From a virus, in IMG/VR virus record IMGVR_UViG_3300027770_000074, positions 1 to 52,492 of that record: a stretch of DNA of 52,492 nt; one strand, 5' to 3'. Positions 1 to 52,492 of this stretch are shown here, piece by piece; the first letter of the stretch is position 1; every line of letters starts with the position of its first letter. A program made the translations under genes and the position numbers. The notes under the pieces were generated by a model. The model did not search any database and was not told the origin of the DNA. It saw only the letters and a list, made by a program, of their open reading frames with translations.

Positions 1-276
1 GCAGATAAACAAACAAGAAAATATCTTAAGTCAATAGGAATAGATCCACTGGAAATTAAAAAAAATAAATCCTTAGACGAGAGAATATTAGAAGGTAAAG
101 AAAAACATCGTAAATTTTTGCAGAGTCAAAAAAATTTAGAGATAAAGAGGGATTACGATAAAAATCCTTTATCTGTTGAAAGACCGAATGTTTTTCTATA
201 TAGGAATATGACTCAAGATTCGGACTATTCGAATTTCAGAGATTTGCTTAAAACCAAAAACTGGGAAGACGAATAA
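1..276 (+). CDS. 3' end of an unrecognised gene (partial)
   Basis: The first reading frame is open from base 1 to a TAA at 274-276, giving 91 residues of a protein that begins outside the window. The visible part is highly charged, rich in Lys, Asp and Glu, with no hydrophobic segment, and ends in KTKNWEDE. The stretch DERILEGKEKHRKFLQSQK looks helical. I recognise no family. It lies directly upstream of the baseplate block on the same strand, so a role in the virion or its assembly is possible but is only inferred from position. Confidence 0.6.
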   Translation, partial: ADKQTRKYLKSIGIDPLEIKKNKSLDERILEGKEKHRKFLQSQKNLEIKRDYDKNPLSVERPNVFLYRNMTQDSDYSNFRDLLKTKNWEDE

Positions 277-283
277 GAAAATT

Positions 284-292
284 ATATATAAA
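284..292 (+). promoter_or_regulatory. candidate phage late promoter, ATATATAAA
   Basis: ATATATAAA sits in the short gap between two genes. The same 8-9 base word recurs before many other genes here (9417, 12029, 13627, 43151, 46730, 50195). It resembles the T4 late -10 box TATAAATA. If it is a -10 element, the transcript would start near the ATG at 299, leaving almost no leader. The motif is seen; the promoter role is inferred. Confidence 0.35.
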
Positions 293-298
293 GTGCAG

Positions 299-628
299 AT
301 GGGTAGGAAGCTGGTTTCTAATATCTATATTTCCCGTTATTCACCTAAGGAAGCTAAAAAAAGAGCTTCCCTTGGAATAGCTTTTTTTATCATAGATATT
401 TCAAAAATTATCAGGGATCTAGGGTATCAGGTAGAGAATTTGAGCTCAGAATCAGAGTTCGTTCTCAATTATACAATTCGCAACAAATTAATTCAGGGAA
501 TATATAGTACAAAGTGTGATAGCATACTCGTTTGTTATAAAAATGCAAGTCAGGAATTCCTTGAAAACCTAGAAAATTTTCTTTCAGAATTCTCAGATTC
601 ATACGAATATACTATTCACGAAATATAA
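299..628 (+). CDS. small protein of unknown function
   Basis: Encodes about 109 residues from ATG 299. An in-frame GTG at 293 would add two residues, but it abuts the candidate promoter at 284-292, so I prefer the ATG. The middle has a hydrophobic run (IAFFIIDISKII) followed by mixed alpha/beta-like sequence with two cysteines (TKCDSILVCYK). The C-terminal part (EFLENLENFLSEF) looks like an acidic amphipathic helix. There is no signal peptide and no recognised domain. It is followed after 11 bases by the first baseplate gene, so it is probably co-transcribed with that block. It could be a small tail-assembly protein, but the sequence does not show this. Confidence 0.6.
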   Translation: MGRKLVSNIYISRYSPKEAKKRASLGIAFFIIDISKIIRDLGYQVENLSSESEFVLNYTIRNKLIQGIYSTKCDSILVCYKNASQEFLENLENFLSEFSDSYEYTIHEI

Positions 629-639
629 TTTTTCGTTGA

Positions 640-2511
640 ATGCCAGGTTCTTTTGATAAATCGGAATACGGGGTACTGGATGAGGCTCTATTTCAGAGCA
701 ATGCGTCTAGTATAATCTCCCGATATTCTAATTTAGGATCAAATAATCCTAATAAAGGTCCAACAGCCAGAACTCTTTTTTATGAGGCTGGCAAAAGAAT
801 CCCCTCTAAGTATGGACAATTTCTATTCTATTCTTTAGGAAGTTACCAGAATGATTTCATAAATGCTTACTACAGATCTGAATCTAGAGATTACAATTTA
901 AGCGTTTCATCTCTTGCTTCTAAAAACCCATCTGCTGGTTTCTTGGTTAGAGAAACAATGGATAATGAATTAGTTGCAGCACAAAATACAGGAACCCTTG
1001 GTGGTCTAACCTCCTCTTTTTCGGGAAATATTATAGGCGGACTCTCTGCACCGTATTATTGGAAAGATTTCCTTTATTGCAAATACTACGGGACCATCCC
1101 TAATAACTATATGATAACTCTTAGGAGATTTCCAACGCCTGTCCTTGATAATTTGAGTGTTCCCTCAGTTATTCAAAGCTCTGAATCTTATCACAAAGAG
1201 GGAGTTGGTAGACCTGTTGCGCAAGCTGTTACTTGGTTTGGTGGAAACACTTCTAATACACTTTCAGGCCTATTAAAATTCACTACAGGGATAGCTTGGG
1301 ACGATAAGCCACAGGATACTCAAAAAGTCCAACAAGCTTTTTCTAAAGGTTTCTTTCAAGATGGTCCAATTAATTTTCTTGGGAAAGCTTTAGGATCGGG
1401 AAGTGGAGGAACGTACGATGCTATAGTAGGTGTTATTGAGGGGGTTACGAATGCAGCAGATCCACAATCCACGAATATTAATGCTATAAGAACTGCTAAA
1501 TTAAGAGACCGTGCAAAACAAGGTGATCTTGGATTGCTAAGTGAATACATTTGGGTACCTGTGGATGTTATACAAAATACAAAGGTTAGAAAGGTAGGTT
1601 TACCGTTTCAATGGGATTCATTAAGCGTGGTTTTCGAATATGAGCTATCCTCTGTTGGGGAGGTTAACTCAAAAGCTGCAATGTTAGATCTTCTTGGCAA
1701 TTTGTTGTCTATAGGTACTAATTATGGAAATTTCCTTACCCCGGATATTAGATACAACTCACAGTTTGCAGCGATCGGATTTCCAGGAGGTGCTGATGGG
1801 CTTGAGATGTATTATAAAGATCCTTTAGGATGGGTTATTAAATACGCATCCGAAATAGCAAATATTGCTTCAGCCGGTGGTGATTCTAGTGCAAATCAGG
1901 ATGTTACCACTGTAGGACCAGATTCTCAAGACACTGGGGGAACAGCAACAAGTTTGGAGGATTTAAAAGCCAAGATTACCTCAATCTTTAACAACGGAGG
2001 ATCTACCGCTGCTGATTATATAAATCTTGCAAAAGAGCTAGGTGAAACCCTAGGAGCTGCAGGCGGAAGACTTTTTAAAGCTGCAGTTACTGAAAGCTTT
2101 ATTGAACAGTTCCAGGCGCCTGTTTCTTTATTAACCGGAGCTCCTATAGGGGAATGGCATTTAACTATAGGAAATCCATGCAATCCTATTGCCATGATAG
2201 GTAATTTGATTTGCGATGGTGTATCTATAGAATTCAGTGAGAATCTTGGACCCGATGATTTTCCAACTGGTATAAAAGCTACTTTTACTTTAAAACATGC
2301 AAGGGATAGAGAAAGGGGAGAAATTGAAAGTATATTTAATCGCGGTGACGGTCGACTTTATCAAACCTCTCTTTCAACCTCCGCGTCTGCACAATCTTTT
2401 GCTGCCTTTGCTGATACTGAAGGTAATATACTTTCTGAACAAACCCCGAATGAGTTTTTTAATCAAGATGTTTATAAAGGTCAGCTCGGAGTAAACAATA
2501 TAGGAAGATAA
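640..2511 (+). CDS. virion structural protein, possibly baseplate/tail-tube junction (gp48/gp54-like)
   Basis: A 623-residue protein rich in Gly, Ser, Asn and Tyr, typical of phage structural proteins. The N-terminal third includes the conserved-looking stretch YYGTIPNNYMITLRRFPTP. The C-terminal part (around residues 505-590) contains GEWHLTIGNPCNPIAMIGNL, then a segment with GPDDFPT and LKHARDRERGEIESIFNRG. That pattern, beta strands followed by 'TLKHxRxR', recalls tube-like domains of baseplate cap proteins. The gene opens the central-baseplate block and is followed after one base by the gp53-like gene. Virion role: likely from context. The specific gp48/gp54 role is a guess based on gene order and the tube-like C-terminus. 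The start follows TTTTTCGTTGA, with no Shine-Dalgarno. Confidence 0.5.
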   Translation: MPGSFDKSEYGVLDEALFQSNASSIISRYSNLGSNNPNKGPTARTLFYEAGKRIPSKYGQFLFYSLGSYQNDFINAYYRSESRDYNLSVSSLASKNPSAGFLVRETMDNELVAAQNTGTLGGLTSSFSGNIIGGLSAPYYWKDFLYCKYYGTIPNNYMITLRRFPTPVLDNLSVPSVIQSSESYHKEGVGRPVAQAVTWFGGNTSNTLSGLLKFTTGIAWDDKPQDTQKVQQAFSKGFFQDGPINFLGKALGSGSGGTYDAIVGVIEGVTNAADPQSTNINAIRTAKLRDRAKQGDLGLLSEYIWVPVDVIQNTKVRKVGLPFQWDSLSVVFEYELSSVGEVNSKAAMLDLLGNLLSIGTNYGNFLTPDIRYNSQFAAIGFPGGADGLEMYYKDPLGWVIKYASEIANIASAGGDSSANQDVTTVGPDSQDTGGTATSLEDLKAKITSIFNNGGSTAADYINLAKELGETLGAAGGRLFKAAVTESFIEQFQAPVSLLTGAPIGEWHLTIGNPCNPIAMIGNLICDGVSIEFSENLGPDDFPTGIKATFTLKHARDRERGEIESIFNRGDGRLYQTSLSTSASAQSFAAFADTEGNILSEQTPNEFFNQDVYKGQLGVNNIGR

Positions 2512-2512
2512 C

Positions 2513-3103
2513 ATGGCACTACTCATTGACACATTATCATCAAATAAGAACGTATTCAATCCTTCCGAAGGACTTGATTCCTCTCAATATGGAATATGGG
2601 ATTTGACAAAATCCTCCGTTTCTTTCCAGGGTGTAGATCCTCAATTAGCAAGCTTTGCCATAGTCCCTGAATATTTTCAGATGAGACCCGATCTTATAGC
2701 TACCCTCAAAATGGGAAGTCAAGGCAAGATGGGGAGTCTTCTAAAATTTAATGGGTTGAGTAATCCTTTTGCCGTTTACGAGGGACAAATATTGGCTGTA
2801 CCTACAGCTAATACTGTTGATGAGATCTTTAGATCCAAGAAGGTCAAAGAGCAAAGCGCATCAACATCAAACACAAATACTAACCCACTTAATTCTTTCA
2901 AGAAGAATCAGCAACAAAAAAAATTCCAGGTTAGCCCAGGAAGGAAGAAATTCCTCGATGAGAAAATCAAAAATAAACCCGTTGAAGTCCTTCCTCCCAA
3001 CATTACACAGCCGGGAGAAACAACAATTCTAAAACAGAATGGATTTATTGTATTTGCACCAAACTCCGGAGGCGGAGGATTTAATACACCAACTGCAATT
3101 TAA
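2513..3103 (+). CDS. baseplate wedge protein, gp53-like with LysM-like segment
   Basis: A 196-residue protein, the same length as T4 gp53. Residues roughly 46-98 read as a LysM-like fold: PEYFQMRPDLIATLKMG, then LLKFNGLSNPFAVYEGQILAVP, the usual LysM ending of 'N-x-I/L-x-NP-F-x-GxxLxIP'. Many gp53-type wedge proteins carry such a segment. The rest (residues 105-165) is a Lys/Asn/Gln-rich, probably disordered linker, and the C-terminus is Pro/Gly-rich with GGGGFNTP. In T4, gp53 joins wedges during baseplate assembly. The position between a tube-like protein and the hub gene supports a baseplate role. A general LysM-containing tail protein is the alternative. Confidence 0.55.
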   Translation: MALLIDTLSSNKNVFNPSEGLDSSQYGIWDLTKSSVSFQGVDPQLASFAIVPEYFQMRPDLIATLKMGSQGKMGSLLKFNGLSNPFAVYEGQILAVPTANTVDEIFRSKKVKEQSASTSNTNTNPLNSFKKNQQQKKFQVSPGRKKFLDEKIKNKPVEVLPPNITQPGETTILKQNGFIVFAPNSGGGGFNTPTAI

Positions 3104-3106
3104 TAA

Positions 3107-4672
3107 ATGGTCACACAAGATCAAATACAAATAGTTACACTTGCTCTTAATAGCATGAAACTCGACGAGCTCGTTCAGGTTGATAGAGCAAACGGTTCTG
3201 ATGATGCAAGCGTATTGAGGGACACTGGAGAAACTAGTGTTAAGTCTACTGGATTAAGCGTTCCTTATATTTCAATAAACGGGTATAACGTTACGAAATA
3301 TCTTCTTAGATTTCATTTAGATCTTAGCGGATTCATACCAACTGTCAGGTTCTCCTTTATAGCTGCAGAAAGCATGTTTATAAGCGTCAATTATCCAAAG
3401 GATGGTGATATAGTTTCAATATACATGAGATCTCCTGGTGACTTCTATAAGCCTTTTAGGATGGATTTTAATGTTCTTAGTGTTATTAGTGAAACGACAA
3501 ATAGAAACTCTAAGGAGGGGATTGATTCTGAGGGTCTAGGAATAAATTTAAGATTCACCATTGAGGGAGAATGTAGAATCCCTGGGCTTTACACTGAGAG
3601 GATTAAATCCTTTCCAAATATTAATTCAAGCGATTGCCTTTTGGAGATTTCACAAGATTTAAATCTAGGTTTTTCTACTAATGAGAAACAAACCGACGAT
3701 AAGATGACATGGCTTTGTCCATCATATTCCTATTTTGATTTAATAAAAGAAGTTACATCAAGAGCTTACAAGGACGATAACAACAGTTTTTTTGATTGCT
3801 GGATAGATTCTTATTATAATTTGAATTTTGTAAATCTTGGAAACCAATTTTCATATGGTGCAATCCCTAAAGTTAATGCTACTTTTCTACCTGGACTGTC
3901 TCCGGGTGGTTTAAAACCCTCTGCAGCTTTACCAGGAACTCCTGATCCAGATCCAATTCAAATGCCTCTTATATTGACAAATCTTACAGGATTTGGTACA
4001 ATCCCGTATTTTATAATCGGGTACACATTAACTTCTCGCTCTGGCAATCTCACTAATGCTAAAGGGTATGTTACTGATTTTGGATTCTATGATGAAAGTA
4101 AAGCAACAGACAATCCCACAGAGAAATATGTTCACTATGATATAGAATCACAAACTCCTGAGGATATAGAAACTGGAATGATTTTACAAAAAGGTAGGGC
4201 AAGAGAAAACATATACAAGGAGGAGAGAAGAATCGATTGGCATGGGGTTTTAAATATTAGAAGCTCCGATACATCAGGGGGTGTTCATAAAAATTTTTTG
4301 CACGCTCAGGCTCAGAATGAAATAAATCTGATGGATTCCTACAAAATGACATTAGAGGTTGAGCTTGGAACTTATTTTCCTGGGATTTATAGGGGTCAGG
4401 TAATTCCGGTTCAGATATTTTTAACCAATAATGGTCTTAGACAACAGAATTCTGGCGCAATGGGAAATGGGCAGGCAAACACAACATCACAGCCAACACT
4501 TGATGTGTTTTTATCTGGCAACTATGTTGTCATAGGTATGCACGTAACGTGGAATTACAGCTCCGCTGGAATGAAACAAAGATTGATTTTAGCCAAAAGA
4601 CAATGGACTGCCAGTTCTTCTGGTATTATCCCTAAGGCCTTTCCGATTTCATTAACGAAGGGAATTCTGTAG
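3107..4672 (+). CDS. baseplate hub protein, gp27 / late-control-D-like
   Basis: A 521-residue protein with the layout of contractile-tail hubs. A first beta-barrel-like part covers residues about 53-130 (SVPYISINGYNVTKYLLRF through DGDIVSIYMRSPGDFYKPF). A second tube-like domain contains SSDCLLEISQDLNLGF and WLCPSYSYFDLIKEVTSRAY (residues about 172-222), the place where hub proteins search for 'a single-use region solved by a helix'. The C-terminal barrel has FLHAQAQNEINLMDSYKMTLEVELG and FPGIYRGQVIPVQIFL. In T4 the gp27 trimer links the tube to the gp5 spike. The spike gene lies one gene downstream, as expected. The start ATG follows TTTAATAA, with no Shine-Dalgarno. The family call is by pattern and order, not by a search. 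Confidence 0.65.
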   Translation: MVTQDQIQIVTLALNSMKLDELVQVDRANGSDDASVLRDTGETSVKSTGLSVPYISINGYNVTKYLLRFHLDLSGFIPTVRFSFIAAESMFISVNYPKDGDIVSIYMRSPGDFYKPFRMDFNVLSVISETTNRNSKEGIDSEGLGINLRFTIEGECRIPGLYTERIKSFPNINSSDCLLEISQDLNLGFSTNEKQTDDKMTWLCPSYSYFDLIKEVTSRAYKDDNNSFFDCWIDSYYNLNFVNLGNQFSYGAIPKVNATFLPGLSPGGLKPSAALPGTPDPDPIQMPLILTNLTGFGTIPYFIIGYTLTSRSGNLTNAKGYVTDFGFYDESKATDNPTEKYVHYDIESQTPEDIETGMILQKGRARENIYKEERRIDWHGVLNIRSSDTSGGVHKNFLHAQAQNEINLMDSYKMTLEVELGTYFPGIYRGQVIPVQIFLTNNGLRQQNSGAMGNGQANTTSQPTLDVFLSGNYVVIGMHVTWNYSSAGMKQRLILAKRQWTASSSGIIPKAFPISLTKGIL

Positions 4673-4706
4673 ATTGGATAAATACTCTATACATTTCTAT
4701 TTTTAA

Positions 4707-7103
4707 ATGGCAGCTACTGATCAATTAAGGAGTCTGTTTCTCAAGGGGTTTAAATTATCTAAGCAGGGAAACTATGAAGATCCAACATATCTTGGATTTA
4801 AGATTGTTTTGGATTTTGGTACCCTCCCCATTGGTACTGAAGACGGACTTCCTCCTAGTCCTTTGCTTAAACAGGGAAACTATTTAGCTGACACAGGGTT
4901 CAACACCTTGGTTAGTAGAAATCCGTTCGGACAGCCTCAATATGATTACAAAACGAATGGGGAGAACGGTGCTATCGCTTTCTATTCTGCACCTGGATAT
5001 TTAGCAGAGAGGGAAAGCGAATTTCCTATAGGGGGAAAGAGATCTGATATGCTGATACAATTTCAGAATAATTTAAGTGATCTTCTAAACAACTATCCGT
5101 GGTTTTTACAGTCTATATCAGGGCTTGATGCATTATACAAAGTTGCAAGAAGCGGATTTCCTGATTCTCCGGAAAGCACTTTTAATGCTCAGAGAACAGC
5201 TGGGAAAACATTAGATTTCACAACTCTTGAAGCTCTAAATTTAAGAATGTCTGCCTTAGCAACATTATACAATCAGGCCACATTCGATTTTGATAACATG
5301 CGGGAGCTACTCCCAAGAAATTTGAGGAGATTTAAAATGTTTATCTTCGTATCCGAGATTAGAAATTTTTTCAAAACATCAAGACTTGTTGGATCCTCTG
5401 CTGCTCTCTCTACGATAACTAATTATGCTTCATTGCTAGGGAATGGAAATAATCCTGGCTCAAATTTAGGAACAAGCACTATCAATCAGGAATACCCAGC
5501 GGAAGGATCAAATACAAATCCTGCAAGTGCTTTTAATTCTTTTGTTGGAAACATTGTAAACAACTCTGGTCTAACCGATGAATTATCTCTTTTTCAAAAT
5601 CAGCAGGACCAAACTGGAATTAAACCAGTAATAGTTTTCGAATGCAGCAATTGTGAATTTGATTTTTCAGACAGCTCCCCGTTAGGTGCAACAATTAGTC
5701 AGGGTTCAGATTCCCCTGTGGCATCAACCAATAAATTTAAAATACATGTTGGTAGGGTCAGGATGAAGTCACAATTCCCGAATATTAGACAAGATGGAAA
5801 ACCTCTGGTTCTTGCTGATAGCTGGGATGGTGCAAGATCATCGGTTCAAAAAAATCCAAGGAATGCTGAGGACATCTTATCTATTGGCTCTGAGATGCTA
5901 ACCAATTTCATAAGCAATTCATTGAATGATCTGATTAATGAAGGTGTAGCTAATTTAAGTAATAATATTTCAGGGATAGATCAAGCATTGCTAGGAAATA
6001 TTTATAGTTTCAATCCAGGGGAAATCCAAGCACAGCTATCTTTTAACAACGCTCAGAATTTTTTAAACGGTCTAGGAAATGTGAATATTGGGGTTCAAAA
6101 TACTACATTACCAAATCCACAAAACGCAGGTCTTGGAGGTCCACCTCAAAGAGTATATCCAAAACCTTCAGGAGATGTTTATGTTGAAGTTCCTGGGAGG
6201 GATCTTGGTGTTCCTGATAGGGTTTATCCGCCAGTCTCTGGGGATCTATTTCCAAATTCCCCTGGAAGTGATTTAGGTGTTCCCGATAGGATTTACCCTC
6301 CGGCAGACGGTGACGTTTACGGAACAGTACCTGGACCAGATCTTGGAGTTCCTGACAGGGTTTATCCGGAGCCAGATGGTGATGTCTATGCAGATGTCCC
6401 AGGTAGTGATCTTGGGGTTCCTGATAGAATTTATCCAGAGCCAAATGGGGATGTTTATCCAGACGTTCCTGGCTCGGCATTGGGTGTACCTGATAGAATA
6501 TATCCTTCCCCACAAGGTGATGTTTATCCAGATGTTCCTGGAAGGGATTTGGGTGTACCTACAAGGGTTTACCCTGGAATAAATGATGATGTTTATCTCG
6601 ATGTTCCTGGCGGTGATCTTGGTGTTCCTCAAAGAGCTTATCCTGGAATATCTGATGATGTTTATAAGAACGTTCCTGGCCCAGATCTAGGGGTTCCACA
6701 AAGAAGATATCAAGAACCTGCTGGTAAGGTTTATCCTGAGGAAGTCCCTGTGGATTATTCTGATAAATTAGGGGATTCTAAAGTGTATCCGCAGGAAGTT
6801 TTCTCCCCAGAGATTACTTCCATAGAAAGTGGAAGCATTTATCCCGCTTCTCAAAAGCTTAACATAAATGGGGAATTAAGAGACCCTTCTAATTCTTTTT
6901 TGCAGACACCTAGCCCAGTTTATCCACCTTCCCAAGTATCTTCAGCTAGCACTAAGCAAAGAGGCGATATTGGAAAAGTTTATCCGCCAACAAGTGGAGA
7001 CTTTACACTGGAAACACCTATAAATCTAGGAAACGCTAAGCCTGCAAGTAAGTTTAATGTAAGTACAGGCGAATTTAATAGAAATGAATCTGAATTCTCA
7101 TAA
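4707..7103 (+). CDS. baseplate or tail-tube-associated protein with eight 23-residue tandem repeats
   Basis: A 798-residue protein in three parts. Residues 1-460 are globular and contain LPRNLRRFKMFIFVSEIRNF and VIVFECSNCEFDFSDSSPLG, which resemble tube-fold strands of tail proteins. Residues 482-665 are eight tandem 23-residue units of the form R-[VI]-YP-x-x-x-GDVY-x-x-VPG-x-DLGVP-[DQT]. Residues 666-798 hold decayed copies, each with a [KS]-V/I-YP core (for example GKVYPEE, SKVYPQE, GKVYPPTSGDF). The repeat region is Pro/Gly/Asp-rich and probably extended. The stop overlaps the spike ATG (TAATG), implying translational coupling and a shared job at the baseplate centre. I do not recognise the family. 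The repeats could be a spacer or multiple binding sites for a partner. Confidence 0.5.
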   Translation: MAATDQLRSLFLKGFKLSKQGNYEDPTYLGFKIVLDFGTLPIGTEDGLPPSPLLKQGNYLADTGFNTLVSRNPFGQPQYDYKTNGENGAIAFYSAPGYLAERESEFPIGGKRSDMLIQFQNNLSDLLNNYPWFLQSISGLDALYKVARSGFPDSPESTFNAQRTAGKTLDFTTLEALNLRMSALATLYNQATFDFDNMRELLPRNLRRFKMFIFVSEIRNFFKTSRLVGSSAALSTITNYASLLGNGNNPGSNLGTSTINQEYPAEGSNTNPASAFNSFVGNIVNNSGLTDELSLFQNQQDQTGIKPVIVFECSNCEFDFSDSSPLGATISQGSDSPVASTNKFKIHVGRVRMKSQFPNIRQDGKPLVLADSWDGARSSVQKNPRNAEDILSIGSEMLTNFISNSLNDLINEGVANLSNNISGIDQALLGNIYSFNPGEIQAQLSFNNAQNFLNGLGNVNIGVQNTTLPNPQNAGLGGPPQRVYPKPSGDVYVEVPGRDLGVPDRVYPPVSGDLFPNSPGSDLGVPDRIYPPADGDVYGTVPGPDLGVPDRVYPEPDGDVYADVPGSDLGVPDRIYPEPNGDVYPDVPGSALGVPDRIYPSPQGDVYPDVPGRDLGVPTRVYPGINDDVYLDVPGGDLGVPQRAYPGISDDVYKNVPGPDLGVPQRRYQEPAGKVYPEEVPVDYSDKLGDSKVYPQEVFSPEITSIESGSIYPASQKLNINGELRDPSNSFLQTPSPVYPPSQVSSASTKQRGDIGKVYPPTSGDFTLETPINLGNAKPASKFNVSTGEFNRNESEFS
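6150..6701 (+). repeat. eight in-frame 69-bp tandem repeats (23 amino acids each)
   Basis: Units begin at 6150, 6219, 6288, 6357, 6426, 6495, 6564 and 6633, each 69 bp and each starting with the Arg of R-V/I-YP. The protein units stay in perfect 23-residue register while the DNA has drifted at third positions, so selection acts on the protein. Units 1-6 share P-x-x-GD; units 7 and 8 share GI-x-DDVY, which points to a recent duplication of that pair. Degenerate VYP-containing copies continue to about 7010. Confidence 0.9.
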
Positions 7104-7810
7104 TGCCAAGTGAAAGAACATACCTAGGTACAGTCGTCGATAACAAAGATCCCTTATATCAAGGTAGATGTAAGGTTGAGGTCTTTGGAATTTTTGATAA
7201 AATACCATCTCAGGATTTACCCTGGGCAGAACAAATTACAGGCTTAACCTTTGGAGGTGAATATGGAAATGGTAGTATATCAATTCCTAAAATAGGAACG
7301 GTAGTGGCAGTTCACTTCGAGGAGAAGAACTACTACAAAATGACCTACCATTATATTAAAGAAGTATCCCCTGCCCTTATCGAGGAGCTGAAACAAGAAA
7401 ATTCTTACGAGGGATCGCAAGCAATTTTATTTGACAGTGAAGCACAACCAGGACTTCTTAAAATAATGTACACAAGAAAAAAAGGTTTAGTTTTTCAACT
7501 TGGCGATGCATCCGTACAGTTTGATACTCAAAATGGCGGGACTAGCAAGGAGAAATTAAGGATTGTGATTAAGATGAACGAGGATGAGATCCGAATGGAA
7601 AAATCCGGGGGAAAACAAAAGGTTATAGTTAATTCTAAAAATATTGAACTTGGCGAGGGTGCTGCTGAAAAATTGGTTCTAGGAAACACTTTTTTACAAT
7701 TTTTTAATACTCATACTCACCCAACTGGTGTTGGCCCTTCGGGAGTTCCAGTTCAACCCATGGTTGATGCTCAACATCTCAGCCAAATCTCTAAAACTAA
7801 ACCGAGGTAA
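7103..7810 (+). CDS. central spike protein, gp5-like (OB fold plus beta-helix), no lysozyme domain
   Basis: A 235-residue spike. Residues about 5-88 form an OB-type domain: YLGTVVDNKDPLYQGRCKVEV, then DLPWAEQITG and IPKIGTVVAVHFEE, the standard 'P-x-x-G-x-x-V-x-V-x-F' signature of gp5/VgrG/Mu gp45 N-domains. Residues about 100-195 are alternating short beta strands, consistent with the triple beta-helix of the needle. Near the C-terminus THTHPTGVGPSG (H204, H206) gives an H-x-H pair like the one that binds iron at the tip of P2 gpV-type spikes. There is no room for the T4 gp5 lysozyme domain, so cell-wall digestion must come from elsewhere. ATG 7103 overlaps the previous stop. Confidence 0.75.
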   Translation: MPSERTYLGTVVDNKDPLYQGRCKVEVFGIFDKIPSQDLPWAEQITGLTFGGEYGNGSISIPKIGTVVAVHFEEKNYYKMTYHYIKEVSPALIEELKQENSYEGSQAILFDSEAQPGLLKIMYTRKKGLVFQLGDASVQFDTQNGGTSKEKLRIVIKMNEDEIRMEKSGGKQKVIVNSKNIELGEGAAEKLVLGNTFLQFFNTHTHPTGVGPSGVPVQPMVDAQHLSQISKTKPR

Positions 7811-7812
7811 AA

Positions 7813-9396
7813 ATGCCTGCAGACTGGTCTTCTTTTATTAGTAATGTTTCAGACAAGCTTTCTTCTCAGTCTTTGAAAAGTAACCAGGAAACTGCTAACT
7901 ATATAACTGATCAATATGTTTCTTCAACTGTTGGAAAAGCACAGAGCCCTTTTGGAAACACCCATCAGAGTGGACAAAAGACAATCATGTCTATTGCACT
8001 TAAGAAAGGTATGGACGAGCTTGCTAAAAACCCATCTCCAACTTTTAAGCAGCGAGAGGAGGATCCGGCATTCTCTGATTTAACAGGAGGAATACCATCG
8101 GGTCCCAGTGGGGGATATGAAGTAATTAACGAGTACATAAAATGGGCTAAAGAGAATCCAACGCTTGCTCCTGCTTTTAAATTTACTGCACTTTTCGAGG
8201 ATCCTTCTGTATACCCCTCTAGTTTAGATAAGGCAATACCTTTACTTGCACAGAAAGTTCTTTCCCAATATGACGGAACTGAAGAATTTAATCAGTGGGT
8301 AGGAACACTCCCGATCGTACTTGGAGATTTGGGAAAAAGAATATATGACCAGTATATAAATATCATAACAAACAATAGAAGTTTAAACGTTGGCGTTGAA
8401 GTTACTGCAAATGTTGTGTATAGAAATGAAAATTATAACTATGCTGAGGTAAAAGCATTATCTGATAATATCATATACGATAACATTACCTCCGGAAGAA
8501 TTAGTAGTAGGGGAAGTAGCTCAGTCGAAGTTAGAGGGAAAATATCGAAAATAACTGTTGATAAACTAACAGGAAGACCTAAATACTTTGTTGCATATCA
8601 GAAAGATTTTTCCTCCAGGGGGATTATAACAGTTAACAAAGAAGTGTATACCGATACAATAAACGTGATTGTAGAAAGCGACTCCGTGAGATCGAGAGCA
8701 CTTTCTTTAAAATCAAATTTAAAATATACAAACAAGGTTTTTCAAGTTTCTTCAGAATATGATACAAATAATATACCACTTTGGGTTAACGAGAATTTGA
8801 TAGTAAAACTTAACTATTTAAAGCCTATAGATAAAGGATATTTAGATCAAATATATGATTTTATAGATCCACAGAGAAGCAAATTAATAAACATCCGAAA
8901 TTCTATAAACTCTAAAAAGAGTCTCTATGGGAATTCACAAAGTGGTGAGGTTAAAAAATGGTTTGATGCTTTAATTACCTGGGGTAATTCTTTGGCAGAT
9001 GAGGCCAAAAAACTCAATAATACCCAACAGGGTGATCAAAATGATCCCTATGAGATAATGGCAAAGGGTGTTATTGGGTACTGGATTTCAACACTGGTCC
9101 AGCCCTTAAGTGCATCACCTCCGGTTCCCCCTTGTAGCATTCCTACTCCTGGTGTGTATATTGGCTTGTTTTACGGTAATCAAAAATTTCTTGCTGATAA
9201 TTTAAGAAGAGCTTTTAATACTGGTAAAACTTTCAAAATCCCAGGATTAGAAAAAACAGCTGCACAGGCAGTTTCTAATGCTCTTGCTATATCCTTTGCC
9301 TTACATTTAGCTGAATTAAAGTTCCTCTATAATGGACAAATCACAACCCCTGGTGGACCAGTTCCTATGATAGGCTTTATTCCACTTGTTTATTAA
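7813..9396 (+). CDS. unrecognised large protein, probably virion-associated
   Basis: A 527-residue protein starting two bases after the spike gene. The N-terminal 100 residues are polar and Ser/Gln-rich. Residues about 195-300 look beta-rich (VGVEVTANVVYRNENYNY, VEVRGKISKITVDKLTGRPKYF). The C-terminus is distinct: PVPPCSIPTPGVYIGLFYGN, an Ala-rich helix (TAAQAVSNALAISFALHLAELKFLY), then ITTPGGPVPMIGFIPLVY. The Gly/Pro-rich final stretch is hydrophobic but too short to be clearly a membrane anchor. I recognise no family. Its place after the spike and before the operon terminator suggests a spike-associated or baseplate-plug role. This is inference only. Confidence 0.5.
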   Translation: MPADWSSFISNVSDKLSSQSLKSNQETANYITDQYVSSTVGKAQSPFGNTHQSGQKTIMSIALKKGMDELAKNPSPTFKQREEDPAFSDLTGGIPSGPSGGYEVINEYIKWAKENPTLAPAFKFTALFEDPSVYPSSLDKAIPLLAQKVLSQYDGTEEFNQWVGTLPIVLGDLGKRIYDQYINIITNNRSLNVGVEVTANVVYRNENYNYAEVKALSDNIIYDNITSGRISSRGSSSVEVRGKISKITVDKLTGRPKYFVAYQKDFSSRGIITVNKEVYTDTINVIVESDSVRSRALSLKSNLKYTNKVFQVSSEYDTNNIPLWVNENLIVKLNYLKPIDKGYLDQIYDFIDPQRSKLINIRNSINSKKSLYGNSQSGEVKKWFDALITWGNSLADEAKKLNNTQQGDQNDPYEIMAKGVIGYWISTLVQPLSASPPVPPCSIPTPGVYIGLFYGNQKFLADNLRRAFNTGKTFKIPGLEKTAAQAVSNALAISFALHLAELKFLYNGQITTPGGPVPMIGFIPLVY

Positions 9397-9437
9397 ATAT
9401 CCCTAATCTTTTTTAGATATATAAAGGGATATTTTTT
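9395..9437 (+). terminator. intrinsic terminator after the central-baseplate operon
   Basis: The arm AAATATCCCT (9395-9404) pairs with AGGGATATTT (9425-9434), followed by a run of six T ending at 9437. The left arm overlaps the stop codon. The 20-base loop holds a smaller ATCT/AGAT pair. The arms are AU-rich apart from the CCC/GGG core, so strength is uncertain. Confidence 0.6.
9417..9425 (+). promoter_or_regulatory. candidate late promoter inside the terminator, ATATATAAA
   Basis: ATATATAAA lies in the loop and right arm of the hairpin, 36 bases before the S1-like gene's ATG. It matches the recurring upstream motif of this genome. Promoter role is inferred. If real, one operon ends and the next begins within the same 40 bases. 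Confidence 0.4.
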
Positions 9438-9460
9438 CATTAACTTTAAAAAAACAAAAA

Positions 9461-10621
9461 ATGAACGACTTTCAAGTTGAAAACTTTGATTGGACTTTAC
9501 CGAATAAAAGAGCGGTAAATAAAAAAATTAAATCACCTGATGATTCTAAAGTTTATTGCCACGAGTCCTATGCTCAGGAATTAAGTAATCTTTATTTCTC
9601 TATCCATAGAAATGAAAATATAAGTGAGGGTAAGGATTTATTAGAAGGCGAGATGTACCAGTGTAAAATTACACATATCTCTAAAGACGAAGCACTTGCT
9701 CAGACCGTGTCTGGACAAACTGTTTATATAGATATCAGAAAAGAGCTAAGAGATGCTCAAAAATTTAATCTACAAAACGTAGATTTTAAAATTGATGACA
9801 TAGTAAAGGTGCGTGTTAGGAAAACCGGTGGATCTTATTTAGGATCTATGGTAGAGTGCTTTATGCAGAGTGTTAAAGCAGAGTTATTTGAGCAAATACG
9901 TCAAGAAAGTACTGCTTATACCGTTAAAATCGAAAGTGTTAATAAAGGTGGCTATATAGTGGATCTCTCTGGTATTAAATGTTTCTTACCTGGATCTTTG
10001 GCTGCAGCAAACAGGATAAAAGATTTTGATTCATACATCGGAAAGGAGATCCAAGTTATGATCGAGGGTTATGTTGAAGCTAAGGATATTTTTATAGTTT
10101 CTTATAAAAAGTATATCAATAAGATAATGCACTCTAAAATACAAGAGCTTGATCTGACTAAAAAATACAAAGGAACTGTAACAGGAACTAGCGAATTTGG
10201 TGTGTTTGTTGAGTGGGAAGAAATTTATACTGGATTAATACATAAAACAGAATTTGAAGGTGAAGGTCATGTTTTAAACTTCATCCCAGGTGATGAAATC
10301 GAATTCTACATCAAGGAGATTAAGGAAAAAAATAGATTAACACTAACATTAGAGCAACCTTTAGAAAGAAATGTGATATTCTCTGACTTGGAAAAACAGG
10401 TGAATGATGGAATATCCGAAGAATTTATAGCAAAAATTAAACACAGAAGAAAAAATGGAGCTTTGGTAGAAATTATTTCTTTGGGAGTTATGGCTTTAAT
10501 CCCGCAGGATAGACTGGAGAAGAAATACAAAAATGCTAAAGTTGGTGATGAGATAGAAATTCGTGTTTATGAAGTCGACCCTATAGCAGGAAAAATATTT
10601 GCACATCCGGTAAATGAATAA
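9461..10621 (+). CDS. S1-domain RNA-binding protein, ribosomal protein S1-like
   Basis: A 386-residue protein that reads as four S1 (OB-fold) repeats after a polar N-terminal extension. Their approximate limits are 61-138 (GEMYQCKITHISKDEAL), 150-217 (YTVKIESVNKGGYIVDLSG with CFLPGS), 232-300 (KYKGTVTGTSEFGVFVEWEE, TGLIHKTE, PGDEIEFYIKEI) and 318-384 (EEFIAKIKHRRKNGALVEI, ALIPQDRL, VGDEIEIRVYEVD). Repeat 3 is the most canonical. Bacterial S1 usually has four to six such repeats and brings mRNA to the 30S subunit, mainly when the Shine-Dalgarno is weak. The first 60 residues could replace the S2-binding arm of host S1, but no match is evident. The end overlaps the next gene by eight bases. It could act in translation takeover, mRNA protection or as a general RNA chaperone. 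Confidence 0.75.
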   Translation: MNDFQVENFDWTLPNKRAVNKKIKSPDDSKVYCHESYAQELSNLYFSIHRNENISEGKDLLEGEMYQCKITHISKDEALAQTVSGQTVYIDIRKELRDAQKFNLQNVDFKIDDIVKVRVRKTGGSYLGSMVECFMQSVKAELFEQIRQESTAYTVKIESVNKGGYIVDLSGIKCFLPGSLAAANRIKDFDSYIGKEIQVMIEGYVEAKDIFIVSYKKYINKIMHSKIQELDLTKKYKGTVTGTSEFGVFVEWEEIYTGLIHKTEFEGEGHVLNFIPGDEIEFYIKEIKEKNRLTLTLEQPLERNVIFSDLEKQVNDGISEEFIAKIKHRRKNGALVEIISLGVMALIPQDRLEKKYKNAKVGDEIEIRVYEVDPIAGKIFAHPVNE

Positions 10622-12017
10622 CAGTAATCATTTTGATACTATGCATGCTTTGAGCTCTTCTGTTATAGGATTCGAATTTGAATTTTATACAGATATGCTC
10701 AAAGGGCGTGTTGCGGATGAGCTCGAGAAATTACTGAAGAAGAAGGTGGTGGTTTCGGAGAAGTACCATTCAAAAACACCTATAGATAGGAATACATTTA
10801 AGCTCGAGCCTGATTATTCGGGTGGAAGTAAAATGGTGGAATTTATTACCGGCCCATTACCATATGACGAGGCAATTCCGATTATGATCAAAACCCTAAA
10901 ATGGATTGATGAAAACGGATGGACTAACGATAGATGCGCATTTCAATTCTCAATTAGCTTCGATAAATTCAGACCTGATATAAAAGATAGAATGGAAAAC
11001 TTAGATAAACTAAAGTTTATTTTAGGTTTGGATGAAGGTAGAATTTATGATAAATTTGGTAATAGAGCTAAAAATGTATATGCCAAATCTATAAAGAGAG
11101 TAGTTCCTAGGAATAGGTTTTCTATACTTGAAAACATTACCTCTATTGATCCGAGAATGTTTAAAGTTCCAGAGGACAAATACTATGGTGTGAATTTTAC
11201 CAAGTTAAAGGAAGGTTATCTTGAAATAAGATATCTAGGGAATAGGGATTATCAGAAAAAGATCAAAGAAATAAGAGAGATCGTAGATTATGTTATATTG
11301 TATCTCTATGATATACTTTCTAGAAGGATCTCAGGATATACTAAAGATGATGTTGCAAAGCTCCAGGTAATGATGAACGACTATGCTAAAGTTGTAAGAT
11401 CTTTTAACAATCCCGAATTCTTTTTTAGGAACTACCCCAACTTTCATCTTTTTGTTGATCTTAAGGGATGGGACGAAAATATTAGATCCTATTTTCCGGT
11501 GATTAAGAATAAAGTTTTTGATCTTATTGTTGAGGGTAATATAACCTCTTGTTATTTTAACTATGACACTACTACTGGGAGATATCAAGTAAAAGAAGCA
11601 AGGAGTAGAGATGCTTTTATTATAGAGGACGTTGATCTAATTCTAAGCGATGTTAAAAACGGTCTTATAGTTAATTGCAATCTTTATGATTGTGAAATTA
11701 AGAAATCGCATCTTGATAATTGTCAACTTCTCTCAGGTACCACTGTTTCCTCGTCTAAACTTAAAGCTACTAAAGTTGATTACACAAATACACTTAAGGA
11801 TTGCTTTATAGATTGTGAGGGAAAAAATTTAAACTGCAAAATAGAAGGTGGCGTTTTAAGAGGTGGTACCGTTGGTGAATATGCTGAGATAAGTGATGAT
11901 ACCATGAAGGTAAAGGGATGGGACGAGCTTAGAAAGCAGAGATTTATCTCAGATAAAAGACTTAAGGATTTGAACGATTCATCCCATATACCAAAGTTCA
12001 AAAACATGAACTTTTGA
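10614..12017 (+). CDS. amidoligase-like (COOH-NH2 ligase) protein with C-terminal beta-helix-like domain
   Basis: A 467-residue protein overlapping the S1-like gene by eight bases. The N-terminal half matches the pattern of the amidoligase_2 family (glutamine-synthetase-like fold): IGFEFEF near residue 18 (E21, E23), LEPDYSGGSKMVEFITGPLP (65-84, with E65, D67, E76), and GWTNDRCAFQFSISFD (102-117). That last stretch occupies the place of the family's usual 'GxHVHV', but the histidines are replaced, so activity is uncertain. Residues about 335-440 repeat short strands with Cys/Asn/Asp turns (IVNCNLYDCEIKKSHLDNCQ, LKDCFIDCEGKNLNCKIEGG), like a right-handed beta-helix or pentapeptide-type solenoid. 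Known family members form amide bonds between carboxylates and amines, some modifying proteins. The substrate here is unknown. Confidence 0.55.
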   Translation: MNNSNHFDTMHALSSSVIGFEFEFYTDMLKGRVADELEKLLKKKVVVSEKYHSKTPIDRNTFKLEPDYSGGSKMVEFITGPLPYDEAIPIMIKTLKWIDENGWTNDRCAFQFSISFDKFRPDIKDRMENLDKLKFILGLDEGRIYDKFGNRAKNVYAKSIKRVVPRNRFSILENITSIDPRMFKVPEDKYYGVNFTKLKEGYLEIRYLGNRDYQKKIKEIREIVDYVILYLYDILSRRISGYTKDDVAKLQVMMNDYAKVVRSFNNPEFFFRNYPNFHLFVDLKGWDENIRSYFPVIKNKVFDLIVEGNITSCYFNYDTTTGRYQVKEARSRDAFIIEDVDLILSDVKNGLIVNCNLYDCEIKKSHLDNCQLLSGTTVSSSKLKATKVDYTNTLKDCFIDCEGKNLNCKIEGGVLRGGTVGEYAEISDDTMKVKGWDELRKQRFISDKRLKDLNDSSHIPKFKNMNF

Positions 12018-12028
12018 TTTGACCCAAA

Positions 12029-12037
12029 ATATATAAT
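12029..12037 (+). promoter_or_regulatory. candidate late promoter, ATATATAAT
   Basis: ATATATAAT lies between the amidoligase stop and the ATG at 12043. It is only five bases from the start codon, so any transcript from it would be nearly leaderless. It matches the recurring motif of this genome. Confidence 0.35.
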
Positions 12038-12042
12038 ATCCT

Positions 12043-12840
12043 ATGATACTAGATGCTTTAATAAAAGAAATTGAGGATGCGTTATCATTTAGCTGTGCAC
12101 TCCCGTATAATCTTAATAGAAGTGAGATAGAAAGAATTATAGGAAGGGCTAAAGCTTGGATGTACGATAACTACCAATATGCTGCAGAGGACAGAGTTTT
12201 CGTGATACAGAAACAAATTTTTGATAACAGGAATTTTCTTTCTACACGTCAAATAAGACTGCCCGATTCTATAGTTAGTATCTACGATGTTCGAGATGTC
12301 GGGGGATCTGGGATATCAGGAAATCCAGATAGGGATTTTGGAGATTCTAAGCTACTTGGATCTGAACTTCTTTTATCACCCTTCGTTGGAGATAACCTTG
12401 TATATAGAACAGTGATGTATTCCTATTTTGATTTGGCAAGGGCTTATATGTTGAACAGCTATGCTTTTAAATGGAATAAAAATACAAAAAAACTTACCAT
12501 TCTAGGTAGAGACCCTGGAAGATCCGGGGGTAGCAATCAATCAGCGAAGTCTCAGCAGGCACAGGGATTTTCAGGTGGAGGTGGTTATGACGTAGCGATT
12601 AGATGCTATGTTGCTATAAACGATGAGGATTTATATAACGATGAACTCTTTGTTAGATATTGCATAGCTAAATGTAAAATAGCATTGGCGCAAATGCTTG
12701 GTGTTTTTTCTTATAATTTACCGGGAGGTGTTCAGATTAATGCTTCCGAAATAGGTAATCAAGGTGCAACAGAATTACAGGAGGTTATGGATATGATAAA
12801 CGGCGAAAACACTCCTTCTTATTTCTTACAGTGGAATTAA
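12043..12840 (+). CDS. probable virion connector/neck-type protein, family not recognised
   Basis: A 265-residue protein. The N-terminus is helical (MILDALIKEIEDALSFS, IERIIGRAKAWMYDNYQYAA). A beta-rich middle follows (QIRLPDSIVSIYDVRDVGG), of the sort seen in connector and head-completion proteins that begin with a helical bundle. Residues about 160-190 form a Ser/Gln/Gly-rich loop (SGGSNQSAKSQQAQGFSGGG). The C-terminal half has helices (FVRYCIAKCKIALAQML, TELQEVMDMIN). It is the last + strand gene before a strong terminator and faces the minus-strand regulator. A neck or baseplate-accessory role is suggested by general pattern and neighbourhood only. Confidence 0.4.
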   Translation: MILDALIKEIEDALSFSCALPYNLNRSEIERIIGRAKAWMYDNYQYAAEDRVFVIQKQIFDNRNFLSTRQIRLPDSIVSIYDVRDVGGSGISGNPDRDFGDSKLLGSELLLSPFVGDNLVYRTVMYSYFDLARAYMLNSYAFKWNKNTKKLTILGRDPGRSGGSNQSAKSQQAQGFSGGGGYDVAIRCYVAINDEDLYNDELFVRYCIAKCKIALAQMLGVFSYNLPGGVQINASEIGNQGATELQEVMDMINGENTPSYFLQWN

Positions 12841-12861
12841 TTTACAATACATAGACCCAAA

Positions 12862-12891
12862 AATAAAGGCCAGGATATCCTGGCCTTTATT
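12862..12891. terminator. bidirectional terminator between convergent genes
   Basis: A perfect 30-bp palindrome centred at 12876/12877. Its arms contain AAAGGCCAGGA and TCCTGGCCTTT, so both strands form a GC-rich hairpin followed by a short T-rich stretch. It lies between the + strand gene ending at 12840 and the minus-strand gene ending at 12909, where a two-way terminator is expected. A dimeric protein-binding site is the alternative but less likely given the position. Confidence 0.8.
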
Positions 12892-12908
12892 GCAATCTAA
12901 AAAATGTT

Positions 12909-13475
12909 TTATGCTAATCTGAAAATTCTATAGAATTTTTTATCTCTGTTTGTAGCACAGATTCTAATTCTGTAAGATTCAAACTCTTTTAAAACTAAGT
13001 GTTTGGTTACGTGTGAAAGATTTCTAGGTACTACAAAAGATTGCCCAACATTCATAGATTCCAATAGAATCCTAAGCTTCTCTCTTGCCATTAGATTTTC
13101 TGTTCTTCCAGATCTTGAAGGTAAAGGAATACCCGTTTCTAGTTTAAAAGTTTGAACAGTTTGAACAGTTTGCATTTGACCTGAGAATGCTTCAGTTTGC
13201 TGTGAAATCTGAGATACTGGATTAGACGTCTCTAATTTTTTAGCGTTAGATCTTACGTCTCTTCCAAAAGCTCCTTCAATTTTTAGAACATACTTTCTAA
13301 AGACGATTGAATCCTTAGTTCTTCCTAATCTTCCCGCTACTACGGATTTAGGAATTTTCTGTTCTACAGCCAACCTGAGGAAATTATCCTCTTCTGGTGT
13401 CCATGCTTTGTGTTTGTTCCCCTTTGATGATGTGCGGCCAAGGGGCTTGCCGTTTTTTGAAAATTTTCTTGCCAT
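12909..13475 (-). CDS. Myb/SANT-like DNA-binding regulator
   Basis: A 188-residue basic protein, one of only two minus-strand genes. Residues about 22-68 look like a Myb/SANT helix-turn-helix: KAWTPEEDNFLRLAVEQKIP, then SVVAGRLGRTKDSIVFRKYV, with the leading Trp, EED pair and 'LGRTxDSIxFR' recognition helix. A Gln/Thr-rich linker (QMQTVQTVQTF) joins a C-terminal domain (about 130-188, LLESMNVGQSFVVPRNLSHV... YRIRICATNRDKKFYRIFRL). That domain resembles the small 'GxSFxVP ... R..K.FRVxR' modules common in phages. It is transcribed away from the gp25-gp6 wedge operon across a 174-bp gap, so it could switch that operon. The short direct repeat of the VQT codons is near 13150-13170. Confidence 0.6.
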   Translation of the reverse strand: MARKFSKNGKPLGRTSSKGNKHKAWTPEEDNFLRLAVEQKIPKSVVAGRLGRTKDSIVFRKYVLKIEGAFGRDVRSNAKKLETSNPVSQISQQTEAFSGQMQTVQTVQTFKLETGIPLPSRSGRTENLMAREKLRILLESMNVGQSFVVPRNLSHVTKHLVLKEFESYRIRICATNRDKKFYRIFRLA

Positions 13476-13649
13476 AAAAATATAGGTTTTAAATTATGAT
13501 CCAAATATATGGAACCTTTTCGAGAAAAAAAAATTATAAGTGTTTTTTCCTTAAAAAAATCAAAAAAAATATTTTTTTGTTTAAATAAATTGGCACCTCC
13601 CTTTTTATCCCCGTCAGGGACAAGGGATATATAATCAGAATATTAAAAG
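13476..13649. promoter_or_regulatory. divergent control region between regulator and wedge operon
   Basis: A 174-bp gap with long A and T runs (13525-13590). On the minus strand TATATTTG (13509-13502) fits the Bacteroidota -7 element TAnnTTTG, 27 bases before the regulator's ATG; no clear -33 element was found. On the + side, TATCCC (13606-13611) and GGGATA (13624-13629) form an inverted repeat touching the ATATATAAT motif. This is a plausible operator for the adjacent regulator. The motifs are seen; the functions are inferred. Confidence 0.5.
13627..13635 (+). promoter_or_regulatory. candidate late promoter of the wedge operon, ATATATAAT
   Basis: ATATATAAT is 15 bases upstream of the gp25-like start and overlaps the right arm of the GGGATA inverted repeat. 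The same word with a preceding G occurs at 43151. It is the best-placed instance, since it opens a long run of same-strand genes. Confidence 0.45.
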
Positions 13650-14021
13650 ATGAGAGAAATCTACAACAGGGATCCCGATGATCCAAAATACAATCCATTT
13701 CAACTTGAATCACTAGATCCTGTTGAGATTTGTGTTGGCCAATTAAAGATGGTATTACTTACTAACAAGGGCGAGGTTTTAGGTGATCCCAAATTTGGGT
13801 TAAATATGGAGGATCTTATCTTTAATCTTGGTCTATCTGAGTCTAGTATAAAAAAAGAATTAGACCTTTTTTTAAAAACGTATGTTCCCCTTTTTGGAAA
13901 GCTCGGTGGTACATATACGCTTGAGTTTTATAAAGGAACCGAAAGGGATATAGCAACCCTAGATTTTTCTATACCCTCAGACGGGGGTTTAAGCCCAGTA
14001 GTAACTTTAAGAATAACCTAA
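13650..14021 (+). CDS. 25: baseplate wedge protein, gp25-like
   Basis: A 123-residue protein, close to the T4 gp25 length (132). Residues 36-58 carry the family core LLTNKGEVLGDPKFGLNMED, equivalent to 'TxxGExxxxPxFGxxLxxLLF' of the GPW/gp25 family. It is followed by a helix, and the C-terminal strands (YTLEFYKGTERDIATLDFSI) close the domain. gp25 is a conserved wedge protein that interacts with gp6 and primes sheath assembly. The gp6-like gene follows after seven bases, as in T4-type and Mu-type baseplate operons. Confidence 0.85.
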   Translation: MREIYNRDPDDPKYNPFQLESLDPVEICVGQLKMVLLTNKGEVLGDPKFGLNMEDLIFNLGLSESSIKKELDLFLKTYVPLFGKLGGTYTLEFYKGTERDIATLDFSIPSDGGLSPVVTLRIT

Positions 14022-14028
14022 ATTTAAT

Positions 14029-15756
14029 ATGAATATTTACCGGAAGAATAACATCCTAATAAATGGATTACTGAACGACACCTTTGTATTTTTACAAGAT
14101 ACGTATAATCAGACTGTTAATCTTTTTACAGTAGCTTCAGCTTGGGGACAGGTCTTGTTCGTATTGCAGAATCTTTCACAGATGATTCTTTACTTTATAG
14201 AGGATTCTATAACTGAACTTAATATAGAGCAAGCATCCAGAGATTATTCTGTTCGAAGTCTTGCTAGAATATCAGGGTACAATCCTGCAAGGTCTATGGC
14301 TGCTCAGGGAGAAGTCCAAATAGGGTGGAATAGAACAAACTCCGATGCCGGAGGAGGAGCGATAGTTTTATCTAATTACACACAAATAAAAAACCAGAAC
14401 AACGGTAAAAATTATTCATTAATACTATCCTCTCAAAAAATAACAATACCACTTACCGGCGGATCTAGTCCGATAAGAGTGAAGATAGCGGAGGGTGCTT
14501 TTCAAACACAGGTAGTAACCGGAACAGGTCAGTTACTTCAAAGTTTTAATTTACCAAGTCAGTCCGGATCATATATTGATCAATTCTATGTTGATGTTTA
14601 TGTGAATGAAGAGAGATGGAAAAGATACGAGTCTCTTTATGATATCCCTCTCAACGGAAAGGGATATCTAGTTAGAAGTGGAATTCAGGAGGGACTTGAC
14701 ATTTACTTTGGCAATTCTTTCTTTGGCGCGATTCCGCCAAGAGGATCAAGAATAAGAATTCAATATCTTCAAAATACTGGCGCTGCTGGAAACACAAAGG
14801 ATAACAAGCAAAGTCCTCTTAGTTATAGATGGGCAGATCCAGGAACAGATCTTTTTGGAGCGGAGGTTGATTTAAATGATTATATCCTTATAACGTCTAC
14901 GCTTAATCCAATGTTTGGTACTAATCCAGATTCTATTAATCTCATAAGATTGGTTGCACCTAAAACTAGTAGATCTTTCGTTTTTGCAAATGCACAGAAC
15001 TATGAGATATTTTTGGATAAGTTGCAAATATTTTCTCAGATCCAGGCTTTTTCGACCTTTGATGACGAGTACCTAGACGATGATAATATTGTCTACCTAT
15101 ATTTAATTCCGGATATCACTTTAAATATTTCTTCCAATGAGGATTATTTTAGCATACCATTAAATCAATTCCTGTTAACCTCTGATCAAAAAGCAATGAT
15201 TCTTAATTTGCTAGAGCAATCAGGATCTATGATTGCAACAACTGTGGTTAAGATAGTAGAGCCAGTAATTAGTAGATACACCGGTAATGTGATTATGACG
15301 ATCTTTGCTGGATTTGATCCGGAAACTATAAAAAGGGAGATTAGGAAAAGAATTTCAGAATACATGCTTAATGTGAAAAGACGAGACACCATACCAAAAT
15401 CTGACATAATTGCTATTATAGAAGGAATAGACGGTGTCGACTCAGTGAATTTCTTTTTTGTTGGTCAAAAAAATGAAGCTAACCAAACAATCATGCAGAA
15501 TATGACCAACGTTTCCACAGTTCAGCAGGATCAGCTTTTGGGACTAAACGAGTTCGGAGATATCGTAATAGGTAGAAACGAGCTTGTGGTACTTAGAGGT
15601 GGATGGTCCGATAGGAACGGAACTCTTTTCACTGAAAGTATAGTTGAGGGAAAACCTGGGCCACTTAATATTAGTATTTCTGCTATCGTTCAGCCTAACT
15701 TTAGAGCGGAGCTTAATGCTGAGCTTAAGGCCGCAATTCTTAAATCACAAGATTAA
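14029..15756 (+). CDS. 6: baseplate wedge protein, gp6 / J-like
   Basis: A 575-residue protein, near T4 gp6 (660). The N-terminus is helical and contains the hallmark YSVRSLARISGYNPARSMAA (residues 73-92), which is typical of gp6-type wedge proteins. Middle domains are beta-rich. Residues about 410-480 hold the conserved tail core: VVKIVEPVISRYTGNVIMTI, a helix with IKREIRKRISEYM, then IIAIIEGIDGVDSVNFFFV, matching the J-like 'IxxIxGVDxVN' motif. In T4, gp6 dimers form the inner ring of the baseplate. It starts seven bases after gp25 and ends two bases before the next gene. Confidence 0.8.
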   Translation: MNIYRKNNILINGLLNDTFVFLQDTYNQTVNLFTVASAWGQVLFVLQNLSQMILYFIEDSITELNIEQASRDYSVRSLARISGYNPARSMAAQGEVQIGWNRTNSDAGGGAIVLSNYTQIKNQNNGKNYSLILSSQKITIPLTGGSSPIRVKIAEGAFQTQVVTGTGQLLQSFNLPSQSGSYIDQFYVDVYVNEERWKRYESLYDIPLNGKGYLVRSGIQEGLDIYFGNSFFGAIPPRGSRIRIQYLQNTGAAGNTKDNKQSPLSYRWADPGTDLFGAEVDLNDYILITSTLNPMFGTNPDSINLIRLVAPKTSRSFVFANAQNYEIFLDKLQIFSQIQAFSTFDDEYLDDDNIVYLYLIPDITLNISSNEDYFSIPLNQFLLTSDQKAMILNLLEQSGSMIATTVVKIVEPVISRYTGNVIMTIFAGFDPETIKREIRKRISEYMLNVKRRDTIPKSDIIAIIEGIDGVDSVNFFFVGQKNEANQTIMQNMTNVSTVQQDQLLGLNEFGDIVIGRNELVVLRGGWSDRNGTLFTESIVEGKPGPLNISISAIVQPNFRAELNAELKAAILKSQD

Positions 15757-15758
15757 AA

Positions 15759-16304
15759 ATGGCAACTTTAAAACAAGAAAGATTTTCACCGTTTTTTGCT
15801 GATCCTGAGGGTGGTCTGAACTACAATAAATCCCTTGTAATTCCTTCCACAGCAAACACAACATATTACAATCCCGCTGAGGTTTACGCTACCATACAGG
15901 AAGCTTCAGATCGTGCTTATAATATAGGGTGCTCAGGGTACAGACAAGTTTTAGTCTCCTCACAGGGGGAGTATAAATATTCTCCATGCACAAATTCTTC
16001 AGATTTCAAAATATTAATGAAAGAAATGCCAAGCTTTTCTGTAGAAAGAAGGTATTATCAATACGACCCCCGGGAAAATATTTATGATATAAGGGATAGC
16101 TTCAACGACGATCAGCCTAATGGCTTTGATTATAAGGGGAAGATTTTAAATAGAACACTTTCAAATGTAATGTTTAGAGATCCTATTAAAGATGGTATTT
16201 TGCAATATTTCGAAAGAGTAGTGTATGCATTGGTTGAAACAACAAAACAAATTAAAAACTTTTTCAATTACACCGTTAAGGGAAATAACAGAAGAGTATT
16301 CTAA
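15759..16304 (+). CDS. unrecognised baseplate-operon protein
   Basis: A 181-residue protein between the gp6-like and gp7-like genes, with gaps of two and five bases. It is aromatic-rich (many Tyr and Phe) and has two central cysteines, GCSGYRQVLVSSQGEYKYSPC. The C-terminal 40 residues look helical (IKDGILQYFERVVYALVETT), ending in a basic NRRVF. It has no signal peptide or membrane segment. The tight packing in the wedge operon suggests a wedge subunit or its partner. I recognise no family. Confidence 0.55.
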   Translation: MATLKQERFSPFFADPEGGLNYNKSLVIPSTANTTYYNPAEVYATIQEASDRAYNIGCSGYRQVLVSSQGEYKYSPCTNSSDFKILMKEMPSFSVERRYYQYDPRENIYDIRDSFNDDQPNGFDYKGKILNRTLSNVMFRDPIKDGILQYFERVVYALVETTKQIKNFFNYTVKGNNRRVF

Positions 16305-16309
16305 TTAAG

Positions 16310-19300
16310 ATGTCAAATTTTTTTTATAGAAGATTAAATTTTTTCAATAAAAGGGGTAATCCCCTAAATTTTGATTATATCGGACCTACCGGTGCGACTG
16401 AGCTTGAATCTACATTCATATATTTGAGCAACTCCAGCGTAACATCTATAGGTGATATAAATGTAAATTCTTTCGACCTTGAACCTGCTACCCTCACACT
16501 TTACTTTGAGGACTTAAACGGATTCACGATTATTGATTGGGCAAACGAGGTTCAAACATTTTTACAACAAGGTGCAGAGGTTTTTCTCAATGGCCGTGTA
16601 GCAGGACAACAGCAATTCAAGGGAAAGATATTTTCAATTACCCCCTCCGGATCTACATATATCATACAGTTCTTCCCCGGAAAGTCTGAGGGGCAAAGAA
16701 TTATAAGTAACGGTAATAAAATTTATTTTAATACAACCTATAATTTTAGACCTGGTGGGTATTATAAGGGTAACATTTATTTTGATCCTGTCTCAAGTGG
16801 ACTCTATGAGAATGAGCAGATATTCATAGTTCAAGAATTCTATGATCAAAACACATCTTCTTTCAACTATGGACTTCCACACACAGGAATAACTGGAGCT
16901 ACTGCAGGAAAATGGAGAACCAGATGGTACAACAACAAATACGGTGAAACTGATGTCTCTGAGATAATTTTCACATACCAAATATATGATGATATTAGTG
17001 GTGGTGATGGACAGCCTCTTATAATAAGCTATCCCAATATTGTTTATAGCGTTGATGTTGATGCAAATGACACCTACTATGGTGCAAGCGGAGGGTATAT
17101 TCAAACATCATCTGTTTCATCTGAGACATTGTCTATTAGTGTAGCATTGAATTGCGGTGATCTTAATGGTAATATTTACGAGAGAAAGTTGATTGTTGAA
17201 GATATAACCGGAGGGACAGGATCTGCACCAATAAAGGTTATAGAAGTTGATTTTTACGGGGAAATAGTTGGTGAGGATCCTAGATTTGATGTGATGCTCA
17301 AGAATATAGGTAGAGCATTTTACCCGTCGGATTCTGTAATACTGAGAGATCACGATCCTGCCGAGCCTTCCCCTAACTATCTAGAGATCAACGATAAAAG
17401 AAAAGAGCTTTTAGTTGCAGGTGAAGAGATCTTCCCTTATGCTGGAGCTTATCGTGGTCTAATTGCAGCTATTAAGTTTTTTGGATATCAAGATCTAAGA
17501 ATAAAAGAGTATTGGCTTAATCTAGAATATCGCAGGTTACAGGTCGAATCCCCTCTCCAGAAGAATAAGCAATTCCTTGATGAAATAAAAGCTCAGCAAT
17601 CCATCAACGGATACACCCAATCTATTCAGATTGCTGATGTACTGGATAATCCAAATAGCGGTAAATATAGACTTACGCAAACATACGGGCCAGATAAAGA
17701 GGGTAATTATGTTCTGGATATTTCTTCTGAGGAGTCTTTAGTTCCTTCTAGAACATATAAAAAAACTTCTCTGTTTGGTCTTTATTATGATTTAAATAAA
17801 GATAATGGTGATGTTGATGAATACGGATATCCTGTTGTTATTGATGCTTTTAAATTTACCCAGGAGGAGGTTTTACTAAAACTATTTGCACTTAAGGAGA
17901 GATTAAAAAGGGATTACCTCCCATTAAATGCAAGGATTGTTGATATAACCGGGGAGGGCATTTATTTCGAGGTTTATAATACACGTGCATGGACTGATGT
18001 GATGCAGAGACCCCAGATTGAAACCGGGATTCATTTTGATATCGTACCAAATCCCGATTTTGGATTCATCGAGGATTTAAGAAATTTCTCAATCCGTCCT
18101 TCACAAACATCTATACAAACACCGGAATCGTATTTTAATTCTTTTTCTTCTAATGTAACCGTCCAGGGTGGAACTGGCTCTGGCGTTTATTTCACATTAA
18201 CCGGAGCTACTGGTCCGAATCCAAGTCTTTCTGTTACCTCTGGCTATTCTTATACTTTTACCATAGGTACAACTGGATTTACTTTTTATATCACTACAGA
18301 TTCAACTCTATCCACTGTAATTTCACCGGTGGGTCTGGAGAATAACGGGGCAACTGCTGGAGGGGATCCTTTACAGTGGTATGTGAATCCAATACAGACT
18401 ACCCCAGTTTACTACTTTATAGCTGAGAACACCTCTTTAAACGGGATCGTAAATGTAAGTCCGTCTACATTATCTGATTTTGGAAACATTATCAACCCCC
18501 TTGATTTTGCCCAGAACTATTCGGTTTCCCAAAATGATTCACTCTTAACTGCAATTAATCAATTTTATGATTTAAAACAACAAGGTGAGATCGTTGAGCT
18601 TGGTGATGGAAAATACGACCCTCCAGCTTTAATTGATCCTGACACCGGGCTTTTCTATAGAACCCCTATAGGGATGCCAGTTGTTTTAGAGATGCTAGTT
18701 GACAGATGGACATGGGATGAATTCAATATCAACTGGTCCTCTGTGAATATTCCAGCCTTTAAGACTGGCGACAGGGTTCAGATTAAAAAAATAGATGCCT
18801 CCATATCTTTAGGTATAAGCGGTGGACAAATTTCCTCTGCTACTATTAACGGGTCAGGTCTAGGGTACGCAACAACACCAACACTCATTATTACAGGTGG
18901 TGGTGGAGCTGGTGGAGCTGTTTCGGCAACGGTAACCGGAACAAGGATAACCTCTATTTCAATATTATCTGTTGGGTCTGGCTACACTTTCACCCCTAAC
19001 TTATCAATCCCATCCCCTAGTGGAGATTTCGGTACTGTTACTGCAGTAAGTTATTCTACAGGGGTTTACACCGTTTTATTAGACAGTGGATCGACTTCAA
19101 CATTTGATTCTACTGAACTGTTTGCCACATCTCAGGATTACAGTTTGCTGAACTGGAAAAATATAGATTTTTCAAATCTTGTTGACATAGAATGGACGGT
19201 AACAAAATCAGCAACACAGCCAGGAAGTCCCTATAATTTCGTATTTAGAGGCTCAATAGTGGACTTTTATAAGTTAGCCCACTTTGTACCATTCACCGGG

Positions 19301-21352
19301 GAATATGACGTTAAATGCGGCGTGTATGATGGCTTTAATGTTCAGAGTTTATCCATATTGCCTAGAGCTATAACTGTTGCACCTAAAATAATAGAGATAG
19401 ATTCATGGACACGCTATCGTGAGGTTGAAGATTATTTATGGAGGACGACAACAAGAAGCTGGGAGGTTTATCAATCAATCTGGGAATACCCAGCTGAGGG
19501 AGAAACTATGGGGGAACTGCAGAAGACAATTCCTGCTGAGATTTTAGATTTTGCTACCTATGGAAATAAGTCTCAAGAGGGACAAGATGTTTATGTAAAA
19601 GTAGAATCAGCAGCTGCTGGTGCAACTGGGTACATCTCATTTACCCAGAACAATTATCAAATTACAGATATCTCTTCTTTTGAAATTATATCAGGCGGAC
19701 AATATGGATTTGCAACAATTACAACATCAGTCGCTCATAATTTAGAGACTGGTTATGAGGTTAGAATATTTGGATCTATAGATCAAATTAACGGTAGATG
19801 GAATGTGATAGTTCCAAGCGGATCTACAACTACATTCAAAATTCCTCTTGTTTTACAAAACACCTGGAACGGAATACTTTTCCAATCATCTCCAAACAAA
19901 CTCTACGTTGACACCTCAACAATTAGTGGATACCCTAACATGTATTTTACAGGTTCTGGGGTTATAAGTGTCTCTGTTGACGGAAGGGAGATAGGATCAG
20001 CAGATGCTGGTGATTCTTTATATAGAACTGCTAATGCAATAGTCTCTGCTATTAACTCGTATATTACATATCCAGATTACTTTGCTTCCTGTGTTGATCC
20101 TTCGCAAGATCCAGTAACTGTTTTGATATCAGCGCCAAGTGATCTTGGTGCAACTCAAAATGGAGTTCCTATTAGTTTTACTCTTACAGGATCACTTTCC
20201 GAAACCCCTTCATCCCCCAATCTTGACTTTGGTGTTAATCCAGAGGACAGCTTTGTTTTCTGGAGTGAATCTCAGACAGATCTGCCAAATGCAAATCTAA
20301 AATACTGGGGAAGTAAAAGACTTACGTGGGAAATTTTTACAAACAACACATGGGAGGATGCTTACGCCCATGGATGGTATGATTTTGAGTATAACAATGA
20401 TTGGCTTGGCGGGTATGAGCTACATAATATACAACCTGGTGATTATATCAAATTAAGCACAGGAAACGAATCATTCCCGTTCCCAATAGGAGCAACAATT
20501 CAGCCTGGGGTTTCGCCACTTACTGTTCAAAATGTTGCAGATCAATTAAATGCCTCAGATGATCGGTATATTACTGATTTCTATTACAGACCCATCCCTA
20601 ATGAATCTGGGGATCTGCCTATGGATTCACCTCCAATAAATCTGGTTGTGTCCAATTTTGCAGTGCCTGTTCCTTCTCTGCCAGCGCCAGTTTCTTTGCT
20701 TGGCGGATCTTCGTTGTTGATACCGATAATTGGTGTTAGTGGGCCGAGTTTAACAACAACAACCACTACAACATCAACTTCGACAACATCAACTTCGACC
20801 TCGACATCGACAACCTCGACCTCGTCGACTTCGACTTCGACCTCGTCGACTTCGACTTCTTCGACTTCGACCTCAACCTCGTCGACCTCAACCTCGTCGA
20901 CTTCAACTTCGTCGACTTCAACTTCGACCTCGTCTACATCGACATCGACATCCACGTCTACATCTACGTCGACCTCAACGACAACTGAGTTTATAGTTTT
21001 CGGGGAGCTTGTGATAGACAATCAGGTAGGATTTGGTCCAATTATTACTAACTTGTCTCAATATACAACTTATACCACTGGTTTCTCATTCCCTGTAAAC
21101 TCTGGTAGCTCGGAAACAGGGACATTAACTGCATCAGGTCCACCTGCCCCTTGGAGAATTACATATACCCCAGGATCTGCAGGAACTTTTAATTTTGAAG
21201 TATTTAAGGCAGCAACATTAGGAGGAGCATGGATTTCCCAGGGAAGTGCAACAGATAATGCACCTAGCGGTGCCTCAAGAAATGTTAATCTAAGTGGTTT
21301 GGTTAGCTGGGTTACTGGAAATAGTATCATGATAGTACTCACCCAGCCCTAG
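16310..21352 (+). CDS. giant baseplate wedge protein, probably gp7-like, with a 78-residue Ser/Thr tract
   Basis: A 1680-residue protein in the gp7 position after gp25 and gp6 (T4 gp7 is about 1030 residues). Residues about 330-415 contain FYPSDSVILRDHDPAEPSPN and GAYRGLIAAIKFFGYQDLRI, patterned like the tail-protein-I-like part of large wedge proteins. Residues about 610-700 are beta-rich and fibre-like. Residues about 828-907 repeat 'GSGLGYxxxPTLIITGGGG' and 'VGSGYTFTPNLSI', a small repeated strand-turn unit. Residues 1482-1559 are only Ser and Thr. The last 120 residues (EFIVFGELVIDN...) form a separate small beta domain. The tract likely acts as a stiff or glycosylated stalk displaying that domain outward. 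A glycosyltransferase gene follows directly. The gp7 name is inferred from order and the N-terminal part. Confidence 0.55.
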   Translation: MSNFFYRRLNFFNKRGNPLNFDYIGPTGATELESTFIYLSNSSVTSIGDINVNSFDLEPATLTLYFEDLNGFTIIDWANEVQTFLQQGAEVFLNGRVAGQQQFKGKIFSITPSGSTYIIQFFPGKSEGQRIISNGNKIYFNTTYNFRPGGYYKGNIYFDPVSSGLYENEQIFIVQEFYDQNTSSFNYGLPHTGITGATAGKWRTRWYNNKYGETDVSEIIFTYQIYDDISGGDGQPLIISYPNIVYSVDVDANDTYYGASGGYIQTSSVSSETLSISVALNCGDLNGNIYERKLIVEDITGGTGSAPIKVIEVDFYGEIVGEDPRFDVMLKNIGRAFYPSDSVILRDHDPAEPSPNYLEINDKRKELLVAGEEIFPYAGAYRGLIAAIKFFGYQDLRIKEYWLNLEYRRLQVESPLQKNKQFLDEIKAQQSINGYTQSIQIADVLDNPNSGKYRLTQTYGPDKEGNYVLDISSEESLVPSRTYKKTSLFGLYYDLNKDNGDVDEYGYPVVIDAFKFTQEEVLLKLFALKERLKRDYLPLNARIVDITGEGIYFEVYNTRAWTDVMQRPQIETGIHFDIVPNPDFGFIEDLRNFSIRPSQTSIQTPESYFNSFSSNVTVQGGTGSGVYFTLTGATGPNPSLSVTSGYSYTFTIGTTGFTFYITTDSTLSTVISPVGLENNGATAGGDPLQWYVNPIQTTPVYYFIAENTSLNGIVNVSPSTLSDFGNIINPLDFAQNYSVSQNDSLLTAINQFYDLKQQGEIVELGDGKYDPPALIDPDTGLFYRTPIGMPVVLEMLVDRWTWDEFNINWSSVNIPAFKTGDRVQIKKIDASISLGISGGQISSATINGSGLGYATTPTLIITGGGGAGGAVSATVTGTRITSISILSVGSGYTFTPNLSIPSPSGDFGTVTAVSYSTGVYTVLLDSGSTSTFDSTELFATSQDYSLLNWKNIDFSNLVDIEWTVTKSATQPGSPYNFVFRGSIVDFYKLAHFVPFTGEYDVKCGVYDGFNVQSLSILPRAITVAPKIIEIDSWTRYREVEDYLWRTTTRSWEVYQSIWEYPAEGETMGELQKTIPAEILDFATYGNKSQEGQDVYVKVESAAAGATGYISFTQNNYQITDISSFEIISGGQYGFATITTSVAHNLETGYEVRIFGSIDQINGRWNVIVPSGSTTTFKIPLVLQNTWNGILFQSSPNKLYVDTSTISGYPNMYFTGSGVISVSVDGREIGSADAGDSLYRTANAIVSAINSYITYPDYFASCVDPSQDPVTVLISAPSDLGATQNGVPISFTLTGSLSETPSSPNLDFGVNPEDSFVFWSESQTDLPNANLKYWGSKRLTWEIFTNNTWEDAYAHGWYDFEYNNDWLGGYELHNIQPGDYIKLSTGNESFPFPIGATIQPGVSPLTVQNVADQLNASDDRYITDFYYRPIPNESGDLPMDSPPINLVVSNFAVPVPSLPAPVSLLGGSSLLIPIIGVSGPSLTTTTTTTSTSTTSTSTSTSTTSTSSTSTSTSSTSTSSTSTSTSSTSTSSTSTSSTSTSTSSTSTSTSTSTSTSTSTTTEFIVFGELVIDNQVGFGPIITNLSQYTTYTTGFSFPVNSGSSETGTLTASGPPAPWRITYTPGSAGTFNFEVFKAATLGGAWISQGSATDNAPSGASRNVNLSGLVSWVTGNSIMIVLTQP
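20753..20986 (+). repeat. low-complexity Ser/Thr-coding tract (78 codons)
   Basis: Every codon from 20753 to 20986 is Ser or Thr, mostly alternating ST, STS and SST units. The DNA is built from short TCGAC- and TCAAC-type units with several GTCGAC sites. It uses TCG and ACC/ACT far more than the flanking AT-rich coding sequence, which suggests growth by slippage or unequal exchange. It stays in frame throughout. Confidence 0.95.
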
Positions 21353-21374
21353 TAATTTTCTTTAAATTTTTTTT

Positions 21375-22340
21375 ATGAAAAGAATTATTTTCATTAGCGT
21401 ACAACCGGATGATTTTTATTTTTATTGGCAGGTTGAGGTTTTTATACACAACGCAATAAAGAACGGGATAAACCCAAAAAATATCCAGATACTTTTTTCT
21501 TGCGTCAAAGGACCTAAACAGGAGCTAATTGATCTCTCTAAAAAATATAATTTTGTAAAATTTTATTTCTATGAGAGAAATGAGTTTATTAACTACGGAT
21601 ACGTTTCAGCTTTAAGACCTGATGCTTTGGAGCAGCATTTTTCTAAGTATCCAGAACTGAGGGGCGAAGTTCTTTTTTATCATGATTCTGATATAATTTT
21701 CAAAGAACTACCCGACTTTGATTCTATGCACGATGATAACTTTTGGTATTTGAGCGACACAGTTTCCTATATAGGTGCAAACTATATTAAATCTAAATCT
21801 GATCAGCTGCTAACAGATTTATGTGATATTACTGGTGTTAAGAGGGAAATTGTTGAAAGTAATGAGAATAATTCTGGGGGAGCTCAGTATTTAATGAAGG
21901 GTGTTAATGCTTCTTATTGGTCTGATGTGAAAGAAACCTGTTTAAATCTTTATAAATACATGGCTGAGAGGGAGGAAGAAGAAAGAAAGACACTGACTCC
22001 AGAGCAGCTTGAAACATATAATCCAATACAAAAATGGTGCTCTGATATGTGGGCAGTTTTATGGTGTGCCTGGAAAAGAGGTTACCAAACAAAGATATCA
22101 AGAGAGCTTGGCTTCAGCTGGGGATCTAGCGATCACAAAGAATGGGATTGTCATAAGATTATGCACAATGCAGGGGTTCTTGAAAAAGATAAAGATCGTA
22201 AATTTTTCAAGGGTGAATTTATAAACAAATCACCATTTGATCGCGACCTAAGCTATGTCGAGCCTTATTCGAACAGCTGGCACTATGCCCAAGCAATAGA
22301 GTATGCAAAAATTCAGAGGAAAGAAATTTTCGGGTCATAG
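21375..22340 (+). CDS. GT-A-type glycosyltransferase, possibly acting on Ser/Thr-rich virion protein
   Basis: A 321-residue cytosolic protein with no signal peptide. The N-terminal 110 residues are Rossmann-like (MKRIIFISVQPDDFYFYWQV, NIQILFSC) and end in FYHDSDIIF, where D104-x-D106 fits the metal/nucleotide-sugar-binding DxD motif of GT-A enzymes. Further conserved-looking blocks are NNSGGAQYLMKGV, IQKWCSDMWAVLWCAWKRGY, ELGFSWGSS and HNAGV near residue 270. This layout resembles Ser/hydroxyproline-O-glycosyltransferase-like proteins and related phage enzymes, but the exact family was not checked. The gene sits 22 bases after the Ser/Thr-tract gene and 29 before a fibre gene. The natural substrate guess is the virion itself; host surface glycan or DNA-base modification remain possible. 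Confidence 0.65.
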   Translation: MKRIIFISVQPDDFYFYWQVEVFIHNAIKNGINPKNIQILFSCVKGPKQELIDLSKKYNFVKFYFYERNEFINYGYVSALRPDALEQHFSKYPELRGEVLFYHDSDIIFKELPDFDSMHDDNFWYLSDTVSYIGANYIKSKSDQLLTDLCDITGVKREIVESNENNSGGAQYLMKGVNASYWSDVKETCLNLYKYMAEREEEERKTLTPEQLETYNPIQKWCSDMWAVLWCAWKRGYQTKISRELGFSWGSSDHKEWDCHKIMHNAGVLEKDKDRKFFKGEFINKSPFDRDLSYVEPYSNSWHYAQAIEYAKIQRKEIFGS

Positions 22341-22348
22341 CTTTCTGA

Positions 22349-22356
22349 ATATATAG
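22349..22356 (+). promoter_or_regulatory. weak candidate late promoter, ATATATAG
   Basis: ATATATAG in the gap between the glycosyltransferase and the PKD-like gene is a one-base variant of the recurring ATATATAA motif, 13 bases before the ATG. Weak on its own. Confidence 0.25.
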
Positions 22357-22369
22357 ATCGTAAATAGTT

Positions 22370-24175
22370 ATGGCAAATCAAGTTGTTATCAACCAGGGTG
22401 ATTATGTTTATTTTTATGACCTTTCAATAGGTTCGGTTATCTCTAGGGACTGGTTATTCCCTGGAGGAACTCCAACAGGGGGAACTGGTTTTGCCCAGGC
22501 GGTTCAGTATACTGGGGTAAATTCTTCAGGTTATTCTGTAAGCTTAACCATATTTGATTCATCAACTTCAAAATCTATTACAGAGCCTAATATAGTATCA
22601 GTTTCACCACAGAATTTTTTTGTATCTCTTCAAATAACAGATGGAACAAATCCCATTTCATCTACTGATATGTCTAGAAATGTTGTGTTCACCGCAACAG
22701 GTCCAACAGGTACCGGCATTTCACAGTACACGTGGAGCATTCCAGGCACAGCAGGATTCACTGGCACTAGCAACACTTATTCAATCTCCCTTATAGATTG
22801 GAGCAATTTAACGGGATCTAACCTTGGAGCTGTCTATACACCCTATGTGACAACCCCAACGGTTATAGCCACGACAGTTTTGGGGCAATCTGCCAATTCA
22901 TATCAAACATTAACTTACAATAAATCTGGCTATGAGGAGGAATTAAATTTGTGTGATTATCCCGGATCAACTGGATCGCACTACACCCCATATATTACTA
23001 ACACTTTAGTAGAAGACCCATCAAATACATCAGGCTTCTCTATTGGCGCAACGAGTTATTACCTGACTTCAGCTTTTGGGTTTACTGGAAATGGACTCTT
23101 TGTTCAGACTGATCAAAGTACTCCTGTTTTTAATAATGCATATTTTCATGCACAAGGTGAGGCAATGACGCTACTTTCTCCAAGCTGGGACGTTAGTTCT
23201 GGAAGTGTTCCCGGACAGGTAGTGGCGTCATATTCAGCCTATAATTCGATGGGTCTGTCTCCTGCGGCGGCCGTGAGCTCACTCCCCCGATACACCATTG
23301 GTAATTACATGTATCCTGGCGACATATCTGTGGTTCAGGGAGATTTCTTTTATTTCGCTGATACCTCAAATGTTTTAAAGACGCTGGGAGTTGCTACCTC
23401 AAATCCTCCTGTATCGTCTTCTAGATACTGGTCAGCAGAATCAATCGGAGATTATCTAAACGACATATCATTTGGATCTATTTCATCTAGAAGTTTCGAA
23501 AAAAATGTATCGTCTTCAACATCAACTTGGCTTCCTGGATATAGAGATTCTACTGGTGATCTATCAGAATTTCCTAACTCTGTAGCTTATGGAGGTCCTT
23601 GCATACCGTTTGATGTTGATATAGCACCTTTAAACTGGACAGTTAGCTTCTATACTTCTAATACGAGAAGCTTAGATGATTTAACTCTTAGAGGTCCTTA
23701 TGATATTGAACTCTACGGGGTCTCAGATACCGGAAATTCTCCATCAGGAAAAATGTTTGTTGCTGGTGATAATGTTCATGGACAGGGTATAGCTTCTGTT
23801 ATAGAGAATTGGATTTCATCGAACAATCTCTCCCCTTATATAGGTGTAACAGCAGATCAAAAATATTGTACTTTTGAAAGGGCATATGAGGTTATAGGTG
23901 GTCAGTATCCAGATCCCTCTGAATTTAATGGCTTAAGTATTTTTATTAAAGAGGATTATATTAGTAATTCTTACCCATATCCTATAGGGATAACGGGCAA
24001 TACCTTTCTTCTCAAAATGGTTTTTTCTGGGAACGTTCAGAACACACACGTCTCTCCGAACACAAACTATTCGATTGCTTCATGGTTAGGATTTTCACAG
24101 GATTATATTTCAAATCCATATCAAGAGCAAAACGATCCAGATCAGCCAAAGAGAGGATGGCAATTTAATGGTTAA
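22370..24175 (+). CDS. virion protein with PKD-like beta domains
   Basis: A 601-residue Gly/Ser/Thr/Tyr-rich protein. Residues about 10-70 (GDYVYFYDLSIGSVISRDWL, PGGTP, YSVSLTIFDSS) fit a PKD/Ig-like domain, with 'GDxVxFxDxS' and a closing VSLTIFD strand. A second related segment covers about 85-150 (FFVSLQITDGTNPIS, YTWSIPG, YSISL). The rest is beta-rich and fibre-like. The C-terminal 130 residues (ENWISSNNLSPYIGV to the end) may be a separate globular domain. PKD-like domains often serve as decorations or sugar-binding adhesins on phage surfaces. It starts the block of large exterior proteins after the glycosyltransferase and pairs with the 1370-residue gene 15 bases downstream. Confidence 0.5.
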   Translation: MANQVVINQGDYVYFYDLSIGSVISRDWLFPGGTPTGGTGFAQAVQYTGVNSSGYSVSLTIFDSSTSKSITEPNIVSVSPQNFFVSLQITDGTNPISSTDMSRNVVFTATGPTGTGISQYTWSIPGTAGFTGTSNTYSISLIDWSNLTGSNLGAVYTPYVTTPTVIATTVLGQSANSYQTLTYNKSGYEEELNLCDYPGSTGSHYTPYITNTLVEDPSNTSGFSIGATSYYLTSAFGFTGNGLFVQTDQSTPVFNNAYFHAQGEAMTLLSPSWDVSSGSVPGQVVASYSAYNSMGLSPAAAVSSLPRYTIGNYMYPGDISVVQGDFFYFADTSNVLKTLGVATSNPPVSSSRYWSAESIGDYLNDISFGSISSRSFEKNVSSSTSTWLPGYRDSTGDLSEFPNSVAYGGPCIPFDVDIAPLNWTVSFYTSNTRSLDDLTLRGPYDIELYGVSDTGNSPSGKMFVAGDNVHGQGIASVIENWISSNNLSPYIGVTADQKYCTFERAYEVIGGQYPDPSEFNGLSIFIKEDYISNSYPYPIGITGNTFLLKMVFSGNVQNTHVSPNTNYSIASWLGFSQDYISNPYQEQNDPDQPKRGWQFNG

Positions 24176-24190
24176 ACGAAATTTTGAATA

Positions 24191-27100
24191 ATGCCTAATG
24201 CTTCTTTATACATAAACCAAATTGACACAGATAATGAATTCTATGTTTGGGGATCAGGTAATAATATCTCCCTTTTCACTGAGGGTGCCTGGCAAACATA
24301 CGATTACACAAATTCTGTGGTCCCCTCAGATTATGGAGGATCCTATTATCTAGACACAAGGTGTCTTTCAATAGATCCTGAAGATATTCTTTGGTGTGGA
24401 GTAGCACAAGGACCAACATCTGGATTCAACGAGGTTGCAGTTTTCAGCATAAACACGAATGATGTCTATGAAGGCCAAACATACTTATTCTCAGATATTT
24501 CAAATTTCAACGGGGTTCAACAAGAAGTTTGCACTATTTACGCTTCTCCCTATGGAAGTGAGGTTTTAGCTTTTGTTTGTCCGTTAAACGGGATTGGCGG
24601 TACCGCTGGTATAACTGCATATACTAAGTTTTATGGTGTAACCGGTGGAAGATTATTTTATCTCAATTTATTCACCGGCGAGTGGAATGAGAATGTGCCA
24701 AATTATACATGGCCTCACATTTACGATATTAAGGCTAAAGGTTTTGACGGTAATAGATACCTTTATTATCTTGGTACTGAAGAGGGATTATATGAGATAT
24801 CTCCAGAAATACTTGAAACTTTTCAACTGAACTATGGTGGTGAGACTATTAAACAGGCACAGATCTTTAACACTAACACCTCTGGTATAATCTCTGACAA
24901 GGTTTACTGTATAGATCTTGATGAGGACTCCAATTTGTGGGTAGGTACTGATCAAGGTCTTTCTTTTTATAATGGTTACAAGTTCTGGAATTATGGTACA
25001 TCAGGACCAGTAACCTCCATAAAATCTAGACCTAATGGACATGTATTTTACGGGATGGGCGACGGGGAATTAGGACAGGGGACTGGATTATGGCATTTCA
25101 ACGGAAGTACACATACTCAATTTACTCCTGCTAATTCTGATCTAGGTAATTCCAATGTGTTAGGGCTAGGATTGATTGGACATAATATTCAACAGGGAGA
25201 TTTATTAGCAACCGAAAACTCATTATGGGTTTTGGAAAATAACAACCTATCCCTATTCGAATACGATATCCCACACGTTTACGCTTCCTCGAATTATGCT
25301 GGAGCTACTGGATGGAATTTTGTTTATTATTCGCCAACAGGAGCCACAAGTGCACCTCTTCCTAAAGTAAATAAGTACACGTGGGATTATCCCGAATGGA
25401 GGGTATATCAAGATGAGTATCTTGCACAAAAATTTCCAGGACTTGACCCTAGAAATCTTTTCTTAACCACTAGTCTCAAGGAGATAGCAAACGGAAGAGC
25501 TGGAAGACAGCCATGGTGGAATGACTACCCTATTCCAAGTTTCGAGCAGGAACAACAATTGGAAAGTTTTGTAACCCCTTCTTGGGTTTCGGATCTTACC
25601 GTTTACCAGGGAACCTCTGGTTCGACCGGATCTGGTGTTTTCTTAGAAACACAAACTGTTTTGAACATTAACGGGGTAGATAAGCTATACATTGGCGGAT
25701 ACCTTAAAGGAAATATTACAGTTAAACTTGGTTATTATAATGATTCAGAGGAGGCATTAGTTTCAAACACTAATCCAACTTTCCTTGGGAGAGCACAACC
25801 TGATCAATCATCTAGCGATCCTGTAGATATGGGATTTGTTGTTTGCTATAACGAATCTGGTGCTGTTGAATCTTTTGTAAATTTTCCTGGTTATTCAACT
25901 AGAATACAATCTATCTTTCCAAGCAAAGATGGTAGCTCAATCTATGTTACTGGGACTTATTTAATGCTTATAGAAAACGGACCTTTTATATTCGAAGGCA
26001 CGATAGATAATGTGATTAATTCCGGAGGTCCTACCGGTGCTCCTGCTGGATTAAATACAGATTTATATCCTGGATCAACAAGTGGTACCTTCCCTTGGAT
26101 ATACAGTGCAACTGGAGCTACCGGTTCAACATATGTCTTCAGTTACGGAACAACAGGGCCAACGTCTGGTGTTATCTATAATTATTCACAAGGGTCTACG
26201 GCTTCATCGCCTGGCCTATGTGATTTCAATGACATTTCTAATCCTGCAAGCACCTACGATGAAATTTATACCGTCAGACTTAATTTCGCAGATGTTAATT
26301 TTACATGGTGGGAGATAGATTATACACAGATTCCAACAGGCTACGTTTTAGAAATACAAGACACCACTAGCCCATCAACATACTCCTATTTCCATATCAA
26401 TAAAATATACCTGAATGAAAGTGCAGGTATCTTTGAATCTTCCCCTCAGACAGCAAACTTTGATGTGATATATTCGGGAGGATCCGGATCTCAATCTATA
26501 CCAGCTAGCTCACTTAGGTTTAGTTTCGTCTCGTATTTAAATGGGACATTCCCTCTTCTTCCATCAATAGATCAGATGATGTCTGATATAGATAATGGCT
26601 ATTGGCACCCTGGATTTTTTGGAGCTCAGATAGATAAGGATCTTGGTGACTTTAGTACTTACACAGGACTCACATCAGGTAACTATCAATCAGAAATAGA
26701 TAAAGGATACAAGTTCTTAAACTTCAGACAATTCCCATCGGAGGGACAGTATGATCAATCTGTATTCGATTCTCTATACTCTATTGGAGACGCTGGAGAC
26801 TATTCTTTAAACGTATCGATAGCTTCATTTGCAGATCAAATAACACCTGAAATCCCTAATTTTTGGACATTAAAAAACGAATGGGATAGAACTTCAGATC
26901 TTACAACAACGCTCGATAGATTAGTAGATCCTGATTATTTGTCAGTTTCTCAAACAACAGGGTTACTCTCTTTTATTAGATTAGATTCTTCGAATTTTTC
27001 TCTTCTGAGTACCGTTTCAGCTGCTGGAGGTACCACTGGTTTTGTTGATTATAGTATAACCTCAGTAGAATCACTTTCTACTAACAACACAACTTTAATC

Positions 27101-28303
27101 ACTGGATCATCAAACTATTCCTTTAGCTTTGGAGGGATTAATCTATCTCAGGGTTCTACTGGTTCAACCGGCCCTTATTATTTAATTGTAGATAGTTCAG
27201 GTAACGGAGTTACCGGAGGATTTATTCCTAATTATGTTGATATAGATATCCCGATAAAAGCATCTAAAACTGAATCCACTTATTTTGTAACTACCGTTGT
27301 TGGATCCTCTGGATATTATTTTGGTGACTATTTTACTGCTGGGACAACCGGAACATACTTCTTGACTGCTGAAATTACTGAGCAGGGGGTGTCTAAAAAT
27401 ATTTTTGCACCGAAGTTAGAGGTTGTATCGGGGAACGGTCAGAATGTTATAAATATTCTAGACCAGAAAGTTTTACCTGATGGGCTATTAGTTTTTGCAT
27501 ACCAATCCAATACCAAGCCTTATATAAACATCTTCAAAGCAGATCAAACTGGTAGGATCACAAATCAAAAAGATTTTGGGGATCTAAACTGTGAGCCTGA
27601 ATCTTTTTCTTTGACCTTTGATAATCAATCAAACGTTTATATAGCAGGATTTAATTCAACAGGTTTAACCGGGGATTCATTTATTGTTTGTGGACCGACG
27701 TCAGCCTTCGTTCTCCAGTCTGAAAAATACAACTTCGACCCAGGGATAAATTTGGGCGATATTATTTCAAGGCCAGGATCTGGTGCATGGACTTGGTGCG
27801 ATGTACACTCCTCTGAAAATTACTTAGACCTTCCGTTGATGTCAACTGTTGTTTTTAGTAATTACAATTCTTCTATTTACGGAAAATCAAATAACACATG
27901 GTCTTTAATAGATTCTATTACAGGTAATGATCTATTGACAGTGAAATTAACCCCCTATTTCATTTACACGTTTACTGAACCTGGATATTTCACAATTTAT
28001 AACATGGTAGAGGATTCACAGGGTAATGTTTACGAGATATCTAAACCCGGATTTATAGAAATAAAAGATCACAAAATTAAAACTCCAGAAGATCCTAGAC
28101 CTGATTTTGTTGATTCCCGAGACTATGGATTCCCAGACCCTCCTTTTGAGTCTAGAGATGTTCAGTCACAAAAATTAGCCAAACAACTTTTAGAGGACGA
28201 AGCTCAAATTTTGAATAACAATAAACAGCCATTCGGATCGAGCCTTATAATTTTTGATGACCCTGATGCAACATTCAGGGATTTGAGTGATAATACAGTT
28301 TAA
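24191..28303 (+). CDS. giant virion protein with beta-propeller-like (Reg_prop) N-terminal part
   Basis: A 1370-residue exterior protein. The first 330 residues contain propeller-like blades: CLSIDPEDILWCGVAQG (about 57-73), IYDIKAKGFDGNRYLYYLGT with EEGLYEI (about 178-205), and VYCIDLDEDSNLWVGTDQGL (about 238-257). These follow the two-component-regulator-propeller pattern 'I-x-D-x-x-G-x-L-W-x-GT-x-x-GL'. Later parts carry many G-A-T-G/G-S-T-G turns and beta strands typical of fibres; around residues 1255-1290 PYFIYTFTEPGYFTIYNMVE resembles a PKD-type domain. The C-terminal 80 residues are charged and helical (QSQKLAKQLLEDEAQIL). It ends two bases before the end of the convergent phoH gene. 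Host-surface binding is a plausible role, not shown. Confidence 0.5.
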   Translation: MPNASLYINQIDTDNEFYVWGSGNNISLFTEGAWQTYDYTNSVVPSDYGGSYYLDTRCLSIDPEDILWCGVAQGPTSGFNEVAVFSINTNDVYEGQTYLFSDISNFNGVQQEVCTIYASPYGSEVLAFVCPLNGIGGTAGITAYTKFYGVTGGRLFYLNLFTGEWNENVPNYTWPHIYDIKAKGFDGNRYLYYLGTEEGLYEISPEILETFQLNYGGETIKQAQIFNTNTSGIISDKVYCIDLDEDSNLWVGTDQGLSFYNGYKFWNYGTSGPVTSIKSRPNGHVFYGMGDGELGQGTGLWHFNGSTHTQFTPANSDLGNSNVLGLGLIGHNIQQGDLLATENSLWVLENNNLSLFEYDIPHVYASSNYAGATGWNFVYYSPTGATSAPLPKVNKYTWDYPEWRVYQDEYLAQKFPGLDPRNLFLTTSLKEIANGRAGRQPWWNDYPIPSFEQEQQLESFVTPSWVSDLTVYQGTSGSTGSGVFLETQTVLNINGVDKLYIGGYLKGNITVKLGYYNDSEEALVSNTNPTFLGRAQPDQSSSDPVDMGFVVCYNESGAVESFVNFPGYSTRIQSIFPSKDGSSIYVTGTYLMLIENGPFIFEGTIDNVINSGGPTGAPAGLNTDLYPGSTSGTFPWIYSATGATGSTYVFSYGTTGPTSGVIYNYSQGSTASSPGLCDFNDISNPASTYDEIYTVRLNFADVNFTWWEIDYTQIPTGYVLEIQDTTSPSTYSYFHINKIYLNESAGIFESSPQTANFDVIYSGGSGSQSIPASSLRFSFVSYLNGTFPLLPSIDQMMSDIDNGYWHPGFFGAQIDKDLGDFSTYTGLTSGNYQSEIDKGYKFLNFRQFPSEGQYDQSVFDSLYSIGDAGDYSLNVSIASFADQITPEIPNFWTLKNEWDRTSDLTTTLDRLVDPDYLSVSQTTGLLSFIRLDSSNFSLLSTVSAAGGTTGFVDYSITSVESLSTNNTTLITGSSNYSFSFGGINLSQGSTGSTGPYYLIVDSSGNGVTGGFIPNYVDIDIPIKASKTESTYFVTTVVGSSGYYFGDYFTAGTTGTYFLTAEITEQGVSKNIFAPKLEVVSGNGQNVINILDQKVLPDGLLVFAYQSNTKPYINIFKADQTGRITNQKDFGDLNCEPESFSLTFDNQSNVYIAGFNSTGLTGDSFIVCGPTSAFVLQSEKYNFDPGINLGDIISRPGSGAWTWCDVHSSENYLDLPLMSTVVFSNYNSSIYGKSNNTWSLIDSITGNDLLTVKLTPYFIYTFTEPGYFTIYNMVEDSQGNVYEISKPGFIEIKDHKIKTPEDPRPDFVDSRDYGFPDPPFESRDVQSQKLAKQLLEDEAQILNNNKQPFGSSLIIFDDPDATFRDLSDNTV

Positions 28304-28305
28304 TT

Positions 28306-28962
28306 CTAGGTATCCTTTAATACTTGAAGAATCTCTTCAACTATCGGATCCCTATGATTTGTTTTAAGACTGATGACAGAAATTCCCTCTATAAAGCTTA
28401 ATTTTTTTGATAACCAATCAAATCCACTAAGCCTTTTATCTCGAAGATCTATCTGAGAGTTATCACCGACAAAGATCATTCTAGCTCCGAAACACAAACG
28501 TGTTATAATAAGCTCCAATTGACTCTGTGTAATATTTTGAGATTCATCTATAACAACACAGCAATCAGAGAAGTTTCTTCCTCTCATAAACCCAATAGGT
28601 ATAACTTCAATATTTCCCTCAGCTATTTCTTTGTCTATCTTTTCCTTATTGTAAAGCATGTACATGTTATCGTAGATTGATGCAGTATATGGTGCTAACT
28701 TTGCATCTTTATCTCCTGGTAAAAATCCTATATCCTCACCTGCTGTAACCGCTGGTCTGGTCAGGATTATCTTTTTAACATCCTTTTTAAATAACATATC
28801 AAGAGCGATCTGTGCTGCTAATAACGATTTACCACTTCCAGCTTGTCCTTTCAGAAAGGATATCTTGGAATTAAGTATTTTTTCTTTAGCCTCTTTTTGT
28901 TCCTCGTTTAAAGTAACATTAAATCTAATCGAGTTCTTAGGTTTTTTGACCTGTGTTTGCAT
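28306..28962 (-). CDS. phoH: PhoH-like ATPase
   Basis: A 218-residue P-loop protein, about the size of the PhoH core. It shows Walker A GQAGSGKS (39-46), the PhoH-type ILTRPAVTAGEDIGFLPGD (66-84), Walker B CVVIDESQN (135-143, D139/E140), and the sensor-like FVGDNSQIDLR (164-174). PhoH family ATPases are common in marine and T4-like phages. They are linked to RNA metabolism and phosphate stress, though their phage role is unsettled. It is a lone minus-strand gene wedged between two + strand structural blocks, meeting the previous gene end-to-end with a two-base gap and no obvious terminator. Its upstream gap is AT-rich. Confidence 0.9.
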   Translation of the reverse strand: MQTQVKKPKNSIRFNVTLNEEQKEAKEKILNSKISFLKGQAGSGKSLLAAQIALDMLFKKDVKKIILTRPAVTAGEDIGFLPGDKDAKLAPYTASIYDNMYMLYNKEKIDKEIAEGNIEVIPIGFMRGRNFSDCCVVIDESQNITQSQLELIITRLCFGARMIFVGDNSQIDLRDKRLSGFDWLSKKLSFIEGISVISLKTNHRDPIVEEILQVLKDT

Positions 28963-29191
28963 AATCTGTGTTTTTTTGTTTAAGCAGATGGTTTTTTATT
29001 TCACCTTTTGGTTTTGAAATGGCATGTTATTTATAAAATATAGATTTTTTTTGGAATAAAACATAGATTCCGTAGTTAAAGAAGAGTATAGAAAATCTTT
29101 TACTAGTTCTAAATTGAAATCAATCATATTTAAGAGTTGTCTGAGATATTGATATATATTTAGCTTAATTAGAAATAAAAAAAACCATAAA
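28963..29191. promoter_or_regulatory. divergent intergenic region between phoH and fibre gene
   Basis: A 229-bp AT-rich gap without a convincing gene. On the minus strand TATAAATA (29035-29028), identical to the T4 late box, lies about 66 bases before the phoH start. On the + strand ATATATATT (29152-29160), a variant of the genome's recurring motif, lies 31 bases before the fibre ATG. A small hairpin ATTTCA/TGAAAT spans 28998-29020. Promoter roles are inferred. Confidence 0.4.
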
Positions 29192-30109
29192 ATGGCAACA
29201 GTAAACACAACAGAAATTTTAGGATCGGATTCCATTTCAGGATCTCGTATTACTATCAATTCGAACTTTCTTCTTCTTCAAAACTGGATTAATGGATTTG
29301 TTACGGTTTTTGGAGTGGATAGTGTTAATGGAATTATGGACCTAAGTTCAGCCTCTACTGGAAAGGTGATGGCTAAAATAGGGTCTTTCAATTCGATACA
29401 AGTACCGGCAGCAGGTGTTGCCACAGCAACTATAAATTCATCAGGTCAAGCTAGTTTTAGCTCAGTACAAACAACATCTTTAACCGCATCAGGAGCGGTT
29501 ACCCTCTCTGGCGCTGTAGTTTTGGGTAGCGGTGGATCTTTAACTGTTGGTGCAACAGCAAGCTTTAACTCAACAACCACATTAAACGGAGGAGTTTATT
29601 TAGGTCCTCTTGGTCATATAGTTAGCCAAAATAAAACATATTTAACCGGACTTACCTCTGGATCAGCATTCCCTGCAAACACTTCAGGTGGAGGAGGATA
29701 TTTCACGGCAAATGTGAGTTCACCTTATGCCTTAACTGGCCTTGAGGATGTCATTTATGCTAATTGTGCTGGGCCCACAGGTTTCTATATGAAAGTAGTA
29801 GATGGGGTTTCCCCATTCGGAGGCACAGTTTCTAATATCCCTGCAGGATCCAGATTAACTATAGTAAACACCTCTGCTGCAACCGGATATATTTGGACTG
29901 GAGTAACAGGATCATCGCCTTATTATACAGGATTTAATACAAACGCTAGCTATGGTGGATTCCCATCTAACACAACAGGTATAATAGTAAATCAAAATAA
30001 AGCTTATCGCTCGTCTATACAGTTACAATGGGAGCCTCAGGTTGCCTTGAATCAAGCATCTGAAACAGGTTCTTGGATAGTTTTATCGGCAACTAACGTG
30101 ACAGTGTAA
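29192..30109 (+). CDS. fibre-like virion protein
   Basis: A 305-residue protein, low in charge and rich in Ser, Thr, Gly and Val. The N-terminal 45 residues (SDSISGSRITINSNFLLLQN) carry an IN-x-NF element also found near the starts of the three collagen-like fibres downstream, suggesting a shared attachment module. Residues about 70-150 are short repetitive strands (SLTASGAVTLSGAVVLGSGG), as in trimeric beta-helical fibres. The C-terminal part (about 170-305) is a compact beta domain ending in GSWIVLSATNV. It begins the second large + strand block, after phoH. Receptor binding or head decoration are both possible. Confidence 0.5.
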   Translation: MATVNTTEILGSDSISGSRITINSNFLLLQNWINGFVTVFGVDSVNGIMDLSSASTGKVMAKIGSFNSIQVPAAGVATATINSSGQASFSSVQTTSLTASGAVTLSGAVVLGSGGSLTVGATASFNSTTTLNGGVYLGPLGHIVSQNKTYLTGLTSGSAFPANTSGGGGYFTANVSSPYALTGLEDVIYANCAGPTGFYMKVVDGVSPFGGTVSNIPAGSRLTIVNTSAATGYIWTGVTGSSPYYTGFNTNASYGGFPSNTTGIIVNQNKAYRSSIQLQWEPQVALNQASETGSWIVLSATNVTV

Positions 30110-30124
30110 AAGAAATAAAAAAGA

Positions 30125-32332
30125 ATGTCAAAAACACCATTTATACGGCCTTTACAAGTTCAGGGAGGCACATTTTATTCATTCAGTTCAGCCGCTGAAG
30201 ATTTATCTTTTACTTTCAACAATTCAGTAAACAAATTCAGGTTTTCTAAATTTGCTTTGCTGAATCTTCCAAACATCGACAATGGCTTTAGCTCTCAATC
30301 CCAAGATAATATAATTAGGCTTAGCGCTCCTGACAGTGCTTTTCTTGACTATGCAACTTCTGCCGGAAAGATTATTACGGGTAACGGTAATATAGATTTT
30401 TCACAGAGCTTCCAAAGCTATTGCTTAAACCTAGAATCAACTATATTTTCAACTGACGAATATGATTCTACGTTAAAACAAAATGTATCTGAGAGAGTTT
30501 TTTTCAAATGGATTAGAGAAATTGGTGCGATGAGATTTAGACCAGCAAACTCATCTGAGGTATCCCCTTCCTTAGATCAAAATTCAGTTGTTACAGTAAA
30601 CGATCTCCCTGTAACACAGAAAAGATATGTAGAGGGAGATCAGCCTCTTGGAACTACTGGTTCTTATGGTATTCAATCTGGAACGTATAACAGAGTTGTT
30701 CAATATATTGGTAATCTTGATATAGTAAACAGTGTTAAGAATTCGGATAACTCTTATTCAGAAGTTTATGTTTACATTCCAACAAAAGATGGTAACACCC
30801 CTACTGTTTTATTTAAAAACGTTGTAGATAAAAATTATTATCAGGATTTTCAATGGACTAACAATCCAAATAATCCTCTTAATGATGAATATCTAAATGA
30901 CAGAAATTATGATGAAATTAACCCTAGCGGATTAACAACTCTAGCAATTTTTGACGACGATGTTTTAGGTGCGCCAACATCATCTTTCTTTTACACTGGA
31001 TTAAATGGTGCCACTGCAGCTGGAAACTGGTACACCCCAAGAGATACTGCAAACACCTACTTTACTGATGAACTTTTCACAGATCCCTCTAATGATATAC
31101 TTTATAAAAGCTATAATGGTATAGATCTTACGTATATAAGAAGTAGACTTGACTCCATAGGAATAGATTTCGATCCAAATTCATACCAGGGGATTCTAAG
31201 TAATCCTAGTATTAGCACTCTTGAAGAGTTCAACTCGACACCTGATGCTGCGGATTTTGAGTTCAACTGCGTTCTGATATATTATGACGTATACGATCCT
31301 GCGATACCTTCAGATTCTGCAACTAATCTTTTTGGAGTTTTATTTTTGGACGATGTCAATTCATCAGGTGGTGACGTCTTTATTCCTAGATTAGACAAGT
31401 TTAGACCAAATCCGGTTACTAAGCTTAACGGAAACTCTTATGGATTTAAGATTAATCTCAAATTTGACACAGACATAGATCAAACCGGCGTTGAGCAGGC
31501 AATCAATGATTACTCTCCTTTTTCTTTATCGATGTTCATGGATGCCATGAATGTTCTTCAAGACGCAAGCTCTACCCTTAATAACGCTTCTGTTGATTTT
31601 ATACAGCTTTCTGATAGGGTAACTAACATTGAAAATATTACTTTAACTACACCAACATCTATTAATTTAGACAGGAGAATACTTTCTATAGAGCAAACAC
31701 TAGCAACAAACCAAGCTCTTTTAAAAAATAGTGCTTCTATAATGCAGTTAATAAATCAAAATTACGATCTTGTTAGATCTATTTTGAATAACCAAACTAG
31801 CGTAGAAGTTTCTTATAATTTAGATTTAGTTAAGCAAGGTAAGGGCATCTTTGTTGATAGAAGCACACCTAATCAGCTTTTTATAGATAATATAAATCAG
31901 GATTTCAATATCGGAAAGGATTATGCATATGGTACTTTTACACAGAACGGTACAAACGTTATTCCACTGAATGATTTTTCAAATTATTTCAAGCATATCA
32001 ATGCTAGTACTGGATTAACTCTTACCGCTGATATGACTATCCGAATTAACGATACAAACGTTAACTGGAAAAATGGGCAGAGATTTAGATTATCTTTCGG
32101 CGACCCTATCTATCCTGGAAATTTTGTAATAAAAATATTAACAAATGCAACAGGTCTTTATCCAATAAGCAATCCTTCATTGATTCAATATTCTACGACG
32201 ATTGTGACATTCACATCCTCTGAATTTTCTTCCAATTCTTATGTCCCAGTTTTTGATATAATCTGTATCGATCAGGACAATTTAAGATTCCAGGTTGATA
32301 TGATAGGAAAAAGTATAACTAACACACAATAA
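30125..32332 (+). CDS. large virion structural protein with internal coiled coil
   Basis: A 735-residue protein. The first 480 residues are beta-rich and acidic, with frequent Asp/Asn loops. Residues about 485-565 form a probable coiled coil (FIQLSDRVTNIENITL, RILSIEQTLATNQALLKNSA, IMQLINQNYDLVRSILNNQT), which usually means a trimeric stalk. A C-terminal beta domain follows (about 575-735; TADMTIRINDTNVNWKNGQR, YVPVFDIICID). Its position between a fibre gene and another giant coiled-coil gene suggests a baseplate-peripheral or fibre-attachment protein, comparable in role to T4 gp9-gp12, but I see no direct sequence match. Confidence 0.5.
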   Translation: MSKTPFIRPLQVQGGTFYSFSSAAEDLSFTFNNSVNKFRFSKFALLNLPNIDNGFSSQSQDNIIRLSAPDSAFLDYATSAGKIITGNGNIDFSQSFQSYCLNLESTIFSTDEYDSTLKQNVSERVFFKWIREIGAMRFRPANSSEVSPSLDQNSVVTVNDLPVTQKRYVEGDQPLGTTGSYGIQSGTYNRVVQYIGNLDIVNSVKNSDNSYSEVYVYIPTKDGNTPTVLFKNVVDKNYYQDFQWTNNPNNPLNDEYLNDRNYDEINPSGLTTLAIFDDDVLGAPTSSFFYTGLNGATAAGNWYTPRDTANTYFTDELFTDPSNDILYKSYNGIDLTYIRSRLDSIGIDFDPNSYQGILSNPSISTLEEFNSTPDAADFEFNCVLIYYDVYDPAIPSDSATNLFGVLFLDDVNSSGGDVFIPRLDKFRPNPVTKLNGNSYGFKINLKFDTDIDQTGVEQAINDYSPFSLSMFMDAMNVLQDASSTLNNASVDFIQLSDRVTNIENITLTTPTSINLDRRILSIEQTLATNQALLKNSASIMQLINQNYDLVRSILNNQTSVEVSYNLDLVKQGKGIFVDRSTPNQLFIDNINQDFNIGKDYAYGTFTQNGTNVIPLNDFSNYFKHINASTGLTLTADMTIRINDTNVNWKNGQRFRLSFGDPIYPGNFVIKILTNATGLYPISNPSLIQYSTTIVTFTSSEFSSNSYVPVFDIICIDQDNLRFQVDMIGKSITNTQ

Positions 32333-32345
32333 TTTTTAAAATAAA

Positions 32346-35300
32346 ATGGCAGGTACACAAAATTCAATAAGTTCAATGCTTGCGCAGTTTTTAAGACTGC
32401 AAAAAAATTCGTTGGAAATTTTAAACGGTCTAAACGAAGCTGCTATTTCAACTAATAACACTGTCACTATTGAGGTTTTAGACGAGGCTGGACTTCCTAA
32501 AAATGCAAACATACCTTCTTATGGGTATATTAGGGGAGAAATACAAAGAATAGACAGCAACGTTCAAGCTCTAGCGGGATTGGGTAATAATTCAGCCACA
32601 ATAAGAAACCCTGACGGGACTTATTCCCAAATTTTTAAATCTGAAACATTAAAAGAGCCCACACCTCTATCCGGATTATCTGTGCCTAGCACATTTTTTA
32701 TTAGAGACAATTGGTTTTTTGAAAGCTTCTTAAGCCCACTTCTTTATATTAATATTAATGTAACCGGTAAAATATCGGATTCTTCCGATAGAATAAAGGT
32801 TATTCGGGTAATTGCTAATACAGATACTGAAGATAAAAGATCCTTCTTTGATTTAAATCTAAAAGGAAGAAACGATTTGACTTATGAGCAGTACATAAAC
32901 ACTTTAGAGGGAGCGGGTATTGGATATTTTACTGATGAGGATGTGATAGATCTTCCCCTTAGAACATTAAGATTTATTGGTAACTTTGGTGTAACCTCTT
33001 ATTACGATGACGTTGTTACTGTAACTAATCAAAATGCAAATCAGGTTGAAACAAACAACCCTCTAAACGTATCTGCCAGTTACCAAGAAACTAGAAGGAA
33101 TTACAAGTTAACTACTCTTAATTATACAGACACACTCTCTAATGTAAAAGATGGTAGAACACTAGATATTGGGGATAGAATTTCAACACCTGATGGAACT
33201 CTTTATCAGGTTACTGCGGTAAACGTAGATCAAGGATCTATACAAGCAAAAAGATTATCCGGCTATGAACCAATAAAGCTAGGTGCAAACACTATTCAAA
33301 TAGCATCTACTGATTTTGGTCCAAGATATGCTCAAGTAAACATCGGTTATAATGAGAGACAAGGTATTTTCTTTAAAACGATAGATGATAATTTTAATAT
33401 AGTAGGAGCAACCTGGTCTACTGGAGTAATACTTTGGACGAATGATTTGGTAACTAAAAATCCTGACGGCGAGGTAGTTTCCCTTGAGCAATACTATTTA
33501 AGCGACGTTTCCGATATTGGTAAAATTCTATTAGGAATGGCAAAAGATAAAACCGTTCCAGCAGTTCAAGGATTAATTCCTGATGTCCCTCTAGTTGTTC
33601 CTGATAATTTCAAGGTGGTTCAAATAAATAAGCAGGTAACTGAATCCACTAGCGTTAAAGTAATAAATGATAAATTACAGGTCAAGAGCACTTTAAAAAG
33701 TGAAATAAACTCTTTGGATGATGCAATAAACAACACGAAGATCCAGCTCAACACAGGGCTTGCAACATCAAATCAGCAAAATTCAAGAGCTGCGTCTCTA
33801 CTCTCTAGATTAAGCGGGATAAGTCCTGTAGATATCCCATCTAGTGAGGGAAGCTTAGCACAAACAAATAATCGGATAGGTGTAAATACGAATTCCCTTC
33901 AGGCTGATCTTAGTAATTTGATTGACGAAAGGGTAAAGAAAGTAGCTTTGTATTCCTCTATTGTTGATGAAGTTAGTACTCTTTCCCAGGATGTACCACA
34001 AGTTTTAGAACCTCCTAAATACAGAGTCCGCGGGTTTTGGGCTATTCCAGCTCCTAAATTAAGTCCTGCAACAGGGGAGCAGGCTGTTATTCAATTCTCC
34101 GTAAGATACAGATATCTTACTGATTCTGGATCAGCTCAGCCATCAGAACAGATAGAATATCTTGACGTTGATAACGTTAAAAAAGTTGGTGCTTTTTCAA
34201 ACTGGGTAGAGTATAAAACGGATATTCGTAAAAAAGTATACGACCCAAATACTGGATTTTATGTTTGGACACCGGAGGTCACTGCTGATTCGAATGTTCA
34301 GAACATAAACCAATTGGATATACCTATTACAAAAGGTGAGAAGGTAGAAATTCAAATAGCTTCAATATCCGAAGCTGGTTGGCCAAATAATCCACTTACC
34401 TCTGAATATTCAACCTCAGTTGTTATCTCATTTCCTGATAATCTTACAGTGACAGGTTCTGCAGAATTAATTAAAACTAATAACGAGGATTCTGCGGTGG
34501 TAAAGGTTCAGGCAAATCTGAATGCACAGGGTCTTCCTTCTCACCTTTCAGAACAGTTCACTGCTGCAGATAGAACTTATTATCATACTGCGGTAGGAAT
34601 ATCAAGTGGATTTTATTCCACAGCTGGATCTGTTTTAAGTTTATACGATAAACTGGTAGATTTACAAAATCAACTAAACCAATTAAAGGCAAGTGTTAGC
34701 GCAGTAGTTGGTGTTCTTGAAGTCTACCTTGTTGATTCGTCCGGAAACAAAGTAAAAGCTACTAGAGGAACAACGATCAGCTTGAATGCAGGATTTTATG
34801 CTGACTTCTTCTCTGCTCCGTTAACAAATGATGCTGGTAAAGTGGCTTCTGTAATTTACAGCATTCAGCTTGTTAATATAGAGGCATCTGCGCTCGAGCT
34901 TGCATCTTCCATACCTGGAGGTCTTCAGACTGCAGCACCAACCTTTATCGGAACTAATAATCCTCAGGGATATAATACCAATTTGAGATATTCTGATGGA
35001 CCTATTTCTGTTACCTCATTAACAAGACCTCAGGTTATATCCAATCAAGAAATTAGACAGGCTCCTCCGTTTGCATCTCAGAATGCATATTCTCAGTACA
35101 TTTACCCTAGATATAAAAACGTGGGATTCAACCAGATACTTTTGAATAATCCTAATCCCCCATCTGGTGTTGAAAACCTTGCAGCTAATTTTACTGCAAT
35201 ATACTCTTCAACATACTCATATGATGGCGTTTCGTCTTCGACACAACAAAATTTCGGTGTTTCTGGGGTATATCCACAGAATGGAACGATCTTTACCCCT

Positions 35301-36053
35301 TATGATCCAACATTATATGCTAACTATTCCTCTGTAATTGGAGGAACAGCTGCTAACGTTTGGAACGGAACTTTTACTGGCGTTACAGGTGGTGATCCTG
35401 TAGGGGGAGGATTTATTTCTGAATTTTGTATTGATAAAAGACATCCATATCTCGTAGAGGTTGGTGCTACGACTACATTCACAACCTATGGTGATTTAGT
35501 TAAACCTTTTGCATCGTCTGGGGTTTCTTATGCACCATTCAGGCACACACAATCATTCTGGGGCGATACCTCTTTAAATGTGAATTACGTTCAGCAGGCT
35601 TTTAGAGTGCCATTATCCTTTCCTTCTGCTTCGACTGATCCAAGAGAGGATGACATGTACCCAGATAAACTTGGATTCTCTTCGAATGATGAATATCTAA
35701 TCGGGAAATTTTCATGCGGATCTTACTTATTTTTAGCACCAAGCTCTGGTGATTTATTACAAGTAAGCGGCACAACTAGCTTATCATATAGAACTTTATT
35801 AGGAGGGGAAACTAACGCAATAAATATACCAATGGTATTCCAGTTTAGATGTGTTGATAAAGCTGGCTATATAGGGGGATGGAGAAAATCTGGAAATCTT
35901 ACAAACATCAACTATACAAAAAAAATAGGAATAGATATACAAGTTGCAAATAGCGATATTTTTTCTTTCGATGTTATTGTCAGTGGCGGATACCAAAATG
36001 ACACTTTGGTCGCTCCTAATTTCTCAGGCGGAACAAGATCGCTATTTGTGTAA
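32346..36053 (+). CDS. giant virion structural protein with coiled coils and fibronectin-like domain
   Basis: A 1235-residue protein. The N-terminus is helical (SISSMLAQFLRLQKNSLEIL). Residues about 100-420 are mixed beta domains. Residues about 435-550 are helical and coiled-coil-like (LKSEINSLDDAINNTKIQLN, LQADLSNLIDERVKKVALYS). Residues about 557-700 look like a fibronectin-type domain (YRVRGFWAIPAP, AVIQFSVRYRYLTDSG, GEKVEIQIASISEAGWPN). A short second coiled coil lies near 765-790 (SLYDKLVDLQNQLNQLKASV). The C-terminal 400 residues are beta-rich with many Gly/Ser/Tyr. Likely a trimeric baseplate-peripheral or fibre protein co-transcribed with its neighbours; the specific role is unknown. 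Confidence 0.5.
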   Translation: MAGTQNSISSMLAQFLRLQKNSLEILNGLNEAAISTNNTVTIEVLDEAGLPKNANIPSYGYIRGEIQRIDSNVQALAGLGNNSATIRNPDGTYSQIFKSETLKEPTPLSGLSVPSTFFIRDNWFFESFLSPLLYININVTGKISDSSDRIKVIRVIANTDTEDKRSFFDLNLKGRNDLTYEQYINTLEGAGIGYFTDEDVIDLPLRTLRFIGNFGVTSYYDDVVTVTNQNANQVETNNPLNVSASYQETRRNYKLTTLNYTDTLSNVKDGRTLDIGDRISTPDGTLYQVTAVNVDQGSIQAKRLSGYEPIKLGANTIQIASTDFGPRYAQVNIGYNERQGIFFKTIDDNFNIVGATWSTGVILWTNDLVTKNPDGEVVSLEQYYLSDVSDIGKILLGMAKDKTVPAVQGLIPDVPLVVPDNFKVVQINKQVTESTSVKVINDKLQVKSTLKSEINSLDDAINNTKIQLNTGLATSNQQNSRAASLLSRLSGISPVDIPSSEGSLAQTNNRIGVNTNSLQADLSNLIDERVKKVALYSSIVDEVSTLSQDVPQVLEPPKYRVRGFWAIPAPKLSPATGEQAVIQFSVRYRYLTDSGSAQPSEQIEYLDVDNVKKVGAFSNWVEYKTDIRKKVYDPNTGFYVWTPEVTADSNVQNINQLDIPITKGEKVEIQIASISEAGWPNNPLTSEYSTSVVISFPDNLTVTGSAELIKTNNEDSAVVKVQANLNAQGLPSHLSEQFTAADRTYYHTAVGISSGFYSTAGSVLSLYDKLVDLQNQLNQLKASVSAVVGVLEVYLVDSSGNKVKATRGTTISLNAGFYADFFSAPLTNDAGKVASVIYSIQLVNIEASALELASSIPGGLQTAAPTFIGTNNPQGYNTNLRYSDGPISVTSLTRPQVISNQEIRQAPPFASQNAYSQYIYPRYKNVGFNQILLNNPNPPSGVENLAANFTAIYSSTYSYDGVSSSTQQNFGVSGVYPQNGTIFTPYDPTLYANYSSVIGGTAANVWNGTFTGVTGGDPVGGGFISEFCIDKRHPYLVEVGATTTFTTYGDLVKPFASSGVSYAPFRHTQSFWGDTSLNVNYVQQAFRVPLSFPSASTDPREDDMYPDKLGFSSNDEYLIGKFSCGSYLFLAPSSGDLLQVSGTTSLSYRTLLGGETNAINIPMVFQFRCVDKAGYIGGWRKSGNLTNINYTKKIGIDIQVANSDIFSFDVIVSGGYQNDTLVAPNFSGGTRSLFV

Positions 36054-36072
36054 CTGATATAAACAAGAGAAA

Positions 36073-39000
36073 ATGTCTCAATCTAAATTATTTGATTATA
36101 ATTCTTCTTTCGCTCTGACTAGAACGAATCCTAAATTATCTGGTAATTATAAAATTACTTTAGATTCAAGCGGAGGTGTCTGGTTTAATTCGATAGACGC
36201 AAACCAAACTTTAAGCGACTCCAGATTTAAAAAATATAACATAACGGGGGAGAATAATCTAGCTAAGGATCTGTTTAATTTCTTTGATCAAGGTCAAACT
36301 TCAAAAGATCTTGTATTTGAAGTAAGTTCCAGTGTGAAAGGAGAAACCCAGTCTGCAGAAAATTTTTCAGGTCAGTATGATTTTTTTTACGGGAGCGGTG
36401 CAAATGTTTTAGCTGATAAGAATTACACAGAGGATTTTAGATACTTTGCCCCACTTTGGCTAAAAAGTGAAATCCCAGATTTTTTTGTGATCTTTAAAAC
36501 CCCTGGACCTCTAAATTATCCCTATTCACAAAATGCTACCAACATATCATCGGGTGTTGTTTATAAAGTCATACAGGATTTTGACAGCGACGGTAATTTT
36601 GTGATTAATTACGGGAAGAATGCAGCAGGTGCTGATGTTTTCTATGCTGCAGGTGAGACTTTTATAGGAAACTCCAATTATACTGGATATTCAATAATCA
36701 GTGGATCTGGAAAAATTGCAATATTTGATGAGCTTGCATACATCTCTTTATCTGATGATGTTCAATATACTTTTGAGAACAAGATTCTCCCTAATTGCTC
36801 TGTTATTAAAACCTTCGACCTTAGGGAAAATACGAAAATTGGAAAATATATTAGACAGATATTCAACAATCCAGGATTTTCAAATTCTCCAATCGAAGTT
36901 AGCTGGGGATTAAACTCATATAGTTATTTCAAGGGTGTTAGTTATGCTGATGGTGTTTACACTAGAAAAGCAGAACTACTTACTGAATTTCTTTCCTCGA
37001 GTAGCTCTGACCCTATGATAGATTTTGAGGATTATGTCACTTCTGGATTTTCCAGAAATGGAGTAATCTGTCCTAATCTCTTGAATTTAGAATTTCTTTT
37101 CAATGATGACGAGTCTGAGAATTTCACAATTAACAGGTATTTTGGTTTTTATGTCTCTAGAAATGATTTTGCTAAATTTAGACTTAATGGAAATTTTTTC
37201 TATGAATATAGAAATATACAAGGTAATGAAAATTACCCTCAACCCTCGATTAACAACGTAGGTTATTATGATAATAATTACTCAGATGTCATTGCTGCTA
37301 CCTCTGGGGTCAGAATATTCTACGAGGATGCATCAGGATTCTTACCTGGATCTGATAATGTTAATCTATATGATTCTAATAAAATTTTTTATGTAACTGA
37401 CAAGTATGATAATTTTTATACCTTAAAAAGATCTGAGACTTATACACAAGCTGGCGGAAGCGGTCCGGAGTATACATACGGACCTTATGACTATTCTCTA
37501 GGTCAATTCACAGCAACGGGATCTAGCGGAGCAACCTCTGGGTCTTTCGTTTTAGGGAATTCTTTTGTTGATCTGCTATCTTTCACTGGAAATGACGATC
37601 CTATTCAAAAAATAGGAACCGTGTCTGCTGAAAAAACCAAGGAAAGCGGTAAAGCATATATTGATATTAAATTTTTAAAGAATTACGATTTACCCAATCC
37701 GTTAACATTTAAGATATTCTGGCCGAACGGATCGCAAAAAGAGGGATCACGTAAATTTGATATAGTTAGATCCGGTGATTTCTCTGCTATACTGAGATGG
37801 GTTGGCGGATCATATTATTCCTCTGGTAATTCCTATTATTTCAATGCAGAAACAGGAACTACAGGAGATGTTGCTAGAGCTTTCTCTGATGTACTAAAAG
37901 ATGTTGATGATATAATATGGGATACCGGATCAAACGGGAATTATTCAATAATAAGAGTTACTAGCTCAGGAACTTTCGGTAATGATAATTTCTCTATAAC
38001 TGCTTTTGATAACTATTCAGCATTCACACAGGTTTATAAGGGAACCTGGTCAAATATTTCTGGCTATACCTCAGGCGATGTTGTCTTGTATAATAATAAT
38101 TATTTCGAGGCTAATATAAACATCCCAGCATCTTCTTCGTCTTTAAATACCGAGCCTGGCGGTACTGTTTGGAATCCATACAACACATTCTCTAGTTCTG
38201 GATATGTTGAAATCTGCGGGGTTGATGCCTCAGAAATAACCTCAAACTCTCTATTCAGAGGAGGTACCATTTTACCCAACAATAGGATCATATTTCCACT
38301 TTCAGATTCTAATATAATTCAGCCTGGGTATTTTATTCCTACAGTTAAAGGATATGTTGAAGTTAATCAGATTACCAGATATGTTGATTCTCCAATAAAG
38401 AGTACGGATACTGAGAAAGTTATCTCGTTCGAAAATTTCGAGACCTTACTTGTTGCAAACCTAAAAAATGATTATGCTGAGGTAGATCTAGGAACAGATA
38501 AATCTGTGAGCATATACTCGACATCTAATACGGGAGTTGGTGTTTTTACCTTCTTTGATACTAAAGAATTTGATTTTGATTTTTGGTCATCTGATTATTC
38601 TTATAATCCCAATCCAGAAACTTTTAGATACTTTCAGATTCTTGCAGATACCGATGGTGTTATTTATCCAAATTCCCCTTATTTTGTTAAATCCGGACAA
38701 ATCGTTTATAGCGGAACATTATATAATCAGGGACAAATATTCTACGGAGCAACAGGTAGTACTTCTTTCCAAAATATAAATCCTGGTCCTGATTCTTACC
38801 CAGTAGTTTTCCCTGCTCAATTTTCTGATGTAACTTTCGATTCGTCTGCTACATCTTATTCTAACATAGGCTATTACAAAGATTTTGAAGCATTCCTAGG
38901 ATTTATTGGAATACAGGATTTGTTTCCTGGAACATTAAAACAAAGTGCTTCTAAGGAACAAGCATTTGAGCTAGGAAAACTTGCAACAGAATATGATTAC

Positions 39001-41556
39001 CTAAAGGAAAATTACACGACATCCAGATCCAATATTTCTAGAATAGTCCCTTATATTAATAAATGGGGTTACTCTGGAGGATTGGATGCTAGGGGTAACC
39101 AGTACAGATTAAATTCAAGCCCTGCATTCTCTCCGCTTAATTTTTCACCGAGCCTTGAAAGGATTTTACCCGATCCTAAATATCTTAATCATGAGTGGTT
39201 TTTATTAGAGCAACCCCCGATAGATTTTCCTGTAGAATTTATGAATTCACAAAAGAGCTATCTACCGGGTAAGATCGATCTAAATAAACTAATAGATGCT
39301 GATCCGGCGAATTCTTTATACACCTCATCTTATTTTACGGTTGAGCCTCAGGATTATTCCCAGGATTATAGGGATCTTAGATCTTACACCAAGGAATTGT
39401 TTACCCCTCTTGTTTATAATCAGGCATCTGGATATTATGAAACACTATTTAGAGGTGTTAAGGTTGTCTTCAAGAAGAGATCGTCACTTGCAAGTAGCGA
39501 AACCGATTCCTTAAATAGATATATTCAATTCTCTAGATCTTACGAGGGATATAACTTCTCCGCTATAATAAGAGCAATACCTGAAGATTCAACAACAATC
39601 CAATCCCCGATCAAATATCAATTTATAGAAAATACCCAACAGAAATTTATAGTTTTTATCTGCGATTTGGTAGTTAAAGACCAAAGGGTTTTTGAAATTG
39701 GATATACTGGAGGAACTGGTGGAAATCCTATACTTGATTATACTACACTATACTCAATGTCAGATAAAACTAAGCTGACATATCCTCTTTTTTCCGGACA
39801 GGATTTTACAACTATTGACACGATCAAATTAAGTTGTGGACTCGACCTTTCACTTTCGTCGGGTAGTTATGTAACTACAACATCTTCCGGAAGAATTAAC
39901 ATTGTAGAAAATCCAGATTATGACACTGATCTTAGGGAGGAGATTAATACATTTTTCGTGGAGAATACAGTTGGAGCCACTGCTGGTCTAAGTCCAACCG
40001 GGCTAGGAAGTTTTAATGTGCCTACTATATCTTCAACTTATCCATGGCCTATAGGAATTGGTCCTAAATTTGTACAATTCGGCCTGATCTCGACAACCTC
40101 GAATTATACTTTTTCTATACCTTTTGCAACAAGTACCCCTGCTGAGGTTCCTGTTGGCCCTTCATCTATTTATAAAACTTCTCCAGTTTTTCAGGTATCT
40201 GGGGGATCCAAATATTTTAGTTCCTTATTAAATAGAGTAACTGTTTCTTATATCTCTAAAATAGCCAATGCTAGATCACCATACATAAAATACAGAACAT
40301 TCTCATGGGATAGCCTAAATAGTGTAACTGTTGAAAAAAGTGACGACTTTGAGGTTTATTTTGAATCACCTACTAGGATACTTAAGCCGCTAGGAACCTC
40401 TTATTCCGAATCCTTCGAAGGACCTCAAGAGTTAAAGGGTAACTCTGTTGCTAGTAGCTATGTGTTGCGACCAAATCAGCCAAATCTTCCTTCAACTTTA
40501 CTGAGATATTCTGGTGGCTATGAGCCTCTTTTTAGAAAGGTTATTTTCTTTGACCTTGATAAATCAGATACAATATTTGGATCAGGCTCATTGATAGATT
40601 TATCTTTTAGAAATTGCAATTTCGCACCGAATAAGTACTACTTCGGGGTTTCAAGAAATTTATCATACACAAAGGTTTCACTTGGAAACCAAATTCTTGC
40701 ACTTTCTAGTAAATTCCCGGAGGGAGCAGTTTACCCTTTAATAAATCAAACCCCTATTGCGAAAAAAGATTTTAATTTATTCTCTTCTTCCTGGGACCCT
40801 GGATATTATGAAAGATATTTGAACGCTAAAGATTTTGAGAGAGTTGCAGGAACAAGGTCTATGACGGAGTATAATACATTCTTTGGGTCTAAAATAATGC
40901 AAACCCCTGACCCAGTTCTTTCCTATAATTATATTACACTCCAAATATCTAGAACAAGCGGAACTACCAGTGTTGAACAAATAAATAATGAAATATTTAG
41001 TGCAATATACCCTGTTCAGAATATTTCCTCTACTAACTCTGGAACTGGTGTAGGAAGAATTGGACCATATCTTTCACCTGTTGATTTCAATAAGATAGAT
41101 CCGAATATTTTTCCAAGTGCTGAAGTGATCTGGCAATATTTTCCTGATACCCTGACAGTATCTGGAACTCTTAGACTAGATAGAGTATTAAGAAGACAAT
41201 TATTGAATTCCGGCGTTAAGAAGGAGTTTATAAATAATATGATTTCGGATTTTGGTGTGGGTAATCCAGATTCTATTGATGACGACGTTATAGACTATAT
41301 AGAAGCAAATGTAGTTCCTATTTACGAGGGAAATCAGCTAAATCTGTACGTGAAAAAAAATGGGTCGGAAACACTAGACGTTAATCTTTTAATCAGAGGT
41401 GATATCTATAAATCTGATCTACTTACCTCTGGATATGTTTTAGATCCTAATTTTAAATTGACACAAAATAGTAATCTAATTTATGATTTCTCGTTTCAAC
41501 TTGAAAAATCTTATTCATATTCATTGCAGTTTAACTTTTATATTACTAAATTGTAA
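36073..41556 (+). CDS. giant virion structural protein (1827 residues)
   Basis: The longest gene in the window. It starts MSQSKLFDYNSSFAL and has an N-terminal beta domain with LSGNYKITLDSSGGVWFNSI, a form I associate with very large structural proteins of big myophages. The chain is dominated by beta strands with Asp/Asn/Gly turns and very many Tyr, Phe and Ser. There is no long coiled coil, signal peptide or enzymatic motif that I can see. The C-terminal 120 residues contain an acidic helix (SDFGVGNPDSIDDDVIDYIE) and a small beta domain. It lies three bases before the first collagen-like fibre, so it may form the fibre's platform or a side fibre. Function is inferred from context. Confidence 0.5.
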   Translation: MSQSKLFDYNSSFALTRTNPKLSGNYKITLDSSGGVWFNSIDANQTLSDSRFKKYNITGENNLAKDLFNFFDQGQTSKDLVFEVSSSVKGETQSAENFSGQYDFFYGSGANVLADKNYTEDFRYFAPLWLKSEIPDFFVIFKTPGPLNYPYSQNATNISSGVVYKVIQDFDSDGNFVINYGKNAAGADVFYAAGETFIGNSNYTGYSIISGSGKIAIFDELAYISLSDDVQYTFENKILPNCSVIKTFDLRENTKIGKYIRQIFNNPGFSNSPIEVSWGLNSYSYFKGVSYADGVYTRKAELLTEFLSSSSSDPMIDFEDYVTSGFSRNGVICPNLLNLEFLFNDDESENFTINRYFGFYVSRNDFAKFRLNGNFFYEYRNIQGNENYPQPSINNVGYYDNNYSDVIAATSGVRIFYEDASGFLPGSDNVNLYDSNKIFYVTDKYDNFYTLKRSETYTQAGGSGPEYTYGPYDYSLGQFTATGSSGATSGSFVLGNSFVDLLSFTGNDDPIQKIGTVSAEKTKESGKAYIDIKFLKNYDLPNPLTFKIFWPNGSQKEGSRKFDIVRSGDFSAILRWVGGSYYSSGNSYYFNAETGTTGDVARAFSDVLKDVDDIIWDTGSNGNYSIIRVTSSGTFGNDNFSITAFDNYSAFTQVYKGTWSNISGYTSGDVVLYNNNYFEANINIPASSSSLNTEPGGTVWNPYNTFSSSGYVEICGVDASEITSNSLFRGGTILPNNRIIFPLSDSNIIQPGYFIPTVKGYVEVNQITRYVDSPIKSTDTEKVISFENFETLLVANLKNDYAEVDLGTDKSVSIYSTSNTGVGVFTFFDTKEFDFDFWSSDYSYNPNPETFRYFQILADTDGVIYPNSPYFVKSGQIVYSGTLYNQGQIFYGATGSTSFQNINPGPDSYPVVFPAQFSDVTFDSSATSYSNIGYYKDFEAFLGFIGIQDLFPGTLKQSASKEQAFELGKLATEYDYLKENYTTSRSNISRIVPYINKWGYSGGLDARGNQYRLNSSPAFSPLNFSPSLERILPDPKYLNHEWFLLEQPPIDFPVEFMNSQKSYLPGKIDLNKLIDADPANSLYTSSYFTVEPQDYSQDYRDLRSYTKELFTPLVYNQASGYYETLFRGVKVVFKKRSSLASSETDSLNRYIQFSRSYEGYNFSAIIRAIPEDSTTIQSPIKYQFIENTQQKFIVFICDLVVKDQRVFEIGYTGGTGGNPILDYTTLYSMSDKTKLTYPLFSGQDFTTIDTIKLSCGLDLSLSSGSYVTTTSSGRINIVENPDYDTDLREEINTFFVENTVGATAGLSPTGLGSFNVPTISSTYPWPIGIGPKFVQFGLISTTSNYTFSIPFATSTPAEVPVGPSSIYKTSPVFQVSGGSKYFSSLLNRVTVSYISKIANARSPYIKYRTFSWDSLNSVTVEKSDDFEVYFESPTRILKPLGTSYSESFEGPQELKGNSVASSYVLRPNQPNLPSTLLRYSGGYEPLFRKVIFFDLDKSDTIFGSGSLIDLSFRNCNFAPNKYYFGVSRNLSYTKVSLGNQILALSSKFPEGAVYPLINQTPIAKKDFNLFSSSWDPGYYERYLNAKDFERVAGTRSMTEYNTFFGSKIMQTPDPVLSYNYITLQISRTSGTTSVEQINNEIFSAIYPVQNISSTNSGTGVGRIGPYLSPVDFNKIDPNIFPSAEVIWQYFPDTLTVSGTLRLDRVLRRQLLNSGVKKEFINNMISDFGVGNPDSIDDDVIDYIEANVVPIYEGNQLNLYVKKNGSETLDVNLLIRGDIYKSDLLTSGYVLDPNFKLTQNSNLIYDFSFQLEKSYSYSLQFNFYITKL

Positions 41557-41558
41557 AA

Positions 41559-43151
41559 ATGCCAAATACAAATATTTTATCTTTAAATTATTCAGACAAT
41601 CAACCAGAAATTATTAGTAAGATCAATAATAATTTTGATGAAGTTGTAGAGTTTCATGGAGGCAGCCAGGGTTTAACCGGTCCTACCGGTGCTCAAGGAG
41701 CAATAGGTGAAAATGGACTGAGAGGAGAAGTTGGAGTTACCGGATCTCGTGGAACTAGATGGTTTGTGAACAACCCCGCACCTCTTGGAGGATCTGGCGA
41801 AGTTATAATAGAGGGTGACTATTGGATAGATTCAATTAACGGGGAGATCTACATTTTTACACAAAGCGGGTGGGCTGATACAACGTATAATCTTAACCCA
41901 TCCGGTGCTGTTTTTAGCTCACTTTTGAGCACATTTTCTCCTTCGATAGGAGGGACCGGACAAGCTATAGTTGAAAACCAGCTGTTTCCAAATAACTATA
42001 CATTCAATGTCTCTGACGTTACCCCAGAGTCTCAAATAATATCTGAATCTCTTTCTAAATTTCTCGTGTCTACTAATCCTTTAATAGATCCATACCCGCT
42101 CTTAGAATTTTCTAGAAGCAATTTAGAAAATGGTCAGATATCCGATTACTCCTTGCATCCCATATTCAGATGGTTTAATTTTACCTCGGGTGACAGCTCA
42201 CTAGTCTTAGAATCACCAGGAGGAAGTTTTAATATTGGAGCAAGCGGAGGATTTGAATCTAATTTTGGAGTATCTAACATAAATTCTTCCTCTAATTTTA
42301 CCATAGATTCATCTTCAGGCGCAAACTCTGGTATTTTTTCAACTGGGGGATTTCAATTTGTTGCTCCCTCTGGGGATTTATATTTTTCAAGCACACATTT
42401 TGGTATTACTGGTGGATCTGGTTATTTCTCTAAATCAGTAGGTATGACAGCTTATATAGAATCACAGATACCCATGGTTTATGTTTACTCTGCAGGAAGC
42501 ACCGGGTTTAAAAGTCAAAGATCTGGTGATACCTATAATACTTTGTCCAATTCTGTTTATCACCTAAAGCTAGAGAATAATATCGATACCCAGTTATATC
42601 TTAACACAAAAGGTAAACTGAAGATTAATAAAGTAACTGATGGAATCGCATATCCTAATAATTCAATCGGAGCTACAAGCACTTCCAATTTAAGATGGTA
42701 TTTCCTTTCTGTCCCAGGTAGTCCATCTCCATATACCCCGTTAACTTCGGGCAATACTATTATAATTTCTCCGGAGGGGACTACAACCTCTCAGGATGTT
42801 GGAATTTGTTTTGGTACAGACTCATATGGATGGGGATCTACTGGTACCATAAGGCCTTATCTGCAAAACGGTGAATCCATAGATGTAAATCTTTTTGTTG
42901 CAAATAATTCGATTGGTGGGTACTGGAATAACTCCTCTGGTGTTACTGCAAGCAATTCTTACGGGGTTAGGTATATTGGTTACGGTACAACTGGTTCTAT
43001 TAGTACCCAGGCAACTTTCCCTTTCAGAGCCCAAGCGATTGATTTTACTATAGCTAAGGGGGTTACTGGATCAAAATTGACTGTTTATTACAAAGCGTAC
43101 AATTGGGGAACAGGAGGGTATGGATGTTCCGGGGGGTATTTCACTTTTTGA
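41559..43151 (+). CDS. collagen-like fibre protein 1
   Basis: A 530-residue fibre. Residues about 15-35 (EIISKINNNFDEVVEFHGG) form a short helical anchor shared with the next two genes. Residues 38-65 are Gly-x-Y collagen-type triplets (GLTGPTGAQGAIGENG and on to SRG), followed by TRWFVN and a small domain with GDYWIDSINGEIYIFTQSGW. The long middle is Ser/Gly/Phe-rich beta sequence. The C-terminal 150 residues (LRWYFLSVPGSPSPYTPL to the end) form a probable receptor-binding tip with many Tyr, Trp and Gly. The triplet run is short and would form a trimeric collagen stalk near the base. First of three tandem paralogues. Confidence 0.65.
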   Translation: MPNTNILSLNYSDNQPEIISKINNNFDEVVEFHGGSQGLTGPTGAQGAIGENGLRGEVGVTGSRGTRWFVNNPAPLGGSGEVIIEGDYWIDSINGEIYIFTQSGWADTTYNLNPSGAVFSSLLSTFSPSIGGTGQAIVENQLFPNNYTFNVSDVTPESQIISESLSKFLVSTNPLIDPYPLLEFSRSNLENGQISDYSLHPIFRWFNFTSGDSSLVLESPGGSFNIGASGGFESNFGVSNINSSSNFTIDSSSGANSGIFSTGGFQFVAPSGDLYFSSTHFGITGGSGYFSKSVGMTAYIESQIPMVYVYSAGSTGFKSQRSGDTYNTLSNSVYHLKLENNIDTQLYLNTKGKLKINKVTDGIAYPNNSIGATSTSNLRWYFLSVPGSPSPYTPLTSGNTIIISPEGTTTSQDVGICFGTDSYGWGSTGTIRPYLQNGESIDVNLFVANNSIGGYWNNSSGVTASNSYGVRYIGYGTTGSISTQATFPFRAQAIDFTIAKGVTGSKLTVYYKAYNWGTGGYGCSGGYFTF

Positions 43152-43159
43152 TATATAAT
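43151..43159 (+). promoter_or_regulatory. candidate late promoter, ATATATAAT
   Basis: ATATATAAT overlaps the previous TGA stop and lies 22 bases before the ATG at 43182. With the preceding G it matches the motif at 13627. It gives the second fibre its own possible start of transcription. Confidence 0.45.
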
Positions 43160-43181
43160 CTAGTAAAATCTAGTTCTAACG

Positions 43182-44899
43182 ATGCCTGACTTAAAACTTG
43201 TGAGAATTGAAAACGGTGACTCACAAAAAGTTTTTATAGACAAAATAAATCAAAACTTCAATAATATTTTGGGGTTTGGAGGAGGACCTTACGGTAAAGT
43301 TGGCCCTCAAGACCTCAGGGTCCAGCGGGGATCACAGGTCCAATCGGTTCTTTTGGAGACCCTGGAATCCGAGGCACCCTTTGGAATGTTGGTGCAACAC
43401 AGCCTTCTGCTACTGGATCTATATCTGGGGACTATTGGCTGAATGTGAACTCATCTAATAGAATCTACACATTCACAACAAATGGATGGGAAATAACAGA
43501 TTCAAGTATATCCTCTCAGGATTTATTTAGAATATCTGGACCTCTACAAACATCTTCCGGGGTAAGCTCTAAATACGGGTATTTCATAACACCAACAAAT
43601 CCTGAGAATTATAGTATTGTTTTGAATGATTCCACTTTCAACCCTGTGAGTAGCATTTACTCGTACAATCCACAGTATTCTAAGATGGTTATTTCAGTTA
43701 ATAATGTAATTAGTCCATCTAAAAGATTGATTGAATTTGGTAAAACAATTAATCAATCCTCTTCGATATCGTCAAAAAATCCTAATTTTTATTTCCTTAG
43801 TCCAGGAGCAACTGCTGGTCAATATGGACTTGGATTAAGCTCACAGGACGGACTTGAGATTAATGTAGGGACTTCTGATCTTAATCTTAACTCGAGAACC
43901 TCTTTTGTTAAATTTAATACCTCTGGATTTAATATAAATTTAAATTCATCTTTACCCCTTGCAGTAAATACCGCAGCGGGTAACATATACTTTAGTTTTG
44001 GTGGAACTGCTTATTTTTCTAATACTAATTTTAATTTAGATACAAATTACTATATTCCATTAAGCAGTAGTTTTTTCCAGACCAGCGCAACAGGAGCAAA
44101 TGCACCTCTGCTTATCCAAACAACGAATTCACAAACATCCAATATTAGACACAAATCTAATATTGGATCATCAAGAGAATCTTTTCTTTTAAGATCAACA
44201 GACGTTACTGATTCAGCATCTTCGAAGTCTATTTTTAATGTTTTTGGGAATGGAGATGTTTTGCTAAACAGATCAGTAAATTCTTTTGAGAGCTCAAAAA
44301 CAGTTACACTTTCCTCTACTTCTCCCGTAAATATAGGAGCTACCGCATCCGTTTACTGGGTTTCTATTTTACCTAGCATAGCTTTAACTGCAGCTGCTTC
44401 TTCTAGTTCTGCTGTTCTAAATAATGGAATAGATGTTGTTATAGATCCGGATAAATATGGACCTACTGATCAGATAGGTATTTCATTGTGGACCCCTTCA
44501 TCTTTTACATATGCTGCATCCCCTTTAAATAGCAATGGTGGATGGCTTTCTCTTTTAAATGAAAATGAATGTTTAACCGTTAGAGTTAAAATGGCTCACC
44601 CGGATAGATATTTTAGATTTCTTGGATTATCTACCGGAAACCAAACTTCAGCTCCTACCGGAACATTTGGTTCGACAGCGGGGAATGGACAATTTGTAGA
44701 TTTGTCAGGAAATATTGCATATGGAGCAACTCAGGTGGAGTTTACTATAATGAATATCTCAAACCCAGCAAGCACATCAGCGTCAAGATGGTTTAAAGTT
44801 TATTACTCTGCTTACGGGGGAAATCTGGGAGGATATTCTACTTGGGACGATACAACTAAATGCGGAACCCTTTATACATATAATTCAACACCTTTTTAA
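43182..44899 (+). pseudogene. collagen-like fibre protein 2, interrupted by a one-base frameshift
   Basis: Reading from ATG 43182 gives MPDLKLVRIENGDSQKVFID, the INQNF anchor and the first collagen triplets (GPYGKVGPQ), then loses sense at 43311 and stops at 43442. From 43313 the -1 frame resumes exactly in register: PQGPAGITGPIGSFGDPGIR, then GTLWNVG and GDYWLNVNSSNRIYTFTTNG, closely parallel to fibre 1, and stays open to 44899. One missing G (CAAGACCT where CAAGGACCT would keep Gly-x-Y) explains the break. Restored length is about 572 residues. The rest is Ser/Asn-rich beta sequence with a tip resembling that of fibre 1 (WFKVYYSAYGGNLGGYSTWD). No classic -1 slippery heptamer was seen, so a real mutation or a sequencing/assembly error is more likely than programmed frameshifting. 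Confidence 0.8.
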
Positions 44900-44902
44900 A
44901 AA

Positions 44903-46720
44903 ATGCATTTTAACACTAAATATATTTTTCAGGGGGACGATAAAACAGAGATCGGTGGCAAGATCAATTATAATTTTGATCAGATACTTTCATTTGCTGT
45001 TGGTCCGAACGGTCATCAAGGGGAAAGAGGTCCAACAGGGATACCTGGACCAGCTGGAAAAAAAGGATTTATTGGCTCAAATGGGATAAGAGCAAACCGA
45101 TGGGTTACCAGTATCATCCAGCCATCTTCAGCATCCTCTATAGAGTATGATAAATGGGTCGATCAATCAACAAGCGATTATCAGATAAAAGAGTATAGTG
45201 CAACCGGATCTTGGAATTACACTGGATATAGCTTGTTCTCATCAAACTTTTTCAGGTCTTACTCCGGTGTATCTGGACCAGCTGGTGTTACGGATCGTTT
45301 TGCTATAGGTCTTTCCAATACTGGTATATTATCCCCGTATAACGAGAGCGGGACAAATTTAGTAATTAGTGACGCTACCCCAAGCGCTTCGAATTCAAAT
45401 CCAAATAATAGTAAGCTACTTGTAGTTACTGATGACCAAACAAGCATACCTATTTTTTCTTTTGTTAAATCAACAAATGTTGTTTCAGGAGCTCCTTCTT
45501 TTTATTGGTCATCTGCAGGGTCTTCTTTGAAACTTAAATTTCTATCCTCTTATAATTTTACCATCAATTCACTACTTGGTATTACCATAGATTCTGCTAC
45601 TTCTAGAACTTTGTTAACCGGTAATTCCATGAATATTTCAGCACCTTCCGGTTTTTATATTAATCACCCAGGTGACTTTTTTTTCAATTCTAATACTACT
45701 GTAGGATCTGGAAACTTTTTCTCAGTATCCTCCAGAAATTTTAGATTGGGATCATCTTCTCTGACATCTATAGCCCCTTTTAGAATCACAAGTTCTTCAG
45801 CTGGATTTGCTTTTAGCACAGATAAATATCCTGTATCCACCGGGACATCTTTTGGACTTGATATACAAACAACAAATTCGAGTCTATACCAGTTTCAATT
45901 TTTAGATTCTAATTCTGCAACTATTTTTGGAGCAATGCCAAGCGGCAATCTTACTGGGCAATACTCTCAAACATTTTTCGGATCTACTGGTGGATTAACC
46001 CCTGGGGGAACTGCTGGACCTTATTTTTACAAGGTTCAAAAATTTAGAGAAATCCGAAGCAGTAATTACTCAACCCAAAGCTGTGTTTCTTACGGGTCAC
46101 CTATACTTTTTTCTGGTAGCAATCTTTCAACACCTAGACAGAGTATTAGCCCTGTTTTGGATATAACCCCAATTCAAAATTGGGACACCAATTATATTAT
46201 AGTAACTCCTGGAAGTACCGGACCTTCAGTTTATTTATACGTTCCAACAATTCTTGAACCTACTCCTCCGCTTTTTTATAGAGATCAGAATAACACATAC
46301 CGTATTTTTATAAACGACATTTCACCAGTTGCATCATCACATATTCCCCCTAATTCTGACTCTAAGATCTTTGGTATTGTATGGGATTATTACCATTTCA
46401 CATCTTCTTCTAGTACAACCCCAGTGGTTGTGAAGATGTTTATGAATTTTCCGATCTCTAGAGATACAACAGCAGGTGCTTATACCGGGTTTGGCTGCAG
46501 CTATATAGATCTTACCTATTCTTATATCACAAGTAGCACCAATGCTAATCCTATAATTCTTTGGAAAACGTGCACTGGTAGCGCAGGTTTTATAAACATA
46601 ACAAACAAATATGCGGTTGGTTCAACCACACCACCTCCTAGAGCAACAACACTCCCACCTAGATTTGTAGGATTTTTAAGCGGGCCGATTGTTTTTACCG
46701 GAACCTTTACACCTGAATAA
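44903..46720 (+). CDS. collagen-like fibre protein 3
   Basis: A 605-residue fibre, third in the tandem set. Residues about 15-33 (TEIGGKINYNFDQILSFAVG) are the shared anchor. Residues 34-63 are collagen-type triplets (GPNGHQGERGPTGIPGPAG and on), followed by ANRWVTS and a domain with YDKWVDQSTSDYQIKEYSAT, parallel to the others but more diverged. The middle is Ser/Phe/Asn-rich beta sequence. The C-terminal 200 residues differ from fibres 1 and 2 and end in a Pro/Thr-rich tail (TTPPPRATTLPP). A distinct tip suggests a different receptor or a chaperone-dependent end. The start lies three bases after the stop of fibre 2. Confidence 0.65.
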   Translation: MHFNTKYIFQGDDKTEIGGKINYNFDQILSFAVGPNGHQGERGPTGIPGPAGKKGFIGSNGIRANRWVTSIIQPSSASSIEYDKWVDQSTSDYQIKEYSATGSWNYTGYSLFSSNFFRSYSGVSGPAGVTDRFAIGLSNTGILSPYNESGTNLVISDATPSASNSNPNNSKLLVVTDDQTSIPIFSFVKSTNVVSGAPSFYWSSAGSSLKLKFLSSYNFTINSLLGITIDSATSRTLLTGNSMNISAPSGFYINHPGDFFFNSNTTVGSGNFFSVSSRNFRLGSSSLTSIAPFRITSSSAGFAFSTDKYPVSTGTSFGLDIQTTNSSLYQFQFLDSNSATIFGAMPSGNLTGQYSQTFFGSTGGLTPGGTAGPYFYKVQKFREIRSSNYSTQSCVSYGSPILFSGSNLSTPRQSISPVLDITPIQNWDTNYIIVTPGSTGPSVYLYVPTILEPTPPLFYRDQNNTYRIFINDISPVASSHIPPNSDSKIFGIVWDYYHFTSSSSTTPVVVKMFMNFPISRDTTAGAYTGFGCSYIDLTYSYITSSTNANPIILWKTCTGSAGFINITNKYAVGSTTPPPRATTLPPRFVGFLSGPIVFTGTFTPE

Positions 46721-46729
46721 AAAAATTAA

Positions 46730-46738
46730 ATATATAAA
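46730..46738 (+). promoter_or_regulatory. candidate late promoter abutting a start codon, ATATATAAA
   Basis: ATATATAAA runs directly into the ATG at 46739. As a promoter it could not give a leader for that gene, so it would serve the Hint-domain gene downstream at 46999, or the match is simply an A/T-rich translation-start context. Confidence 0.25.
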
Positions 46739-46978
46739 ATGAAGAAAATAAATGGGGTAGATCAAGCTAAAATTTTAAAAATTTCTAAAAAATATTTAGA
46801 AATTCATCAAAACATTTCTATAGTAGAAAAAAAAATGCAGGATCTCCAGAATTTATCATCAAAGCTTATCAGTGAGCTTGAAGATTGCAGAAATGAGGAA
46901 AATAATTTAATGGGGGATATGGAAAAAACTTACGGAACTGGAAAATTAAATCCACTAAGTTTTTGCTGGGAAAAATAA
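46739..46978 (+). CDS. small coiled-coil protein
   Basis: A 79-residue, mostly helical protein. Residues about 9-62 have heptad-like spacing of Ile/Leu (ILKISKKYLEIHQNISIVEK, LQNLSSKLISELEDCRNEEN), indicating a coiled coil. The C-terminus (GTGKLNPLSFCWEK) is short and contains a Trp and Cys. It has no signal peptide or membrane helix. It sits between the last fibre gene and the Hint-domain structural gene. Possible roles are a fibre-assembly chaperone or a small trimeric connector, but none is shown by the sequence. Confidence 0.6.
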   Translation: MKKINGVDQAKILKISKKYLEIHQNISIVEKKMQDLQNLSSKLISELEDCRNEENNLMGDMEKTYGTGKLNPLSFCWEK

Positions 46979-46998
46979 AATAGGAAATAATTTATAAG

Positions 46999-49629
46999 AT
47001 GGCTTACACATCAACATCAAAATTTGTTCAGCTCACTCCATATTTATTAATGGAGTATATGTATGCTGATCAGCCTACGCCAGAGAGCTACTTTACCAAT
47101 TCTGGAGGACAGACCGTTGGATATAATAAACTAATAAATGGATATCAAAGCGATTCTGTTCAAAATTTTAATCCTACAGCAGACGCCTCTATAACTAATA
47201 ATACAACATTAAACAGTGTTGTTAAAATAGCAGTAAACTCTTTTGTAACATTAGATTCTAATTTAATCATACCCTTTAATGATTATTCAGATGAGCTTAC
47301 CAACACATCAAGTCTACCTGTTGTTTTTCCTAGCAATCTCTCTGTTGTTTATGACACTGTGAGATATCATGTAAGAGCTGGTTATAACCTACAGAATATC
47401 GATGGTATAGTCGTGGGTATTGATTTTCAGGATTCTAATTTGAATTTTGTGACTATGTCACAAATTTTTATACAGAAGGGAACAGATCAAACGTATATTC
47501 TTAATCCAAATCCGGTAACAATTGGTTCTAATATTTATGACAAATATGTTCAGATAAAGATCCCGAGTTTGCAAGATATGAACAACAAGTTCATAAATAC
47601 ACCTTCTAATTTCATATCTCAATCCCTTGGTGGTCTTTTAAGCCAAAGTGGAAATGGATTTTTCTATGGTGCTCCTATGGTAGTGTCAGTCTGGCAAGTT
47701 CAAAGCACGCAAAGCTTTGCTGGTTATCCAAGATATGATTGTATTAAAATAGGGACTCTATCTTTAGAGGAGGAAGACCAATTTGCAAACATTGGTGCAA
47801 TCATACAAGAGTCAGATCAAGGACAGTTTTTTGAGTATTTTGCTACCGATAACGAGGGATTTATAGAGGATTTTATATTATTCCAAAATTCTATTGGAAA
47901 TCAGTATTATATAAATCATCAGATAGAAGTACTAGAACAAATCGGAGCTGCTATAATAGAGACTTCTAGATTTGAACAAATTCAAACCACCGCCTACGAT
48001 ACGCCAAACTATTATAGACCAATAGTTAAAAATGCAGCTTATGCTGCAACATTCTTTTTGAGATATACAATGTCTCTAGTTAATGCGGTGGATCAATCCA
48101 GGATTACTAGGATATCTACTTATTCATCAAATAATCCCGCTGAATGGGGATTAACTATAACCCCAATACAGCTAAGCAATTTTCCACAAGTACAAAAAAT
48201 TTACAATCGGGTTTACAACCAACCACAAATTAAGCTTGGCGGATTTGTTGCTCCCCCGCCAAGGGAGATTTATAAATTTACTAATGTTTTTATACAGCAG
48301 TATCAAATCTCCGCGGTATTTAAGAATCTAGTTTTTCAGGCTGGTGTGCTAACTGATAATGCTAGCTCTACAATTTCAAACCCAACTTCATCAACTACAG
48401 CTTTATCTAGCGGGAATCTTACCATCAGTATTTCACCTTTTGATAACTACTACAAGTTTCAATTTTTAAAGCAGGGATTAGATGGGAATCCAGCCTCTAT
48501 TGATTTAAGTACCTCTGGAAATTATAATATGTCTTTTCTTGATGACCAGGGTAATAAAATTTACATACCAGCTTTATTAGATCCAACTATTGCAAGATCT
48601 AGTGTTGGCGAACTTGCGTTCAAGGTGGATGAGTCTACTTCAGTAAAAATAGTATCTTTCACAGATAGAAGATTTTTTATCGTTAACGGGGGTCAAACAC
48701 CAGTAGGAGCAACTGGAACCAATTTAATAGGGATTGCACAGAATACTGACTCTATTTCTGGTAATCCTCAAAGAACAACAGATATCTTATCAAGTGCGAT
48801 AACTACAACAAACAACGTTCCTGTGAATTCTAGTCTTCCTGCATCGGTTGTTTACTGGGGTTATTGGAAAAAGGAGGGGGAGATAACCCAGATCCTTCAA
48901 CCTGAACCAATCCCATCTGCTACAGGACCAGCAGTTATCCCGGCAGCAACAGGACCAACAGGACCTGTTATAAATATACTGGATGAAATTGTAATCATAA
49001 GACCCAAGAAACCGATAATTAAATCAGTTCCTCCTGCTGCTCCTAGTGGAGGAGGTTGCTTTGTTGCAGGAACCTTAATAACACTATGGGACGGGTCTAT
49101 TATACCCATAGAAGAAGTGTGCATTGGCGACACCATCAGATCCTTTAATCTATTGGAAAATGTATTTGAACCTGGAAATGTCCTTAGTCTGATAAATGTT
49201 TTCCATGATACGCTTATCAAATTAACTTTGTCTGATCAAACGGAAATAACAAGTTCTCTTACTCACCCGTATTGGAGCTCTAATAAAAAATGCTGGGTTT
49301 CATATAAACCAGAAAGTACTTTTGAAATTCATGGAATAGAAAGTCAAGCTATATGTGTTGGTGATATTCTAATGAATTCGGATAGCGGAGAGAATATAGA
49401 AGTAACTGTTGACAATATAGAAATCATTAATACTGATGAAGATGTCTTGACATACAATTTTGAAGTTTCAGGTAATCACTGTTACTTCGCAAACGGAATT
49501 CTTGTTCACAATAAAGTTGCACCAGAGCCACCTAATAACGATAGACCAGCAAGCACACGTCCACAAACTAGAAGATCATATATTGGAGAAGGTGATGACA
49601 CTACCGGATCTGGATTTAATACGGCTTAA
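46999..49629 (+). CDS. virion structural protein with C-terminal intein-like Hint domain
   Basis: An 876-residue protein. Residues 1-640 are structural-protein-like (FVQLTPYLLMEYMYADQPTP at the start; beta-rich domains; a helical part near 310-370). A Pro/Ala/Gly-rich linker with AATGPTGPV and SVPPAAPSGGG leads into a Hint domain at residues 687-838. It starts at Cys687 (CFVAGTLITLWDGS), has the SLTHPYW block (H756, with Ser in place of the usual Thr of TxxH), and ends GNHCYFANGILVHN (H837-N838). The next residue is Lys, not Cys/Ser/Thr, and 38 residues follow. This fits a bacterial-intein-like or hedgehog-type self-cleaving domain rather than a splicing intein. It probably cleaves the protein to mature it or attach it to a nucleophile. 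Confidence 0.75.
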   Translation: MAYTSTSKFVQLTPYLLMEYMYADQPTPESYFTNSGGQTVGYNKLINGYQSDSVQNFNPTADASITNNTTLNSVVKIAVNSFVTLDSNLIIPFNDYSDELTNTSSLPVVFPSNLSVVYDTVRYHVRAGYNLQNIDGIVVGIDFQDSNLNFVTMSQIFIQKGTDQTYILNPNPVTIGSNIYDKYVQIKIPSLQDMNNKFINTPSNFISQSLGGLLSQSGNGFFYGAPMVVSVWQVQSTQSFAGYPRYDCIKIGTLSLEEEDQFANIGAIIQESDQGQFFEYFATDNEGFIEDFILFQNSIGNQYYINHQIEVLEQIGAAIIETSRFEQIQTTAYDTPNYYRPIVKNAAYAATFFLRYTMSLVNAVDQSRITRISTYSSNNPAEWGLTITPIQLSNFPQVQKIYNRVYNQPQIKLGGFVAPPPREIYKFTNVFIQQYQISAVFKNLVFQAGVLTDNASSTISNPTSSTTALSSGNLTISISPFDNYYKFQFLKQGLDGNPASIDLSTSGNYNMSFLDDQGNKIYIPALLDPTIARSSVGELAFKVDESTSVKIVSFTDRRFFIVNGGQTPVGATGTNLIGIAQNTDSISGNPQRTTDILSSAITTTNNVPVNSSLPASVVYWGYWKKEGEITQILQPEPIPSATGPAVIPAATGPTGPVINILDEIVIIRPKKPIIKSVPPAAPSGGGCFVAGTLITLWDGSIIPIEEVCIGDTIRSFNLLENVFEPGNVLSLINVFHDTLIKLTLSDQTEITSSLTHPYWSSNKKCWVSYKPESTFEIHGIESQAICVGDILMNSDSGENIEVTVDNIEIINTDEDVLTYNFEVSGNHCYFANGILVHNKVAPEPPNNDRPASTRPQTRRSYIGEGDDTTGSGFNTA
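49057..49512 (+). other. Hint (intein-like) domain, 152 residues, no homing endonuclease
   Basis: Coding span of the Hint domain from Cys687 to Asn838. The motifs are present in the correct order: N-terminal Cys with VAGTLI, DGSIIPIEEVCIGD, the S-x-x-H-P-Y-W block, and a closing HN dyad. At 152 residues it has no room for an endonuclease. The Lys at +1 predicts N-terminal thioester chemistry and Asn cyclisation without ligation of flanks. Confidence 0.75.
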
Positions 49630-49644
49630 AAAAAATATCAAAGG

Positions 49645-50202
49645 ATGCTTATAAATCCAAAATTAAACAGCTTTTATTTTAATTTTCCTAAGGGTTTTTT
49701 TAGTGAAAGGGTTACCGGTAAATACGAGGCTTATATAAAAAAACAGCCGATACCTTTTGACAATGTACAGCAATACGTAAATAGTACTATTCAGTCTATA
49801 AACATTCCTGGCTTGTCTATTGATTCTGTTGAACAAGTTAGATATCTTGGAAAAAAAGCCAACTATAAAAGTTCAACACCTATACAGGATTTATTCTCAA
49901 AGGATTTCACCATAGGATTTAAAGAAACAGATGGATTTATTAATTATTTTATAATGCTAGACACTGTTTTAGATTTTTTAAATTTTGGAAATCCCCAGAT
50001 TTTTATCCAGGATTTACCGGTTAGAATCATGGACAGCGAAGGAAATGTAATTGTGTCTCTCACTTTTAAGGAGGTAATATTCACATCTTTTTCTGAGATC
50101 TCTTTTAGCTACACAGCTAACAATCCACAATTCCAAAGTTTCTCTCTTGGCTTTAAATGCAACTATCTTGACTATCAATACGAAGCAAGAAAAGATATAT
50201 AA
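49645..50202 (+). CDS. tail tube-like protein (gp19-like) or related tube-fold protein
   Basis: A 185-residue protein, in the size range of contractile-tail tube subunits (T4 gp19 is 163). The pattern fits the tube fold. An N-terminal part with FYFNFPKGFF leads to TIQSINIPGLSIDSVEQ, like the 'PG' loop after the first strands. The middle has FTIGFKETDGFINYFIMLD, and the C-terminal strands are EISFSYTANNPQFQSF and FSLGFKCNYLDY, resembling the gp19-type ending 'ExxxFxVxLxxDYW'. Assignment is by strand pattern only. A second tube-like or terminator protein is the alternative. The start ATG follows ATATCAAAGG, one of the few purine-rich leaders here, though an A-rich context explains it as well. 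Confidence 0.45.
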   Translation: MLINPKLNSFYFNFPKGFFSERVTGKYEAYIKKQPIPFDNVQQYVNSTIQSINIPGLSIDSVEQVRYLGKKANYKSSTPIQDLFSKDFTIGFKETDGFINYFIMLDTVLDFLNFGNPQIFIQDLPVRIMDSEGNVIVSLTFKEVIFTSFSEISFSYTANNPQFQSFSLGFKCNYLDYQYEARKDI

Positions 50203-50203
50203 T
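50195..50203 (+). promoter_or_regulatory. candidate late promoter, ATATATAAT
   Basis: ATATATAAT overlaps the stop of the tube-like gene and lies 16 bases before the ATG at 50220. It matches the recurring motif; part of it is coding, so it could be chance. Confidence 0.3.
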
Positions 50204-50219
50204 GTAAAGAAACATAAAT

Positions 50220-50453
50220 ATGAGAACATTAACTGAAAAATTGGTGGAAATGAAGTACGCTTCACCTTTTGGTACAGAGAAGGATAAAATAAAAAATTTA
50301 TTGATCGCAGCCTCTGGAAACGACCAAAGAGTTTTAAACGATCTTGTTGATTGTCTTTCTGAGGAGCAACTTGTGAAATGCTTCGATAAGCTTTCTAAAG
50401 TCTACGGTTACACCGGTTCTTATGGACAAGTAGTAAGTCCAAAAATTAAATAA
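50220..50453 (+). CDS. small helical protein of unknown function
   Basis: A 77-residue protein that looks helical for its first 60 residues (TEKLVEMKYASPF, DKIKNLLIAASGNDQRVLND, LSEEQLVKCFDKLSKVYGYT), with a short basic end. It has no signal peptide, membrane helix or recognised motif. It lies in the gap between the tube-like gene and two TTG-started genes leading to the resolvase. The gene is supported mainly by an ATG with the usual A-rich leader (AAACATAAATATG) and by tight packing. Confidence 0.55.
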   Translation: MRTLTEKLVEMKYASPFGTEKDKIKNLLIAASGNDQRVLNDLVDCLSEEQLVKCFDKLSKVYGYTGSYGQVVSPKIK

Positions 50454-50457
50454 TACT

Positions 50458-50796
50458 TTGGATCATATAAAAGAGTTTAACTTTTTTTCTCAGCAGAAAG
50501 AAGATCCAGACCCAAAAAATCCTCTTGATAAATTTTTAAGGGAGAATTGGGATTGGATCGGAAAGCTTTTTGAAAAACACGGACTACGTGCTATCAACTA
50601 CGATGTTGTTAGCACTTTAATGTTTATGACTGAATTCGATCCTCCCAGGGATGAAATGCCTAAGGATATCTCTTTTCTGGTAAATGATATCCGTGATTCT
50701 ATATCATTCAAAATGGGAGACACCTCTCTAGATTGGAGATTTGGTATTGGCGATCCATTTTTATTAAGGTTTTTTACAGAAACTCCTTTTACTTAA
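50458..50796 (+). CDS. small acidic protein of unknown function, TTG start
   Basis: A 112-residue protein starting at TTG 50458. An in-frame stop at 50434 leaves no upstream ATG, and the next in-frame ATG is inside the protein near residue 54, so TTG is the likely start. It is acidic and aromatic (ENWDWIGKLFEKHGLRAIN, YDVVSTLMFMTEFDPPRDEM, FGIGDPFLLRFFTETPF). I recognise no family. It starts four bases after the previous stop and is followed by the resolvase, suggesting a shared operon with DNA-processing genes. Confidence 0.6.
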   Translation: MDHIKEFNFFSQQKEDPDPKNPLDKFLRENWDWIGKLFEKHGLRAINYDVVSTLMFMTEFDPPRDEMPKDISFLVNDIRDSISFKMGDTSLDWRFGIGDPFLLRFFTETPFT

Positions 50797-50812
50797 TCTT
50801 AAATTTTTATCG

Positions 50813-51496
50813 TTGGAAGAAACATTAATAGGAATAGATTTCTCCTTGAATTCCCCTTCTTTTTGTATATTATCAGATAACAATTTTTCATGGACCTCTA
50901 TTACGAGGTCAGATAGAAGTGCTGATTCTTTAACGAAAAACAAGAAGAAGCCTTTCTCCGTTTTATCTGAAACAGATGGATTTGAGATTATTTTTATAGA
51001 TAGGAAACAAATCCCTGATGACTATTCAGGTAGGGAAAGAACTAAGATAATATACTTTTATGAAATAGCGGAATTGATTTGGAACAAGATTTTAGAGAAA
51101 GTTGGAGACAGAAATTTCAAGGTTGCAATGGAGGGATTAAGCTTTTCCTCGAATGGAAACTCTCTCATCGATATCTCAATGGCCACTGCTTTTTTAAGAC
51201 TACTTATTATAAAAAAAATAGGTTCGGAAAATTTCCATGTTTTTTCCCCAACCTCTATAAAAAAATTCGCAATGAAGGGTAATGCAAAAAAAGACCAGCT
51301 CTATGATGCTCTAATTGCATTAAAAAACGATGAAACCAATTTAAATAAATTTACTAGTATTCTTAAAGACAATAGATCAGAGTGGATTACCCCAGCGGGG
51401 CAGGTTAATAAGCCACTTGACGATTTAGTCGATTCAACCTGGATTACCCTTTATTTGGATAATCTGATAAAAAATAATTACGATACCCCGAAATAA
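50813..51496 (+). CDS. RuvC-fold Holliday junction resolvase-like nuclease, TTG start
   Basis: A 227-residue protein from TTG 50813; the in-frame region upstream to the stop at 50765 has no ATG. The RNase H-fold catalytic pattern is in order: IGIDFSLNSPSF (D9), VAMEGLSFSSNG (E107), SPTSIKKFAMKGNAKKDQLY (K160, D161) and PLDDLVDSTWI (D203/D204, D207). This matches RuvC-type resolvases, where two or three acids near D9, E107 and D204/D207 bind Mg. In T4-like phages the resolvase role is filled by endonuclease VII; jumbo and marine relatives often carry RuvC-like enzymes instead. It probably resolves branched replicative DNA before packaging. The gp32-like gene follows, fitting a recombination/replication group. 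Confidence 0.75.
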   Translation: MEETLIGIDFSLNSPSFCILSDNNFSWTSITRSDRSADSLTKNKKKPFSVLSETDGFEIIFIDRKQIPDDYSGRERTKIIYFYEIAELIWNKILEKVGDRNFKVAMEGLSFSSNGNSLIDISMATAFLRLLIIKKIGSENFHVFSPTSIKKFAMKGNAKKDQLYDALIALKNDETNLNKFTSILKDNRSEWITPAGQVNKPLDDLVDSTWITLYLDNLIKNNYDTPK

Positions 51497-51585
51497 AATA
51501 TTTATTGGAAACTAAAGAATACAAATTGCATAAAAACTTCAATAGGATCATACATTTATAAAAATTAAAAATTAAAAAACAATTT

Positions 51586-52492
51586 ATGGGAAATTTAGAC
51601 ATTTTTAACTTAGACGCAGAAACATTTGTAACAAAAACAAATCAAAATCAAGGAAAGGATCTGGACTTTTATAAGCCGTATCCTGAAGACGGAAAGGATG
51701 GGGTTTATAAATCTTTAGTGAGATTTATTCCGAATCCAGCTAATCCGTCGAAATCAAAAATCCACAAATATTACGTTTACCTGAAAGATCCAGTAAGCGG
51801 AAATAGCTTTTCGGTAGATTGCCCTTCAACTGTTGGAAAAAAATCTATCCTAAAAGAGCTTTTTTGGAAGCTTAAAAACTCACACTCAGCAGCAGATCAG
51901 GAGATTGCAAAAAGTTTTTCTCGAAAAGAAGATTACTATTCATTGATCCAGATAGTACAGGACAAGAATAAACCAGAAATCGAGGGTAAAGTAATGCTTT
52001 TCAAATTCGGTAAAAAACTAAATGATCTTATAGAAGCACAGCTTCAGCCAGAATATGGCGATCCATGTAACCCATACGATCTTTTCGAAGGAAGAGAATT
52101 TGCAATTAATGTAAGAAAAGTTGGGGAGTGGAACAACTACGATCTTTGTGGTTTTGTTGGGGAAAAAACACCAATTAAAGTTAATGGTGTTCAGATGAAG
52201 AAAACTCAGGAGGACATGGAAAAAATCCTCGAGTATCTTAATAAAGATCCAAAAAATCTAACTTCGTTTGATTACAAGGACTGGGACGATGAGGTTACAG
52301 AAAAAGTAATGGGTGTTATTAGAAACACCATTCCTGAAAGCAGATTAATAAACGAGATCGTTGGATCTGTGTCTTCTTCTCCTTCTGCTAAAAATCAATC
52401 TTCGCCAGCGGAATCAAAATCACAATCTCAAGAGATATATCAGGACTCTTTTAACAGTTCTGCAGATATGGAGACCAAGCCATCACAAGCAA
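51586..52492 (+). CDS. 32: single-stranded-DNA-binding protein, gp32-like (partial, runs off window)
   Basis: Open from ATG 51586 to the window end, 302 residues so far. The core matches T4 gp32: VYKSLVRFIPNPANPSKSKI, FSVDCPSTVGKK, SFSRKEDYYSLIQIVQDKNK with PEIEGKVMLFKFGKKLNDLI, then FEGREFAINVRKVGEWNNYD. The T4 zinc ligands C86 and C90 have no counterpart (after CPSTVGKK comes SILKELFWKLK), so only the first Cys remains and the zinc site is probably lost. The C-terminal region turns Ser/Gln-rich (SSPSAKNQSSPAESKSQSQ), leading to the expected acidic tail beyond the window. It binds and protects single-stranded DNA and coordinates replication and recombination. An 89-bp AT-rich gap with TTTATAAAAA (near 51555) precedes it. 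Confidence 0.85.
   Translation, partial: MGNLDIFNLDAETFVTKTNQNQGKDLDFYKPYPEDGKDGVYKSLVRFIPNPANPSKSKIHKYYVYLKDPVSGNSFSVDCPSTVGKKSILKELFWKLKNSHSAADQEIAKSFSRKEDYYSLIQIVQDKNKPEIEGKVMLFKFGKKLNDLIEAQLQPEYGDPCNPYDLFEGREFAINVRKVGEWNNYDLCGFVGEKTPIKVNGVQMKKTQEDMEKILEYLNKDPKNLTSFDYKDWDDEVTEKVMGVIRNTIPESRLINEIVGSVSSSPSAKNQSSPAESKSQSQEIYQDSFNSSADMETKPSQA

Follow-up and report, generated by a model that had tools for sequence, protein, structure and literature searches.

The window, i.e., the whole 52,492-base IMG/VR record that was analyzed, is probably a piece of a larger genome. It contains an ORF (16310–21352) whose 1680-aa product carries Ser or Thr at all 78 positions from residue 1482 to residue 1559, exactly and without interruption as the original prediction had read it, followed by a 121-residue end domain, a gene encoding a putative glycosyltransferase, and a gene encoding a 601-aa protein (Table 1). 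The tract lies in frame, with no frameshift needed, and no Ser/Thr run longer than seven residues was found in any other ORF of the window. A gp6-like gene matching phrog_219 is located two genes upstream of the tract-bearing ORF, and a baseplate hub/lysozyme-type gene, tail fibre-like genes and a tail tube-like gene are also encoded. Judging by these matches, the tract carrier is a putative baseplate- or tail-region protein; its earlier designation as a "gp7-like giant" has moderate support from the match to phrog_28177, a weak match to phrog_438 and the gp6-like neighbor. An imperfect tandem repeat with a 69-bp unit was also observed at 6201–6704, within ORF 4707–7103.

Table 1. Features of the tract–enzyme locus in the window and frameshift-like sites in other phages (positions in the window unless a locus is named).
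Feature	Position	Strand	Evidence
gp6-like baseplate wedge subunit (tail/baseplate operon context)	14029..15756	+	phrog_219, E = 7.1e-32
gp7-like baseplate/tail protein, 1680 aa, tract carrier	16310..21352	+	phrog_28177, 2e-20; phrog_438 baseplate wedge, 8e-6; core relatives in IMG/VR
Pure Ser/Thr tract, 78 residues, proposed O-glycan acceptor	20753..20986	+	translation; missing in every testable enzyme-negative relative
Beta-rich C-terminal domain past the tract, 121 residues	20987..21349	+	single-sequence AF2, phmmer, fold search
Putative GT-A-fold glycosyltransferase, phrog_4417, 321 aa	21375..22340	+	phrog_4417, 3.3e-64; AF2 pLDDT 96.6; Foldseek PDB, 186 matches at E ≤ 0.001
D104-S-D106, proposed metal/nucleotide-sugar site	21684..21692	+	D104 and D106 invariant in 68 homologues
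H264-N-A-G267, GT8-like HxxG that may supply a third metal ligand	22164..22175	+	H264, A266 and G267 invariant in 68 homologues
601-aa protein, right edge of the tract, domain and enzyme cassette	22370..24175	+	in relatives lacking the enzyme, homologue lies directly 3' of a tail protein with no tract
Frameshift-like sites (SA2, RQ1, 9183)	L333 2701-2707, L006 7660-7666, L329 2764-2785

The end domain was modeled from its single sequence with AlphaFold2 (AF2) as a fold of nine strands (pLDDT 72.8). A phmmer search over the fetched loci matched only the domain itself, and no fold match in PDB was obtained at E ≤ 0.001 (the best value was 0.01); with neither a relative nor a fold match at hand, the proposal that this domain binds host glycans is not supported.

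The gene directly following the tract-bearing ORF is a full-length member of phrog_4417 (residues 6–311 aligned to positions 3–291 of the 293-position profile), a family carried in PHROG as being of unknown function, whose members include the lactococcal "prophage pi2 protein 34". No counterpart of the gene product or of the family was found in Pfam or NCBIfam, no sequence match placed it in the GT8 family, and a profile search of the sequences of solved structures (PDB) returned only a spurious TAL-effector match. A resemblance to Ser/hydroxyproline glycosyltransferases had also been proposed, and no significant match to such enzymes was obtained among the Pfam, NCBIfam or PDB results listed, fold matches included, the presence of those families in the libraries being unchecked. 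The AlphaFold2 model built with 68 homologues (pTM 0.93) was compared with PDB using Foldseek, and the top matches were GT-A enzymes; WbbM, UGGT, Skp1 galactosyltransferase, a GT8 enzyme, XXYLT1, LARGE1 and glycogenin were matched, and the protein-modifying enzymes UGGT, Skp1 galactosyltransferase, glycogenin and LARGE1 were among the top matches (E about 1e-7 to 1e-4). The predicted fold is thus that of a GT-A enzyme, in agreement with the original prediction; the kinship to known enzymes is at the level of the fold, and sugar transfer is inferred. The TM-scores were modest (0.4–0.5), so neither the donor nor the stereochemistry can be inferred. The GT-A-type D-x-D motif recognized earlier is present as the invariant D104-S-D106 and is expected to be the metal/nucleotide-sugar site. 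H264 may serve as a metal ligand, a role that is inferred, and K279 is invariant in the 68 homologues as well. The GT8 family motif is HxxGxxKPW; it is not complete in the enzyme, where HNAG is present, KPW is absent and K279 lies further on. Compared with GT8/GT24-type enzymes (UGGT, glycogenin, XXYLT1, LARGE1), the enzyme of the window therefore shares the GT-A fold, the DxD and a later HxxG-type motif, whereas it differs in the lack of a sequence-family match, in the modest TM-scores and in having no contiguous KPW.

The joint occurrence of the tract and the enzyme was assessed in relatives of the tail protein whose gene was complete at the 3' end and was followed by 2.5 kb or more of sequence, 75 in all when the window is counted. 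Both elements were present in 16 relatives and both were absent from 59, with no discordant case (Fisher p = 1.2e-16, without correction for the kinship of the sequences); relatives carrying only the enzyme or only the tract, which would have refuted the original prediction, did not occur in this sample. On the tree built on the core tail protein without the tract, the tract/enzyme label required five changes, at least four of them being forced by strongly supported branches, and the tract and the enzyme switched jointly at every change. Since there were merely 4–5 such co-switch pairs, the tree test alone cannot attain significance (sign test p = 0.125). In five relatives (L014, L016, L017, L018 and L020), the tail protein stops about where the tract of the window starts and is immediately followed by a homologue of ORF 22370–24175; because this homologue adjoins a tail protein without a tract where the enzyme is missing, it delimits the exchanged segment on the right. 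The enzyme was not found anywhere in the records of 12 tract-less relatives, which may be incomplete. Given the joint gain and loss and the position at which the tract-less tail proteins end, the tract, the end domain and the enzyme behave as one cassette. It should be noted that an extra tract-bearing gene separates the tail protein from the glycosyltransferase in L010 (14851–15846) and, downstream of the tail protein, in L270–L274; one enzyme may serve two carriers in these loci.

Loci were also gathered by the enzyme alone, namely, 74 phage records matched by tblastn (only a sample of these was read), 80 viral contigs and 33 prokaryote contigs. As a single-protein query, the enzyme matched none of the viral contigs, whereas its alignment gave 308 matches. 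In 63 of the 72 dereplicated loci (88%), the nearest upstream gene on the same strand contained a Thr-rich Ser/Thr run, and such a run occurred no more than two genes upstream in 66; at positions +1 to +4 relative to the enzyme, a Ser/Thr tract was found in 0–5%. The signals at positions −5/−6 and +5 are compatible with a further tract, carried by whichever of the two major proteins (head or tail) does not adjoin the enzyme; phages VPE25 and 9183 show this arrangement. In the record-wide pattern search for Ser/Thr runs, acidic tracts on the antisense strand acted as a confounder. When the exceptions were read by eye, L007 had TTVAPTTVKP repeats, L100 had a Thr/Pro tract, the tract of L092 lay in the next gene, and that of L112 was in another reading frame; in L130, L112 and L134, the tract does exist, and its apparent absence was an artefact of ORF picking or of the threshold. 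Two exceptions without an adjacent tract remained after hand reading, L036 (with its near relatives L070 and L071) and L107. In the L036/L070/L071 clade (near 8001), the enzyme is directly 3' of an unrelated gene of roughly 427 aa, and the L070 record holds a Thr tract far from the enzyme.

The 61 tract proteins adjoining the enzyme comprised 17 major tail proteins of phrog_88, other major tail and tail-tube families, three major head protein families and baseplate-like proteins; the glycosyltransferase is thus linked to virion structural genes, as expected for virion glycosylation of the mycobacteriophage type. In most Bacillota phages, the tract forms the extreme C-terminus of a major tail or capsid protein, and the large phages akin to the window have it inside the protein, often more than once, before or between variable domains. 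The tract beside the enzyme recurs among phages of Bacillota and Bacteroidota on proteins that are not related to each other, and the combination of unrelated carriers with a single enzyme family argues that the tract is the substrate. As phrog_4417, in a large number of mutually unrelated phages, is almost always found beside a Ser/Thr tract of a virion protein, these phages, as far as can be judged from sequence alone, probably coat part of the particle with sugar.

Consequently, it is considered highly likely that the enzyme encoded by 21375–22340 is dedicated to the preceding virion protein and O-glycosylates its tract, giving a mucin-like stalk. The tract, the fold family of the enzyme, the conserved putative active-site residues, the tight adjacency and the correlated gain and loss are observed; no biochemical or mass-spectrometric data exist, and the originally predicted action of the enzyme on the tract is supported by co-occurrence and near-universal adjacency, glycosylation itself not being demonstrated. 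The enzyme would act in the cytoplasm, drawing on a host nucleotide sugar, and would modify many or all Ser and Thr residues of the tract before or during assembly; catalysis, the identity of the acceptor and the sugar are all inferred. The density of glycans would stiffen and protect the tract, so that a stiff, hydrophilic stalk ending in the small beta-rich domain would stand on the baseplate-region protein, with an effect that is likewise inferred (shielding, protease resistance, or adhesion to surfaces or mucus). The predicted display of a terminal domain applies in the window and is not general among carriers; since the tract is C-terminal in most Bacillota carriers, decoration or shielding is the role that suits the carriers more generally. 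A different purpose for the same enzyme and acceptor is that the glycosylated tract and the end domain constitute a receptor-binding or adhesion element (an accessory adhesin) and not a shield. Variable domains follow the tract in the window and in several relatives, and in lactococcal 936 phages a tail-protein extension made by recoding bears a carbohydrate-binding domain (PMC4759559), whereas nothing follows the tract in most Bacillota phages; this purpose is possible, though rather unlikely.

When viral contigs were scanned independently for runs of ten Thr codons, the enzyme was present in eight loci, in each as the next gene, and most tract genes had no phrog_4417 neighbor. The supposition that all phage Thr tracts come with phrog_4417 was rejected on this count, and the tract alone does not imply the enzyme; tracts without phrog_4417 may be plain linkers or may be served by other enzymes. 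Such tracts, as well as the phage glycosyltransferases that target DNA or the host surface (PMC12619734), are consistent with the tract of the window being a mere flexible or extended linker beside an enzyme that acts elsewhere (on phage DNA, a host wall polymer or another virion protein) and whose position is incidental. This is improbable in view of the lack of discordance among the 75 tail-protein relatives, the adjacency of the enzyme to tracts on unrelated carriers, and the repeated joint gain and loss. Among the Pfam families listed for genes flanking the tracts without phrog_4417, PF11397 was the single glycosyltransferase; this GlcNAc-type enzyme was observed near one Thr-tract locus (alignment A3, flanks of L139–L218), a hint that Thr tracts may also be matched with enzymes of other families.

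All four Thr codons and all four Ser codons are present in the tract of the window, with A or T invariably at the first position, C invariably at the second, and a mixed third position (G28/A21/T17/C12). The imperfect DNA repeats of 15–51 bp inside the tract match each other at only about 65–86%, and a plain DNA microsatellite was ruled out by the mixed codon usage and these poorly matching repeats. Together, these features indicate that the composition of the tract is held at the protein level, which points to selection acting on the protein. A functionless expansion of simple-repeat DNA, with the enzyme as a passenger of a hypervariable locus, could draw on the imperfect repeats and on the difference in the tract between the near-identical relatives L010 and L011, yet it is scarcely credible, as the translated tract is 100% Ser/Thr although all eight codons occur, and the tract and the enzyme recur together on unrelated proteins of Bacillota and Bacteroidota phages.

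Glycosylation of the tract by phrog_4417, if extended to all carriers, would describe a portable "virion mucin" system, in which a dedicated GT-A family glycosylates contiguous Thr/Ser placed on any handy virion protein (major tail, major capsid or baseplate), is recruited repeatedly by Bacillota and Bacteroidota phages, and in some of them has its dose set by ribosomal frameshifting into the tract; this wider interpretation is only slightly favored. A comparable case is that of the mycobacteriophages Che8, Corndog and Myrna, in which the capsid and tail-tube subunits are modified at their C-termini by a phage-encoded glycosyltransferase and the glycosylation shields virions from antibodies (Freeman et al. 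2023, as cited in PMC12619734 and PMC12363180). Both systems link a phage glycosyltransferase to virion structural proteins, whereas the present one differs in its hosts, in the near-homopolymeric Thr/Ser tract as the apparent acceptor, and in the enzyme gene directly adjoining the carrier gene. No mycobacteriophage was among the 74 tblastn records of the enzyme, and no direct comparison was made with the Che8 gp110 and Corndog gp38 enzymes. In the literature searched, with most subscription journals outside reach, neither a function of phrog_4417 nor a pairing of a Thr tract with a glycosyltransferase was described; the originally asserted novelty thus holds for the pairing within that literature, and not for virion glycosylation by phage enzymes, which is already known.

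These data provide a testable function and a likely substrate, from the letters of the genomes alone, for a widespread phage family now listed as unknown. Relatives of phrog_4417 occur in lab-tractable Lactococcus, Lactobacillus and Enterococcus phages, which opens virion glycosylation beyond the mycobacteriophages to direct testing. If the interpretation is true, many tailed phages would be coated with mucin-like sugars that bear on their stability, adsorption, adhesion to mucus and recognition by antibodies, and the enzyme and tract would constitute a simple tag for protein O-glycosylation.

Optional C-terminal extensions of the major capsid or tail protein produced by frameshifting have been reported for Listeria phages PSA, A118 and A500 and, as TpeX, for lactococcal 936 phages (PMC5009743, PMC4759559). 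A CCC-stop shift site was also found in the relatives SA2 and RQ1; the extension of the 936 phages is predicted to bind carbohydrate (PMC4759559), whereas here it is a Thr tract beside the enzyme. The major tail protein of Staphylococcus phages SA2 and RQ1 stops at CCC TAA, beyond which a long Thr tract is encoded in the +1 frame. In Enterococcus phage 9183, the major capsid protein stops just past C CCA AAA, and a Thr tract, located before the glycosyltransferase, is encoded in the −1 frame. In these three phages, programmed frameshifting looks like the means by which the tract would be added to a fraction of the subunits. The capsid gene of VPE25 (L331 2720–2740) and a Listeria fleischmannii prophage gene (L112 about 3060–3075) share a similar CAAAGTAAC context at their ends, with a Thr tract in the −1 frame in both, possibly representing a shared shift site.
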